Source: Candidatus Azambacteria bacterium (lineage in GTDB: Bacteria > Patescibacteriota > Minisyncoccia > GWC2-36-17 > WO2-46-25). Taken from it: a stretch of 55,976 nt of DNA. Below the pieces are notes generated by a model, which saw only the letters and a list, made by a program, of their open reading frames with translations, had not been told where the DNA came from and made no database searches. Below are positions 1 to 55,976 of this stretch, piece by piece (within the stretch, counting starts at the first letter, position 1; each line of letters opens with the position of its first letter). Location of the stretch: positions 1 through 55,976 of the forward strand of contig JACRAK010000029.1 in NCBI GenBank assembly GCA_016234725.1, read 5' to 3'. The position numbers and the translations under genes are program-made.

Positions 1-372
1 AAGAAGCTCTTGCAAGATATCATCAGGTACAGGAACGGCGGCGCGTACGGGGCTTATGCCCGGATAGCGCCACGCGGTGATGACGCGCAACTTCGGCTTG
101 CCTGTTTTTGTTTTCACTTTCAGCGGCTGATACATCACCCATACCTCTTTTTTGTGCTTTCCCCCGGTCTGCTGCATCACCGCAATGGTATTTGGCGCAA
201 CGCCTTCTTCGCTGCGTTCTGGCGAATTGATGACGCGCCGTACAAGCCCTTCGGAGATACCGTAATACATCATTTTCTGGACGATATGCATCGTCCAACT
301 CAGCTTTTCGTCGTCTTTGGGGGCTTTAAAACGACCAAACCCTCCGGAGGGAGGGTTTGGGGATCTTCTCAT
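1..372 (-). CDS. hypothetical protein, C-terminally truncated by window edge (MRRSPNPPSGGFGRFKAPKDDEKLSWTMHIVQKMMYYGISEGLVRRVINSPERSEEGVAPNTIAVMQQTGGKHKKEVWVMY...)
   Basis: Open minus-strand frame from ATG at 372 to the window edge; absent from the ORF track because no stop is present. Confidence 0.65.
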   Translation of the reverse strand, partial: MRRSPNPPSGGFGRFKAPKDDEKLSWTMHIVQKMMYYGISEGLVRRVINSPERSEEGVAPNTIAVMQQTGGKHKKEVWVMYQPLKVKTKTGKPKLRVITAWRYPGISPVRAAVPVPDDILQELL

Positions 373-376
373 TTTA

Positions 377-1180
377 TTAGAGCGCAGCATCAATGATTCT
401 TTTGACATCAAGGGGTTGGCGGGCATCTTCGAATGGCAATGCACCCGGGATCACTGATTTTTCGCCGCTTGCCGATATCACGACGCTGTAGGGCGTTCCG
501 CGCGCGCCCGCCGCGACCGCTTCTTGTATTTCAGCTTCTATTTTCGATGCATATTTGCCGCTCTCAAGGCATTGCGTGAACTTCGCCGCATCAAGTCCGA
601 CATATTTTGCGATCTTCGGGAGCTCTGCCAGATCAAGCCCGTTGTTCGACGGCGTCACCTCAATGAGCCGATTCGTATATGCCCAGAACTTGTCATTGCC
701 GCCAAGCTCGCCCGCGCATTCGGTCGCTTCCGCTTCTTTGCGTGCTTTGCTGTGCAGTTGATCGATCGGGAAATGGCGGTACACCCATGCCACCTGCCCG
801 CTATATGCCGCAACAGTCTGCTGCATGGTCACATGGAACCGCTTGCAGAACGGACATTCGAGATCAGAAAATTCTACCACTTTCACCGGCGCGTTTATAT
901 CACCGAAAATATGATCGGCCGCGGAAACCGCTTTGATGGTGATCGCTGCGGGCGCTTGTTGCCCCGGAGCGGTTGTAGGCTCGGTAAGTCCCGCTTTTTT
1001 CCCAAGATCGGGTGCCGCCGCTCTTCGCTCGGCCAAACCGCCGTAAAAAATAGCGAGCGCTACGATGATACCGGCCGCGATGATCGCTACAGGAACAGAC
1101 CATGCGTTCGCTTTTTGCGGTAATGATCCTCTCCCCGCTTCGGGAGGAACCGGTGCGGTCTGCTGTGTCTCGTTGTCCAT
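377..1180 (-). CDS. DsbA-family thioredoxin-like oxidoreductase with N-terminal TM anchor
   Basis: VKVVEFSDLECPFCKRFHVTMQQTV (CPFC active site) and GTPYSVVI cis-Pro loop. Confidence 0.9.
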   Translation of the reverse strand: MDNETQQTAPVPPEAGRGSLPQKANAWSVPVAIIAAGIIVALAIFYGGLAERRAAAPDLGKKAGLTEPTTAPGQQAPAAITIKAVSAADHIFGDINAPVKVVEFSDLECPFCKRFHVTMQQTVAAYSGQVAWVYRHFPIDQLHSKARKEAEATECAGELGGNDKFWAYTNRLIEVTPSNNGLDLAELPKIAKYVGLDAAKFTQCLESGKYASKIEAEIQEAVAAGARGTPYSVVISASGEKSVIPGALPFEDARQPLDVKRIIDAAL

Positions 1181-1204
1181 GTGTCTGCTTATGTTAATGA
1201 ATAA

Positions 1205-2467
1205 TTAATTCGTGAAAGCGGCATACGCGCTCACCAGCCCGTACCCGTAGATATCATCTTGCCCCCCGGTGCCAAGATCGGTGGCGGTCGCCTCAAGTTT
1301 CGCTTGCACTTCTTTCGGGTCCCATGCGCCATTGCAATTGACGTCAAACTCGCTCACACAGCTATTGTCGAGTTCGTCGAATGCGGTATCGGTCGCGCGC
1401 TTGAGCACAAACGCTGCGGCAGCCGCAACATGCGGCGATGCCATCGAGGTACCCGAAAGCGTCGCGTACTTCGTTCCTTTATATGTCGAATAAATGCTCA
1501 CGCCGGGCGCCGCGAGATCAACTTCCGGGCCGCGCGAGGACCAGTACGGCGCGCTGTTTGAGAAATCGGTCGCCGCGACCGCGATCGCTTCCGGGTATGC
1601 CGCGGGATATATGACACTGCCGCCGCTGTTGCCCGCCGCCGCAACCACCACCACGCCTGCATTCTGCGCGCGGATGACCGCATCATGCAGTGATCGCACG
1701 TCCGTGGTCGTTCCTAGGCTAAGATTGATCACCTGCATGCCGTTTGCTGTAGCCCAATCAATACCATCGATCACATCGGAAAGATATCCGGAACCGTTCC
1801 TGTCAAGCACCTTGATCGCATACAGGTTCGCCGCAGGAACGCCGCCCACAACGCCGATCGTATTGTTGAGCGCCGCAACAACTCCCGCAACATGCGAGCC
1901 ATGCCCATTGTCGTCGTTCCAGTTAGAGGTATATGCCACTTCGCTCACGCCGCCTTTGATATTACCTAAAAGATCGGGATGCGTCGTGCTGATGCCGGTA
2001 TCGATGATGCCGATATTGATGCCGCCCCCCGTTTCACCGAGCGTCCATACGCGATCCGCATTGATGCGATAAACGCCCCACGGAAGCATCTGCACGGGCT
2101 GCGTGGCGGCGGGCTTCGCTTTTTTGTCTGTCGCATCCGCGGCGCCTTCAAGCGCCTCCACCACCACATCGTCTTCCACGCGCACCACTTTTGCATTTTT
2201 GAGTAATTTCGTTTCTGATGTGTTGTCCACATACGCGACCAATGCGTCGCCGTGCCGCAGCTTATGCACTTTCACACTGCGCGCCGCGCTGAGTATCCTC
2301 CCCTTCTCAACATCGGAAACTCCGTCTTTAAATACGACTATCTTCCGCTGAGGCAGATTTATTTCCTCTGATTCCGCAAACACAAAGCCAAAAAATCCGG
2401 AAACCACGATTGCGACCAAAAAAACGCTCACAAAACGAAAATAAGGCCTTTTCATATGGTCATTCAT
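1205..2467 (-). CDS. secreted subtilisin-like S8 serine protease
   Basis: IGIIDTGI, NGHGSHVAG and GTSMASPHVA catalytic motifs; N-terminal signal sequence. Confidence 0.95.
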   Translation of the reverse strand: MNDHMKRPYFRFVSVFLVAIVVSGFFGFVFAESEEINLPQRKIVVFKDGVSDVEKGRILSAARSVKVHKLRHGDALVAYVDNTSETKLLKNAKVVRVEDDVVVEALEGAADATDKKAKPAATQPVQMLPWGVYRINADRVWTLGETGGGINIGIIDTGISTTHPDLLGNIKGGVSEVAYTSNWNDDNGHGSHVAGVVAALNNTIGVVGGVPAANLYAIKVLDRNGSGYLSDVIDGIDWATANGMQVINLSLGTTTDVRSLHDAVIRAQNAGVVVVAAAGNSGGSVIYPAAYPEAIAVAATDFSNSAPYWSSRGPEVDLAAPGVSIYSTYKGTKYATLSGTSMASPHVAAAAAFVLKRATDTAFDELDNSCVSEFDVNCNGAWDPKEVQAKLEATATDLGTGGQDDIYGYGLVSAYAAFTN

Positions 2468-2676
2468 TAAAAACTAAATGTCACTATATAGTACGCCTAA
2501 TGGCAAAAAGCGTCAATCGAATTATCCCCCTCAACATGGGGTTTACCCCGTATATCAACTTTGACAATAAAAAGTGCTTTCTTAGATTGGTACGCCTTAC
2601 AGCTGTAAAACAGTCATTCAAAGAATCACTCGCTGGCTTTGCTGACGCAAAGCCGGTCGAAGTTGTATTACGGGGC

Positions 2677-2913
2677 TTATTTTATCCCCAGAAGCGCTTC
2701 TAATCGCGCCCGATCAAAGCCGATCACGATCTCCCCGCCTACGTCGATCACCGGCACGCCCATCTGGCCTGATTTTTCGATCATTGTTTCCTGCGCGGGA
2801 ATGTCAACAGTGACATCCTTTTCTTCGTACGCGATATTGTGCTCTTTAAAATAGTCCTTCGCCATGTGGCAATACGTACACGTCGGAGTTGTATAGATAG
2901 TAACGTTTGGCAT
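2677..2913 (-). CDS. glutaredoxin-like / NrdH-type thioredoxin-fold protein
   Basis: MPNVTIYTTPTCTYCHMAKDYFKEHNI...GVPVIDVGGEIVIGFD. Confidence 0.9.
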   Translation of the reverse strand: MPNVTIYTTPTCTYCHMAKDYFKEHNIAYEEKDVTVDIPAQETMIEKSGQMGVPVIDVGGEIVIGFDRARLEALLGIK

Positions 2914-3056
2914 AAAAAAATAATTAAGAATGACCCCTCTATCATACATGAGCCGCGGCACGGAAGTCAAAGTTGCCTTCTTGCCACCACGATACCGGCA
3001 ATGATAAAATAGGCATCAGAAGGTCGATTCTTTACACAGTTCTAATATATTTTTAT

Positions 3057-3527
3057 ATGACACAAAAATTCATCAGTGCATCGTTATTTGTCGCATTGTT
3101 TACGCTCGCGGCATTCCCCGTGCTTGCAACGGAAAATGCGACTTCTACAAACGCAACATCCACGCAAGAAAAAGTAAGGCCTGTGGCGCTTTCTTCGCTT
3201 GACGTCGCGTGTATGAAAAATGCGGTTGAAAAACGCGACACCGCGATCATTGCGGCGTTTGACACATTCCATGATTCCGCAAAAACGGCGCTCACTGCGC
3301 GCAAGACCGCGCTTCTTGCGGCGTGGGATATCGCCGACCGCACCGCGCGGCGTGCGGCGCTCAAAAGCGCATGGAGAACGTACGGAGAAGCGATCGCAAG
3401 CGCCCGAAAGACATTTCGCGATGCGCGACTCGCGGCGTGGAAACAGTTCCTCACCGACCGCAAAGCATGCGGCAAAGCGGTCATTTCCGATGACAAAGCA
3501 GAAAGCGGGGTAGACGCGAAACTCTAG
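3057..3527 (+). CDS. secreted Ala-rich hypothetical protein
   Basis: Signal peptide MTQKFISASLFVALFTLAAFPVLA followed by Ala/Arg/Lys-rich helices. Confidence 0.6.
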   Translation: MTQKFISASLFVALFTLAAFPVLATENATSTNATSTQEKVRPVALSSLDVACMKNAVEKRDTAIIAAFDTFHDSAKTALTARKTALLAAWDIADRTARRAALKSAWRTYGEAIASARKTFRDARLAAWKQFLTDRKACGKAVISDDKAESGVDAKL

Positions 3528-3543
3528 CGCTTCCCTGCTGTTT

Positions 3544-3585
3544 AATAAACAAACCGCCGCATCACATGCGGCGGTTTGTTTATTG
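3544..3585. terminator. bidirectional intrinsic terminator
   Basis: AATAAACAAACCGCCGCAT-CAC-ATGCGGCGGTTTGTTTATT, perfect 19-bp stem. Confidence 0.85.
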
Positions 3586-3592
3586 AAAACAA

Positions 3593-3851
3593 CTGTAAAT
3601 TACGAAATGTCAGATTCGAGGCGCGCCGAGCCGCGACTCCGCTGTCGCTCCGCTGGACTGCTGTTTGTTAGCCAATCACTTCTTACGACTCGGCCTTCGG
3701 CCTCCCTGCACTGCGTTTTGTGGCTTCGCTACGCTTCAGACAAAACGGGAGCTTGGACAAACAGGGAGCACCGTCACCGAAGCTGTACCGTAAGTACAGC
3801 GAGGCGAGACGCGGAGGCGGAACGAAGAAGATGGCGTTTCGTAATTTACAG
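3593..3851. repeat. composite inverted-repeat element (outer arms CTGTAAATTACGAAA / TTTCGTAATTTACAG) holding nested F3 units
   Basis: 15-bp perfect outer IR; interior contains F3 sequence interrupted by a second F3-like unit. Confidence 0.75.
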
Positions 3852-3855
3852 GAAT

Positions 3856-4266
3856 TTATTCCTCCACCGTCCACGCAACACCATGCTTTTCATGCATGGT
3901 CGCGCGCACCTTTCCCACCACGTCTTTCATGTCCCAGTCGGACTTCACGAGATATTGATAATTCCCCGTTCCGATCTCTTCTGCAACCTGCTCTGCATTG
4001 CTTAGATTGGTAAGAAAAATAACGGGGATATTCGCGGTATCCTGATTCTCCTGCAATTTCTTAAATACCGTCACGCCATCCATCTTCGGCATAACAATAT
4101 CGAGCAGAATGACCGAAGGGATCTTCTCCTGCGCCAGCTTCAACCCTTCTTCGCCGTTGCGCGCCACAAGCGCGTGGAATCCTTCGCGCGTGAATTTATC
4201 CTTCAGCGCTTCCGACAACGACGGCTCGTCTTCCACGATAAGGACAGTATGCGATGTCTGTGTCAT
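3856..4266 (-). CDS. CheY-like response regulator receiver protein
   Basis: VLIVEDEPSLSEAL...ILLDIVMPKMDG...VIFLTNL...YLVKSD. Confidence 0.93.
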   Translation of the reverse strand: MTQTSHTVLIVEDEPSLSEALKDKFTREGFHALVARNGEEGLKLAQEKIPSVILLDIVMPKMDGVTVFKKLQENQDTANIPVIFLTNLSNAEQVAEEIGTGNYQYLVKSDWDMKDVVGKVRATMHEKHGVAWTVEE

Positions 4267-4324
4267 AATATTTATTACGTATTATAGGTGTTCTGTCAGT
4301 ATACACCACCGTCGCATTACGGGG

Positions 4325-4438
4325 CAAGCCACGTCACAATCTTAATCGTGGCATTTTATCTCGATGGCGCGAGCCGTAAGGCGGCTTCGCCTTTGCGCTC
4401 TTTGAAAAACAAATCATCGATGAGATTGTTACGGGGCA
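4325..4438. repeat. palindromic element F1c (core AGCCGTAAGGCGGCTTCGCCTT; arms ACAATCT.AATCG/CGATGAGATTGT; CCCCGTAA end)
   Basis: Shares core hairpin and CCCCGTAA edge with F1d/F1e; edge overlaps the stop codon of the upstream histidine kinase. Confidence 0.6.
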
Positions 4439-6753
4439 AGCTGCCGCGTGCCTACCTTCTTTTGCATCCCTTCAAGCGGTAAAACAACGTAAAACGTCGA
4501 CCCCTTCCCTTCTTCCGACTCAAACCAGATGCTCCCATGCACGTGCTCAACGATCGATTTCACGAGATACAGCCCGAGCCCCGTTCCCTCCGGATCGCGT
4601 TCGCGCACGTTGTCGGCGCGGAACATTTTCGTGAACACCTTATCCTGCTGCTCTTTGGGAATGCCATATCCGGTATCTGCGACCATGATCAGCAGCGTCT
4701 CCCGGATCATTTTCCTTCCGTTCACCGCCTGCCCTTTTTTAACCGCTTCAACGGTAAGCGCTATATTCCCCTTCTCCGGCGTGTATTTTACCGCATTCGA
4801 GATCAGATTCTGGAAAATGATGCGCATGAGCTTTGGGTCAGCCATCATCTGCGGGATGTCTTTTGCGTACGATTCTTTTACAACGATCTTTTTCTTTTTG
4901 ATCGTTTGCTTCATATCCGTCAGCACCGCCTTCACCGTGGTCGTCACATGCATAGGTACCGGCTCCACCATGAACGTGCCCATTTCAAAGCGAGACACAT
5001 TCAGAAGCGCGTCCACAAGCTCCACCATGCGTTTGTTGCCCCGATAGATCTCTTCCAAATATTTTTTCTGCTCTTTAGTGATCTTTCCCGCATCCCCGTC
5101 AAGCAACATCTCGCTGTACCAGTTGATGCTTGAAAGCGGTGTGCGCAATTGATGCGACGCGAGCGACACGAATTCGGTCTTCGCGCGGTCGATCTCCTTT
5201 TCTTTCGTCACGTCGTCAAACACCACCGCAATGAACCGGAGCGCTCCCGCATCATCCCGCACCGGCACCGCCGCCATGCGAAGCGCGATCACCCTCCCGC
5301 TCAGTTCTTCTATATACAAGTCATTCTTTGTCACCGCATGCCCAGACTGCAATACGACATTCACGGGAAGTTCCTCGAAAGGATACTGCTCGCCGCTTTC
5401 TTTTTTTATTCGCTCCCACCGTTGCGGATCGTTCTCAAAATCATTCCCCAGCAGCGCGGCGGCGCGCCCGTTTAACGCTATGATCTCCCCTCGCGGCGCG
5501 CGCATCATGAGCACGCCCAGCGGCAGATTTTCAAGCAGCACGGCGAGCTTCTTTTTTTCTTCTTCCATCCATCGCTGGCGCTCTTCAAGCGATGCCGTCA
5601 TCGCATTGAACGCATGCCCGAGATCTTCGATCTCGTCGCCCGTCCGCGCGACCGTTGCGCGATGGCGCAAATTACCCGCCCGCGCTATTTCCGCGCTTTC
5701 CCGCAGTGCTTTGATGGGTTTCGTGAATATCCGAGATATGAAAAATGAGAGAATGCCGATGAGCGCGGCGAGTACGGCGACAGTGCCATAAAAGCGCGTT
5801 TGCGCCTCTTGCACCGGCAAAAACGCTTCATGCTTATCGATGTCCACGACAAGTACCATCCCTCTCCCTACCAAACACATCGAAGCGCCGAGCACCGTCG
5901 CGCCAGAATGATCCACGTATTCGCCAAGGACCTCTTTTCCGTTCTCCAAGCATTCCCGCACCGGCAGTGTATTTACGCTCACATCATGCGCGGGGTCTAT
6001 CTCTTTCCTGACCGGATGCAAGATAACGCTTCTTTCGCGATCAACGATATACACATGAAGCGTTTTCGTATTCCCGCCAACGAGCGACTCCAGATCCGCA
6101 TTCTCTCTGGTGATGAAATTCGCCGAAAGAATAATTTCCAGCTTATGGGGGTCAAATACATTCACGATGATGCCCAGAAATTCATGGGTGTCTTTATCGG
6201 TGATCGGCACCGCGACCACGAAAGGAGAGATGATGCCAAAGTGAACGTCTCCCAGGGCGGTGCGCACCAGCACCGCCGCCGCTTGTCCTTCTCTGAAATA
6301 CACATCATTGGATTCGTTCTTGCCGATCTCTTTCTCATCGGTTGATGCGATAATAATGCCGTCTTTATTCAGTATCGAGATGCCGGCGAGCTTTTCATCA
6401 AGCGGCTTCTTGTTCACCGAAAGATGCCTGCTGAGCGCTTCTTGGCTCGCCGCAGAACCGGTAGCAATGAGCCGCTTCGTTTCGTCGCGTATATACCCGT
6501 CCGAAGAAAAATCAACTGTCCGCGAAGTGATGTTGTTGAAATATTCAAGCACGCGCACTTCTTTCGACTCCGCCAACAACACGAGTGTATTGAAGAGCTC
6601 TTTTTTCATGATCTCTTGTTCATTGCGTATATAGAGAACACCGAATACCGCCATCGGGAGTAGGCCCGCAAAAAACAAAAAGAATGCGAGCTTCGTGCCG
6701 ATCTTCACGCGAAAATAAGAACGGGATGTTTTTTCCTTTTCTTCGTTCTGCAT
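4429..6753 (-). CDS. membrane sensor histidine kinase (Cache-like sensor, HAMP, PAS, HisKA, HATPase_c)
   Basis: SLASHQLRTPLSSINWYSEMLL H-box; NLISNAVKYTPEKG; GTGLGLYLVKSIVEHVHGSIWFESEEGKGSTF. Confidence 0.95.
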   Translation of the reverse strand: MQNEEKEKTSRSYFRVKIGTKLAFFLFFAGLLPMAVFGVLYIRNEQEIMKKELFNTLVLLAESKEVRVLEYFNNITSRTVDFSSDGYIRDETKRLIATGSAASQEALSRHLSVNKKPLDEKLAGISILNKDGIIIASTDEKEIGKNESNDVYFREGQAAAVLVRTALGDVHFGIISPFVVAVPITDKDTHEFLGIIVNVFDPHKLEIILSANFITRENADLESLVGGNTKTLHVYIVDRERSVILHPVRKEIDPAHDVSVNTLPVRECLENGKEVLGEYVDHSGATVLGASMCLVGRGMVLVVDIDKHEAFLPVQEAQTRFYGTVAVLAALIGILSFFISRIFTKPIKALRESAEIARAGNLRHRATVARTGDEIEDLGHAFNAMTASLEERQRWMEEEKKKLAVLLENLPLGVLMMRAPRGEIIALNGRAAALLGNDFENDPQRWERIKKESGEQYPFEELPVNVVLQSGHAVTKNDLYIEELSGRVIALRMAAVPVRDDAGALRFIAVVFDDVTKEKEIDRAKTEFVSLASHQLRTPLSSINWYSEMLLDGDAGKITKEQKKYLEEIYRGNKRMVELVDALLNVSRFEMGTFMVEPVPMHVTTTVKAVLTDMKQTIKKKKIVVKESYAKDIPQMMADPKLMRIIFQNLISNAVKYTPEKGNIALTVEAVKKGQAVNGRKMIRETLLIMVADTGYGIPKEQQDKVFTKMFRADNVRERDPEGTGLGLYLVKSIVEHVHGSIWFESEEGKGSTFYVVLPLEGMQKKVGTRQLAP

Positions 6754-6758
6754 GTATA

Positions 6759-7064
6759 TTATCTGTTTTCCGACGTCCTCACCTTGTTCGCGCGCCGGAT
6801 GAGAAAAATAAAAGCGGCATATGCGATAACATACAGCACATATTCCGCCATTTCAGGGATCTCCCCCATTGTGTCTTCCAGCTTAAATAGTTCATACACC
6901 ATATGCCACGCGCGGGCAATGACTAAAATCGTCAGCGTCCACACTACCGCCGCAGTTGCACTATACGTCAGCCCTTTTTGCATTGCGCCTCGCGCCGCGA
7001 ATACCGACAATACGGCAAGAACGACTGTCAGACCGGAAAGAGTAAAATACAAAATTTCTTCCAT
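6759..7064 (-). CDS. small multi-TM membrane protein, possibly co-transcribed with the kinase
   Basis: Hydrophobic segments; adjacent to the kinase start. Confidence 0.6.
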   Translation of the reverse strand: MEEILYFTLSGLTVVLAVLSVFAARGAMQKGLTYSATAAVVWTLTILVIARAWHMVYELFKLEDTMGEIPEMAEYVLYVIAYAAFIFLIRRANKVRTSENR

Positions 7065-7110
7065 ACTTGTTATTTAATGATATGGCTATATCGTACCACA
7101 TATCGATCAA

Positions 7111-7147
7111 AGCAAAAACAACCCTCACACGTGAGAGTTGTTTTTGC
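7111..7147. terminator. intrinsic terminator
   Basis: AAAAACAACCCTCACACGTGAGAGTTGTTTTT. Confidence 0.75.
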
Positions 7148-7166
7148 CGTATGTTTTTTTGAAATC

Positions 7167-7500
7167 CTATCTTTTATTTTTCTTCGCCCCTGCTTTCTTT
7201 GCCGGTTTTTTAGCCGCAGTATTCTTTGTCGCTTCCTTTTTCACGGGCTCTTTCTCGATCACCGTTTCTTTTTGTTGCGCGAACTTCATCCGAACAAGCG
7301 TATCCACCGTTTGGATAAGCCGCTCAACTTTGCATTGACCGACTCTAACTGCCTCTTTATATCGTCGCTTCCTTTATTGCTTTCAAAACTGGTTTTTGCG
7401 GGCGCCCCCCCGCTCTTCCCGCCGCCATCATCCCCGCCGGACCCCCGCCGATAACAATGACATCCCATACGGTTTCGGTTTTCTGTTTTTCACTAGCCAA
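7167..7500 (-). pseudogene. frame-disrupted fusion: N-terminal FAD-binding motif of a BaiN/HI0933-like flavoprotein joined to a coiled-coil, Lys/Ala-rich tail
   Basis: TVWDVIVIGGGPAGMMAAGRA, then FESNKGSDDIKRQLESVNAKL and RLIQTVDTLVRMKFAQQKETVIEKEPVKKEATKNTAAKKPAKKAGAKKNKR in different frames. Confidence 0.6.
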
Positions 7501-8149
7501 GATGGGCATGGTCGTTATATATCCAAAGGCGCCAAGACGGTTCTTCCTCTGGTGCGCCTTTATATCGCAAGACGGTCAAGCCCGTATTTTCCATTGAGGT
7601 CGCTTTCTGAAATCTTTTAAAGGCCTCTTCCGAAAGAAGATCGCCAAACAACACTCGCGCGACTATAGTGCGCAAAAGATATCCATGGGTCACGACCACA
7701 AGCGACTCCTCTGAACGATTTTTAAGATACGCGAGGGCTTTGTCTGCGCGCGCCATGAGATCGTCAAAGTTTTCTCCGTCTTCTACGCGCAGGCCTGATG
7801 TATACAAACTCCTCTGCCATTCTTTCCACGTTATGCTCGCTCTCTCATCCTCGTGCGACTTGCCGTTTATGCTTGTTGGCTTGATCCGTTCCACAAAAAG
7901 CTCCGAATACTCTACCTGCTTGCCGGTTGCTTTTGCGATAATTTCAGAGGTCTCCTTTGCTCGCTGAAAATGACTCGCGATAAGCACCTCAAATGAAAGA
8001 TGAGAAACCCGTTTTGCAATGCTCTCGGCCTGCATTTTCCCTTTCTCGCTTAGTGGAGAATCAGGGGCCTGATGCACGGGCGCCGCATTATCTTCGCTTT
8101 GCCCATGGCGCACAAAATATATGGTTTTTTCTATCTTTGGATCGGACAT
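7493..8149 (-). CDS. histidine phosphatase (phosphoglycerate mutase-like) family protein
   Basis: IYFVRHGQSEDN, SHFQRAKETSEII, VVVTHGYLLR. Confidence 0.93.
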   Translation of the reverse strand: MSDPKIEKTIYFVRHGQSEDNAAPVHQAPDSPLSEKGKMQAESIAKRVSHLSFEVLIASHFQRAKETSEIIAKATGKQVEYSELFVERIKPTSINGKSHEDERASITWKEWQRSLYTSGLRVEDGENFDDLMARADKALAYLKNRSEESLVVVTHGYLLRTIVARVLFGDLLSEEAFKRFQKATSMENTGLTVLRYKGAPEEEPSWRLWIYNDHAHLG

Positions 8150-8198
8150 GATTTTATTGATGCTCCTCTCTAACTCACCTTTCCAAAACTCAACCATA

Positions 8199-8242
8199 CC
8201 ACAAAAAACACCCTTCATTCTAGAGAAGGGTGTTTTTTGTGG
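8199..8242. terminator. intrinsic terminator
   Basis: CCACAAAAAACACCCTTC-ATTCTAGA-GAAGGGTGTTTTTTGTGG. Confidence 0.85.
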
Positions 8243-8249
8243 ACAGTGT

Positions 8250-8318
8250 TGCCGGGCTTGGATTCGAACCAAGATTGATGGATTCAGAGTCCATATGCCT
8301 ACCGTTAGCAGACCCGGC
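8250..8318 (-). tRNA. tRNA-Gln(CTG)
   Basis: GCCGGGT...GCCCGGC acceptor; anticodon loop CTCTGAA; T arm CTTGG-TTCGAAT-CCAAG. Confidence 0.88.
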
Positions 8319-8327
8319 AGAAGATAG

Positions 8328-9047
8328 TTATTTATATGTACCGTATTTTCTAAATCGAATCAACTCCCGAAATGCATACACTTCTTTTTTTGCAGATAAT
8401 TGGATCTTAAAACCACTTCTATTCGGATGAAAACCAAGCATGCGAAGCCCCCTGTCTACATCACTTAACAATATCGGATTTTTGTTTGAAAACAACATTT
8501 TATATGTTCCCGTCGGCTTATGAACACAAAAACTCCCCTCCGCTTCATACAACCCGCGCAAACAGCGTATCAGCAATTTTTTATTTCGCCAAACCCACAA
8601 AGGAACACCGACCGTACTGTTTTTTCTGTTTCCCGTTGGAACGCCCAGTCGCCTGCTAATGTGTTTTTCATAAATACTAATGCGGATGCACTGTGCGGTT
8701 TTTACTTTCATGCATCGGGGCTCTTTTTTAAAAATTTTTCTCACGATCATGGTATATCGCAAAACGAACCCTGTATTATTGGCATTCGCCGCGATAATAA
8801 GACGCTCCGTTCTGGGAAACGCTTGAATATGCCCGTCGCCGAGAACAACACCGATGAGCTCCGCTAAATAGCCTGTCTTTGGAAAGGAACCATACTTGCT
8901 TTTTATCTTCCCTCTCCTTCTCATTTCTTTCCGCCATTTTGAAAAATTATCAATGTGCTTCGCGCGCATTGTTTCCGAGATTTTTTTGACAGATGGATGA
9001 GTATCTTTCGTAAACCCTCTGCTCCACCCCTTTTTTGCATTATCCAT
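8328..9047 (-). CDS. LAGLIDADG-like homing endonuclease
   Basis: YLAELIGVVLGDGHI and CLRGLYEAEGSFC, two LAGLIDADG-type motifs. Confidence 0.85.
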   Translation of the reverse strand: MDNAKKGWSRGFTKDTHPSVKKISETMRAKHIDNFSKWRKEMRRRGKIKSKYGSFPKTGYLAELIGVVLGDGHIQAFPRTERLIIAANANNTGFVLRYTMIVRKIFKKEPRCMKVKTAQCIRISIYEKHISRRLGVPTGNRKNSTVGVPLWVWRNKKLLIRCLRGLYEAEGSFCVHKPTGTYKMLFSNKNPILLSDVDRGLRMLGFHPNRSGFKIQLSAKKEVYAFRELIRFRKYGTYK

Positions 9048-9112
9048 GCTTCCAGCATAGCATACATGCAAAAATTTTCCTACCATTAGACGATAATGCG
9101 GTCAAAAAATAA

Positions 9113-9134
9113 TGCGTGCTTTTGAAAAAGCACG
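9113..9134. terminator. short hairpin, possible terminator
   Basis: GCGTGCTTTT-GA-AAAAGCACGC. Confidence 0.5.
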
Positions 9135-9154
9135 CGCAGTATAGCCCAACGCCG

Positions 9155-10063
9155 TTAAATTTTCAAATGCTTCCTGATGGCGATGACGCTTCCGGCAACG
9201 CTTAACACGATGCCCGCCACGAGCAATATAAGCCACAGCGTGAGAAAGTTCTGCGTGAAATACGCCAAAAGATCCGCGCCGGGGAAGAACCGCGCAAACA
9301 CAGGCGAAAGCACGAAGATGAACGGGTAAAACACCAGCATCGTCGCGATCGACGCGACCGCGCCATAGAGCGCCCCTGCGATAAGGAACGGCCCGCGCAC
9401 GAACCAATTCGACGCGCCCACGAGTTTCATGATATTGATCTCGTCGCGCAACGTGTAGATCGCGATGCGAATAGTGTTGAACGCAACCAACAATGCGATC
9501 AGCGCAAGCACGATGCTCGCCACCGCTCCGCCTTTTCTGATCGCCGACACGATCGCCGTCAAACGGGTGATCGTTTCCTTGTTTTCGTAATAGTTCACCT
9601 TATTGATGAGGTCCTTATATTGATCGCCCTCCAAAAAACTCACCACCACGGGGAAATTCCCCGGATCTTTCGCTTTGATATTCAAACTTGCTTCGAGCGG
9701 ATTTTCGTCTATCTCCTCAAGCGCCTGAAGCACCACGGGGTCGTCTTTGTGCTTTTCTTTGAACCGCGCGAGCGCTTCGTCGCGCGAAACATACGCGACG
9801 TTCTTCACTTCGCTGAGCGCCAGCAGGTCATTTTTTACTTTCAGCACCTCCGCTTCATCGGTATCGGGCTTGAAATACACCGACACGTCTATCTTGTTCT
9901 CAAGATTCCCCACGAGTGCCTCGGTAAGCACCGAAAGAAGCACCAGCCCAAGCACCATCGAAAGGGCGAGCATCATCACTGAAATGGTCGCGGTCGAAAG
10001 CCAGCCGTTGCGCCAAAAATTAAGCACTCCTGCAGTAACGATACGTTTGAATGTTGTGATCAT
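9155..10063 (-). CDS. ftsX: cell-division ABC transporter permease FtsX
   Basis: FtsX-type topology; VAFNTIRIAIYTLRDEINIMKLVGASNWFVRGPFLIAGALYG; adjacent ftsE. Confidence 0.93.
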   Translation of the reverse strand: MITTFKRIVTAGVLNFWRNGWLSTATISVMMLALSMVLGLVLLSVLTEALVGNLENKIDVSVYFKPDTDEAEVLKVKNDLLALSEVKNVAYVSRDEALARFKEKHKDDPVVLQALEEIDENPLEASLNIKAKDPGNFPVVVSFLEGDQYKDLINKVNYYENKETITRLTAIVSAIRKGGAVASIVLALIALLVAFNTIRIAIYTLRDEINIMKLVGASNWFVRGPFLIAGALYGAVASIATMLVFYPFIFVLSPVFARFFPGADLLAYFTQNFLTLWLILLVAGIVLSVAGSVIAIRKHLKI

Positions 10064-10070
10064 AAATCAG

Positions 10071-10168
10071 TGTAAAGTCTATAAAGTCGTAAAGGAGAAA
10101 GTCATTGAGTCGCTTTGCGACATCCCCGGACTTTTGACTTTAAAGACTTTACGGACTTCGGACTAAAG
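10071..10168. repeat. heptad-like inverted repeat array H1 (AAAGTC/GACTTT units, 7-9 nt spacing)
   Basis: TTTAGTC CGAAGTC CGTAAAGTC TTTAAAGTC AAAAGTC ... TGACTTT CTCCTTT ACGACTT TATAGAC on minus strand. Confidence 0.75.
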
Positions 10169-10840
10169 AATATATCTCCCCCCTTCTTCATCCCGCACGA
10201 TCTTTCCTTTATCAACGCTTACCACGCGCTTGTTGATCGTATTGATGATCTCGCGGTCATGCGTGGCTAAAATGATCGTCGTGCCAAGCTCGTTGATCTT
10301 CATGAGCAAGCGGATGATATCCCATGTGTTGAGCGGGTCGAGATTCCCCGTCGGCTCGTCGGCAATGATGATATCGGGCTGATGCACGAGCGCCCGCGCG
10401 ATAGCGACGCGCTGCTGTTCCCCGCCGGAAAGCTCGCTCGGGAAATTACGCGCCTTTTGCTCGAGCCCCACCAGCTGTAATATCTGCGGCACGTCTTCCT
10501 CTATTTCTTTTTTACTGCGGCCCGCGACCTCCATCGCGAACGCGACATTTTCATACGCCGTTTTCTGCGCGAGCAATTTAAAATCCTGAAACACCGTGCC
10601 GATCCGCCGGCGCAACATCGGCAATTCTTTGTGCGGGAGCGCGGTGATCTCCTTGCCGTCAAGGAACACCTTTCCTTCCGTCGGTTTTTCTTCGGCAATG
10701 AGAAGTTTAAGGAGCGTCGACTTGCCCGCGCCCGACTGGCCGACAATGAACACGAATTCTCCCTGCGCGATCTTCAGATCGACTTTGTCGAGCGCGGCGT
10801 GAGAATTATAATATTTGGAAATGTTTTCGAATACGATCAT
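10163..10840 (-). CDS. ftsE: cell-division ATP-binding protein FtsE
   Basis: Walker A GQSGAGKST, signature LSGGEQQRVAIARAL, Walker B IIIADEPTGNLD. Confidence 0.95.
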   Translation of the reverse strand: MIVFENISKYYNSHAALDKVDLKIAQGEFVFIVGQSGAGKSTLLKLLIAEEKPTEGKVFLDGKEITALPHKELPMLRRRIGTVFQDFKLLAQKTAYENVAFAMEVAGRSKKEIEEDVPQILQLVGLEQKARNFPSELSGGEQQRVAIARALVHQPDIIIADEPTGNLDPLNTWDIIRLLMKINELGTTIILATHDREIINTINKRVVSVDKGKIVRDEEGGRYIL

Positions 10841-10841
10841 G

Positions 10842-10949
10842 GGGACAGAAATTAGAATCTAGAATTTAGAAACTAGAAGTAGGATAGCACACAAACATCA
10901 AAGATTAAAGATTTTGTTTTCTAGCTTCTAGATTCTAATTTCTGTTCCC
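10842..10949. repeat. heptad inverted repeat array H2 (CTAGAA units)
   Basis: ATTAGAA TCTAGAA TTTAGAA ACTAGAA and inverted ATTAGAA TCTAGAA GCTAGAA AACAAAA TCTTTAA; bounded by GGGACAG/CTGTTCCC. Confidence 0.9.
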
Positions 10950-12053
10950 AGCTCTGCTTCGATAAACAACGCGATGTCGCCCTCGAGTACATCTTTGACT
11001 TGCGAGGTCTCCGCGCCCGTGCGATGATCTTTTACCATTTGATATGGGTGCAATACATACGAGCGTATCTGACTGCCCCATTCTATCTTCACGCGCTCCC
11101 CTTTCAGCTCGGATATCGCGTGCGCTTTTTGCTTTTCAAGCTCCCCGGTCAGACGCGACACCAACAGCTTCATCGCCTGATCTTTATTTGCCTGCTGGTT
11201 GCGCTGGGACTGGCACGCCACGATAATGCCGGTCGGCTTATGATGAATGCGTATCGCCGTTTCGCGCTTGTTCACGTTTTGCCCGCCGGGACCCGAAGAA
11301 CGGAACGTATCGATCTCAAGATCGTCTTTGGGTATTTCGATGCTTTCTGTTTCCTCGATCTCGGGGATCACTTCGACGAACGCGAATGACGTGTGCCGCA
11401 GTTTCTGTGCCGAGAACGGCGACACGCGCACAAGCCGGTGCACGCCCATTTCTTTTTTCAGATTGCCGTACGCATATTTCCCGCTGATCTCCACCGTCGC
11501 ATTTTTCGTCACCGGCCCCTCTTCGCCTGTGCCCTCTCCGAAATGCTGATGCACTATCGTCACCGTCCACCCTTGGCTTTCCGCATACCGGATATACATG
11601 CGCAATAACATAGACGCCCAATCCTGCGCATCCTGCCCGCCCGCGCCCGCATACACGGAAAGAATGGCATTGTTTTTATCATATGTTCCTGAGAAAAGCT
11701 TCAGCCGGCGCGCACGCTCAAACGCCCGCTCAAGATCGGCAAGGTCTTTCTCAAGCTCCTGCTCAAACTGCTCCCGCTCTTTCTGATCGGCAACGGACGC
11801 AATAAACTCCCAGTCATGCGCGGCTTTGAGAAGCCGCGCACTAAAGCTTTCCCATTCTTTCACCTCTTCTTTTTTCGCATTGAGTTCTGCAGTGATGCCC
11901 GCCGCTTTTTTGTGGTCGTCCCAAAAATGCTCCTGTTGGGTTTGCTCCTCAAGCGCGAGAATGTCTTTATGGAGCGCCGCTAAGTCAAAGACGGTCCTTC
12001 ATCGTCTGAAGGCCCTCCGTAAGATTAGCTATTTTTTCTTTGAAATTGGTCAT
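10928..12053 (-). CDS. prfB: peptide chain release factor 2, with programmed +1 frameshift at CTT TGA C (11984-11990)
   Basis: GGQ motif [20 protein letters not shown]; zero frame [22 protein letters not shown] ends CTT TGA, +1 frame continues [24 protein letters not shown]. Confidence 0.95.
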
Positions 12054-12066
12054 CTTCAAATACTGT

Positions 12067-12142
12067 TGGAGCCACCTCCCGGATTCGAACCGGGGACCTC
12101 TGCTTTACGAAAGCATTGCTCTACCAGCTGAGCTAAGGTGGC
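12067..12142 (-). tRNA. tRNA-Thr(CGT), CCA encoded
   Basis: GCCACCTTAGCTCAGCTGGTAGAGCAATGCTTTCGTAAAGCAGAGGTCCCCGGTTCGAATCCGGGAGGTGGCTCCA. Confidence 0.95.
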
Positions 12143-12155
12143 GCGCTTTCCTTCC

Positions 12156-12821
12156 TTATACTTTTTCACACTTTCTTTCCATCTGCCGTATCACGATGAA
12201 AAGCCACGCACCGACAAGCACATAACTTCCGATGACATCGGACGGCCAATGCGCGCCGAGATATATCCGTGAAACGCCTATCGCGCCGACCATCGCAACG
12301 CCCGCGACGACCGCAAGGATCCGCAACGAAAGCCGCGGCGTATGCCGTAGTAAAAAATAAACCAAAATACCAAAGAAGGCAAGCGAAAGCGCCGCATGCC
12401 CGGAAGGAAAGCTGAACGTGTGTTCCACGAGCGCTTGAAACCCTGATGGGCGCGGCCTCGCCAACACCCACTTCATCACTGCCGCTACGCCCGCCGCCCC
12501 GCCGACAGATGTTGCAAGCGCCGAAGCGTGCGCCGCCATCTTGCGATACAAAAACCATGCCACGCCTATAATGCTCAACCCCGCCATGACCCCGCCACTG
12601 CCAAGCACAGTGATCGCACGCATGCTCTGGGTTAAGACATCGCTTTGCATCGTAGTAGCAAGCGCGAGAAGAGGGTGGTCGATAAAAGCAAGCGCGCCCT
12701 TCCCCGCGAGCACGGCTGAGACCGCTATGACAACCGCAACAAACGCCGCGTACGCGCCTGCAACGAAGAAAAACCGCCTGTCAAAAAAACGCGTACACAA
12801 AGTGAGAGATGTATACATCAT
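12156..12821 (-). CDS. PAP2-superfamily membrane phosphatase
   Basis: KWVLARPRPSG, SFPSGHAALS, GVSRIYLGAHWPSDVIGSY. Confidence 0.92.
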   Translation of the reverse strand: MMYTSLTLCTRFFDRRFFFVAGAYAAFVAVVIAVSAVLAGKGALAFIDHPLLALATTMQSDVLTQSMRAITVLGSGGVMAGLSIIGVAWFLYRKMAAHASALATSVGGAAGVAAVMKWVLARPRPSGFQALVEHTFSFPSGHAALSLAFFGILVYFLLRHTPRLSLRILAVVAGVAMVGAIGVSRIYLGAHWPSDVIGSYVLVGAWLFIVIRQMERKCEKV

Positions 12822-13177
12822 GCCGCGAACGCATACAGCGCAACGATAAGCCAGCACACGGACGCGATGAGCGCCGCTCCCGCCATCATGTCTTTGATAT
12901 GCTTTATCTCCTCAAGCTCTGCCGGCAACAGGAGGTCCATTGCTTTTTCGATCGCGGTATTCATCAACTCAACAATAAGCAATAGCGCGCTTGCAAGAAC
13001 CAACGCGATCTTATATGAAGACGGGATCGGCTTGGACCCGAGCACGATGATCGCCGCGATCGCCGCGTATACCATAAGCCGAAAATTCAATCCTCCCCAA
13101 AATGCGTGATGCAACCCCCGGAATGCGTGCGGGAAACTTTTAAGGACTTTCTTTGCTTTTACTATGTTTTTTTTCAT
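12818..13177 (-). CDS. dgkA: diacylglycerol/undecaprenol kinase (DgkA family)
   Basis: GLNFRLMVYAA, VELMNTAIEKAMD, HIKDMMAGAALIASV. Confidence 0.9.
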   Translation of the reverse strand: MKKNIVKAKKVLKSFPHAFRGLHHAFWGGLNFRLMVYAAIAAIIVLGSKPIPSSYKIALVLASALLLIVELMNTAIEKAMDLLLPAELEEIKHIKDMMAGAALIASVCWLIVALYAFAA

Positions 13178-13344
13178 TGTATTTTTCGTGCGGACGGCAT
13201 GCCGCTCCCCAGCGGCGCGATCGCCGCGTGCTCGATCATGGACGGCGCCATGTCTTTCGTGCCGCGCTGCAACAGGAAAAAAGCATACCCTGCGACAAGT
13301 ATCGCTACAAACCCAACGCCCGCGGCAATAAAAAAGTATTTCAT
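13174..13344 (-). CDS. 56-aa single-TM small protein translationally coupled to dgkA (ATGA overlap)
   Basis: MKYFFIAAGVGFVAILVAGYAFFLLQRGTKDMAPSMIEHAAIAPLGSGMPSARKIQ. Confidence 0.55.
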   Translation of the reverse strand: MKYFFIAAGVGFVAILVAGYAFFLLQRGTKDMAPSMIEHAAIAPLGSGMPSARKIQ

Positions 13345-13350
13345 ATACGC

Positions 13351-13545
13351 TTACCCTATTTCTTTTCGATGCCCCTCGGCATCGTATTCATACATCTTCC
13401 CTTCTTCCTCATCTTTTGTCATGCGGCATGAGCTGTCGCAAAACGGCTGATTCTTGGACAAGCCGCACATGCATATCCGCACCGACCCCTCTTTTGGTGT
13501 CATTTCATACGGACCTTTTGCGTCTTTTATAACTCGCCGCGCCAT
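13351..13545 (-). CDS. CDGSH-type iron-sulfur domain protein with CDSSC in place of CDGSH
   Basis: RICMCGLSKNQPFCDSSCRMTKDEEEGKMYEYD. Confidence 0.8.
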   Translation of the reverse strand: MARRVIKDAKGPYEMTPKEGSVRICMCGLSKNQPFCDSSCRMTKDEEEGKMYEYDAEGHRKEIG

Positions 13546-13619
13546 AGTGCAGTGATTACCGGTATTCTCTCATTCTAACAGATTTTTGCCGACATAGAAA
13601 ATAACTCATACCGTAAAAG

Positions 13620-13651
13620 AAAGCCCGGCCGGTTGAAAAACCGGTCGGGCT
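13620..13651. terminator. intrinsic terminator-like hairpin
   Basis: AGCCCGGCCGGTT-GAAA-AACCGGTCGGGCTT. Confidence 0.65.
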
Positions 13652-13656
13652 TGAAA

Positions 13657-14109
13657 CTATAACATCTCTTTAAAAGGCGTTTTCGCAAAGAAGCGGACGC
13701 TGTTTGGAACCTCTTCTATCGCGACCCGCACGATCTTCCACCCTTTTCTTATGCCGATTTCTTTTCCCCAGAGACCATGAGCGTCTCGTATCGACGCCCA
13801 GAAAATGCCCCGCACTGCTGTTGCCTTTTCGTGTAACCCTCCTGCTGATTCCGGGCATAAAACTCTCTTGGGAATCTTATGCCCTAATGCTCGACGCATT
13901 TCTTGGTCAAACGCTCCATCTCCTTTTTCCTGATATCTTTCGGCAAGTGCATACAGCTTTTTGTATCCTTCGCTCACCACCCCCACCACATGTTCTCCCG
14001 GGGCAACTTCATCTATCGGTTTAAATTCATCGGGGTCAATCCCGTCTATTTCCTGCAACAGCGTATACATCCACTCCGCCGCAACCCCATCCCCTTTTTG
14101 TTTTTTCAT
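13657..14109 (-). CDS. hypothetical protein
   Basis: 150-aa ORF with a plausible protein composition. Confidence 0.5.
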   Translation of the reverse strand: MKKQKGDGVAAEWMYTLLQEIDGIDPDEFKPIDEVAPGEHVVGVVSEGYKKLYALAERYQEKGDGAFDQEMRRALGHKIPKRVLCPESAGGLHEKATAVRGIFWASIRDAHGLWGKEIGIRKGWKIVRVAIEEVPNSVRFFAKTPFKEML

Positions 14110-14228
14110 ACCACACCCCCTATTTTAAGATTTTTTGTGTTTTGATTTTTAAAGACCCGCTGCCTGTTTCTTATTGATATACCATATCCGTTTAAAAAAG
14201 CAAGAAGCGGCATTGTACCGCTCGTTAA

Positions 14229-14645
14229 TTATAAATCAACCTTAGTTAATTTATCACATAAATCATTTATTGAATCAAATTCAATGAGCGGCTCGGCCAA
14301 CTCCGCCAAAAAAGTGGTTTTTGTTCCTCGCTTCAGCGCAAGTGCGAACGATTTGCCTTTCGCTAACATATAGCCGATTTCCAATAACATTCCTTCGCTT
14401 TTTTGGTCAGATCTTACAAACGCTAAAATTACATCGCTTTTATCGAGCCGCTCTAAAGCATGGTTTAGAATTTCTTTGTTTGTTTTGTGATTCTCCTTAA
14501 ACCATTTTTCATCCTCTATTGAACAATAAACAGTGTGCCCGACAGATCGCAAGACAGACAAAATTTTTCCGAGCGTCTCAGTCAACTCATGTATGTCTTC
14601 GCCTGTAAATCTGTAAACTAGATAAATGTTTTTTGGTTCGTTCAT
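14229..14645 (-). CDS. nucleoside 2-deoxyribosyltransferase-like protein
   Basis: IYLVYRFTGED...ALERLDKSDVILAFVRSDQKSEGMLLEIGYMLAKGKSFALAL. Confidence 0.6.
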   Translation of the reverse strand: MNEPKNIYLVYRFTGEDIHELTETLGKILSVLRSVGHTVYCSIEDEKWFKENHKTNKEILNHALERLDKSDVILAFVRSDQKSEGMLLEIGYMLAKGKSFALALKRGTKTTFLAELAEPLIEFDSINDLCDKLTKVDL

Positions 14646-14744
14646 AAAGTTTATATTGGAGCGGGATACCAGAATGGTTCGACAAGCTCACCACAGGGCG
14701 AACTGGCGTCTGTTGCTTGGCCCCGCAAAAATTTACTGACACTT

Positions 14745-14820
14745 GAGCCACGACTCGGCTTTCGGCCTCGCTGGGCTGCTATTTGTTGCCAATCGCTTCG
14801 CTCTCGGACAAATAGGGAGC
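14745..14820. repeat. palindromic element F3b, abutting the tRNA-Gly 3' end
   Basis: GCCACGACTCGGC...GCTGCTATTTGTTGCCAATCGCTTCGCTCTCGGACAAATAGGGAGC. Confidence 0.75.
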
Positions 14821-14888
14821 GGGTAGCGGGAATCGGACCCGCGTCTCAACCTTGGGAAGGTCGCATAATGCCATTATACTATACCCGC
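14818..14888 (-). tRNA. tRNA-Gly(CCC)
   Basis: GCGGGTATAGTATAATGGCATTATGCGACCTTCCCAAGGTTGAGACGCGGGTCCGATTCCCGCTACCCGC. Confidence 0.92.
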
Positions 14889-14899
14889 ATTTTTGTATC

Positions 14900-15073
14900 G
14901 CCAGCACCCGTTATTCTTTCTTTTATCTTAACGGAAGCCACGACTACACTATCGCTCCGCTGGACTGCTGTTTGTTGCCAATCGCTTCGCTCTTGGACAA
15001 ACAGGGAGCGCAGCCCTCCCATAATTATGATAAAAGGCGTGAGCGGATTAAAGAAAGAATGATGGATGCTGGC
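14900..15073. repeat. palindromic element F2a (arms GCCAGCACCCGTTATTCTTTC / GAAAGAATGATGGATGCTGGC) with a nested F3a insertion
   Basis: Conserved F2 blocks CTTAACGGAAG..GCAGCCC and AAGGCGTGAGCGGATTAAAG; about 71-bp insert at 14938-15008. Confidence 0.85.
14938..15008. repeat. F3a palindrome inserted inside F2a
   Basis: CCACGACTACACTATCGCTCCGCTGGACTGCTGTTTGTTGCCAATCGCTTCGCTCTTGGACAAACAGGGAG; absent from the other F2 copies. Confidence 0.85.
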
Positions 15074-15083
15074 AGAATATTTC

Positions 15084-15479
15084 CTACTTCCCGAAAAGAG
15101 CGCGAAACCATTTCCGGGGGTTTGATTCTTTGCTCTCTGCCGCGCTTTGCGCGCTCTCTTTCTTTTGGATCGTTGTGTCGCGCCCGCCTACGATGATCAC
15201 CGCTTTCTCCCCTTCCTTCTGAAGATTCAGCTTTTTGCGCGCCTCTTTCTCCACGTACGCATCGTCGTTGAGGCGCTTGATGAGCACATGCAGGTCGTCG
15301 CTTTTTGCGCTTAATGCCTTCAACTCTCCGTCGATGGTTGAAATATGTTTCGTTATCTGATACTTTTCATATGAGACGCGCCCCACCTTATATACCAATA
15401 CGCCCGCAATTGCCACAAGTGCGAGCGCCACGATCATCGTCTTTCTCCCTTTGGCGGTACGGCGGCTCATACGCACCAA
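15084..15479 (-). CDS. FtsB/DivIC-like septum formation initiator
   Basis: N-terminal TM, coiled coil (IDGELKALSAKSDDLHVLIKRL), YVEKEARKKLNLQKEGE. Confidence 0.8.
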   Translation of the reverse strand: MVRMSRRTAKGRKTMIVALALVAIAGVLVYKVGRVSYEKYQITKHISTIDGELKALSAKSDDLHVLIKRLNDDAYVEKEARKKLNLQKEGEKAVIIVGGRDTTIQKKESAQSAAESKESNPRKWFRALFGK

Positions 15480-15493
15480 TAATAGCTAATTCC

Positions 15494-15595
15494 ATGACAA
15501 AGCACAAGAAAATAGTGACCACCATTTGGACCGTTCTCGTCGTTCTTATCGTCATCTCGATGGTCGCGTTCACCATCCTTCCGCTCCTCGGATAG
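15494..15595 (+). CDS. 33-aa single-TM small protein divergent from ftsB-like gene
   Basis: MTKHKKIVTTIWTVLVVLIVISMVAFTILPLLG; below ORF-track cutoff. Confidence 0.5.
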   Translation: MTKHKKIVTTIWTVLVVLIVISMVAFTILPLLG

Positions 15596-15663
15596 AACGT
15601 AGAATGTAGCGAGTAGAACGTAGGAGTAACATCCTTCTACTGCCTACTCGCTATTCGCTAACT
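15593..15663. repeat. heptad inverted repeat array H3
   Basis: Minus strand: AAGTTAG CGAATAG CGAGTAG GCAGTAG AAGGATG TTACTCC TACGTTC TACTCGC TACATTC TACGTTC. Confidence 0.9.
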
Positions 15664-17535
15664 TCTTTGCAGTACTTTGAAGTAGACGTCGGGGGGGATA
15701 TCCACCTTCCCCATCGCCTTCATTTTCTGCTTGCCTTTTTTCTGCTTTTCAAGCAGTTTTTTCTTGCGTGAATAATCGCCGCCGTAGAGGTACCCGGTGA
15801 CATCTTTGCGCATCGCGGAAATATCTTCGCGCGCGATGATCTTGCCCCCGATCGCCGCCTGGATCGACACTGCAAATAACTGGCGCGGGAGCACTTCTTT
15901 CAGCTTCGCCACGAGCGCCTTACCCCTGCGTACCGCATCCGCGCGCGGAACGATCTGCGCGAACGGCTCCACGATATCCCCCGCCACAAGCACATCCATT
16001 TTCACCAGATCGTTGGGCACGAACCCGATCAGCTCGTAGTTGAGCGACGCATAGCCTGATGTCGCGGATTTAAGCCGGTCGTAAAAATCGACCACCACCT
16101 CGGCAAGCGGCACTTCGTAACGCAACAGCACTTTTTCGGCGGTCACATACTGCGTTTCTTTTGAGATGCCGCGCGATTCATTCAGCAGCTGCATGACCTG
16201 GCCGAGATACTCAGCGCTCGTCAGGATCTCCACTTTCGCGTACGGCTCAGAGATAACCAGCACCTCGCCCGCATCGCGGATCTGGCTTGGCGAATAAATA
16301 ACATATTCTTCTTGATTGCGGGTCGTAATGCGATACGAAACCGACGGCGCGGTGATGAGCGGTACGATGCCGTATTCCCTGCTCAAGCGCTCCCGTATGA
16401 TGTCCAGATGAAGCACGCCGAGAAACCCGCACCGAAACCCCCGCCCGAGCGCATCGGATTGTTCGGGCTCGAAATAAAACGACGCATCGTTGAGCCGAAG
16501 TTTTGAAAACGCATCGCGGAGCATATCGAACCCATCCGCGCTCTGCGGGAAAAAACTCGCGAACACGACGCGCTGCGGTTCTTTATACCCGACAAGCGCT
16601 CCCTGCGCCCGCTCGCTCTCGTGCGTCACCGTGTCGCCAACGCGCACTTTATTTATTTCCTTCAGCCCGGTGGCGATATACCCGATCTCCCCCGTTTCAA
16701 GGATATCTTTTGATTCAAACTGCGGGCGGAATACGCCCGCCTCTATCACTTCCGACATCGCATCCGCCATCATGAACCGCACGACCTCGTGCGCTTTCAC
16801 CGAGCCGTCCATGACGCGGATATTCGCCACGACGCCTTTATACGAATCATACGAAGAATCAAAAATGAGCGCCTTGAGCGGTCCCTTGGGATCTCCTTTG
16901 GGCGGCGGCACCATCGTCACCACTTTTTCAAGCAACTCCGGAACACCTTTGCCTGTTTTACCGGAAATGTATAATATCTCGCTTTGCGCGATGCCGAGTA
17001 TCTTTGATATCTCTTCGGCCGCCTCTTCCGGGCGGGCATGCGGGAGATCGATTTTGTTGACCGCAGGAATGATAACAAGCCCCTGCATCAATGCCTGCTC
17101 CAGATTCGCGAGTGTTTGCGCCTGCACGCCCTTGGTCGCGTCAACCAGCAAGATCGCCCCTTCCACCGCGGCAAGCGAACGCGACACCTCATAGCCGAAA
17201 TCGACATGGCCGGGGGTATCTATCAAATTCAGAATGTATTCTGAATTTGATAACTGATGACTCATAACTGATGACTCGTGACCGCCGGATCCTGAAATTT
17301 TGCTATTTGTTATACGTTTTAAGTTATCAGTCGATGGTCGGTAGACCATCCGCACCGGTTGCATTTTAATGGTGATGCCGCGTTCACGCTCGATGCTCAT
17401 CGTATCGAGCATTTGGTCCTGCATTTTGCGCTTTTCTACCGCGCCCGTGAGGTCCAAGAACCGGTCGGCAAGCGTCGACTTGCCATGATCAATGTGGGCC
17501 AGTATTGCAAAGTTGCGGATATATTTCTGATCCAT
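15658..17535 (-). CDS. lepA: elongation factor 4 (LepA) with an in-frame repeat-derived insertion
   Basis: [49 protein letters not shown]; extra PSTDNLKRITNSKISGSGGHESSVMSHQLSNSEY before [10 protein letters not shown]. Confidence 0.95.
   Translation of the reverse strand: MDQKYIRNFAILAHIDHGKSTLADRFLDLTGAVEKRKMQDQMLDTMSIERERGITIKMQPVRMVYRPSTDNLKRITNSKISGSGGHESSVMSHQLSNSEYILNLIDTPGHVDFGYEVSRSLAAVEGAILLVDATKGVQAQTLANLEQALMQGLVIIPAVNKIDLPHARPEEAAEEISKILGIAQSEILYISGKTGKGVPELLEKVVTMVPPPKGDPKGPLKALIFDSSYDSYKGVVANIRVMDGSVKAHEVVRFMMADAMSEVIEAGVFRPQFESKDILETGEIGYIATGLKEINKVRVGDTVTHESERAQGALVGYKEPQRVVFASFFPQSADGFDMLRDAFSKLRLNDASFYFEPEQSDALGRGFRCGFLGVLHLDIIRERLSREYGIVPLITAPSVSYRITTRNQEEYVIYSPSQIRDAGEVLVISEPYAKVEILTSAEYLGQVMQLLNESRGISKETQYVTAEKVLLRYEVPLAEVVVDFYDRLKSATSGYASLNYELIGFVPNDLVKMDVLVAGDIVEPFAQIVPRADAVRRGKALVAKLKEVLPRQLFAVSIQAAIGGKIIAREDISAMRKDVTGYLYGGDYSRKKKLLEKQKKGKQKMKAMGKVDIPPDVYFKVLQRS
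17221..17340. repeat. heptad inverted repeat array H4, inside the lepA coding sequence
   Basis: Minus strand: GACCATC GACTGAT AACTTAA AACGTAT AACAAAT AGCAAAA TTTCAGG ATCCGGC GGTCACG AGTCATC AGTTATG AGTCATC AGTTATC. Confidence 0.85.
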
Positions 17536-17553
17536 ACGTCTTTATTCTGTGAA

Positions 17554-19242
17554 TTATTGTTTTTCCTCCGAACCGCTCACGGGGAAAAGCCGCGAAAGGA
17601 ATATTCTTTTTACCGGAAGCGAGAACGACTGCACGACTGAAGCGAATTCCGGGATACGGAGTATGTGCGACGCGGCGCCATACACGATCGCGCCCGCGAC
17701 AAGCGCAAAGCCCCCCTGCGCAAACACGCCCGCAAACGTCTGCATATTCACCCATTGTGCGGCAATATGCAATGCCCCATACACCGCGACCGCCATGCAC
17801 GCTGCGGCTACGTTGATCTTGAACAAGGAGGGAACGATGCGCGCACTGTCAAAATGTTCCACGCGCACCATGAATGCAGAGTACAGCGCTAAGAGGTTTA
17901 TCACGCTCGCAACCGAAAACGCGAGCGGCAACGCAAGGATAGCCGCGTGCGCGAGATCAGAAACCCGAAATATCGCGCCGACCACGCGTGCAAATTCGCC
18001 GCCCGCGGTCATCAGATGAAGAAAATAAAAACTGAGGAGTGCGGCGAGCGCCGTTGATGCGATATTGATGACCACGGGGGTCTTGGTGTCTTGCAGCGCG
18101 TAAAATGCGCGTGAAAAAAGCGGTACCAAGCTTTGCGCAAAGATAGAGAGCGCGAATGCGCCGACTGCCGCCGCGGTCAAGCGCGTATCTTCCCATGAGA
18201 ACTGGCCGTATCCGAGCAGCACGCGCACGAGCTGCGCGCGCATAAGGATAAGAAACAATGAAATAGGGATCACGAAATACAGGATCTGATTGATCGCGTC
18301 ATAGAGCTTGTTTAAGAATGCATCTATGTCCCCTTTCGCGTAGCTGGCGGCAAGAAACGGGAATACCGCACTCACGAACGAAAGTGCGATGATGCTGATG
18401 GGGACGAACTGCAGATCATTCGCAAAATAAAAGACCGCGATGCTTCCCGAGGCGACCGTGGACGCGATCGCCGTGACCACCACGAAATTAAGCTGGTTTG
18501 CCACAAGCCCTACGGTGCGGGGCAGCGAAAGCCGCGCGATCTTTACAAGGCCGAGGTGCCGTAGCGTGAACTCGGGCCTGAAAGAAAACCCGAGTTGCGC
18601 AACCGCGGGGATCTGAATGAGAAAATGAAGCAACGCACCGAGTACAACGCCGACCGCAAGTCCCGCGACGCCGAATGGTTTTACGAGAAACAGCGCGCCG
18701 ATGATGATGCCGATGTTATACATGACCGGCGCGAGCGCAAAGGCAAAGAATCGCCTGCGCGCCTGAAGCATATTACCGATGATGTTGGACGCGCCAAGCA
18801 ATATGGGGCTTAAAAACATGATACGCATCAGGAGTGCGGTCTGCGCCTGCTTTTCCCCGTCAAAGCCGGGCGCGACCAGCGCCACAAGCCACGGCGCGAA
18901 CACCGCGGCGATCGCGGCACATACCGCAAACACCGTGCAAAACACGGTAAGCACGACGTTCGCGAGCCGCCACGCTTCTTCTTTATTGCGCGCCTCGTAT
19001 TCCGCGAACACCGGAATGAACACCGAACTCAATATGCCGAGAATGAGAAGGCTGTACAGGAAGTCCGGGATGAGAAACGCGGCAAAATACACATCCATCG
19101 TATCTCCCGCGCCGAATTCGCCGGCAAAAATGCGGTTGCGCAGGATGCCAAGCGCCTTGGATAAAAAAGAAAAAAAGCCGATCATGACCGCGGCGGAAAA
19201 AATGACATCGAACTCTGCGTTGAAAATATTACGCCATTTCAT
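17554..19242 (-). CDS. murJ: lipid II flippase MurJ (MviN family)
   Basis: Many TMs; LSKALGILRNRIFAGEFGAGDTMDVYFAAFLIPDFL. Confidence 0.92.
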   Translation of the reverse strand: MKWRNIFNAEFDVIFSAAVMIGFFSFLSKALGILRNRIFAGEFGAGDTMDVYFAAFLIPDFLYSLLILGILSSVFIPVFAEYEARNKEEAWRLANVVLTVFCTVFAVCAAIAAVFAPWLVALVAPGFDGEKQAQTALLMRIMFLSPILLGASNIIGNMLQARRRFFAFALAPVMYNIGIIIGALFLVKPFGVAGLAVGVVLGALLHFLIQIPAVAQLGFSFRPEFTLRHLGLVKIARLSLPRTVGLVANQLNFVVVTAIASTVASGSIAVFYFANDLQFVPISIIALSFVSAVFPFLAASYAKGDIDAFLNKLYDAINQILYFVIPISLFLILMRAQLVRVLLGYGQFSWEDTRLTAAAVGAFALSIFAQSLVPLFSRAFYALQDTKTPVVINIASTALAALLSFYFLHLMTAGGEFARVVGAIFRVSDLAHAAILALPLAFSVASVINLLALYSAFMVRVEHFDSARIVPSLFKINVAAACMAVAVYGALHIAAQWVNMQTFAGVFAQGGFALVAGAIVYGAASHILRIPEFASVVQSFSLPVKRIFLSRLFPVSGSEEKQ

Positions 19243-21371
19243 TTGATGGTTGCACGTATGATTACATCGGTAGTGCCGTCCATAGAAATTGCCGACAGGT
19301 CTCTTCCTATTTCATCGATCGCCTGCATTCCTTCGGGCGCCACAAGCGAAAAATTGACCCCCGCAGAAACTCCCGGTTGTTTTTGGAATATGAATGTCAT
19401 CGGCGTACGCGATGCCTCCTGCGTAAATGAAAATGGCAGCCGATAGCGGACGATGGCCGTAACACTTTTCTTTCCTACCGCAACCCATCCGCCAAACACC
19501 GTTTTCCCGGATTCTTCAAAAATACGCACGCCCGATGCGTCATTGCGCGTCGCGCGCTCCGACACCGCAAGATCCTCATCAATGATAAATCGCTCCTCTG
19601 CATAATCGATCTGCGGCAGTATCGTTGCCGCGGCGATCCCGGACGCTTCCAGCAGTTCTGATCCGGCAGGAACATATATCCGCATATACCGCTCGTGTTC
19701 TGCGCCCGCGCCGTTTTTGGGAACAAACTGCACCGCGACCGTATTGATGATATCCCCATTCTCTTCGATATGCGTCTCTTTCCACACATCTTCTTGTACC
19801 GCCACCGCGGCGCCGCCGACATCGCTTGATACCACCGCAAGATAATCCGCGCCTTCTTCGCTGATCACTTCCCCGCCCCACCCTTCTCTCACGATCATGT
19901 CCTGATGATCGCGTTCCGCAAGCCACACCAAAATATCCTTTTCACGCAGACCTTCCTGCATCGCCTGCATGAATGCACGGGTAGTGTCGCCCGAAAACGT
20001 CGGGAGGATTTCGCTGATCGCCCTCAGCACGTCTGTGTGCGCAAGACGCTCGCGATTTTCGCTGTTGACCAGTACCCCGTCATTCCCTTTGACCGGCCCG
20101 GTAAGCGCAAGAATATTTTTCAGCGCGCGATCGTTGAGCGCGATGACGCCGTCCGCATCGCCCCCGCCCGACTTCCCGTAAAAATAGGCTATCTTTTTTG
20201 CGGAAAGCGGGAAATCCAAAAACCAATTCGCGTCATGGAGCGCCCACGCGGTGGCGGTCTTCTGGATCGGCTCGGGGGGAACCACATTCACCTGAAGCTG
20301 GCCGTCAACGCCATAGACATCATCAAAAACAATACCGGTGATCGCACCGCCTTGCGTCGTAATAACTCCCACGGAACGGATCGCGCCGCCGGTCGCCCGG
20401 GCGACAGCGCCGTCTTGCGCGACCAATACGAATTTCCGGGGACGCTCCACGCCCAGCGCCCATACGGCAAGTTTCAAATACGATGCGAGCCGTCCCGCAT
20501 GCGCGCCCGCGAGCGCAAGCTGAGGCGCAAGCGCACCGATGTGCGTGCGCGCATCATCGGCTAAAACAGCATCGTCCTTTGCCTCGGCAAATACCTCCTC
20601 CACTCTGCGTGATACGCTAGACGCCTCTGCTATCCCCACCAGCGCGTCACCGATCGATTCCCCCGCTGTCGCGCCCGCATACACATCCTTCATGCGAAAG
20701 AAAGAAGCAAAGGACACCTGAAACAGCGGTTCCATTCCTTGGGCAAGTTTTTCTGCCGCACCGAGAGCCTCCCGTTCAAGTGCCGAGACGCCTGCGGATG
20801 CGCCGCCTCCTCCCCGATGAATGAAAGAAGCGAGTGTGCCTTGCATGGAGGCAACAACCGCGCGACCGCCTTGTTCCCGCTCTGTTGCGCGCTCATGCGC
20901 GGCATGGAACAGAAACATCGCTTGTGCAAGATCAAATTGGGCCAGTGACCGTTGCGCGGAAAGAATGTCTTCGTACGCCGCGCGCGCGTCGGCAAATGCC
21001 GGCACTCCTTGCATGCTCCCGCTCCACCGCCATGCTGCGCCAAAAACAGCGGTAAGCACTACGACGCCGAACGCTCCCGTGAGCGCAATGCGCCATAGAA
21101 AAGAAAATCGGGAACTAAAAGGCGGCGGCGCGGCAACGCGCTGCCATTGCGGCCCTTGCGCCGCCTGTTCGCGCTGATATTGCTCAAAGTATACGTTGCT
21201 TTGCTGATTCGTGTGTTTGAGGTAGAACCGGGCAAATTGCGACTCTTCCCATTCGTGTTCCACGTCAAACGGCGCGTCGCGCTCGGATGCAGCAAATATG
21301 CTTTGTTCCTTTTTTTGTTTTTCCGAAGAAGAGCCGCTCATATCCTTTGTATTAACATGCGGACCGATCAC
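19239..21371 (-). CDS. DUF4012-type membrane-anchored protein
   Basis: KFVLVAQDGAVARATGGAIRSVGVIT, NWFLDFPLSAKKIAYFYGKSGGGDADGVIALN. Confidence 0.7.
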   Translation of the reverse strand: MIGPHVNTKDMSGSSSEKQKKEQSIFAASERDAPFDVEHEWEESQFARFYLKHTNQQSNVYFEQYQREQAAQGPQWQRVAAPPPFSSRFSFLWRIALTGAFGVVVLTAVFGAAWRWSGSMQGVPAFADARAAYEDILSAQRSLAQFDLAQAMFLFHAAHERATEREQGGRAVVASMQGTLASFIHRGGGGASAGVSALEREALGAAEKLAQGMEPLFQVSFASFFRMKDVYAGATAGESIGDALVGIAEASSVSRRVEEVFAEAKDDAVLADDARTHIGALAPQLALAGAHAGRLASYLKLAVWALGVERPRKFVLVAQDGAVARATGGAIRSVGVITTQGGAITGIVFDDVYGVDGQLQVNVVPPEPIQKTATAWALHDANWFLDFPLSAKKIAYFYGKSGGGDADGVIALNDRALKNILALTGPVKGNDGVLVNSENRERLAHTDVLRAISEILPTFSGDTTRAFMQAMQEGLREKDILVWLAERDHQDMIVREGWGGEVISEEGADYLAVVSSDVGGAAVAVQEDVWKETHIEENGDIINTVAVQFVPKNGAGAEHERYMRIYVPAGSELLEASGIAAATILPQIDYAEERFIIDEDLAVSERATRNDASGVRIFEESGKTVFGGWVAVGKKSVTAIVRYRLPFSFTQEASRTPMTFIFQKQPGVSAGVNFSLVAPEGMQAIDEIGRDLSAISMDGTTDVIIRATIK

Positions 21372-22740
21372 GAAGCACCAGCATAACCGTCCTCAGTAAT
21401 ATTTTAATATCCAAAAAAAGCGACCAATTCTCGATATAATACGTATCAAGCTTGACCTCTTCTTCAAACGGCAGATTCGAAGACCCCGAGATCTGCGCCA
21501 TCCCGGTCATGCCCGCTTTCACCACCAGCAGTTTTTTATGATGTCGTTCATATTGGCCTACCTCTTCCGGCTCATGCGGGCGCGGTCCCACGAGGCTCAT
21601 TTCCCCTTTCAGCACGTTAAAAAGCTGCGGCAACTCATCGATGCGCGTCCTGCGCAGCGCTTTCCCGATACGCGTCACCCGCGGATCATTGTGCATTTTA
21701 AATAACGGGCCGCCGTCATTTCGCTCATTGAATTCCGCAAGCTGTTCTTTCATTTCATGCGCGCGATCAACCATGGAGCGGAATTTATACATCGAAAATT
21801 TCTTTCCTAATGTGATGCGGTCAAGCGCCACAAACACCGGCCCCTGCGAATCGAGTTTCACCAGTATCGCCGTTGCCGCAAACAAGGGCGACAGCGTAAT
21901 GAGCCCCGCCGCCGCGCCAACGCAATCCATGATCCGCTTGATCACCCGCCCCCACCCATCAAGCGCGGTGTGCTTCACCTCAATGAGCGGAATGCCGCCC
22001 ACCACGTCCACCTCCACATTCGTCGTAAGCGCCTGAAAAAGCGTCGGCGCAAAACGGAACGTCAAATGCCGATCGCGGCAGAATTCCGCAAGCTCCACGA
22101 TCGCTTCTTTGCCGTAATCCGCGCGCCCCACGATGACCGCATCAATGCCTGGGTTTTCGATCGCTTGTTTTATTCCTTCCAGATCAAGCGCCGCGATCTG
22201 TTTTACCACGCGATACCGCAGCGAAGGATTGCGTCCTATTTCGCGTTTAAGGATATCCGAAACCTCGTCATCGCCGATAATGAGCGCGCGTTTTACGCCA
22301 AACTGATATCGCACCGCGCAATACCGCTCCACCACGCGAAGCACCATCCTCCCTAAAAACACATAGCCGATCGTAAGCGCCCATGCGGCGATCACGATGA
22401 ACCTCGAATCAAACCATTCACGCGTGATAAAGATGTAAATGATGATGGCCATCATCGCAAACGACGCCGCAGCGACCACTTGGAAAAATTCTTGGATGAT
22501 GTCCCCGCGCCTTGAGCGATACAGGCCGATGAGCGCGAACATCGCCATGCAAAAAGGAATGAATGACAGAAGAATAATGATGTACTTCTCAAGCGGCAGA
22601 TTCAAATAAAAGAGCACCGGACGATACTGGCTGACCAGCGCGCTGGTGCGCAAAAAATACGCGGAGATGCCCGCGAAAAACAGCATGATAAAATCAACCG
22701 GCACAAGCGCGACCGTGAACAAAAGCGCCGCTTTTTTCAT
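21352..22740 (-). CDS. polyprenyl-phosphate sugar phosphotransferase (exopolysaccharide initiating transferase)
   Basis: N-terminal TMs; KRIMDCVGAAAGLITLSPLFAATAI, KFRSM, RIDELPQLFNVLKGEMSLVGPRPHEPEEV. Confidence 0.92.
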   Translation of the reverse strand: MKKAALLFTVALVPVDFIMLFFAGISAYFLRTSALVSQYRPVLFYLNLPLEKYIIILLSFIPFCMAMFALIGLYRSRRGDIIQEFFQVVAAASFAMMAIIIYIFITREWFDSRFIVIAAWALTIGYVFLGRMVLRVVERYCAVRYQFGVKRALIIGDDEVSDILKREIGRNPSLRYRVVKQIAALDLEGIKQAIENPGIDAVIVGRADYGKEAIVELAEFCRDRHLTFRFAPTLFQALTTNVEVDVVGGIPLIEVKHTALDGWGRVIKRIMDCVGAAAGLITLSPLFAATAILVKLDSQGPVFVALDRITLGKKFSMYKFRSMVDRAHEMKEQLAEFNERNDGGPLFKMHNDPRVTRIGKALRRTRIDELPQLFNVLKGEMSLVGPRPHEPEEVGQYERHHKKLLVVKAGMTGMAQISGSSNLPFEEEVKLDTYYIENWSLFLDIKILLRTVMLVLRDRSAC

Positions 22741-22777
22741 AGTACCCGCATCATAGCGAAATACCGCGTATTATTCA

Positions 22778-22901
22778 ACCCGCCTAAATTTTTGCACTCA
22801 TGTGCACGATGCTGGCCACATATCTGCTCTGGTTCTAGTATTGCAACCGTATAAAACCGTTTGTTTAAAGAGCTACTTTTAGTGCAAAAACTTAGGCGGG
22901 T
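22778..22901. repeat. palindromic element F4a
   Basis: ACCCGCCTAAATTTTTGCACT ... AGTGCAAAAACTTAGGCGGGT, 20/21 match. Confidence 0.9.
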
Positions 22902-22980
22902 CAATCCCAAAAAATATGCCCGCTCCTCACTAATAAGGAAAAGGCGGCATATATAAGGAAATTCACCGCATGAAATTGGG

Positions 22981-23022
22981 AAAATATAAGTTCCTCAGAG
23001 CAAGACTTGAGGAACCTATATT
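22981..23022. repeat. intergenic hairpin
   Basis: AAATATAAGTTCCTCA-GAGCAAGACT-TGAGGAACCTATATTT. Confidence 0.7.
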
Positions 23023-23097
23023 TCGTCTTCACTCGGACGCTGTGCACGAGATTACTCGTCCCCGCGCTCCTCGCTAGCCAAAATAAGGAAATATAAA

Positions 23098-23126
23098 CAA
23101 AAAGCGAGGAAATCCTCGCTTTTTTG
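23098..23126. terminator. intrinsic terminator downstream of rnpB
   Basis: AAAAAGCGAGGAAATCCTCGCTTTTTT. Confidence 0.85.
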
Positions 23127-23129
23127 CAT

Positions 23130-23617
23130 ACGGGCATTCGGAGCAAACCGGTGAAGATGTACGTAAGCCGGATTCTGTTCCGCCAGCCGGAAAACCGGCC
23201 GGTCGGCGACGATCATTTCTCTTGTCACCGCATTACTGCGGTGATCATGCGACTACCTGCTTTCAAGGAAAGCATATTGTCTTGCACCCGACAAGGATTT
23301 GGCCGTTTCACCCCCGGTGTTGCCATCGGGGCTCGCCCTTGCTCGCTTGCGCGAGAAGGGCGCCTTCCGTCTTTCGTTGGAAAGCGTCTCTGTTCGCACC
23401 TCTAAGGTCGCCCTCGACGGCCGTTAGCCGCTGCCGTTGCCCGCCCAAATTTTTTATCTCTTGACTTTTTGTCGCGCATGCGCAAACGGCGTTTTTCGCG
23501 TTCGCAAAAAATAAAAAATTTGGGCGGGCGGGTGTCCGGACTTTCCTCTCCCCCGCGTTACCGCGTGAGAGCGATCGTCTGTGCATCTTAGCATCCCGGT
23601 TTGCTCCGGATGCCCGT
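23130..23617 (-). ncRNA. rnpB: RNase P RNA (bacterial type A-like), with an inserted palindrome
   Basis: Minus strand GAGGAAAGTCCGGAC near 5', GGTGAAACGGCCAAAT mid, GAACAGAATCCGGCTTACGTACATCTTCACC at 3'; ends close in a long P1-like stem. Confidence 0.93.
23439..23529. repeat. palindromic element F4b inside rnpB
   Basis: GCCCGCCCAAATTTTTTAT ... ATAAAAAATTTGGGCGGGC, perfect 19-bp IR, 91 bp total. Confidence 0.9.
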
Positions 23618-23892
23618 AAAATATCCGATGAAATGAACAAAATATCGCCTTTATAGTATACAAGAAAGCGTCTAAAAAGTCAAATCATCGCGGCAAAAAA
23701 AACGGTTCGCGCGCGTATTGACACGGGGGTTATCCACTCCTTTGCGCATCACTTGCGCGCTGTGATATGATACGAAAATACGGAGAAAAATTAGCCCCTT
23801 TATTTATCATATTATAACTATTAAGAAGACGGGATTGCGATTTGTGTCTGCGCGCAACGCGCAGACAAATCGGGAACCCATTTTTTATCACT

Positions 23893-25959
23893 ATGCCCGC
23901 CGCAATAAAGTTCACAGAGATCCGCAAACGAGATGGGAGGATCGTTCCTTTTGACAAAGACAAGATCACTGCGGCGCTCGAAAAAGCGGGGTTCGCGACC
24001 GGTGAATTCGGGCATGATGTTGCGGCACATTTGATGCAGCGGGCGCTTGATGTCACGCAGGAGAAGATCGCGGGCAAGGTCCCCATGGTGGAAGAGATCC
24101 AAGATGCCGTTGAAGAGGCGCTCCTTGGCTCGCGCTACAAAAAAACCGCAAAGGCGTATATTATTTACCGCGACCAGCACGCAAAAATGCGTGAATTGGT
24201 GTCTGCGGCAAATGTGGACCTGGTAGACAGCTATCTGGAGAAGCTCGACTGGCAAGTGCGCGAGAACAGCAACATGTCGTACTCGCTCCAGGGGCTTAAT
24301 AACTACCTTTCTTCTGAGATCAGCAAGATCTACTGGATGAACAAGATCTATACGCCCGAGATCGCCAAAGCGCACATGGGAGGCGACCTCCACATCCACG
24401 ATCTCAACCTCCTTGCGTCGTATTGCGTCGGGTGGGACCTGCAACACCTGATCGCGGAGGGTTTTAAAGGCGTCCCCGGCAAAGCGGAAAGCAAACCGCC
24501 CAAGCATTTCCGCAGCGCACTCGGCCAAGTGGTGAACTTCTTTTATACACTCCAGGGGGAATCGGCCGGCGCACAGGCGTTCTCCAACTTCGATACACTG
24601 CTTGCGCCGTTCATCCGTTACGACAACCTTACCTATGACGAAGTAAAACAAGCGATGCAGGAGTTCATGTTCAATATGAACGTGCCGACGCGCGTCGGCT
24701 TCCAGACGCCGTTCACCAACATTACGATGGATATGCATCCGTCGTCGATCTACGCGAAGTCCCCCGTCGTCATCGGCGGCAAGCCGCAAAAAGAAACATA
24801 CGGCGAATTCCAAAAAGAGATGGACATGCTCAACAAAGCGTTCTTTGAAGTGATGATCGCGGGCGACGCGAAAGGCAGGCCGTTCACATTCCCCATTCCT
24901 ACCTATAACATCACCAATGATTTTGAATGGGACAATCCGAACTTCAAGCCGTTGTGGGAGATGACCGCAAAATACGGCATCCCGTATTTTGCGAACTTCG
25001 TGAATTCGGACATGTCCCCCGACGACTCGCGTTCCATGTGCTGCCGGTTGCGGCTTGACCTGCGCGCGCTTGAGCGCCGCGGCGGCGGCCTGTTCGGCGC
25101 CAACCCGCTCACCGGTTCCATCGGCGTTGTCACCATCAATCTCCCCCGTATCGGGTATCTCGCAAAATCAAAGGAAGATTTCTTTGCCCGCGTTGAAAAA
25201 CTGATGAAGATCGCGCGGGAAAGCCTTGAGATCAAGCGCAAATGCCTTGAGCGCTTCACTGACCGCGATCTGTATCCATATACGAAGTTCTACCTTGCGA
25301 GCGTGAAACAGCGCTTCAATCAATACTGGGCGAACCACTTCTCCACCATCGGCATCGTAGGGATGAACGAAGCATGTCTTAATCTCCTCAAAAAAAGCAT
25401 CACGGATGATGAGGGGCATGCATTCGCGGAATCAGTGCTTGATTTCATGCGCGATAAACTCCTTGAGTTCCAAGATGAGACCGGCAATCACTATAATCTT
25501 GAAGCGACCCCCGCCGAAGGCACCGCATACCGCCTCGCAAAGATAGACAAAGCGGCGTACCCAGACATTGTCTGCGCGAACGAAAAGCAATATAGAGAAG
25601 GCGCAAAGCCGTTTTACACGAACTCGACGCACCTCCCCGTCGGGCACACCGACGATATCTTTGAAGCGCTCGACCTTCAAGACAGCCTGCAAACGCGCTA
25701 TACCGGCGGCACCGTGCTCCATGGGTTCATCGGCGAAAGCATGCCGTCAGCGGAAGCAACGAAGAACTTGGTCAAAAAAGTCGTTTCGCAATACCGTTTG
25801 CCGTATTTCACGATCACACCGACATTCAGTATTTGCCCGACGCACGGATATATCCCCGGAGAACACTACTATTGCCCGCGCTGCGATGAAGCGCTTGAAC
25901 AACATAATGCCGTACCGGCACAAAAAAAGGTCGAAGAAGCAGCAGTGGTAAAAAAATAA
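23893..25959 (+). CDS. nrdD: anaerobic ribonucleoside-triphosphate reductase, catalytic barrel lacking the C-terminal glycyl-radical segment
   Basis: ATP-cone IRKRDGRIVPFDKDKITAAL; NrdD core; zinc-site remnant SICPTHGYIPGEHYYCPRCDEAL at C-terminus. Confidence 0.94.
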   Translation: MPAAIKFTEIRKRDGRIVPFDKDKITAALEKAGFATGEFGHDVAAHLMQRALDVTQEKIAGKVPMVEEIQDAVEEALLGSRYKKTAKAYIIYRDQHAKMRELVSAANVDLVDSYLEKLDWQVRENSNMSYSLQGLNNYLSSEISKIYWMNKIYTPEIAKAHMGGDLHIHDLNLLASYCVGWDLQHLIAEGFKGVPGKAESKPPKHFRSALGQVVNFFYTLQGESAGAQAFSNFDTLLAPFIRYDNLTYDEVKQAMQEFMFNMNVPTRVGFQTPFTNITMDMHPSSIYAKSPVVIGGKPQKETYGEFQKEMDMLNKAFFEVMIAGDAKGRPFTFPIPTYNITNDFEWDNPNFKPLWEMTAKYGIPYFANFVNSDMSPDDSRSMCCRLRLDLRALERRGGGLFGANPLTGSIGVVTINLPRIGYLAKSKEDFFARVEKLMKIARESLEIKRKCLERFTDRDLYPYTKFYLASVKQRFNQYWANHFSTIGIVGMNEACLNLLKKSITDDEGHAFAESVLDFMRDKLLEFQDETGNHYNLEATPAEGTAYRLAKIDKAAYPDIVCANEKQYREGAKPFYTNSTHLPVGHTDDIFEALDLQDSLQTRYTGGTVLHGFIGESMPSAEATKNLVKKVVSQYRLPYFTITPTFSICPTHGYIPGEHYYCPRCDEALEQHNAVPAQKKVEEAAVVKK

Positions 25960-25969
25960 TTCACACCTT

Positions 25970-26122
25970 ATGGAAAACGAGAAACGTCAGCGCTGTGAAG
26001 TATACTCCCGCGTCGTCGGCTACCTCCGCCCCGTGTCCCAGTGGAACGAAGGCAAACAGGAGGAATTCAACGACCGTAAAGAGTATAACAAACAACTCGA
26101 AGTGACCGACTGCGCCTGCTAA
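25970..26122 (+). CDS. separately encoded glycyl-radical segment of NrdD (50 aa)
   Basis: MENEKRQRCEVYSRVVGYLRPVSQWNEGKQEEFNDRKEYNKQLEVTDCAC contains RVVGYLRPV and the QWNEGKQEEF tail. Confidence 0.85.
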   Translation: MENEKRQRCEVYSRVVGYLRPVSQWNEGKQEEFNDRKEYNKQLEVTDCAC

Positions 26123-26157
26123 GTAAAGCTTCCGACGTGGCCTTCCCTTTGACTATG

Positions 26158-26272
26158 ACCACCGTCATTTTCAATTCTTTCTTTAATCCGTTCACGCTCT
26201 TGTATGTAAGGATCATTGAAGAGCTGCACTTCCGTTAAAATAAAAGAAAGAATTGAAAATGACGGTGGCATA
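26158..26272. repeat. palindromic element F2b (arms ACCGTCATTTTCAATTCTTTC / GAAAGAATTGAAAATGACGGT)
   Basis: Same internal blocks as other F2 copies but different, mutually complementary outer arms. Confidence 0.9.
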
Positions 26273-26278
26273 AGAACT

Positions 26279-26977
26279 ATGAATATCGGAGGATGGCAAA
26301 AAGTAAGCCTCGTGGATTTCCCGGGGAAGATCGCAACCATTGTCTTTACGAATGGTTGCGTTTTTCGTTGCAGTTTCTGCTATAACCCCGACCTCGTCGT
26401 CGGCCCCTTTCCCGCGCGCATCCTTGAGGATGAATTCTTCGCATTCCTTGAGAAAAGAAAAGGCAAGATCGAGGGCGTCGTCATCACCGGCGGCGAGCCG
26501 ACCGTACAGGCAAACCTTGTCGCCTTTATGCAAAAAATAAAAGCGATGGGGTTTGCGGTGAAGCTCGACACCTGCGGGTATCTGTCCGACCGCGTTAAAG
26601 AAGCGCTTGCAAGCGGCGCGGTGGATTATGTCGCAATGGACATCAAAGCGCCGCTTGAAAAATATTCGCTCATCACCAATATACCGGTCGAGACCGACCG
26701 CATCCTTGAAAGCATTCGCTGTATCATCAACTCGGGTATCCCGCATGAATTCCGTTCTACGCTCGTGGAAGGCATTCATGAACCTGACGATATTTTAAAA
26801 ATGGCGCAGCTTATTACGGGGGCTGACGCCTACTACCTGCAACGCTTCCGAAGCGCAGAAAAACTCATCAACGCGTCATTCAAAGAAAAAACAGCGCCAT
26901 CCGAAGCGCTGCTCAAAGACCTCGCCGCGCAATGCGAAAAATATGTGAAAAAATGCGAATTGCGCGCGGCGGCGTAA
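26279..26977 (+). CDS. nrdG: anaerobic RNR-activating radical SAM protein
   Basis: TNGCVFRCSFCYNPDL (CxxxCxxC), VVITGGEPTVQ. Confidence 0.92.
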   Translation: MNIGGWQKVSLVDFPGKIATIVFTNGCVFRCSFCYNPDLVVGPFPARILEDEFFAFLEKRKGKIEGVVITGGEPTVQANLVAFMQKIKAMGFAVKLDTCGYLSDRVKEALASGAVDYVAMDIKAPLEKYSLITNIPVETDRILESIRCIINSGIPHEFRSTLVEGIHEPDDILKMAQLITGADAYYLQRFRSAEKLINASFKEKTAPSEALLKDLAAQCEKYVKKCELRAAA

Positions 26978-26990
26978 AATATTTTGAATT

Positions 26991-27108
26991 ATACAGTCGC
27001 TCCCTGCATTCTTTCTTTTATCTTAACGGAAGAGCAGCCCTTTCATATTATCTTATAAATAAAGGGCGTGAGCGGATTAAAGGAAGAATGCAGGGAGCAA
27101 CTGACTAT
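26991..27108. repeat. palindromic element F2c (arms CAGTCGCTCCCTGCATTC / GAATGCAGGGAGCAACTG)
   Basis: CTTTCTTTTATCTTAACGGAAGAGCAGCCCTTT...AAAGGGCGTGAGCGGATTAAAGGAAG. Confidence 0.9.
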
Positions 27109-27109
27109 G

Positions 27110-27529
27110 TTATCGGTCGAGAGCTTCATTCAACGCTTTGTCCGCAAGCGTATTCTTCTCGCGCGGCACATGCGTGAATGTCACGCGCCCCAGGTCTGTT
27201 TTCAAATTCCATATCTCGATGAACAGCTCCTGGATATGTTTGGTAGAAAGCTTGTACTGTCCTGATAGTTGGCGCACAAGAAGCTCCGAATCCGCACGCA
27301 CCTCAACGTCCATCTGCTTTGCCCGCTCTTTCCCAAAGAGCGCTTTTATTTTTTTGAACGCAAAGATCACCGCTTTGTATTCGGCTTCGTTGTTCGTTCC
27401 GTCCTCCACGCGCTCGCCGTAGGTATGGAGCACTTTTTCGGTCGTGCCATCAACTAGCACGACGCCGATCGCTGATGGCCCCGGGTTCCCCCGCGACCCG
27501 CCGTCGGTATAGACAATAAGTTTGTTCAT
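27110..27529 (-). CDS. rnhA: ribonuclease HI
   Basis: IVYTDGGSRGNPGPSAIG, NNEAEYKAVIFA, ADSELLVRQLSGQYK. Confidence 0.93.
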   Translation of the reverse strand: MNKLIVYTDGGSRGNPGPSAIGVVLVDGTTEKVLHTYGERVEDGTNNEAEYKAVIFAFKKIKALFGKERAKQMDVEVRADSELLVRQLSGQYKLSTKHIQELFIEIWNLKTDLGRVTFTHVPREKNTLADKALNEALDR

Positions 27530-29379
27530 AGTGATTTCCGTATATCTTTTAATTTCAATTGCAATTCTTTCGTGCCGTTCCATTCATTCGCTTCAAGCTC
27601 AAACACCACGTCCACGCACGCCCCGACATCGCACACCTGCATGCGTTCCGAAAGCCCGAATCCGATGCAATTAAAGAACTTCACTGCGCCATCGTCGCTT
27701 GCGGCTTTGAGCATCATCTTAAGATGGCTCTCTTTCTCCCCCACCAGCCGCGCTGACGCGACCGTCGCGTTGCGCAACAACAGCGTCGGCTTTCTGTTCC
27801 CTTCGCCGTAGGGTTCAAAGCGCGCTAAAAGATCGCACAGTTCCCACGTCACTTCATGCGGCGCCACCTCCGCCTCGACAAGGAGCGACGGTGTGGGTAT
27901 CTTTGCCGGGAGTACGCGCTCCCCTTCCTCGCGCAGAAGCGCGGAAAATTGCGCAATATTTTCTGCATTGATCGCAAACCCGCCTGCGGCCGCATGTCCC
28001 CCGAATTCAAGCAATAAATCCCCTCCTCCTTTTTCATTGCACGCGCGCATCACCTCGACCACATTGAACCCCTCGATGCCGCGGCACGAACCCTTGAGAT
28101 TGCCGTTCGCTCTGCCGTACACGAACGACGGCACGCCGTATTTATCGGTAAGGCGGCCCGCCGCAAGCCCCACCACGCCTACCGCCCATTCTTCTTTCCC
28201 GAGCACAATGATGCGGGGCTGCTTGCCTGATGCTTGTATTTCTTCCGCGATCATCGCTTCCGCCTCTTTTAATATCTGGTCGATCGTTTTCCGCCTGCCA
28301 TTATTGAGCTCCTCCACCCGCTCCGCAAATCGCTGTGCCTTGTCTTCATCTTCGGTGATCAGCAATTCGAACGACACCGTCGCATGATCCATGCGCGACG
28401 TCGCGTTGATGCGCGGCGCGATCATGAACGCTATGGTCTCTGCCGTCACCGCATCCGCGGGCAACGGGAACGTCAGATGCTCAAATGCGCGCGAAGGCCG
28501 CAAACACAACAGCGTGCGCAGGCCGATGCGCTGGGTCTTTCGTATCACGATAAGGCCGTATTTCACGAACGTGCGGTTCTCGCCCACAAGCGGCACCATA
28601 TCCGCGACCGATGCGATCGCCACCATATCCAGAAGCCACTTTTCCCACCCTTCGGGTATTTCGAGCTGTTTCGCTTTTTCGGACTGCACCAGCGCGCACG
28701 CCACTTTGAACGTTACCCCCGCGGCGCATAATGTCTTAAAAGGATACGGCTCCCTTTCGCACTTGGGGTCAATGATCGCATATGCCGCGGGAGGAATAGG
28801 CGGCACCAGATGATGGTCGACGATGATCACATCGCGTCCATGCTCGTTCAAATACGCAACTTCTTTCACGTCCGTCACGCCGCAATCCACCGTGATCACA
28901 AGGCCGATACGCGTATCGGCGATGATCTCTGTAAGCGCTTTTTCCTGCAGGCCATAGCCCTCATTAAATCGATCAGGTATATACACATCCACCTCCGCGC
29001 CTAATTTTTTAAGCGTCGTATAGAGTATCACCGAACTGCAAATGCCGTCCGCATCATAATCGCCGTACACAAGGATCTTTTGTTTTTTCTCGATCGCATC
29101 CCAAATTCTCGCGACCGCCTTTTCCATGTCTTGGAACAAATATGGATCATGCACATCGACGCTGTATTCCGCATCAAAGAATTCATCGATCTCGCGCTGG
29201 GTCGTTAACCCGCGGTTATGGAACAGCTGGAGTATCACCGACAACTGTTCGGGAAATTGCAATATAAAATCATCGGATATCTTCCCTGCGAGCTTCCACC
29301 GCTTTCCTTGTCCGCTTTCCTCGTGATATACGATCGTCGCCTCCCGTATGCTTTGTGGTGCAGTAGTCGTCTTTTTCAT
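27526..29379 (-). CDS. recJ: single-stranded-DNA-specific exonuclease RecJ
   Basis: VYGDYDADGICSS, IIVDHH, GGHAAAGGFAI. Confidence 0.94.
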   Translation of the reverse strand: MKKTTTAPQSIREATIVYHEESGQGKRWKLAGKISDDFILQFPEQLSVILQLFHNRGLTTQREIDEFFDAEYSVDVHDPYLFQDMEKAVARIWDAIEKKQKILVYGDYDADGICSSVILYTTLKKLGAEVDVYIPDRFNEGYGLQEKALTEIIADTRIGLVITVDCGVTDVKEVAYLNEHGRDVIIVDHHLVPPIPPAAYAIIDPKCEREPYPFKTLCAAGVTFKVACALVQSEKAKQLEIPEGWEKWLLDMVAIASVADMVPLVGENRTFVKYGLIVIRKTQRIGLRTLLCLRPSRAFEHLTFPLPADAVTAETIAFMIAPRINATSRMDHATVSFELLITEDEDKAQRFAERVEELNNGRRKTIDQILKEAEAMIAEEIQASGKQPRIIVLGKEEWAVGVVGLAAGRLTDKYGVPSFVYGRANGNLKGSCRGIEGFNVVEVMRACNEKGGGDLLLEFGGHAAAGGFAINAENIAQFSALLREEGERVLPAKIPTPSLLVEAEVAPHEVTWELCDLLARFEPYGEGNRKPTLLLRNATVASARLVGEKESHLKMMLKAASDDGAVKFFNCIGFGLSERMQVCDVGACVDVVFELEANEWNGTKELQLKLKDIRKSL

Positions 29380-29390
29380 TCGTATTACTG

Positions 29391-30398
29391 CTACTGGATC
29401 AATCCTTTCGTCCGAAGGTCTGTTTTTGACTGCTCCATGGTGGTCATGCCGTCTTTCGCGCCTATTTGCATTGCAGAGAAGATGCTTGCGAGGCGGTTTT
29501 CGCGGATGAGGTTCGAAACCGCGGGCGTATTGACCATGATCTCCCACGAAGCGACGCGCGCGCCGCCGCCTTTGCGCGGCAAAAGTTCGCGGGACACCGC
29601 CGCCACGAGGATATTGGAAAGCTGGTTGAGGATCTGCTGCATCTGGTTGGGGGGGAAGATGTTCATGATGCGCTCGATCGCTTCCACCGTGGACGCGCTG
29701 TGAATGGTGCCAAACACCAGATGCCCGGTTTCTGCGGCCGAGAGCGCGGTTGAAATGGTCTCGAGGTCGCGCATTTCCCCGACCATGATGATGTCGGGGT
29801 CCTGCCGGAATGCCGCGCGGAGCGCATCCGCGAACGAATGGCTGTCGAGTCCGATCTGCCGCTGTTCGATCACGGCGAGTTTGCGCGGATACACGAACTC
29901 GATCGGATCTTCAATGGTGATCACATGCACACGCCGTTCCTGATTGATCATATTGATGATCGAAGCGATCACCGATGACTTTCCCGATGCCGTGGACCCT
30001 GTCAGCAAGACCAACCCCTTTTTAAGCTGGGTAAACCGGGAAATAGTGGGGTGAAAATTCAAGAATTGCGGGGTCGGGATCGTGCTTGACACCACGCGGA
30101 TCGACAGCGCGAACATCCCCTGCTGAAGGTGGATGTTGGTGCGAAACCGGTTCCCTTCGAATGAATAGATGATGTCGAGCTCTTTCCCCTGTGCGACGCG
30201 CTCGCGCGCCTCATCGGTGGGGATGATGGAAAACACGAACTCCGCAAGCCCTTGCGCATCGACGTCTTCGTTCACCAGCGCCTCTAAATTTCCCTCTATT
30301 TTCCCCACTGGCGGCTGGCCGGCGATAAGATGGATATCGGACGCTTTTTTTGCGATCGCCACGCGCAGATAATTGTGAAACACATCGAGTACTTCCAT
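29391..30398 (-). CDS. pilT: twitching-motility ATPase PilT
   Basis: LLTGSTASGKSSVIASIINMIN, AFRQDPDIIMVGEMRDLETISTALSAAETGHLVFGTIHS. Confidence 0.94.
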   Translation of the reverse strand: MEVLDVFHNYLRVAIAKKASDIHLIAGQPPVGKIEGNLEALVNEDVDAQGLAEFVFSIIPTDEARERVAQGKELDIIYSFEGNRFRTNIHLQQGMFALSIRVVSSTIPTPQFLNFHPTISRFTQLKKGLVLLTGSTASGKSSVIASIINMINQERRVHVITIEDPIEFVYPRKLAVIEQRQIGLDSHSFADALRAAFRQDPDIIMVGEMRDLETISTALSAAETGHLVFGTIHSASTVEAIERIMNIFPPNQMQQILNQLSNILVAAVSRELLPRKGGGARVASWEIMVNTPAVSNLIRENRLASIFSAMQIGAKDGMTTMEQSKTDLRTKGLIQ

Positions 30399-30430
30399 AC
30401 TATATTAATGCTTAACTTATAATGCAACCT

Positions 30431-30490
30431 TTTCTTTCACGTTTTTATGTTTTAAGTTTAACGTTTCACGTTTTATGTTTCAAGTTTTAT
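30431..30490. repeat. one-armed heptad array H5
   Basis: Minus: AAAACTT GAAACAT AAAACGT GAAACGT TAAACTT AAAACAT AAAAACG TGAAAGA; overlaps pgk stop. Confidence 0.85.
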
Positions 30491-31667
30491 GCAGAAGCGC
30501 GTCTATGCCGGGCATCGGCTCGCCGGCGAGAAATTCGAGCATTGCGCCGCCGCCCGTGGAAATAAAATCGATTTTTTTAGAAAGCCCGAGCTTATCAACG
30601 CTCGCCGCCGAGTCACCCCCGCCTACGATAGTGAATGCCTTGCTTTTTGCGACCGTCCGCGCGAACGCTTCAGTGCCCGCCGCAAACGGCGCAAGCTCGG
30701 AAAGCCCGAGCGGCCCGTTCCAGATGATTGTGCGCGCACCGGCGGCAATGTGATCGAACAACCCCGCGGTATCGGGGCCGATATCCAAGATAAATTCGTC
30801 TTCAGCGACCCTCCCGACCCCCACTATCCTCCCCACTGCGTCAACGGAGATCTTTTTTGCCACCACCACGTCAACCGGCAAGTGGATCTTGGTGGACATC
30901 CAATTCACTTTTTTGAGCTTCTCAACTATTTCTTTATCGAGCTTCGATTTGCCCACCGCGATCCCCTGCGCCTGCAAAACGTGATTCGCGATCATCCCGC
31001 CAAGCAAGATATTATCCGCTTTATCAAAGAACCGCTCAATGAGCTTGATCTTCGTTTCGATCTTTGCGCCGCCCATGGCGATCAGCAACGGGACCTTTGG
31101 CTTCATATACGCCCGATGGAGCACCGCAACCTCCTGTGCAAGCAAAAGCCCCGCATACGAAGGAAGAAAACGCGTGATCATTGCGATCGAAGCGTGCGCG
31201 CGATGCGACACCGAAAACGCCTCGTTCACATAGACATCGCCAAGCGACGCAAGGCCGCGAGCAAATTCTTCATCGTTCTGCTCCTCGCCTTTATGAAACC
31301 GAAGGTTCTCAAGCAGCACGATCTCTCCCGGCTTCATCTTTGCCACTGCCTTGTGCGGCAGTGACCCGATGCATTCCGATACAAAACGAACCGGTTTCTT
31401 TAGGTCTTTCGCAAGTCGGCGGGCAAGCCGGCGAACACTAAAACACGCCCGTTCTTTCCCATTCAGAGCGCCTGCGGGCGGCCTGCCAAAATGAGTAATA
31501 AGAATGATCTTCGCTTTTTTACGCGCAAGCAACCGCAGCGTAGGAATGGTTTTTATGATCCTGAAATCGTCTTCGATCACGCCGTCTTCCACCGCCACGT
31601 TGAAATCGACCCGTACCAGTACCCGCTTGCCTTTTACATCCGCCTTGTCGATGGTTTTTAGCCTCAT
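30480..31667 (-). CDS. pgk: phosphoglycerate kinase
   Basis: RVLVRVDFNVAVEDG, ITHFGRPP, VYVNEAFSVSHRAHAS, GGGDSAASV. Confidence 0.95.
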   Translation of the reverse strand: MRLKTIDKADVKGKRVLVRVDFNVAVEDGVIEDDFRIIKTIPTLRLLARKKAKIILITHFGRPPAGALNGKERACFSVRRLARRLAKDLKKPVRFVSECIGSLPHKAVAKMKPGEIVLLENLRFHKGEEQNDEEFARGLASLGDVYVNEAFSVSHRAHASIAMITRFLPSYAGLLLAQEVAVLHRAYMKPKVPLLIAMGGAKIETKIKLIERFFDKADNILLGGMIANHVLQAQGIAVGKSKLDKEIVEKLKKVNWMSTKIHLPVDVVVAKKISVDAVGRIVGVGRVAEDEFILDIGPDTAGLFDHIAAGARTIIWNGPLGLSELAPFAAGTEAFARTVAKSKAFTIVGGGDSAASVDKLGLSKKIDFISTGGGAMLEFLAGEPMPGIDALLHKT

Positions 31668-31760
31668 AATTGCTTTCTATCATACCATAGGAACAGACGC
31701 CTCAAAACCCCCGTTCCATTGTTGGCGGCACGCATCGCCGCATGGTACAATGGCACTATC

Positions 31761-33104
31761 ATGGATATTCAACGCATTGCGCAAAAAAAAAACATCATTA
31801 TTCTCGGGGCTGGGTTTGGCGGGAGCGCCTGCGCACGCACACTGGAGGATATACGGCGCGCGCATCCCTCTTCATTTCAGGATCTCAATATAGTTCTGGT
31901 GGATAAAAAAAACTACTACCTGTATACGCCATCCCTCTATGAGATCGCCACTACGGCGGCAGACGATGCCGCTCCCCTTGCACTCAAACGAGCGGTAGGC
32001 ATCCCCATTGAGGACATTGTTGCGCGTACGGCGATAAAATTCGTCCAGGGCAACATCACATATGTCGACCTTGGCGAGAAAAAGATCTCCTTTGAAGACG
32101 GAACGGTATTATCATATGAATATCTGGTGTATGCGATCGGATCGGAGCCGACCTATTTTGGCATTCCCGGAGTGAAAGAACACGCCATCGCGCTTAAATG
32201 GCTTGAAGACGCGATCCGCATCAGAGCGGAGGTAAAAAGAAAATACGACACGAAGCTCTCCGAAGAAGCCCTTGCCGTCGTGGTCGGCGGCGGCGGCCCG
32301 GCGGGCATCGAGGTCGCCGCAGAACTCATCGGATATGTTAAAAAACTCAACCAAAAAACAGGGAAAAATATTTCCTGCTCCCCCATCATCGTAGACGGCG
32401 GCGCGCATGTGCTTGCCGGGTTTGACGACTTCACGGTCACCAAGGCGACCGCGCGGCTTCTGTCTGTCGGCGTCCGCATTAAATGCGGGTTCGTCATCGC
32501 GCATGCAGATGAGAAAGCGGTGTATGTAAAACCCGCTCCCCCGCCGCCGCCAGCCGCAGGCAGTGCAGCGCCGCAAGAACAGCCGGCAACGGAGGAGGCG
32601 CTTCCCTACGACCTCTTTATTTGGGGGGGAGGCGTGCAAGCCGCATCCGTCCCTTCGGGAGATTGTCTTATAAAAGAAAAGCGCGGAAGAATAGAGACAA
32701 ATCAATGCCTTGTCTGCACGCCCACCGGAGAAAACCTTGAAATAACAAAAAAAGTTTTTGCCATCGGCGATGTTGCATGCTTCACCGATCCGAAAACAAA
32801 ACGCGCGATGCCGGGCACCGCACAGGTAGCCGCGGCAGAAGGAAAAGCGGTCGCACATAATATCCATCAAGCCATCGAAGGAAAACCCCAGATCCCTTTC
32901 GTGCCAAAAGCCTCATATCCTTTTGTCATTCCTGTCGGAGGCAAATATGCGATCGCAAAAATAGGCCCGGTCCGCTTCAGCGGCTTTTCCGGGTGGATTT
33001 TCGCACAACTCGTTGAGCTCTATTACTTTTACTCCGTTACCCGCGATCTCGGGGTTATTCGCCGCTGGTGGCGCGATATTAAGATCTTCACGCGCAACGA
33101 TTAG
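31761..33104 (+). CDS. type II NADH dehydrogenase-like FAD-dependent oxidoreductase
   Basis: NIIILGAGFGGSACARTL, VVGGGGPAGIEVAAEL, KVFAIGDVA. Confidence 0.9.
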   Translation: MDIQRIAQKKNIIILGAGFGGSACARTLEDIRRAHPSSFQDLNIVLVDKKNYYLYTPSLYEIATTAADDAAPLALKRAVGIPIEDIVARTAIKFVQGNITYVDLGEKKISFEDGTVLSYEYLVYAIGSEPTYFGIPGVKEHAIALKWLEDAIRIRAEVKRKYDTKLSEEALAVVVGGGGPAGIEVAAELIGYVKKLNQKTGKNISCSPIIVDGGAHVLAGFDDFTVTKATARLLSVGVRIKCGFVIAHADEKAVYVKPAPPPPPAAGSAAPQEQPATEEALPYDLFIWGGGVQAASVPSGDCLIKEKRGRIETNQCLVCTPTGENLEITKKVFAIGDVACFTDPKTKRAMPGTAQVAAAEGKAVAHNIHQAIEGKPQIPFVPKASYPFVIPVGGKYAIAKIGPVRFSGFSGWIFAQLVELYYFYSVTRDLGVIRRWWRDIKIFTRND

Positions 33105-33148
33105 CGCGCTTCTTTAATTCTTATCAATCGGTTTTACCTTCTCCGGTC

Positions 33149-33250
33149 ATTCTTAATTCTTTCTTACATCCGCTCACGCCCTTCTCTATAACAATTAATG
33201 AAGGGCTGCGCTTCCGTTAAGATTCCAGAAAAAATTAAGAATGACCGGGG
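33149..33250. repeat. palindromic element F2d (arms CCGGTCATTCTTAATTCTT / AAATTAAGAATGACCGG)
   Basis: ATCCGCTCACGCCCTT...GAAGGGCTGCGCTTCCGTTAAG blocks shared with F2a-c. Confidence 0.9.
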
Positions 33251-33274
33251 ATCGCCTTCGCAATCCAAAGAATT

Positions 33275-34015
33275 TTAAAGGGACGCGAGCATTTTTGCAA
33301 ACTCCTCTTTGTCGGTCGAGGCTCTCCCTACCAGCACGCCGTCGATCCCTTCTTGAAGGACAAAGTCGCGGATATTGCGGGAGTCCACCGACCCTCCATA
33401 GAGCACTTTGAGCATGGTCGCCTGTGCGGCGCCAAACATCTCGCTCACGACCTTCCTGATATAGATCGCCGCAGAAAGCGCGTCGTTGGGCGTATCTGAA
33501 ACCCCCGTACCGATCGCCCATATCGGCTCGTATGCGATCGTAATGCGCGCAAGCGCGCCTTTCGAGATCCCCGTAAGCGCGGCGCGCGTCTGTTCCCCCA
33601 CCGATTCGGGAACCGCCTTTTTATCCTCCCGTTCCCGCTCGCCGACACAGATGATCACGTCAAACCCGCCGGCCAACGCCATATCCACCTTCTTGCGTAT
33701 AATATCGTCGCTCTCTGAAAAATGCTGGCGCCGCTCGGAATGACCGACGATCACCGTCCCTACGCCAACCCCTTTGAGCATATCTGGTGTGATCGCCCCC
33801 GTGTACGGACCGCTCTCTTTCCAAAAAACATCCTGCGCGCCAAGGCGCACCGTACGCCCTATCTTTTTTTTGACCGCAGCAAGAAACACGAACGGAGGGC
33901 ACACCACCACCGTGGTGCTTTTTTTTATTTTTACCTGTGCTATTTTCTTTGCAATGCGTTCCGCTTCTTTCGCGGTGGCAACATACGCTTTCCAATTTGC
34001 AACAATGAGTTTCAT
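33275..34015 (-). CDS. tpiA: triosephosphate isomerase
   Basis: VANWKAY, GHSERRQHFSE, YEPIWAIGTG, LYGGSV. Confidence 0.95.
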   Translation of the reverse strand: MKLIVANWKAYVATAKEAERIAKKIAQVKIKKSTTVVVCPPFVFLAAVKKKIGRTVRLGAQDVFWKESGPYTGAITPDMLKGVGVGTVIVGHSERRQHFSESDDIIRKKVDMALAGGFDVIICVGEREREDKKAVPESVGEQTRAALTGISKGALARITIAYEPIWAIGTGVSDTPNDALSAAIYIRKVVSEMFGAAQATMLKVLYGGSVDSRNIRDFVLQEGIDGVLVGRASTDKEEFAKMLASL

Positions 34016-34025
34016 GGTATGCCGT

Positions 34026-35048
34026 TTATATCGTTTTCACTTTTCTTAAAAATGCCGCGGCGTCTTCAGGCGCGATCGCGGATATCTCGATGCCGGTCCC
34101 CATCTCAAAGCCGGCCCAAATGGATGTCTTTGGCAGGATCTCGATATGCCAATGATAATGGCCGTGCTTCTCGCTGTCGGGCGCTGTATGAATAAAAAAA
34201 TTATATGCGGGGTCATTTAAGCCGTTCCGCAGGCGCGTCAGCTGTTTTTGCAGCATCTTTGCCGCCAGTGCGAGATCGCCGTCCTCGAGCATGCCGAAAT
34301 TCGGCTGGTGGATCTTCGGAGAGATCCGCACCTCGAACGCCACCTTTGAAGCGAACGGGGTAAACGCGACAAACCGCTCGTTCTCATCGATGATCCTTTT
34401 TTTCACCCGCAACTCGTACTGGATCATCTCGCAATGCACGCAGGTCCCGTGCTCGTGAAAAAAACGCTCCGACCCCCGCAAGCTGCGCGATACATCGGGC
34501 GGGATCACCGGCATCGCGATCAACTGCGAGTGCGGATGCGGAAGCGACGCGCCCGCTTCGCGTCCGTGATTATGAAACACCAGAACATAGGCGACGCACT
34601 TTTCATGCTCAAGCGACCGGTACCGTTCCCGATACGCGCGCACCAGATTGATCATCTCTTCCGCATCAAGGTCAGGAATATAACGCTTGTGATCCCTGAG
34701 GATGAACACCTCGTGCGACCCCACCCCATCCGCCAACGTATACGGGCCCTCTTTAGAAAAAGAATTGCACGGCGCCTTGCTGAATGCGGGAAATTTATTA
34801 GGAACGGCGACCACGGACCACCCGGTCGAGTGCCCTCCTTGCCGATAATCGTAGCGTACGAACGGCTTTTCTTTTCTTTCCGATAGCACCTCAAACGGAC
34901 ACTGAGAAATCGGTGCTTCTTGTTTTTTTGGCTTTGCGCCCACCGCGAACGCATGCGGGCGCTTTCCGCGCGCCAGCGCGATCACTACCCAATCCCCCGA
35001 CACCAGGTCTTGCCGCAATTCCGATATATTTTTCTTTTTTGTTGCCAT
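34026..35048 (-). CDS. galT: galactose-1-phosphate uridylyltransferase
   Basis: FHNHGREAGASLPHPHSQLIA, HYHWHIEILPK. Confidence 0.92.
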   Translation of the reverse strand: MATKKKNISELRQDLVSGDWVVIALARGKRPHAFAVGAKPKKQEAPISQCPFEVLSERKEKPFVRYDYRQGGHSTGWSVVAVPNKFPAFSKAPCNSFSKEGPYTLADGVGSHEVFILRDHKRYIPDLDAEEMINLVRAYRERYRSLEHEKCVAYVLVFHNHGREAGASLPHPHSQLIAMPVIPPDVSRSLRGSERFFHEHGTCVHCEMIQYELRVKKRIIDENERFVAFTPFASKVAFEVRISPKIHQPNFGMLEDGDLALAAKMLQKQLTRLRNGLNDPAYNFFIHTAPDSEKHGHYHWHIEILPKTSIWAGFEMGTGIEISAIAPEDAAAFLRKVKTI

Positions 35049-35057
35049 AAAGAGGCG

Positions 35058-35804
35058 CTACGCCCGCACTGTTGTGCGGCGATATCTGCCCAGCAGCATA
35101 TTCTTTCGCACCACAAGCAGGTCGCGCAATGTCGTGACATAGGCGCTCAAACCGACTTTTGATTCGCCTTTATTTATCCATTCCACCGGAAGCTCTTTGA
35201 TGCGATAGCCGAGTTTTTTTGCGATCACCAGGATCTCAATATCAAACCCCCACCGGGTAAGCGTCTGCAAAGCGAACACCTCTTGAGCGGCACGCGCAGA
35301 AAAGAGCTTGAACCCGCGCTGAGTGTCGTGTATCTCCCAAATGGCAAGCAGGCGGATAAGCAACTTCGCCCAATGGCCGAGCGCGCGCCGGTACCATGCG
35401 GCATGCTCTTCTATCTTTGCGCCCGGAAGCTCTATGGAAGCGATCACGACATCATATCCTTGCGAGAAATAAGAAATGAAAGTATCACAATACTCAATGG
35501 ATACAGAATTGTCGGCGTCCATGAATAGGCGGAACTTCCCACGAGCCGCCAGCATCCCCTGCCGCACGACATATCCTTTGCCGTTATTTTCTTTATTGTC
35601 GATGAGTACAAGCCCCTGCATCGTGCGTGCGCGTTCTGTAACCACCTCGCCCGTGCGGTCACTGGACCCGTCGCTTACCACCAGCACTTCATAGGTAAAC
35701 GATTGTTTTTTGAGATACGCATCGACCGCCTCAAGCGTTTTGCCGAGGCGATGCTCTTCGTTATATGCAGGAATGATGACCGATAAAAATACCTCTTTCT
35801 CCAT
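35058..35804 (-). CDS. family 2 glycosyltransferase (dolichyl-phosphate glucose synthase-like)
   Basis: SVIIPAYNEEHRLGKTLEAV, VVSDGSSDRT, FMDADNSV, IHDTQRGFKLF. Confidence 0.92.
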   Translation of the reverse strand: MEKEVFLSVIIPAYNEEHRLGKTLEAVDAYLKKQSFTYEVLVVSDGSSDRTGEVVTERARTMQGLVLIDNKENNGKGYVVRQGMLAARGKFRLFMDADNSVSIEYCDTFISYFSQGYDVVIASIELPGAKIEEHAAWYRRALGHWAKLLIRLLAIWEIHDTQRGFKLFSARAAQEVFALQTLTRWGFDIEILVIAKKLGYRIKELPVEWINKGESKVGLSAYVTTLRDLLVVRKNMLLGRYRRTTVRA

Positions 35805-35906
35805 AGCAATAAAATTATACCACGACAAAACCGCTTCACAAAATAAAACGACCCAAAGCGCATACGTGCTCCGGGTTTCGCGCTGAACCATGTCGCACGC
35901 GACACA

Positions 35907-36293
35907 TTATTCTTTTTTCCTGTTTCTGTCGATCCAGCTTTGTAAAATAAGCGCGGCGGAACTCTGGTCTAGCGTGTTCTTTTTTGCGCCGTCACGTGTG
36001 GCCATTTTCGTCGTGAATATTTCATTCTCATACACCACCGGTATCTGCACGAATCGCGCGAGCGCATCGCCAAACATCCGTATCGTCCGCATGAACGGCG
36101 ACACTTCCCCGATGAGCATCGGCATACCAATGACGATCTGCACCGGCTTTTCCGCGTCGCATATTTTTTTGATCTCGGCAAGCGTTGAAGATATATTCTC
36201 GATCGTCGCATGCGGAAACGCGATCATACCGTTGTCGTCCGACACCGCGATGCCAATGCGCTTCTCACCGTAATCGATGCCGAGATATTTCAT
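35907..36293 (-). CDS. ruvX: YqgF/RuvX family Holliday-junction resolvase-like protein
   Basis: MKYLGIDYGEKRIGIAVSD, QIVIGMP, DQSSAALILQSWID. Confidence 0.92.
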   Translation of the reverse strand: MKYLGIDYGEKRIGIAVSDDNGMIAFPHATIENISSTLAEIKKICDAEKPVQIVIGMPMLIGEVSPFMRTIRMFGDALARFVQIPVVYENEIFTTKMATRDGAKKNTLDQSSAALILQSWIDRNRKKE

Positions 36294-36296
36294 AAA

Positions 36297-36389
36297 ACAG
36301 GAAGCTTGAATCTTGAAACCTAAAACTCGAAACAAAAATTATGAATATGTCATACCCCCTGTTTCATGTTTCACGCGTCATGCTTCAAG
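36297..36389. repeat. heptad inverted repeat array H6
   Basis: Minus: CTTGAAG CATGACG CGTGAAA CATGAAA CAGGGGG TATGACA TATTCAT AATTTTT GTTTCGA GTTTTAG GTTTCAA GATTCAA GCTTCCT. Confidence 0.9.
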
Positions 36390-37157
36390 ACCGGTTAGTA
36401 TCTCGCACCCCTCCTCTGTCACCAGCACCGTGTGTTCAAAATGCGCCGCAAGCGAACCGTCCATGGTGCGGATACCCCACCCGTCTTTGTCGGTTTTAAT
36501 GCGCCAATCGCCTGCGGTCACCATCGGCTCGATCGCAATGGTCATGCCCGCAACAAGCGCCTCGCCGGTTCCCTTTTTGCCGAAATTCAAGATCATCGGC
36601 TCTTCATGGGCATGATGCCCCACGCCGTGCCCCGCAAGTTCGCGCACCACGGAAAAACCCTCGCGCTCAACGCATAGCTGAATGGCGTGCCCGACATCGC
36701 CGAGCTTCGCGCCCGCGCGCACGGCAGCGATGCCTTCATACAGCGCTTTGTTCGTCACCGCGATAAGTTTTTGCGTTCGCGCGGGAACGCCGCCCGCCGC
36801 AACCGTGAGCGCACTATCGACGCACATCCCCTCGTACCGAACGCCAAGATCGAGGCTCACTACATCGCCGTCCCGGATAACCTTACCTTCATACGGGATC
36901 GCATGCACCACCTCGTCATTGATGCTCACGCACAGCGCGGCAGGATACGGTGACGCCGCTCCCTCCGGCTGGTAGCCCAAAAAAAGAGGTGTAGCGCCGT
37001 GCGCGGCGATGATCCTCTCCGCTTCCGTATTGAGTACCGCAGCATCTGCGCCCGGCGCAACCATAGCCGCAACGCGCGCAAGTACATCTGCCAAGATCTT
37101 TCCTCCGCGGCGCATGGCGGCGATCTCTTCTTGTGTATTGATAACGATAGGCGCCAT
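36378..37157 (-). CDS. map: type I methionine aminopeptidase
   Basis: INTQEEIAAMRRGGKIL, GDVVSLDLGVRYEGMCVDSALTV, HGVGHHAHEEPMI. Confidence 0.95.
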   Translation of the reverse strand: MAPIVINTQEEIAAMRRGGKILADVLARVAAMVAPGADAAVLNTEAERIIAAHGATPLFLGYQPEGAASPYPAALCVSINDEVVHAIPYEGKVIRDGDVVSLDLGVRYEGMCVDSALTVAAGGVPARTQKLIAVTNKALYEGIAAVRAGAKLGDVGHAIQLCVEREGFSVVRELAGHGVGHHAHEEPMILNFGKKGTGEALVAGMTIAIEPMVTAGDWRIKTDKDGWGIRTMDGSLAAHFEHTVLVTEEGCEILTGLEA

Positions 37158-37173
37158 TGTTCCGTGCGGAATT

Positions 37174-37854
37174 TTATTGCTTTGGAAAGACGTTTCTCTT
37201 CGCAAGCGCTTTCACTATTTCCTGATGCACCGCCTCCGGGTCTTGCTCGCCATTCACCACAATAAGCTTGCCTTTGCTGCGATAATGTTCAACCACCTTC
37301 ATCACTTCGTGGTCAAACCAATCAAGCCGCGATTCAATGCCTGCGGGATTATCTTCCGAACGGATCGTCAGGTCTCCGCCGCAATATTGGCAATGCGTTT
37401 GAGGCGCTTCTTGCTCATTTTCTACGTACGCTCCTCGCTTGCATACGCTGCATATGCGCCGTTTCATCAGGCGGTGACGCGCGACCTCGCGTGAAATATC
37501 GATAAGTACCACTTTTACTTTTTTCCGTTCGAACCAATCAAGCACCTCGTCGAGCGTCGTCGCCTCTCCGAGCATCCGCGGGCTGCCATCAAACAACACG
37601 CCTTTATGCACATCGGTATACGCAAGCTTTTCCATCCAAATAAAAAATGGCATCCAGGAAGGAGCGAGCTTCCCTTGTGCCATTGTTTCTTTCATCCGGT
37701 GCGCGGCGGCGTTTTTACGTTCAGAAAATTTCCGTAAAAGATCGCCGGTGCCGATGTATTCGAGATCAAACTCTCGCGCAAGAACCTGCGCTTGAGTACC
37801 CTTTCCGCTTCCTGAGCGCCCAAGCATAATAAGATTAAGTGGTTCTTTCTCCAT
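37174..37854 (-). CDS. adk: adenylate kinase
   Basis: IMLGRSGSGKGTQAQVLA, LFDGSPRMLGEA, zinc lid CSVCKRGAY...CQYCGG. Confidence 0.93.
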   Translation of the reverse strand: MEKEPLNLIMLGRSGSGKGTQAQVLAREFDLEYIGTGDLLRKFSERKNAAAHRMKETMAQGKLAPSWMPFFIWMEKLAYTDVHKGVLFDGSPRMLGEATTLDEVLDWFERKKVKVVLIDISREVARHRLMKRRICSVCKRGAYVENEQEAPQTHCQYCGGDLTIRSEDNPAGIESRLDWFDHEVMKVVEHYRSKGKLIVVNGEQDPEAVHQEIVKALAKRNVFPKQ

Positions 37855-37926
37855 TGCACTTCTATTCTATCACGAGATGTGATGTGTTAAAAATCACTCG
37901 TCTCGCTGAAGATAAGGCGAAGCAGG

Positions 37927-39201
37927 TTAGAATTTTTCGTACTCGTGCATGACGAGCTGTGCGTCGATCTGCTTCATCGTATCGAGCGCGACAGACACCA
38001 CGATCAACAACGCCGTACCACCGATCGAAAGCGTCGCGGTACCGGTAAAATATTGAATAATGAACGGCAGGACCGCAATAATGCCCAGCGACACCGCGCC
38101 TGCAAGCGTAATGCGATTCATGACCCGCGCGAGAAACTCCGCGGTCGGGTTTCCCGGCCGGATGCCCGGCACGAACCCGCCATGCTTCTGCACGCCTTCC
38201 GCGATCTCCTTCGTATCAAACGTGACTGCGGTATAAAAATACGTAAAAATGATCACGAGAATAAAATACACCGATCCGTACATCAGCCCTCCCGCTTTAA
38301 AAAATCCGGCGAGCGAGGTCCCGAGATCTTTGATCCACTCCTGATGCGCCAACTGCATGAAATTGCCAAGCATCTGCGGGAACAACAGGATCGATATCGC
38401 AAAAATGATAGGGATGACCCCTGCTTGATTCACCTTCAACGGAAGGTATGTCGACGTTCCTCCATATACCTTTGATCCGCGCACCCTCTTTGCATATGAA
38501 ATGGGAATATTCCGCTGGCTGTCGTTGATAAACACGACGCCCGCGATCACAATGACAAATACGATAAGAAACACGACCACCGTCGGGATCATGGACGGGT
38601 CGAAATTGAGGAAGAACTGGCCCACTTTTGTCGGTACAGCAGCGATGATACCCGCAAAGATGAGCAGTGAAATGCCATTGCCGATCTTTTTTTCCGAAAT
38701 AAGTTCGCCGATCCACATCAAGAATACCGTTCCCGCCGTGATCACCGAAAGGTTGGTGATGAGCGAAAAAAGATCAAGCCGGTCAATGACATTCTGATTC
38801 TGGAGCAACGCCAAAAGACCATACCCCTGCAAACAGGCAAGCGGTATGGTTAACAGCCGCGTGTATTGATTGAACTTCTGCCTTCCTTGTTCTCCTTCTC
38901 CCTGGTACAGCTCTTTGAGCTGGGGGAAGATCATGGTCAGAAGCTGCATGATAATGAGCGCGGTGATGTAGGGGCCGACGCCCAGCATGACAATAGAGAG
39001 ATTATCGAGCGCGCCGCCGGAAAAGATATTGAGCAATCCGAAGAATTGATTCCCTTCAAAAAAGCTCTGCAATCTGCTCACATCGATCCCCGGAACCGGG
39101 ATGACCGCCGCCACGCGGAACACCGCCAGCAACGCAAGCACGAAAAGGATCTTCCTTCTCAGATCCTTTGTTTTAAAAATTTGTATCAATTTGTCCATCA
39201 T
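37927..39201 (-). CDS. secY: preprotein translocase subunit SecY
   Basis: AAVIPVPGID, FSGGALDNLSIVMLGVGPYITALIIMQLL, GIRPGNPTAEFL. Confidence 0.96.
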   Translation of the reverse strand: MMDKLIQIFKTKDLRRKILFVLALLAVFRVAAVIPVPGIDVSRLQSFFEGNQFFGLLNIFSGGALDNLSIVMLGVGPYITALIIMQLLTMIFPQLKELYQGEGEQGRQKFNQYTRLLTIPLACLQGYGLLALLQNQNVIDRLDLFSLITNLSVITAGTVFLMWIGELISEKKIGNGISLLIFAGIIAAVPTKVGQFFLNFDPSMIPTVVVFLIVFVIVIAGVVFINDSQRNIPISYAKRVRGSKVYGGTSTYLPLKVNQAGVIPIIFAISILLFPQMLGNFMQLAHQEWIKDLGTSLAGFFKAGGLMYGSVYFILVIIFTYFYTAVTFDTKEIAEGVQKHGGFVPGIRPGNPTAEFLARVMNRITLAGAVSLGIIAVLPFIIQYFTGTATLSIGGTALLIVVSVALDTMKQIDAQLVMHEYEKF

Positions 39202-39210
39202 ACTCTAGAC

Positions 39211-39639
39211 CTATTCCTTTACCGCGCCCCCCGCCTTTTCGATCTTCTCCTTCGCCGATGCGGATACAAAACATCGCTCTACGGTAAGTTTCTTTTCCAG
39301 CGCCCCGCCGCCAAGTATCTTTACCAAAGGAAATGTGTTTCCTCTCTTTTCGATAAGGCCGTGGGCATGCAGTGACTCCGGGGTCACCGCGTCGCCTGAG
39401 GCAAATACCGCATCCATTGCAAAAAGGTTCACGATCGCGTGTTTTGTGCCGATGCTCTTAAAGCGATACCCGCGCAATTTCGGGATTTTTTTGATCAGAT
39501 CGCGTTCTGCGGGACGGATCCTGTGTCCTGCGCGCGACTTCTGTCCTTTTGTCCCTCGTCCGGACGTCTTTCCATGCGCGCCGCCCCGCGCGATGCGTTT
39601 CTTGCTTTTCTTTTTATTCCGTAATTCGTGAAGTTGCAT
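39211..39639 (-). CDS. rplO: 50S ribosomal protein L15
   Basis: MQLHELRNKKKSKKRIARGGAHGKTSGRGTKGQKSRAG. Confidence 0.95.
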   Translation of the reverse strand: MQLHELRNKKKSKKRIARGGAHGKTSGRGTKGQKSRAGHRIRPAERDLIKKIPKLRGYRFKSIGTKHAIVNLFAMDAVFASGDAVTPESLHAHGLIEKRGNTFPLVKILGGGALEKKLTVERCFVSASAKEKIEKAGGAVKE

Positions 39640-39640
39640 A

Positions 39641-39774
39641 CCCCGTATATCAACTTGGATAATGTTCACATTATCAAAAGTTGTAATAAATAATTATTCT
39701 TGCGTATATCCTTTAGCATGCCCCCGCGCAAGGTCTTTCGCATGCGAAAGACCAATCCAAGTTGTATTACGGGG
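39641..39774. repeat. palindromic element F1b between rpsE and rplO
   Basis: CCCCGTATATCAACTTGGAT ... ATCCAAGTTGTATTACGGGG. Confidence 0.9.
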
Positions 39775-39781
39775 CATATGA

Positions 39782-40297
39782 TTATTGTAACGGCGTTGCT
39801 TCGCTTGCCGAAACCGCCTGCACGGGTGCCGCAGGTCCTTTCTGCCGCCGCAGCTTCAAGCTCCTGAGCGCCGCAACCGTCGCCTCGCTTACATTGATCT
39901 TATTCGAACTCCTTCCTTGGATCTTTCCGGTGACGTTCTTTATTCCCGCAAGCTCGCAGATCACCCGCACTGCGCCGCCCGCAATGATGCCTGTTCCCGG
40001 TTTTGCCGGCTTCAGCAGCACGCGTGCGCTTCGAAACTTCCTGCTCACCGTATGCGGAATGGTACCGTTATAGGTATTGATCTTGGTGATATTTTTTTTC
40101 GCTTGCTGGATCGCTTTTTCAATGGATGCGGCAACGTCGAGCCCTTTTGCGGTCCCTACGCCGACGCCGCCCTTTCGGTCGCCGAGCGCGATCGTCACGC
40201 GGAAGCTGAACCGTCTCCCGCCCGCCATCGTACGCGCCACTCTCCTGATATCGAGGGTCTTTTGGTCAAACTCTGATTTTTGTCGTTGCATTGCCAT
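39782..40297 (-). CDS. rpsE: 30S ribosomal protein S5
   Basis: RRVARTMAGGRRFSFRVTIALGDRKGGVGVGTAKG. Confidence 0.95.
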   Translation of the reverse strand: MAMQRQKSEFDQKTLDIRRVARTMAGGRRFSFRVTIALGDRKGGVGVGTAKGLDVAASIEKAIQQAKKNITKINTYNGTIPHTVSRKFRSARVLLKPAKPGTGIIAGGAVRVICELAGIKNVTGKIQGRSSNKINVSEATVAALRSLKLRRQKGPAAPVQAVSASEATPLQ

Positions 40298-40299
40298 AC

Positions 40300-40629
40300 T
40301 TAAAATAGTAATCCTCCGGCTCGCGCGCCCTCGGCAACTTCTTTAATTCTCCCGTGATACGGGAATCCGCCGCGATCAAACACCGCTTTCGTGATACCTG
40401 CTTCTTTTGCTTTTTTCGCGATCTCCTCGCCCACTTTTTTCGCACGCTCCGCTTTCGTGTGTTTGCCTTTGTGAGCAACATCGGATGCGGAACACAGCGT
40501 GACCGCTTTTGCATCATCGATAAGCTGGGCATACGTGTATTTCGTCGAACGAAATACCGCAAGGCGGGGCGCAGATGCGGTGCCTTGTATCTTTGCCCGT
40601 ATTCGTTTGTGGATCCGTGTACGATTCAT
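40300..40629 (-). CDS. rplR: 50S ribosomal protein L18
   Basis: RIRAKIQGTASAPRLAVFRSTKYTYAQLIDD. Confidence 0.94.
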   Translation of the reverse strand: MNRTRIHKRIRAKIQGTASAPRLAVFRSTKYTYAQLIDDAKAVTLCSASDVAHKGKHTKAERAKKVGEEIAKKAKEAGITKAVFDRGGFPYHGRIKEVAEGARAGGLLF

Positions 40630-40638
40630 AGAATTGCT

Positions 40639-41175
40639 TTATGCGGTCCCTGCGCGCTTGCCTTCTTTGCGCCGAATTATTTCTCCCGTATATCGAATTC
40701 CTTTCCCTTTATATGGCTCAGGCTTCTTCAGCTTGCGGATGTTCGCCGCGATCTGGCCTACGAGCCCCTTATCGATGCCTGAAATGGAAATGGCATTCTT
40801 CTCAACATGGAACGCAATGCCCGCAGGCGCTTCGAATTCAACGGGATGAGAAAAGCCGAGCTGCATTACGAGCTTGTTCCCGGAGAGCGCTACGCGATAC
40901 CCCACGCCTTCCAACTCAAGTTTCTTCGTGAACCCCTCATGCACGCCTTTCGCCATGTTCGCGATAAGCGCGCGGGTCAACCCCACAAAAGCCTTTGATG
41001 CGTTTTCGTGCGCTTTCCGGACGATCACCAGGCCGTTTTCCTGCGTCACCGCGACCGCAGGATGCGCGTGCAATGCCAATTCCCCTTTTGGCCCCTTCAC
41101 GGAGACCATATTTCCCTCGATGCGTACTTCGATCTTCTCGGGTATTTTTATTGAATTTTTTGTAAGACTTGCCAT
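40639..41175 (-). CDS. rplF: 50S ribosomal protein L6
   Basis: KIEVRIEGNMVSVKGPKGEL, EPYKGKGIRYTGEIIRRKEGK. Confidence 0.95.
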   Translation of the reverse strand: MASLTKNSIKIPEKIEVRIEGNMVSVKGPKGELALHAHPAVAVTQENGLVIVRKAHENASKAFVGLTRALIANMAKGVHEGFTKKLELEGVGYRVALSGNKLVMQLGFSHPVEFEAPAGIAFHVEKNAISISGIDKGLVGQIAANIRKLKKPEPYKGKGIRYTGEIIRRKEGKRAGTA

Positions 41176-41180
41176 AGGGA

Positions 41181-41570
41181 TCACCACACTTCACAGATAA
41201 CCTCTCCGCCAACGCGCTTTCGACGCGCCTCTCTATCGGTCATTAATCCTTCGGGTGTTGAGATCACCGCGATGCCAAAACCCTCTCGAATAGAATGCAT
41301 TTTTGCGGCGGGTGCATACACTCGCTGGCCGGGCTTCGATACGCGCGCAATACTGCTGATCGCGGAAGAGCCATCTTTCTGATATTTCAATTTCACCGCA
41401 ATGGTTTTGCGTATTTTTTTCCCCTTCTTTTCAAACCCGTCGATGAAATTCTCCCGCTTTAAGATCGCGAGTATCGCCGACTTGATCTGTGAATACGGAA
41501 TACTCACGGTCTCATGACCGGCTGCTTTCGCATTGCGTATTCGCGTGAGCATGTCTGCAATAGGATCCAT
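41181..41570 (-). CDS. rpsH: 30S ribosomal protein S8
   Basis: DPIADMLTRIRNA, GFGIAVISTPEGLMTDREARRKRVGGEVIC. Confidence 0.95.
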   Translation of the reverse strand: MDPIADMLTRIRNAKAAGHETVSIPYSQIKSAILAILKRENFIDGFEKKGKKIRKTIAVKLKYQKDGSSAISSIARVSKPGQRVYAPAAKMHSIREGFGIAVISTPEGLMTDREARRKRVGGEVICEVW

Positions 41571-41578
41571 AAATATCT

Positions 41579-41670
41579 TATAACCTGTATCGTAAATCTT
41601 GGAACATAAAACGTAGATTCTGAAATATGAATTGGGTTTTACGTTTCATGTTACCTGTTTCATGTTTTCA
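41579..41670. repeat. heptad inverted repeat array H7
   Basis: Minus: AACATGA AACAGGT AACATGA AACGTAA AACCCAA TTCATAT TTCAGAA TCTACGT TTTATGT TCCAAGA TTTACGA TACAGGT. Confidence 0.92.
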
Positions 41671-41853
41671 CCAGCTTGATCGCGTTACTCCGGGGATCTC
41701 GCCTTTTTGCGCAAGCTCCCGGAAACAGATCCTGCACAGATCGAATGCGCTGATATAGCCGCGCACCCGTCCGCATCGAAAACACCGATTTACTTTTCGT
41801 GTCGAGAATTTTGGTTTCCGTTTTGACCGCGCAATGGTTGATTTCTTTGCCAT
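41668..41853 (-). CDS. rpsN: 30S ribosomal protein S14, zinc-binding type
   Basis: [38 protein letters not shown]. Confidence 0.95.
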
Positions 41854-41864
41854 ACCAACAAATA

Positions 41865-42404
41865 TTATTTCTTCAGGGGAACTCCCATCATACGGAACAT
41901 GTATTCCGCCGCCTTCTTATCCCAAGAATTGGTCACGATGGTTATCTCAAAACCGAAGATATTCCCCGCTTTTTCGTGGCTTGCCTCAGGAAACACAATA
42001 TCTTCTTTTATGCCGATAGTCAAATTACCCGCCTGATCGATCCCATTCGTGCCGATACCGTGAAAATCCCTCGTGCGGGGAAACGCGATGGAAACAAGTC
42101 GGTCGAGAAAACTGTACATTTTTTCGCCTCTGAGCGTCACCTTCACGCCGATGGGCGTTCCTTGGCGAAGTTTGAACGTAGCGATGGATGTGCGCGCGAG
42201 TGTCTTCACCGCTTTTTGCCCCGCGATAAGCGTGAGTCCGCGCTCCACCGACTCGACGGCTTTCTGATCCCCGGATACTCTGCCAACGCCCGAATTCAAG
42301 ACGATCTTGCGGATCTTTGGCGCTTGCGCATCAAGGCGATACCCGAATTCCTTCTTCATCGCAGGCACCACTTCTTTTATATATTTTTCTTTAAGACGGT
42401 TCAT
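41865..42404 (-). CDS. rplE: 50S ribosomal protein L5
   Basis: [35 protein letters not shown]-type end [25 protein letters not shown]. Confidence 0.95.
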
Positions 42405-42406
42405 AC

Positions 42407-42712
42407 TTATATCGTTGCGTTGCATTTTTTACATATCCGCGACTTGATGTCTTTCGATATCTGATACCCGACGCGCGCGGGCTTGGAACATTTCGGACAG
42501 ATAAGCATCACGTTTGAAATATCAAGCGGCGATTCTTTTGAAATGATCTGCCCTTTTTCACCCTGCTTTCGCGGGCGCATGTGCACTTTACGCATATTCA
42601 ACGACTGCACTACCACGGCGCGATCGTCCGGGAGCACCTGCATGATCTTTCCCGATTTCCCTCGATCTTTTCCTCGCATGATCACTATATTGTCGCCTTT
42701 TTTTACTTTCAT
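42407..42712 (-). CDS. rplX: 50S ribosomal protein L24
   Basis: KKGDNIVIMRGKDRGKSGKIMQVLPD, CPKCSKPARVGYQ. Confidence 0.95.
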   Translation of the reverse strand: MKVKKGDNIVIMRGKDRGKSGKIMQVLPDDRAVVVQSLNMRKVHMRPRKQGEKGQIISKESPLDISNVMLICPKCSKPARVGYQISKDIKSRICKKCNATI

Positions 42713-42722
42713 ATGCGTTGCG

Positions 42723-43088
42723 TTATACCACCTCCGGCGCGAGTGAAACTAATTTTGTAAATCCTTTTTCCTTCAATTCCCGAGGGATCGGACCGAAGAT
42801 CCTTCCCCCTTTCGGTTCCTGCCCGTCCACGATCACCACCGCATTGTCATCAAATCGGATATGGGAGCCGTCTTGCCGCGTGAATGACCGCCGCTGGCGC
42901 ACCACCACCGCTTTCACCACGTCTGATTTTTTTACCGCCTTCCGCGGCTCGGCGACTTTGACCGTGCCGACGATGATATCGCCGATTCGCGCGTATCGCT
43001 TGCGCGTGCCGCCCAATACGCGAAAACACTGGACGATTTTCGCCCCGCTGTTATCTGCAACCTTACACATGGTACGCGGCTGGATCAT
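42723..43088 (-). CDS. rplN: 50S ribosomal protein L14
   Basis: [28 protein letters not shown]. Confidence 0.96.
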
Positions 43089-43107
43089 ATCTGTTCGTTA
43101 AAAACTG

Positions 43108-43353
43108 TTATACTCTTCCGATCACTGTCCATTTTTTATCTTTTGAGATCGGGCGCGTTTCTTCGATCACTACCTTGTCGCCGACCTTATATTCCTTCTT
43201 CTCATCATGCGCTTTATAGCGCTTCGTCACCGTATAGCGCTTGCGGTAGATGGGGTGCTCTTTGATGCTCGTCACCGACACTACCACTGTTTTTTGCATG
43301 GCATCAGATACCACCTCCCCCTGCAATGTTCGTTTTTGTTTTTTTTCTTCCAT
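43108..43353 (-). CDS. rpsQ: 30S ribosomal protein S17
   Basis: LQGEVVSDAMQKTVVVSV, GDKVVIEETRPISKDKKW. Confidence 0.94.
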   Translation of the reverse strand: MEEKKQKRTLQGEVVSDAMQKTVVVSVTSIKEHPIYRKRYTVTKRYKAHDEKKEYKVGDKVVIEETRPISKDKKWTVIGRV

Positions 43354-43357
43354 GGTA

Positions 43358-43380
43358 TTTAGAACCCATCTTAATAAAAA
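43358..43380. repeat. solo F5-type terminal repeat
   Basis: TTTAGAACCCATCTTAATAAAAA, 18/19 match to the F5 terminus TTAGAACCTATCTTAATAA. Confidence 0.6.
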
Positions 43381-43385
43381 GCCGA

Positions 43386-43580
43386 TTATACCAGCTGTTT
43401 CGCACGAAGTAAAGTGAGGATCCTTGCCCGTGTTTTGCGCGCCGCAGCTATCGCCTTCACGTTCTTTAATTTATTGAACGCGCGGTCAAAACGAAGGGTT
43501 TTTAACTCTTCTTCGCATGCGAGAAGGTCTTTCTCGAGCTCTCCGGATGATTTTGATCGCAACATTTCTGTCTTTTTCAT
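43386..43580 (-). CDS. rpmC: 50S ribosomal protein L29
   Basis: SSGELEKDLLACEEELKTLRFDRAFNKLKNVKAIAAARKTRARILTLLR. Confidence 0.9.
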   Translation of the reverse strand: MKKTEMLRSKSSGELEKDLLACEEELKTLRFDRAFNKLKNVKAIAAARKTRARILTLLRAKQLV

Positions 43581-43584
43581 ACTG

Positions 43585-44001
43585 TTATATCTCGCGTTTT
43601 ACGAATTTCGCCGCAAGCGGGAGCTTTGATGACGCTTTCCGCAGCGCTTCTTGGGCTATTTTTTCATCGACGCCGTCCATCTCGAACAATATCGTTCCCG
43701 GCTTGATCACCGCAACATAATGATCGACGGACCCTTTTCCGCCGCCCATCGGCACTTCTTGCCCCTTTTTGGTGATCGGCTTATCGGGAAATATCCTGAT
43801 CCAGATCTTCCCCGACCGCTGCACGTACCGGGTCATTGCGCGCCGCGCCGCTTCGATCTGCCGCGACGTCAGCCATGCCCGCCCCTTCGCCTTCAAGCCG
43901 AATGCGCCGAAGCTCAAATGGATGCCGCGCGACGCCACGCCGCGATCGCGTTTTCGTCCTTTGTGCCATTTCCTATGTTTTACTTTTTTGGGCAATAACA
44001 T
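43585..44001 (-). CDS. rplP: 50S ribosomal protein L16
   Basis: [45 protein letters not shown]. Confidence 0.95.
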
Positions 44002-44010
44002 GACTCGAAG

Positions 44011-44691
44011 CTATTTTGTATGTTCCTTCTTTTCTTTATCAAATACTTCTCCCTTATAGATCCAGATCTTTACGCCTACCACGCCGTACGTGCAATATGC
44101 GTTCGCGGTCGCGTAATCAATGTGCGCCCGCAATGTCGCAAGCGGCATTCTTCCTTTGCTCAGCCATTCCGTGCGTGACATTTCGCCTCCGTCAAGCCTT
44201 CCGGACACCCTGATCTTCGCTCCGATCACGTCGCCGCTTTGCATGGTCTTTTCCAGCGTTTGCTTCAACACTCGTCTGAACGGAAGCCGTTTCTCGATCT
44301 GGTCTGCGGCCTGTTGTGCGACGATCGGCGCGCGGCCTTCCGGCTTGGACACCTCTTCCACCTGGACCCGGATCTCTGTCTTTGCTTTTTTATCGACGCG
44401 GATCGCGTTATATTTCTTTTCGATCTCGTTTTTAAGCGCTTCGATGCCGCCGCCGCCTTTGCCGATGATCAGCCCGGGCCTTGAGGTATGAATGATCACC
44501 GTGATCTTATTCGCCGAGCGCTCGATCTCGATCCGTTCAAGTCCGTTCTTCCTGAGTTTTTCAACTAAAAAGCTGCGAAGATAATAATCTTCTTTCAAGA
44601 AATCTTTATATGCTTTCTGCTGAAACCATCGCGACCTCCACCCCTCATTCACGCCGATCCGGAAGGCCAATGGATTTACTTTCTTTCCCAT
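44011..44691 (-). CDS. rpsC: 30S ribosomal protein S3
   Basis: MGKKVNPLAFRIG, PGLIIGKGGGGIE, ARIRVSGRLDGGEMSRTEW-like core. Confidence 0.95.
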   Translation of the reverse strand: MGKKVNPLAFRIGVNEGWRSRWFQQKAYKDFLKEDYYLRSFLVEKLRKNGLERIEIERSANKITVIIHTSRPGLIIGKGGGGIEALKNEIEKKYNAIRVDKKAKTEIRVQVEEVSKPEGRAPIVAQQAADQIEKRLPFRRVLKQTLEKTMQSGDVIGAKIRVSGRLDGGEMSRTEWLSKGRMPLATLRAHIDYATANAYCTYGVVGVKIWIYKGEVFDKEKKEHTK

Positions 44692-44713
44692 GTGCGTAAT
44701 CGCAAATTATTTA

Positions 44714-45268
44714 TTATTTATCTTCGTGCGCGTGGAATGCCCGTCGCGCGATACCGGTCAAACGCCGCCCCGTTGGCGCGGGCTTTTTCGCTACTTGCGC
44801 GCGTACGGCGGGCTTTTTTTCATGCGTCATGGCCTTTTTGCTTTTCCCTTCTTCCTTCGCTGTTTTCTTTGCCGGCATGACAAGCGCCATCTTTTTCTGA
44901 GAAACCTTTTTCCCCGTGTGCGTCATATTTCTATCTTTCTTTTCCGATAAAGTCAAGCTGATATGGGACATTCTCTTCCGGATCGTATAGGAACTTCCCC
45001 GCGCGCGCGGCATGCCGCGCTTCAATGTCTGCCCTTCGTTCACGAAGATCTCCGAAATATACAGATCCTTGGGGTCAAGCTTGAAATTGTGCGTCGCGTT
45101 CGCCACCGCGGAATCGATCAGCTTTATGATCGGCAGCGCCGCTTTGCGCATAAGGAACGTAAGCTGGGTCTTTGCGTCGCCCACGTTGCGTCCCCGAACA
45201 AGCGCGGCAACAATTCTGACCTTGCGCGGTGATATTCGTATATTGCGGAGATGGGCTTTTACGTGCAT
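44714..45268 (-). CDS. rplV: 50S ribosomal protein L22 with basic C-terminal extension
   Basis: LRNIRISPRKVRIVAALVRGRNV, RGMPRARGSSYTIRKRMSHISLTL; about 70-aa Lys/Ala-rich tail. Confidence 0.93.
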   Translation of the reverse strand: MHVKAHLRNIRISPRKVRIVAALVRGRNVGDAKTQLTFLMRKAALPIIKLIDSAVANATHNFKLDPKDLYISEIFVNEGQTLKRGMPRARGSSYTIRKRMSHISLTLSEKKDRNMTHTGKKVSQKKMALVMPAKKTAKEEGKSKKAMTHEKKPAVRAQVAKKPAPTGRRLTGIARRAFHAHEDK

Positions 45269-45285
45269 ATATGTTGCGTATCGTA

Positions 45286-45615
45286 TTATTTCTTAGGCGC
45301 TGCTGCTGCCGGCGCTGCGGCAGGGGCGGTCGCGGTCTGCGCTTTTGCTTCCAGTTCTTTCTGCATCTTGCCGCCATGTCTGACAAATTTCCGCGTGAGC
45401 GAAAACTCTCCGAGCCGATGGCCCACCATGTCTTCCGTGATGAACACGGGGACATGCGCCTTGCCGTTGTGTACGCCAATGGTGAACCCGATCATTTCCG
45501 GCGAGATCATGGATGCGCGCGCCCATGTGTTGATGGTCGCTCCCGGCTTTACCTTCGCGATCTTTTCGAGCAATCGCTCGTCAACGTATGGTCCTTTTTT
45601 CAGGCTTCGTGACAT
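45286..45615 (-). CDS. rpsS: 30S ribosomal protein S19
   Basis: [48 protein letters not shown]. Confidence 0.95.
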
Positions 45616-45619
45616 ATAT

Positions 45620-46447
45620 TTATTTCTTTACTTTTCGTGAAACGATAAATTTATTCGTAGGATGATTCTTCTTGCGCGTTTTTTTGCCAAGCGCATGCTT
45701 GCCCCACGGCGTCTTCGGATACGGAAGACCGATCGGCTGCGCTCCTTCACCGCCGCCATGCGGATGATCCACCGGATTCATCGCCGAACCGCGCACGGTC
45801 GGCCGGATGCCGCGCCATCGCGACGCCCCCGCTTTTCCGTAGCTGATGAGATTATGCTCGGGATTCGAAAGCACGCCGATGGTCGCCAAGCACGATGAAA
45901 GGATCCTGCGCACTTCGCCCGAAGGCATCTGCACGTTGGCATATTTTCCTTCGTGCGCCATGACTTTCGCGGAAGACCCTGCGCTCCGCACGATCTGCCC
46001 GCCCTTCCCCGGCTGCATCTCCACATTATGGATGAAAAAACCCACCGGTATCTTTGCAAGCGGCAACCGGCTTCCGTCCGCAAGCGGCGCGTTGTCGGAC
46101 GTGATCACCGCATCGCCCACTTTCATGTTCTTCACCGCGAGCACATAGCGCTTTTCGCCGTCATGATATTGGATCAGCGAAATGAACGCAGAACGGTTCG
46201 GGTCATATTCGAGCGCGATGATCGTGCCCGGAATGTTCATTTTATTCTGCTTGAAATCGATCTCGCGGAAAAGCTTTTTATTGCCGCCGCCTTTGTGGCG
46301 TACGGTGATCCTTCCCTGTTTCGAGCGCCCCATTCTCCGCTTGCGGCCGAATGTCAGCGACTTCTCCGGCTCTTTGTTGGTGAGCATGGAATAGTCAGCG
46401 ATCGATCGCTGTCGTTGTCCCGGAGTTGTTGGTTTCAGTAATTTCAT
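45620..46447 (-). CDS. rplB: 50S ribosomal protein L2
   Basis: [16 protein letters not shown]-like segment, [20 protein letters not shown]. Confidence 0.96.
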
Positions 46448-46455
46448 ATGGTGCG

Positions 46456-46878
46456 TTATACGCCGATATCTATCGTTTCGCCTTCTTTTATCGTTACCAT
46501 CGCTTTTTTAAATCCCGGGACACGCCCTTCGTGACGCCCGAGGCGCACCTTTTTCCCGGGCATATTCATCACGTTTACTTTCGTCACCGTAACTTTGAAC
46601 ATGCGCTGGATCGCTTTTACGATCTCATTTTTCGTGGTTGCGCGCGCGACCTTGAATACATAGGTATTCTGTGCCGCACACCGCGATGTTTTTTCAGTGA
46701 TATACGGATGCTCGATCACGCGCCCCGCATATACCGGCCGCATCTGCACCGATCCGGTATGCTCCGGTGCCGCATCGCTGACCGTCGCTTTTTTTACGCG
46801 TGATACAACCGCCTCCTTCTTTGGAGCTTTCGTTTCTTGTTCAGACAATGTCTTTTTGATTGTGCCGATAATGGACAT
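46456..46878 (-). CDS. rplW: 50S ribosomal protein L23
   Basis: VIEHPYITEKTSRCAAQNTYVFKVARATTKNEIVKAIQRMF. Confidence 0.93.
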   Translation of the reverse strand: MSIIGTIKKTLSEQETKAPKKEAVVSRVKKATVSDAAPEHTGSVQMRPVYAGRVIEHPYITEKTSRCAAQNTYVFKVARATTKNEIVKAIQRMFKVTVTKVNVMNMPGKKVRLGRHEGRVPGFKKAMVTIKEGETIDIGV

Positions 46879-46887
46879 ACTGGAAAA

Positions 46888-47682
46888 TTACGCTTTTTTC
46901 TTCGCCTGCTTCTTTCCCTTTTTTACTGCCGGCTTCTGCGTCTGCTTCTTCGCTTTCTTGGCCGGCGCGGTCCGTGCGGCTTTTTGCGCGGCAACCCTTT
47001 TTATTTCCTGCGCTTCCTGTGCCGATGCGGGCTTCTTCATTCCTCCGTACGTTTTTTCGATCACTGCGATCGCCTCTTTCGGGATCATCACATATCTGTA
47101 TATCAAAAGGTCGTGCACATTCAAGCTGTCTGCGCGCAGTACTTTCACATTCGGAAGATTGCGCGCCGCAAGCGTAACATTCATATCTGCGCCGGGAATG
47201 ATAATAAGCGTCTTCCGCGTTTCCACCTCGGGCAAGATGCCCATGAACGCGCGAAATACGTCCGCCATATGTTTTGTTTTCGGCTTTTCAAATGCAAGCG
47301 CGTCAAGCACCGCGATCTTGCCCGCTTTTACTTTGGACGAAAGCATCATCGCGAGCGCTTTCTGCTTTTGTTTTTTATTGATCTTCAAAGAAAAATTCCG
47401 CTCATTGCGCGGACCGAATGTCACGCCGCCGCCCGTCCACAACGGAGACCGGATGGAACCGTGCCGCGCGCGGCCGGTGCCTTTTTGGCGCCACGGCTTC
47501 TTGCCGCCGCCGGAAACCTCGCTCCTGTCTTTGGTGTGCGCGATGACCTGCCGCGCATTGCAAAACTGCACCCGCATTGCCTGATGCACCACGCTGTCTT
47601 TATGCGGCACGCCGAACACGCGCTCCGGAAGATCGTATGTTCCCACCTTTTTCCCCTCTTGATTGTATACCACTGTTTCCAT
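46888..47682 (-). CDS. rplD: 50S ribosomal protein L4 with basic C-terminal tail; start taken at METVVYN rather than the repeat-derived upstream ATG
   Basis: SEVSGGGKKPWRQKGTGRARHGSIRSPLWTGGGVTFGP. Confidence 0.93.
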   Translation of the reverse strand: METVVYNQEGKKVGTYDLPERVFGVPHKDSVVHQAMRVQFCNARQVIAHTKDRSEVSGGGKKPWRQKGTGRARHGSIRSPLWTGGGVTFGPRNERNFSLKINKKQKQKALAMMLSSKVKAGKIAVLDALAFEKPKTKHMADVFRAFMGILPEVETRKTLIIIPGADMNVTLAARNLPNVKVLRADSLNVHDLLIYRYVMIPKEAIAVIEKTYGGMKKPASAQEAQEIKRVAAQKAARTAPAKKAKKQTQKPAVKKGKKQAKKKA

Positions 47683-47689
47683 ATTATGT

Positions 47690-47730
47690 TCCCTGTTTGT
47701 CCAAGAGCGAAGCGATTGGCTCACAAACAG
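47690..47730. repeat. short F3 hairpin (F3d) between rplC and rplD
   Basis: TCCCTGTTTGTCCAAGAGCGAAGCGATTGGCTCACAAACAG. Confidence 0.8.
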
Positions 47731-47747
47731 CAATGTTGAATTTTAAT

Positions 47748-48350
47748 TCAGCCTTTGATCTCAAGCAGTGTTCCGCGTCTTCCCGGGACCGCGCCCGCGA
47801 CTGCCAATATATTATGTTCTTTGTCGATCTTCGCCACCGTCAAGCCGGTCACGGTCTTGCGCACGCCGCCCATCCTTCCCGCCATGCGCGTTCCTTTGAG
47901 CACGCGCTGCGGCCATGTCGCGCCGATAGAGCCCGGTTCGCGCTCGCTGTGTTTTTGCCCGTGCGACGCTCTGCCGCCGCCAAAGTGATGGCGTTTCACC
48001 ACGCCTTGAAATCCTTTTGCTTTGCTCGTGCCGGAAACCTTTATCGCGTCGCCTTCAGCAAACAGGGACACGTCGATCGCGTCGCCTACTTTCTTGTCCG
48101 CCGCGCCTTTGGTGCGATATTCTTTCAATACGGCAAATGCGCCCAGGTCGCGCACATGGCCTTTTTCCGGTTTGTTTGCTTTATTCTTTGCGCCAAACCC
48201 CAGCTGTACCGCATCATAGCCGTCGCATTCTTTCGTGCGCACCTGCGTCACCGTGCATGGCTGTACGTCAATGAGCGTCACTGCAATAGCGGCGCCTTTT
48301 TCGTCGAATATCTGTGTCATGCCGATTTTACTCCCTAACAAGAACTTCAT
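47748..48350 (-). CDS. rplC: 50S ribosomal protein L3
   Basis: LLGSKIGMTQIFDEKG, GFQGVVKRHHFGGGRASHGQKHSEREPGSIGA. Confidence 0.95.
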   Translation of the reverse strand: MKFLLGSKIGMTQIFDEKGAAIAVTLIDVQPCTVTQVRTKECDGYDAVQLGFGAKNKANKPEKGHVRDLGAFAVLKEYRTKGAADKKVGDAIDVSLFAEGDAIKVSGTSKAKGFQGVVKRHHFGGGRASHGQKHSEREPGSIGATWPQRVLKGTRMAGRMGGVRKTVTGLTVAKIDKEHNILAVAGAVPGRRGTLLEIKG

Positions 48351-48445
48351 ATTTTTTTCGCAAAAAATGGGCTGTTAGCCCATTATAGAGAAGGCACAGG
48401 TTCGATGCTTCGCATCAATTGTAATGACAAATGCTTCTCATTTAC

Positions 48446-48496
48446 ATTACACATCGTTCCGCGACACCACAAGGGTGGCGCGGAAGCATGTGTAAT
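48446..48496. repeat. hairpin starting immediately after the rpsJ stop codon
   Basis: ATTACACATCGTTCCGCGACACC-ACAAGG-GTGGCGCGGAAGCATGTGTAAT. Confidence 0.85.
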
Positions 48497-48823
48497 CTAA
48501 ACCATCTTTATCTCGATGTCTACCCCCGCGGGCAGATTCAAATTAGTAAGGGCATCGATGGTTTTCGGGGTCGGCTCGCCGATATCGATCAGCCGCTTGT
48601 GCACCCGCATCTCGAAATGCTCGCCTGAACTTTTGTGCACGAACGTCGAACGATTCACCGCGTACTTTTTGATCTCGGTCGGCAATGGGATCGGCCCAAA
48701 CACCGAAACGCCCTGCCGTTCAGCCGCCTCCACGATCTGGCGCGCGCTGTTATCGATGATCTTATTATCATACGCTTTGATCTTTATCCTCAGTTTTTGT
48801 GTGGCTCCTTCTTTTACTGCCAT
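48497..48823 (-). CDS. rpsJ: 30S ribosomal protein S10
   Basis: [39 protein letters not shown]. Confidence 0.96.
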
Positions 48824-48824
48824 A

Positions 48825-48925
48825 TCTTGAATCTTAAATCCTGAATCGTGAAGCTTGAATCTTGAGTTTCGGGTTTTATGTTGCGAGTTTCAAGTTTCAA
48901 GTTGTGTGTTCCAAGCTTCATGTGT
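48825..48925. repeat. heptad inverted repeat array H8
   Basis: CTTGAAT CTTAAAT CCTGAAT CGTGAAG CTTGAAT CTTGAGT TTCGGGT TTTATGT TGCGAGT TTCAAGT TTCAAGT TGTGTGT TCCAAGC TTCATGT. Confidence 0.93.
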
Positions 48926-48926
48926 G

Positions 48927-50120
48927 CTACGCGATGATCTGAGTCACCACGCCCGCACCGACCGTTTTACCGCCTTCGCGGATCGCAAACCGCTGCTTTT
49001 CTTCAAGCGCGATCGGCGCAATTAATTTAACCTTGATCTTCACGGTATCGCCCGGCATGACCATTTCAGCGCCCTCCGGCAACGTGACATCTCCCGTCAC
49101 ATCCGTGGTCCTGATATAGAATTGCGGCTTATACCCTTTGAAGAACGGCGTGTGCCTTCCTCCTTCTTCTTTCGTAAGCACATACACCTCCGCTTCAAAT
49201 TCGGTGTGCGGCGTGACCGAGCCCGGCTTCACGATGACCTGGCCGCGCTCCACGTCTTCTTTCTTGATACCGCGGAGCAGCACGCCCGCGTTATCACCCG
49301 CCATCGCTTCATCAAGCGACTTGTTGAACATTTCAATGCCGGTGATCACCGTCTTGGTGCTCGGGCGCAAACCGACGACTTCCACTTCATCGTTCACTTT
49401 CCCTCTCCCGCGCTCTACTCTCCCCGTCACCACCGTACCGCGGCCTTCAATGGAGAAGATGTCTTCGATCGGCATCAAGAACGGCTTGTCGAGGTCGCGG
49501 ACCGGTTCCGGGATGTATTCATCCATGGTCTCAACGAGCTGAAGCACTTTCTTCGCCCATTCGTCATCCTTTGAGGTCGCCTGAAGCGCCTTAAGGCCTG
49601 AACCGCGGATGATCGGCGTGTTTGCGCCGTCGTATTTGTATTTCGTCAAAAGCTCCCGGATCTCCTCCTCAACGAGGTCAACCAGTTCAGGATCGTCCGC
49701 CATATCAACTTTGTTGAGGAATACGATCAATCGCGGCACGCCTACCTGATGCGCAAGCAAGATGTGCTCGCGGGTCTGAGGCATCGGACCGTCTGATGCC
49801 GCCACTACCAGCACCGCGCCATCCATCTGTGCGGCACCGGTGATCATGTTCTTGATATAATCGGCGTGCCCCGGAGCATCGATATGCGCATAGTGCCGCT
49901 TTGCCGATTCATACTCTGAATGATGCAATGCGATCGTGATCCCGCGCGCCTTTTCTTCGGGCGCCGAATCGATCTGATCAATAGACTCCACTTTCGCCTT
50001 GAACCCCGCGAGGTTGAGGCAATGGAGGATCGCCGCTGTCAACGTGGTCTTCCCGTGGTCGACATGACCAATGGTACCTACGTTCACATGCGGCTTTGTG
50101 CGTTCAAATTTCTCTGCCAT
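48927..50120 (-). CDS. tuf: elongation factor Tu
   Basis: [45 protein letters not shown]. Confidence 0.97.
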
Positions 50121-50173
50121 AGGTTATTTAATTAATAAGTTATAATAATAAATACGAATACAAAAAGCCCTAA

Positions 50174-50355
50174 GGGGACTGTTACCGAATACCATTTCTA
50201 CTGCAATCCTTATATTTCGGCTGCGATTTTGTGAAAATTTCTCACTATATACGCCGTATATGCCTCAAAATTTTCACTTCATCTCGCCTGCCTACCGGTA
50301 GGCAGGCTCGAAATATGAAGATTTCGCTACGAAAGCGTATTCGGTAACAGTCCCT
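50174..50355. repeat. multi-level nested palindromic element F6
   Basis: GGGACTGTTACCGAATAC ... GTATTCGGTAACAGTCCC; inner arms TATATTTCG/CGAAATATG and GTGAAAATTT/AAAATTTTCAC; GCCTGCCTACCGGTAGGCAGGC palindrome. Confidence 0.88.
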
Positions 50356-50400
50356 AAAAACGAATAGAGGCATTGTAAGGAAAGATACTGGTTTCGTCAA

Positions 50401-50511
50401 CCCCGTTAGAAGTTTAGCGATTGGCTTTCGGTCAATACAGCATGAGCCGCAAAGGCGGCTTCGCCTTATTGCCAACGTGATAAAATGACTTTTGATGAAC
50501 TTCTAACGGGG
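50401..50511. repeat. palindromic element F1d
   Basis: CCCCGTTAGAAGTT ... AACTTCTAACGGGG; core GAGCCGCAAAGGCGGCTTCGCCTTATTG. Confidence 0.88.
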
Positions 50512-50521
50512 TCAACCCCCC

Positions 50522-50881
50522 TTAAAACGGTAAATCCTCTAAATGAATGCCATTTCCCCGACTATTTACCGTAAGAGACCTTTCCTCCTCTTGTTCGCGG
50601 TCAAGCGAGTTCAGCAATGCCTTGATCTCCGCCTCCTCCGTGCCTGAAATATCCTGCGGCACCGCCCCTGTATCGTAATCGATCAGCTTCTGAATGATGC
50701 TTGCATCGTCCAGCTGCTGCTGGCGCGGATCCGCCCACATGCGCACGCCTTCGATCTTCTTTGCTTTCACGCTTTCCTGATACTCCTGAAACGGCACCAC
50801 CACATACGCGGGCTTGCCGTTTTCCATCACCACAACGCCTTTGGTGATCGATTGTAATATTTTGGAGATGTCGTCGAACAT
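50522..50881 (-). CDS. small conserved-looking hypothetical protein, weakly Phd/YefM-antitoxin-like N-terminus
   Basis: ISKILQSITKGVVVMENGKPAYVVVPFQEYQE; no adjacent toxin. Confidence 0.45.
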   Translation of the reverse strand: MFDDISKILQSITKGVVVMENGKPAYVVVPFQEYQESVKAKKIEGVRMWADPRQQQLDDASIIQKLIDYDTGAVPQDISGTEEAEIKALLNSLDREQEEERSLTVNSRGNGIHLEDLPF

Positions 50882-50882
50882 A

Positions 50883-50961
50883 AATCTTGGATCATGAATC
50901 TTGGATCGTGAAACCTGCGTTTCACATTTCCTGTTTCATGTTTCATGTTTTAAGTTTCAAG
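50883..50961. repeat. heptad inverted repeat array H9
   Basis: Minus: CCTTGAA ACTTAAA ACATGAA ACATGAA ACAGGAA ATGTGAA ACGCAGG TTTCACG ATCCAAG ATTCATG ATCCAAG ATTTATG. Confidence 0.95.
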
Positions 50962-50962
50962 G

Positions 50963-53068
50963 TTACTTTATCTTCCCCGCAATGATGTCTTCGGCAATAT
51001 TTTTCGGCACCTCGTCATAATGGGAGAATTCCATCGAGAATGAAGCGCGCCCTTCCGTCATGGAGCGGATCTGCGTGGAATAGCCGAACATCTTCGCGAG
51101 AGGCACCTTTGCGGTGATGACCTTGATATTGCCCCGGTCATCGATGCTTTCGATCTTGCCGCGTTTTGAGTTCAGGTCGCCGGTCACATCGCCCATGAAT
51201 TGCGGGGGGGTGATCGCCACCACCTTCATGACCGGTTCCAGGATCACGGGGTCTGCGCGCCGCACGCATTCCTGGAATGCCATGGAGCCCGCGATCTTGA
51301 ACGCCGCCTCGGACGAGTCGACTTCATGGTATGAACCGTCATAAATGATCGCCTTCACGTCCTTGATCGGATATCCGGCAACCACACCTTTATCAAGCGC
51401 CTCTTTCACGCCTTTTTCAACTGCCGGTATGTATTCTTGCGGCACGACGCCGCCTTTCAATTCGCTTTCGAATTCAAACCCTGCGCCGCGTTCACGCGGC
51501 TCTACACGCAAGCGCACATGGCCATACTGGCCGCGACCGCCGCTTTGCTTGATATACTTTCCTTCCGCTTCCGCGGTCTTCCTGATGGTCTCCCGATACG
51601 CCACCTGCGGCGTACCCACGTTCGCGCTCACGCCGAACTCGCGGAACATGCGGTCAACGATGATCTCCAAATGAAGCTCGCCCATACCTGAAATAATGGT
51701 TTCTGCCGTTTCCTGGTCAACCCGGATGCGGAACGTCGGATCCTCTTCTCCAAGCCGGCGAAGCGCAAGACCCATTTTTTCCTGATCCACTTTTGTTTTC
51801 GGTTCGATGCGGATCGAAATGACCGGTTCAGGGAATGTGATGCGTTCTAAAATGATCGGTTTATCCTCGTCGCACAGCGTGTCGCCGGTGGTGGTGGTCT
51901 TTAACCCGACCGCGGCGGCGATCTCGCCCGCAAAGATCTGGTCTACTTCTTCCCGCTGATTTGCGTGCAAGCGAAGAATGCGGCTGATGCGCTCTTTCTC
52001 TCCTTTCGTGGAATTGTATACATATGACCCTTTCGTCAGCGTTCCGGAATAAATACGGAAGAATGCAAGCGAGCCGACGAACGGATCGGTCGCGATCTTG
52101 AACGCAAGCGCTGAGAACGGTTCCGCGTCGTTCGGACTTCGCACGATCTCTGCATCGGTATTTGGGTCGATGCCGGTCACCGCGCCGCGATCAAGCGGCG
52201 ACGGAAGATAATCAATGACGGCGTCGAGCACCAACTGCACTCCTTTGTTCTTAAGCGCCGTACCGCACAATATGGGGTTAATGGTTCCTGCGATCGTCAG
52301 CCGTCTGATCACCGCCTTGATATCGGCGACCGGAAGCGCCTCTCCCGCAAGATATTTTTCCATCATCGCATCGTCTTCGGACGCGATGGCGTCGATCATT
52401 TCTTCCCGGTATTTTGCCGCCCGTTCTTTTTCCGTATCGGGGATCTCTTTACTATCGAGGATCTCGCCGTGGCCTCCCGAGAACGTAATGAATTTTTCCG
52501 TGATCAGATCGATCACGCCTTCGAATTTCTCTTCTTCACCGACGGGGATCTGGATAGGCACCGCTTTGGGGTTCAGCCGCTCCCGAATGGACGCAACGTC
52601 TTTTTCCCACCGCGCGCCGGTACGATCGAGCTTATTGATAAAACAAACACGCGGCACTTTATATTTGTCCGCCTGATGCCATACCGTTTCCGATTGCGGC
52701 TCCACGCCCGCTACGCCGTCAAACACCACGACGCCGCCATCGAGTACGCGGAGCGAGCGCTCCACTTCAACGGTGAAATCCACGTGTCCCGGCGTATCGA
52801 TCAAATTGATGCGATGTTCAAACGCCTTATTTCCCTTTTGGTAGGTCGGGATCCAAAAACAGGTGGTCGCGGCGGCGGTGATCGTAATACCGCGTTCGCG
52901 TTCCTGTTCCATCCAATCCATGACCGCCGCGCCTTCATGTACTTCGCCGATCTTATGCGACACGCCCGTATAAAAAAGAACGCGCTCAGACACGGTGGTC
53001 TTGCCCGCATCAATGTGCGCGATAATGCCGATATCTCGTACTTTCTCTAACGGGTATGCTCGTGTCAT
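50963..53068 (-). CDS. fusA: elongation factor G
   Basis: [52 protein letters not shown]. Confidence 0.97.
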
Positions 53069-53071
53069 AAA

Positions 53072-53155
53072 TATCGTATAACCTGTAACTTAAATCTTGA
53101 AACGTAGGAACAGGAACCCGTGATTCACGTTTCAAGTTACACGCTTCATGCTTTC
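53072..53155. repeat. heptad inverted repeat array H10
   Basis: Minus: AAAGCAT GAAGCGT GTAACTT GAAACGT GAATCAC GGGTTCC TGTTCCT ACGTTTC AAGATTT AAGTTAC AGGTTAT. Confidence 0.92.
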
Positions 53156-53622
53156 TACCAGCTGAAATGCGCAAATGCCTTATTTGCCTCTGCCATTCTG
53201 TGAGTATCCATCTTCTTCTTCACTGCGGCGCCTTCGTTCTTTGCGGCAAGCAGGATCTCTTCCGCAAGTTTATCCGCCATCGGCTTCCCCTTTTTTGCAT
53301 GCGCGGCGGTAATGAGCCAGCGGAATGCAAGTGCAAGCCGGCGCTCCCCCCGCACCTCGCGAGGAACCTGATAGTTCGCACCGCCGATCCTTTTTGACTT
53401 GAGCTCAACGAGCGGCGAGATATTGCGGATCGCCGCATCAAAAAGCTCCATGGGGTCTTTTTTTGATGTTTCCTTCACGTTTTCAAGCGCACCATAGACA
53501 ACGCGTTCCGCGGTCGTCTTCTTGCCACCGATCATCACGATGTTGATAAGCTTTGCCACCACCGGATTGTTATACAGATGATCCGGCTCTATTTCCCTTT
53601 TGTATTTTTGCTTTTTCCTCAT
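53155..53622 (-). CDS. rpsG: 30S ribosomal protein S7
   Basis: VYGALENVKETSKKDPMELFDAAIRNISPLVELKSKRIGGANYQVP. Confidence 0.95.
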   Translation of the reverse strand: MRKKQKYKREIEPDHLYNNPVVAKLINIVMIGGKKTTAERVVYGALENVKETSKKDPMELFDAAIRNISPLVELKSKRIGGANYQVPREVRGERRLALAFRWLITAAHAKKGKPMADKLAEEILLAAKNEGAAVKKKMDTHRMAEANKAFAHFSW

Positions 53623-53640
53623 TTTTTCCTTATTTCCTTA

Positions 53641-53915
53641 TTAGAACCTATCTTAATAATATATTCAGCCGCGATACGTGTCCATTCCGCGTTGGGACAA
53701 GGAGCGACGACGCAGGAGTAGTTTCACTACTTCAAGAAGGAGCGACGCGGTATCCGGCGCGGAATGGCCGTATCCCTTCGGGTTCTGGCGATTTTCATTC
53801 ATCACTTTGTTGCTTCTCGTCATGGTAATATAATTAGCATTTCCTCGTCGCGCCTCGTGCTGAAAGAAAATCGCTCAAGAACGCGGCTAGAATCTATTAT
53901 TAAGATAGGTTCTAA
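53641..53915. mobile_element. 275-bp MITE-like element F5 with 21-bp perfect terminal inverted repeats
   Basis: TTAGAACCTATCTTAATAATA ... TATTATTAAGATAGGTTCTAA, plus inner IR ATACGTGTCCATTCCGCG/CGCGGAATGGCCGTAT; no convincing ORF. Confidence 0.7.
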
Positions 53916-54328
53916 GCTTTTTTTGCCACCTTCGATCCGTATTTCGATCTCCCTCGTTTCCTATTCTCTACTCCGGAGGTATCGAGCACACCGCGCACTA
54001 CGTGATAACGCACGCCCGGAAGATCCTTCACTCTTCCGCCGCGGATGACCACCACCGAGTGCTCTTGCAAGCTATGTCCTTCGCCGCCGATGTATGCCGT
54101 TACTTCTTGGCCGTTGGTAAGCCGTACTCTCGCAACTTTTCGGAGCGCCGAGTTCGGTTTTTTCGGGGTAATGGTCTTCACGACGGTGCATACTCCCCGC
54201 TTGAACGGCGAGTTATAATCTTTCGGCTTATTCTTGATAACGTTAAAACTCGTCCCCAATGCAGGCGACTTTGATTTGCTTGAAACCTTCTTTCTTCGCT
54301 TTCGCACCAATTGATTTATGGTTGGCAT
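53912..54328 (-). CDS. rpsL: 30S ribosomal protein S12
   Basis: [73 protein letters not shown]. Confidence 0.97.
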
Positions 54329-54408
54329 ATCTCTATATAAAAAAATGCATCGCTTCATGCGATACCTAACGCACTACCAAAGATAGCAAATGCCTCGGCA
54401 AAAGTCAA

Positions 54409-54518
54409 CCCCGTTTACAATCTTTTAACATGACAACTCATACAGTACGAAAAAGCCGCAAGGCGGCTTCGCCTTATTGTCTCATTAAAAACAGGACAGC
54501 GCCGAGATTGTAACGGGG
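54409..54518. repeat. palindromic element F1e
   Basis: CCCCGTTTACAATCT ... AGATTGTAACGGGG; core AAGCCGCAAGGCGGCTTCGCCTTATTG. Confidence 0.88.
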
Positions 54519-54541
54519 TCAACCCCGTCTTAAAAATGAGA

Positions 54542-55156
54542 TCAGAATGAAACGCCAGTAAACAGGCGGAAGAGGACTCTGATAATAGGCATAAGAAATT
54601 GAAATCCGAAGAAAATAAAAAGAAGCAGGATGAGCGTGCCGTTCTGCTCTAAAAATCGTTCTATTGCCGCATGCCGCTCCCCCAATACGGCAAACAGCAG
54701 CTTTGACCCGTCAAGCGGAGGGATCGGCACAAGGTTAAACACTCCAAGGAGCACGTTTATGTATACGATGACCTCAAGCGCCATCGCAAACGCGTCAGGA
54801 AGTGAAACGACGCGCAACACCATACCAAGCACGAGCGCGATGGAAAAATTCGCCAGCGGGCCTGCTGCGGCAATATATGCCACGCCTCGTTTCGGGTCGC
54901 GCAAAAACATCGGATCATACGGCACCGGCTTCGCCCACCCGAACAAGAAGCTTCCCCCGCTCCCGAAGTAGGTCAACAGCGGGAACAAAAAAGAGCCGAA
55001 CACTTCGAGATGCTTCACCGGATTAAGCGTCAGCCGGCCGAGATTTTTCGCGGTAGGGTCGCCTAAGTGATTGGCCATCGCGCCATGCGCCACCTCGTGA
55101 ATTATCGCAGAAAAGATGAGTACGACGATCTGAAAAATGGCAAGCTGAAAATCCAT
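54542..55156 (-). CDS. site-2 protease family (M50) membrane metalloprotease
   Basis: IHEVAHGAMANHLGDPTAK, AAGPLANFSIALVLG, PPLDGSKL. Confidence 0.92.
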   Translation of the reverse strand: MDFQLAIFQIVVLIFSAIIHEVAHGAMANHLGDPTAKNLGRLTLNPVKHLEVFGSFLFPLLTYFGSGGSFLFGWAKPVPYDPMFLRDPKRGVAYIAAAGPLANFSIALVLGMVLRVVSLPDAFAMALEVIVYINVLLGVFNLVPIPPLDGSKLLFAVLGERHAAIERFLEQNGTLILLLFIFFGFQFLMPIIRVLFRLFTGVSF

Positions 55157-55206
55157 ATGCCCCCTATCATAGCAGACTCTTGATTATCTTGAAAGAACAT
55201 GCTACC

Positions 55207-55294
55207 TTAACTTGTACCGTGAAACATGAAACTTGAAACTTATTATTTATCGTTTCTATGATTCAAGATTCATGCTTTACGATTCATGAATTAT
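55207..55294. repeat. heptad inverted repeat array H11
   Basis: TTAACTT GTACCGT GAAACAT GAAACTT GAAACTT ATTATTT ATCGTTT CTATGAT TCAAGAT TCATGCT TTACGAT TCATGAA. Confidence 0.92.
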
Positions 55295-55481
55295 GCCACG
55301 ATCATGTACTGTGTGCGGAAAGACATCTGCATTGTCCACCGTCATCAGAAAATTAAGAGGGAAATTCAACCCGACCACAAAGAAGCGAAAATACCCAAAC
55401 CTCCAGTGGGCGGTCATTGACAGCGCCCGCGTTCGCGCATGCACGCAATGCATCCGAACCGCGAACAAAGCAAGTAAATAA
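55293..55481 (+). CDS. rpmB: 50S ribosomal protein L28
   Basis: MPRSCTVCGKTSALSTVIRKLRGKFNPTTKKRKYPNLQWAVIDSARVRACTQCIRT. Confidence 0.85.
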   Translation: MPRSCTVCGKTSALSTVIRKLRGKFNPTTKKRKYPNLQWAVIDSARVRACTQCIRTANKASK

Positions 55482-55492
55482 CATTCGTTTCA

Positions 55493-55527
55493 AAAACCCC
55501 GCCCTCTGGGCGGGGTTTTTGTTTTTT
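55493..55527. terminator. intrinsic terminator after rpmB
   Basis: AAAAACCCCGCCCTCTGGGCGGGGTTTTTGTTTTTT. Confidence 0.9.
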
Positions 55528-55538
55528 ACGGCTTATAC

Positions 55539-55544
55539 TATAAT
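55539..55544 (+). promoter_or_regulatory. candidate -10 box (TATAAT) upstream of the tRNA-Pro locus
   Basis: CTTATACTATAATGAAACACGCACGGG; no convincing -35. Confidence 0.4.
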
Positions 55545-55689
55545 GAAACACGCACGGGCTGTAGTACCTGCCCGCCATAAGCCTAACACGTGGTCGCCAC
55601 GGTATTCGCCGGAATATATTACTCTGTACTCCTGTGTATTTCTCTGACAGGCGATTGGCAGGCGGGCAATGGCAGTACGCATGCACTTG

Positions 55690-55799
55690 CCCGCCCAAGT
55701 TTTTCATCGGGCCATCGTATAGTGGTAGTACGCAAGGCTGGGGGTCTTGTAGTCTGGGTTCGATTCCCAGTGGCCCGAAAGATAAAAACTTAGGCGGGT
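55690..55799. repeat. palindromic element F4c carrying a complete tRNA
   Basis: GCCCGCCCAAGTTTTTCATC ... GATAAAAACTTAGGCGGGT. Confidence 0.88.
55708..55778 (+). tRNA. tRNA-Pro(GGG)
   Basis: CGGGCCATCGTATAGTGGTAGTACGCAAGGCTGGGGGTCTTGTAGTCTGGGTTCGATTCCCAGTGGCCCGA. Confidence 0.93.
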
Positions 55800-55976
55800 G
55801 AAGGGTGCATGTAGTCCGAGTTCGATTCTCGGCATCCCGACCATTCAAGACAAGTCAAATTTTCGGAAGAGGTTGCCTCGGGGCTTCGCCCCTCGGCATC
55901 TCCGCGTCCCGCAAGGCGGGACGCGGTAAATCGCCACGGTTCGAAAAAATCCATTCGGACTTTCCGGTTGAGGAGA

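Follow-up and report, generated by a model that had tools for sequence, protein, structure and literature searches.

An F4-family palindrome at the J5/7 hairpin of an RNase P RNA gene in Candidatus Azambacteria, with relatives that encode a GIY-YIG nuclease

The DNA analyzed here, called the window, is a stretch of 55,976 nt from a Candidatus Azambacteria bacterium (contig JACRAK010000029.1, positions 1 to 55,976). The RNase P RNA gene rnpB at 23149-23590 is the sole match to Rfam family RF00010 in the 923-kb (~0.92-Mb) assembly of the window genome (G000). It was matched over the full length of the model (positions 1-367) with 111.3 bits and an E-value of 3e-33, the gathering cut-off being 100. 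The NrdD protein encoded next to rnpB shares 93% and 84% identity with proteins from two Ca. Azambacteria MAGs, which places the host among the Parcubacteria-type CPR bacteria. A palindrome lies within rnpB, and its arms belong to a dispersed repeat family that we call F4. The features referred to in the following are:

23149-23590, minus strand: rnpB, RNase P RNA class A (RF00010 match, single copy found)
23439-23529, minus strand: F4-family palindrome forming the J5/7 hairpin (repeat search, F4 end match, fold)
23511-23529, minus strand: 5′ arm in the RNA, GCCCGCCCAAATTTTTTAT (repeat search)
23439-23457, minus strand: 3′ arm in the RNA, ATAAAAAATTTGGGCGGGC (repeat search)
23458-23510, minus strand: 53-nt interior, poorly conserved compared with the arms and without an ORF of its own (alignment with congener G002)
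22775-22904, no strand assigned: intergenic F4 copy F4a, CCCGCC..GGCGGG at 22779-22900, direct repeat TCAA at 22775-22778 and 22901-22904
55689-55799, plus strand: F4c, with a complete tRNA-Pro(GGG) gene between its arms at 55707-55779 (tRNA call, end motif)
55557-55843, plus strand: interrupted outer tRNA-Pro-like sequence around F4c (by eye; the flanks match intact Pro tRNAs best)

The first-pass annotation had described a 91-nt palindrome with perfect 19-bp arms inside rnpB, and both this description and the minus-strand sequence quoted with it were confirmed by sequence readout and repeat search. On the minus strand, GAGGAAAGTCCGGACACCC is followed by the 91-nt palindrome at 23439-23529 and then by AACGGCAGCGGCTAACGGCCG. 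The outer 19 bp of the arms are perfect; the repeat search extended them to 25 nt at 92% identity (23439-23463 and 23505-23529). Transcribed into RNA, the palindrome has a folding energy of −46.8 kcal/mol (z = −7.0), and none of 200 shuffled sequences was equally stable. In the alignment to the class A model, which had been proposed as a check, rnpB is matched from end to end with its P-RNA core intact, and the palindrome appears as non-consensus sequence placed after the 5′ strand of P5. No group I or group II intron model matched in the window at Rfam gathering thresholds. No GIY-YIG ORF lies between the arms, the 53-nt interior being too short, and no target duplication is visible at the palindrome (flanks CCCG and CAAC). 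The interior resembles that of no other F4 copy, and BLAST with the 91-nt insert alone recovered little except its own arms, since F4 copies have only their ends in common.

The palindrome had initially been taken to extend a site at which bacterial P RNAs normally have only a few nucleotides. P RNAs of the E. coli type indeed have only a few nucleotides there, but this does not hold for the class to which the window genome belongs. Its rnpB genes carry a hairpin immediately 3′ of the 5′ strand of P5, between P5 and P7: 25 of 37 class loci have a perfectly paired stem of 7 bp or more that begins no further than 3 nt from P5, compared with 4% of shuffled segments. A looser test allowing 5-bp stems with one mismatch was passed by 90% of the shuffles and was discarded in favor of the stricter one. 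In two genomes from the order of the window genome, the J5/7 hairpin is short and lies between the same flanks (ACACC or ACTCC ... AACG). A J5/7 hairpin is thus native to the class, and the palindrome therefore replaced or swallowed an existing peripheral hairpin rather than opening a bare linker.

The arms of the palindrome are those of a repeat family dispersed through the genome. Both arms are the F4 end motif CCCGCCYAARNTTTTT in inverted orientation without mismatch, and this motif occurs, with at most one mismatch, 25 times in the window genome, compared with once for its reversed control. These half-sites form about 13 elements with the terminal inverted repeat (TIR) CCCGCCYAARTTTTT. The match of the palindrome's ends to F4a (22778-22901) and to the tRNA-bearing F4c (55689-55799), noticed at the outset, was borne out. 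F4 interiors are variable, although three intergenic copies are 72-86% alike throughout; F4a shares 86% and 76% interior identity with two other copies of the window genome. Directly outside CCCGCC..GGCGGG, the intergenic copies are flanked by the direct repeats TCAA, TTGA, TTGA, TATG, TATTG and a 3-bp TTG (partly read by eye). Such target duplications, mostly of 4 bp, are absent from the copies within RNA genes. No pair of end-motif half-sites in the window genome encloses a transposase-sized gene. Palindromes of another family, whose arms are ATTCTTTCTTTTATC-like, were also seen in the window at 26159-26268, 26994-27103, 14900-15073 and 33140-33251; one of them extends over the start of the ORF predicted as nrdG.

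Comparison with related genomes showed turnover at the P-RNA helices. Among four genomes of the family, comprising the window genome, two congeners (G001 and G002) and one member of a second genus (G003), J5/7 is filled by F4 (CCCGCCCAAATTTTTT) in G000 and G002, by CCCCTCACTTGG in G001 and by CYCTTTTGG in G003, and these repeat families are unrelated to one another. F4 itself forms the P3 helix of the G001 rnpB, while CCCCTCACTTGG forms J2/4 in G001 and G002 and is also inserted at P17 of G007; CCCCTCACATGG occupies the P9 region of rnpB in another class member (L177). Between G000 and G002, arm pairs 1-18 are identical, pair 19 is changed from T-A to G-C on both sides, and the interior has diverged. 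This compensatory change indicates that the helix was inherited and kept paired, and since G002 shares the F4 hairpin, the copy in rnpB is old rather than recent. As a side observation, four further rnpB genes (L241 in G089, L245 in G066, L257 in G086, L259 in G062) each contain two or three long perfect palindromes, and those within one gene often have arms of a single related family. Since rnpB loci of the class were sampled partly by length, palindrome counts should not be read as frequencies.

These comparisons bear on the proposal that the palindrome is an insertion, for which a native helix conserved with compensatory changes across the lineage had been named as the counter-evidence. Conservation was found for the position of the helix and, between G000 and G002, for one compensatory pair, but not for the sequence that fills it: order-wide, neither a shared J5/7 sequence nor compensatory variants of one were seen, and even congeners carry unrelated repeat families there. 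An origin by insertion still stands, because the helix is filled with repeat-family sequence; the dispersed F4 arms and the unrelated palindromes at the same site in congeners speak for it, whereas the short-linker setting has to be given up. In sum, the original interpretation is partly supported.

It had not extended to coding capacity, and relatives of the palindrome encode a GIY-YIG nuclease. In G001 (C35), an F4 palindrome with 19-bp arms (CCCGCCTAAATTTTTGTGC) adjoins tRNA-Gly and has an 87-aa GIY-YIG gene between its arms; in the window genome, an F4-like palindrome beside tRNA-Ala likewise encloses a GIY-YIG gene. These two, one exact-F4 and one F4-like, are the ORF-bearing copies found. 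In G003 (C24, L015 1921-2187), P3 of rnpB is itself a palindrome (CCCCGCCCTTTTGATG...) with an 88-aa GIY-YIG gene antisense to rnpB. Pfam GIY-YIG matches had E-values from 4.9e-17 to 7.3e-16, one of them being 5.7e-17.

We therefore analyzed 102 distinct GIY-YIG ORFs from the class sample, for which the best-scoring matches were taken first. An inverted repeat with a score of at least 13 frames 33 of the 91 genes not of UPF0213 type, none of the 11 UPF0213-type genes (the two types being separated, only roughly, by an HYT motif) and 0.3% of the null windows, which were drawn from the same loci. Thirty framed elements are 255-330 bp long. Target duplications were assessed by permutation in place of readings of single elements by eye: direct repeats of at least 4 bp flank 14 of the 30, compared with 6.6% of shuffled pairings. 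The repeats frame the ORF at a near-constant distance, with arm and ORF start within tens of bases of each other, despite belonging to many unrelated arm families. All 30 framed proteins fall into one group of 47 rows (94/88), and within it the two F4 proteins from G001 and G000 are sisters (99/89). At least 11 identical nucleotides are shared with arms of GIY-YIG elements by 7 of 26 rnpB palindromes, compared with 0 of 26 in the reversed control; in arm families other than F4 the exact sharing spans 11-13 nt. Between the rnpB arm of the window and the F4 element of G001 C35 (CCCGCCTAAATTTTTG), the exact run is 8 nt, or 14 of 15 nt with one mismatch. A preference for tRNA neighborhoods is not specific to the framed genes, as 5 of 30 framed and 18 of 72 unframed genes lie beside a tRNA.

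F4 copies were also found in tRNA genes; all genomes used are draft metagenome assemblies, in which nested repeats misassemble easily. F4c interrupts the anticodon loop of the outer Pro-like tRNA, whose D arm contains a second GCCCGCC..GGCGGGC segment at about 55570-55667. Altogether, F4 arms enclose complete tRNAs on contigs C10, C13, C18, C19 and C26 of G000 and on C21 of G003 (Glu, Trp, Val, Pro, Ala, Ile). Where an assignment could be made, the sequences on either side are halves of another tRNA of the enclosed kind, with near 100% matching of flank segments for Ala and Ile and weaker matching for Pro and Glu; no assignment was obtained for Trp and Val. One further F4 copy holds no tRNA and lies in the D loop of a Leu tRNA, which it splits. 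The idea that the outer tRNA is an intron-bearing gene restored by splicing is disfavored by the presence of intact tRNAs for Pro, Glu, Ala and Leu, either at other loci or as the enclosed copy, by extra damage in the outer copies, and by the lack of a bulge-helix-bulge pattern by eye. In tRNA genes, the element seems to be tolerated because it carries or restores a tRNA.

Further observations at tRNA loci are listed for completeness. Nests of a tRNA in a palindrome in a tRNA are seen at L112 2020-2200, L106 1890-2130, L107 760-960, L114 2040-2230 and L115 420-620, a set comprising Glu, Ala, Val and Trp in the window genome and Ile in G003. At L231, L262 and L296, GIY-YIG palindromes sit at the 5′ end of tRNA genes for Ala and Val; upstream, the first ~11 nt of the tRNA occur a second time, which looks as though the element restored the gene on entering it. 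A tRNA-Thr(GGT) at L157 672-957 (G000 C13:16171-16456) has a 212-nt insert in its anticodon loop according to ARAGORN, which by eye looks like a small group I intron. Among the tRNA loci fetched from G000, ARAGORN reported Lys(CTT) and no Lys(TTT), and two tRNA matches in this genome are weak (C13:60381, C21:13001).

Taken together, we consider the rnpB palindrome, with a probability of roughly three in four, to be a miniature, ORF-less F4-subfamily derivative of a GIY-YIG-encoding palindromic mobile element, situated at the native P5/P7 hairpin. It is called a derivative rather than a full member because a GIY-YIG ORF is absent between its arms. Against this reading count the missing target duplication at rnpB, the interior unlike that of other F4 copies and the shortness of the exact arm sharing; moreover, no empty rnpB allele of the window genome is known.

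A different origin would be that the native J5/7 helix was lengthened by ordinary RNA evolution and resembles F4 by convergence. The hairpin native to the class and the compensatory pair between G000 and G002 fit this, as do the large helix extensions described, together with missing helices, for CPR RNase P RNAs in an earlier study (PMC8172020, 2021). We nevertheless regard it as very improbable, since the arms match a family with 25 end motifs compared with one for the reversed control, F4 arms also fill P3 in G001, and the unrelated sequences at J5/7 of congeners are themselves dispersed repeats. It is also improbable, though less strikingly so, that a conventional TIR transposase, now absent or unseen, moves F4 as a MITE and that the GIY-YIG genes are unrelated homing genes which landed in some copies. 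An unseen transposase could mobilize F4 with the GIY-YIG gene as a passenger; the TIRs and ~4-bp duplications of F4 are like those of classical IS elements, and the ORF was found in only one exact-F4 and one F4-like copy. However, the near-constant framing of the ORF across unrelated arm families, the placement of the framed genes in one group and the lack of a transposase-sized gene between paired F4 end motifs argue against it.

How the hairpin fares in the transcript is a separate matter. Its removal from P RNA like an IVS or an intron, by RNase III excision without ligation or by splicing, is compatible with a mobile origin, and we assign it a minor but real chance. Long duplex stems are among the substrates of RNase III, and short non-intron inserts at known IVS sites have been described in CPR rRNA genes (PMC11270868). 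On the other hand, no intron family matched the insert at Rfam gathering thresholds, and at a helix position removal is unnecessary. Retention in the mature RNA is what we would expect.

For the origin as a derivative of a GIY-YIG-encoding element, the following course may be envisaged. Full elements of ~280-320 bp would consist of inverted repeats placed tightly around the gene for an ~87-aa GIY-YIG nuclease, which probably cuts target DNA. The element would be copied in by repair or by a transposition-like joining, leaving duplications of mostly 4-5 bp at intergenic sites. ORF-less short copies may move in trans or may remain after deletion, and the family as a whole may be actively mobile. 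Transcribed in either orientation, the palindrome would form a hairpin, in rnpB at the position of a peripheral P-RNA hairpin. It would be tolerated, with the catalytic core undisturbed, because the transcript re-forms a hairpin where a hairpin already belongs, and no splicing would be needed.

Mobile inserts in structured-RNA genes are a known kind of element, of which we take the rnpB palindrome to be a variant. 23S rRNA IVSs likewise form stems and sit at peripheral hairpins of an RNA that is essential, and some code for a protein, but they are cut out by RNase III and encode another protein family. MITEs and other TIR elements share with F4 the TIRs, 4-bp duplications, common ends and variable interiors; the ORF-bearing relatives of F4 differ in encoding a GIY-YIG nuclease and not a recognized transposase. 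The palindromic elements of Rickettsia resemble F4 in being dispersed and in lying within functional genes, likewise of a reduced genome. To our knowledge, none of them codes for a nuclease, and most known cases lie in protein genes. The first-pass annotation had listed rnpB among their targets; our literature search, conducted largely outside subscription journals, found no report linking them to rnpB, nor any on GIY-YIG elements framed by inverted repeats; on palindromic elements in rnpB and on GIY-YIG in CPR bacteria, it yielded just the articles cited here.

Closest to the present case are the insertion sequences of CPR rRNA genes (PMC11270868, 2024), notably those that encode GIY-YIG proteins and belong to neither group I nor group II introns. 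The insertion sequences agree with the elements reported here in radiation, in the invasion of structured-RNA genes, mostly at the top or base of stem-loops, and in that some encode GIY-YIG proteins while others are short and ORF-less. The article is confined to rRNA, and its main text contains none of the words tRNA, RNase P, palindrom- or inverted. The inverted-repeat architecture, the target duplications and the rnpB and tRNA targets are added here. The accessible text of PMC8172020 gives no origin for the helix extensions, some of which are traced here to dispersed palindromes; in the parts available, neither article links its inserts or extensions to palindromic repeats.

More broadly, the chances are about even that the elements represent an unrecognized class of transposable elements in this CPR class. 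Such an element would be ~300 bp long, with an ~87-aa GIY-YIG nuclease gene as its sole gene between inverted repeats, 4-5 bp target duplications and a frequent location in rnpB or tRNA genes. It would persist by keeping the RNA working, in P RNA as a hairpin and in tRNA genes through a tRNA of the matching kind that it carries or restores, and its ORF-less forms would serve as working RNase P helices. Judged by sequence comparison, related palindromes appear to have invaded rnpB and tRNA genes repeatedly across the class. An essential ribozyme appears to take mobile DNA repeatedly into its peripheral helices, with families swapped at the same helix among congeners. Three puzzles of CPR bacteria are connected in this way: the odd, enlarged RNase P RNAs, the occurrence of GIY-YIG genes in rRNA inserts that are not introns, and the small palindromic repeats. 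Should movement be driven by the GIY-YIG protein, these elements would be among the smallest self-contained mobile elements and would constitute a nuclease system aimed at structured-RNA genes.

Follow-up and report, generated by a model that had tools for sequence, protein, structure and literature searches.

Group I introns interrupt the anticodon loops of bacterial tRNA genes, and MITEs and palindromic repeats, such as REP and the Rickettsia palindromic elements, are short, non-coding and hairpin-ended. Other elements also use tRNA genes: phages, ICEs and plasmids of the SSV and pNOB8 types integrate into them and restore them (PMC3293823), and in Caldiarchaeum a tRNA gene has been disrupted in connection with a mobile element, a fragment of the same isotype being left behind (PMC3293823). 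In a full-text literature search of limited coverage we found no description of nested tRNA genes, the archaeal disruption model being the nearest (PMC3293823). Here we describe such a nest at the end of a 55,976-nucleotide stretch of DNA from a Candidatus Azambacteria bacterium (hereafter the window; the genome is denoted G000), together with similar nests in the remainder of this genome and in its relatives.

A tRNA-Pro(GGG) gene within an interrupted tRNA-Pro gene

The outer gene, a tRNA of Pro type, spans 55555–55843 at the end of the window, directly 3′ of rpmB (ribosomal protein L28; ORF at 55293–55481, plus strand). rpmB is present in 104 of 117 related genomes and is a conserved upstream neighbour of tRNA-Pro(GGG), which was located just 3′ of it in at least 12 of the 30 loci that we read. 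The sequence and a hairpin scan place a terminator hairpin followed by a T run after rpmB (55491–55521, plus strand), and a TATAAT sequence on the same strand (55539–55544), 10 bases 5′ of the outer tRNA, is a possible −10 box. A promoter scan did not find a full σ70 consensus; it is possible that the box would drive the whole nest.

Two insertions interrupt the outer tRNA-Pro, a 100-bp palindromic element in the D loop and a 117-bp tRNA-bearing unit in the anticodon loop. The 5′ part of the gene (55555–55567, CGGGCTGTAGTAC) comprises the acceptor strand CGGGCTG and the start of the D arm, and is followed by the palindromic element (55568–55667), which has the ends CTGCCCGCCATAAGCC...GGCAGGCGGGC, contains no tRNA and is represented by a second copy with the same ends at G000:C21:13118-13220. 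The middle part (55668–55685) provides the remaining D arm and the 5′ strand of the anticodon arm, and beyond the tRNA-bearing unit the 3′ part (55803–55843) provides the end of the anticodon loop, the 3′ strand of the anticodon stem, the T arm, the acceptor and an encoded CCA, all of these parts being on the plus strand. With both inserts removed, ARAGORN calls the joined parts as a tRNA-Pro. When only the anticodon-loop insert was removed and the D-loop insert was kept, ARAGORN found no outer tRNA, and in the unedited window ARAGORN and Rfam call only the inner tRNA-Pro(GGG) in this region. The acceptor stem of the outer gene has a single mismatch (C5 versus T68), leaving six of seven pairs, in comparison with seven of seven in the intact relatives that we compared. 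A preliminary description of this locus had recognized a Pro-type tRNA with an encoded CCA that is split in its anticodon loop by a palindromic unit, and this is borne out; it had overlooked the 5′ part at 55555–55567 and the D-loop insert.

The anticodon-loop unit (55686–55802, plus strand) has the ends CTTGCCCGCC...GGCGGGTGAA, which are also those of units in other genomes. Its left arm (55686–55707) and right arm (55779–55802) pair with each other in the predicted RNA fold. Between these inverted arms lies an intact tRNA-Pro(GGG) (55708–55778, plus strand), as the preliminary description had stated; it is detected by ARAGORN and scores like a normal tRNA (58.5 bits with the Rfam tRNA model). 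In a tRNA-model search of the genome it was the sole intact Pro(GGG) gene found. In the predicted fold (z = −3.4), the inner tRNA caps a long stem of which the outer anticodon arm forms part. In being short and non-coding, with terminal inverted repeats, the unit resembles a MITE; 71 of its 117 bp are tRNA, and an integrase gene is absent.

The anticodon of the outer gene was most likely GGG, not TGG, as judged by comparison with other nests and with plain genes. In other nests a resident sequence X-TG-Y becomes X-CTTGCC...GGNTGAA-Y (or the equivalent with CA and reverse-complement ends), and application of this joining rule to the window gives the stem CATGC, the loop ATGGGGT and the stem GCATG. 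We favour GGG because the rule restores ATGGGGT, a loop that is also present in the uninterrupted rpmB-linked tRNA-Pro(GGG) genes of G015, G089 and G101, because the uninterrupted rpmB-linked tRNA-Pro of relatives reads GGG, and because the restored anticodon usually equals the inner one in other nests. The earlier assignment of the outer gene to tRNA-Pro(TGG) is an understandable misreading, since ARAGORN too reads TGG when the halves are joined as CTTG+GGG. An intact tRNA-Pro(TGG) is located elsewhere in the genome (G000:C16:35103-35173). The last ~20 bases of this intact gene and its trailer are repeated ~110 bp downstream (L034, G000:C16:35103-35330), as if another element had used the 3′ end of tRNA-Pro(TGG).

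Nested tRNA genes recur in related genomes

Nested arrangements were found for many tRNAs in at least 25–30 related genomes, the genomes surveyed being mostly metagenome assemblies. The units end in CTTGCC...GGNTGAA or its reverse complement, and these ends are conserved across families with unrelated arms. A strict pattern survey gave 41 matches in 33 of the 392 genomes of the class, as opposed to two with the reversed control pattern, and 34 of the 41, in 26 genomes, read as tRNA by eye; such surveys detect only units with conserved ends and therefore undercount. BLAST searches with the nest revealed nested Pro genes in many families among the relatives, and nests were also present outside the class, in G591 and G627 of the same phylum. 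Across 85,488 species a strict pattern had six matches, three without a tRNA and three with one inside (in a Patescibacteria group bacterium, a Candidatus Uhrbacteria and one further bacterium). A first pattern, TTCTTGCC...TGAAGG, was discarded because it was overly stringent, returning six Pro(TGG) nests from the 392 genomes, and a phylum-level pattern proved noisy.

In a flank-joining test, where most nests were counted on both strands, the outer tRNA was recovered for 39 of 127 tRNA-bearing candidates, in comparison with 113 of 2469 (4.6%) when right flanks were swapped. Swapping does not abolish recovery altogether, as halves taken from two real tRNAs can occasionally combine into a tRNA. 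Chance tRNA-like halves are ruled out by the recurrence of the nests together with this control. The inner tRNA lies on the strand of the outer one in 39 of 39 counts, representing about 21 nests, although either orientation is found when the units are read by their own ends. Identity was compared as well: with counts that are not fully independent (the multi-level L141 and L022 contribute more than one pairing, and certain genomes enter twice), the restored anticodon equals the inner one in 29 of the 37 units with a restorable 7-nt loop (1000 shuffles averaged 3.5 and never exceeded 9), and the outer isotype, assigned by nearest neighbour without the anticodon loop, matches the inner one in 28 of 30. 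Six of the eight anticodon misses are Ala units without two more loop bases, the outer tRNAs of which are nearest to Ala; the other two are L201 and L257. As for the isotype mismatches, the restored loop of L251 reads GAC, the same as its inner tRNA, and the right flank of L244 still has CTGATAA, an Ile(GAT) loop. A stem-loop test on the joints was weak, with 185 of 336 joints with other cores also giving a loop, so the argument rests on the anticodon match and not on the loop. Ala(CGC) units in five genomes (L141 (G095), L225, L228, L232 and L248) are without outer loop positions 34–35 besides the usual CA; the Ala(CGC) units of G000 and G133 keep these positions.

G000 itself (923 kb) has 45 tRNA-model matches, one of them an outer copy, and about 12 of its ~44 tRNA genes are nested alike. 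The other nests contain Pro(CGG), Ala(CGC), Ile(GAT), Val(GAC), Val(TAC), Val(CAC), Thr(TGT), Trp(CCA), Glu(CTC), Leu(CAG) and Phe(GAA), some nests and isotypes being read by eye where they were not re-joined by script. Neither tRNA-Lys(TTT) nor tRNA-Thr(GGT) was found in the whole-genome tRNA search, reflecting either assembly gaps or disrupted genes, and contig C9 has at its end a Lys-like fragment with the hairpin TCCGTCAGCTGACGGA in its D arm (L128). For tmRNA, the genome has two different predicted genes, at C30:60095 (L127) and C23:42746 (L126). In the window, an ORF at 8328–9086, which by eye has the look of a LAGLIDADG-type endonuclease, adjoins tRNA-Gln(CTG) at 8248–8319.

Palindromic relatives without a tRNA

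Relatives with the same arms that carry no tRNA sit between genes and have, by eye, apparent 4-base target duplications (TTGA, TCAA, TATG and similar). The tRNA nests have TG/CA plus an added CT/AA at their ends and no ordinary target duplication. In the window, the same arm sequence (CCCGCCCAAATTTTTTATC...GATAAAAAATTTGGGCGGG) recurs in a palindromic element at 23440–23531, which lies inside the RNase P RNA gene (23149–23590, minus strand) and is apparently tolerated there as an extra hairpin. A tRNA-free element of ~120 bp at 22779–22900, with CCCGCCTAAATTTTTGCAC / GTGCAAAAACTTAGGCGGG as its ends, is flanked on both sides by what looks like a TCAA repeat; further copies occur elsewhere in G000, two of them in tandem at G000:C27:9397-9641 (L129). 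Y1 transposases were considered as candidate mobilizing enzymes; their genes, scored for presence, were detected in 7 of 10 genomes tested, including G000, and were absent from the nested genomes G027 and G215.

Plain, nested and half-decayed states

The rpmB locus was seen in plain, nested and multi-nested states. An uninterrupted tRNA-Pro(GGG) lies 3′ of rpmB in G003, G015, G024, G026, G028, G077, G089, G091, G094, G101 and G111, and a nest occupies this position in G000, G027 and G043. The outer copy of the window shares 93% identity with the inner copy of G027 and 87% with the intact genes of G089 and G101, and the inner copy of the window is 96% identical to its closest match, an uninterrupted gene of a distant family (G074). 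G027 and the window thus have two Pro allele types in swapped positions at the same locus, the inner type of the window being the outer type of G027; on these sequence comparisons, the outer and inner Pro(GGG) genes are different alleles. Two- or three-level nests occur in G095 and G043, and in G095 three Ala tRNAs are nested within one another. A half-decayed nest is found in G026, where a right arm and the 3′ half of an older Pro tRNA lie after a tRNA-Pro(CGG).

Proposed replacement in place and alternative explanations

The outer gene of the window is best read as a resident tRNA that has been disrupted and contains its own same-anticodon replacement, rather than as a spliced gene, and we consider it likely that units of this kind disrupt a resident tRNA, supply the same tRNA behind its promoter and replace it in place. 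On this reading the outer gene would be the tRNA-Pro(GGG) that originally occupied the rpmB locus. A hairpin-ended non-coding unit, with a tRNA-Pro(GGG) of possibly horizontal origin as its cargo, would have been mobilized and have entered the resident anticodon loop at a TG dinucleotide. Such an insertion would break the resident gene and at the same time bring in an equivalent functional tRNA gene in the same orientation, where it would be transcribed from the resident promoter. The inner tRNA would now be the functional gene, and RNase P together with 3′ maturation probably releases it from a common transcript. A selective filter may operate at this step, with insertions into an essential tRNA gene persisting only when the cargo matches. 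The outer gene would then decay, here through the extra D-loop insertion and the acceptor mismatch; repeated rounds could give rise to multi-level nests, and once the outer halves are lost, the former position would be held by a replaced tRNA gene. The near identity of inner and outer genes in the Ala and Ile nests means that there the inner gene could have been duplicated internally instead of having come in from elsewhere.

It is also conceivable that no transposition took place and that local duplication, template switching at palindromes or gene conversion between tRNA copies made the nests, one gene being copied from the other. Matching isotype and strand would then be expected without a selective filter, and several features are consistent with such copying: the inner and outer genes of the Ala and Ile nests of G000 are nearly identical, the left half is tandemly duplicated at its Ala locus, and the arms vary between nests and genomes. 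We nevertheless regard local copying as unlikely, given that the inner and outer Pro(GGG) genes are clearly different alleles, swapped in G027, that the unit ends are conserved across families despite the unrelated arms, and that tRNA-free relatives with the same arms sit between genes with their apparent target duplications. Moreover, in G164 an identical tRNA-Gly(CCC) unit is found beside two different outer acceptor ends, evidence that rests on contig ends in both cases.

More doubtful is the idea that the nest works as one RNA, in which the outer halves are kept because they provide the inner tRNA with a promoter, a leader or a scaffold that protects it and can be processed. Decay is not universal, most outer copies retaining well-paired stems; the inner tRNAs share the strand of the outer ones, and the predicted fold, in which the inner tRNA tips a long stem with the outer anticodon arm, would suit a scaffold. 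However, inspection of the outer copies of G000 by eye shows that the Trp copy is truncated, that the Val(CAC) copy has been hit again in its T loop and that the Phe copy is base-substituted in the anticodon arm. The outer copies of Thr, Leu and the Pro of the window have likewise been hit again, and relatives carry the uninterrupted gene at this position.

The proposal of the preliminary description that the insert is spliced, as an intron, out of an otherwise functional outer tRNA appears very improbable. Both halves, the acceptor, the T arm and the CCA are indeed present, and ARAGORN reads a tRNA on either join, but the outer gene carries a second insertion and an acceptor mismatch, and its restored anticodon equals that of the inner tRNA. 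Two inserts in a single gene and variable insertion sites (D loop, anticodon loop and anticodon stem) are difficult to reconcile with splicing, as is a joining rule that requires the added CT/AA to be removed too if the loop is to be restored. The preliminary description had itself noted that an intact tRNA-Pro(TGG) elsewhere, together with outer halves that are neither conserved nor expressed, would indicate a degraded tRNA with an insertion; the first of these was found, at C16:35103. In agreement with its view that no group I intron lies between the halves, an Rfam scan of the window at the gathering cut-off gave no group I or II intron family and no ribozyme core, and by eye a bulge-helix-bulge was not seen in the predicted fold, which has a single long arm helix instead. 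Finally, an assembly artefact, in which palindromes produced chimeric joins between tRNA genes, is scarcely credible, since, although multi-contig metagenome assemblies predominate, the layout recurs independently in many assemblies, including the single-contig genome G020, with the strand always matched, the anticodon mostly matched and the unit ends conserved.

Relation to known systems

The recurrent ‘Russian doll’ nests point to a route, apparently undescribed, by which essential tRNA genes are exchanged in place. We lean towards the view that they represent a new class of mobile unit, in which non-coding, hairpin-ended cassettes carrying a whole tRNA enter the D or anticodon loops of tRNA genes with the same anticodon, persist by providing the very tRNA that they destroy and repeatedly replace essential tRNAs across Patescibacteria. 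If this is true, an essential single-copy gene would be replaced without ever losing function. Nests would also be a source of tRNA allele turnover overlooked by standard annotation, which misses them because tRNA finders report only the inner gene. Replacement in place would make testable the tolerance of essential RNA genes in streamlined genomes to insertion, the enzyme that recognizes TG/CA in tRNA loops and the release of a tRNA from inside another.

The units resemble MITEs in their size and ends, and tRNA-free versions with similar arms occur between genes and inside the RNase P RNA gene; unlike MITEs, the nests have a tRNA as cargo and a matching anticodon, and no constant target duplication was seen in them. 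Like group I introns they interrupt anticodon loops, but they have no ribozyme match, and the interrupted gene would be replaced, not rejoined. With the tRNA-integrating phages, ICEs and plasmids they share entry into a tRNA gene, and they supply the same anticodon, which may keep the tRNA working. Those elements carry an integrase gene and only a tRNA end, with direct repeats, whereas here a whole tRNA is contained in about 117 bp, is nested in a loop and is accompanied by no coding capacity. The Caldiarchaeum case, similarly, is archaeal and involves a 1.8-kb element with a recombinase and spliceable introns, whereas the nests described here are bacterial and non-coding, with a whole tRNA inside.
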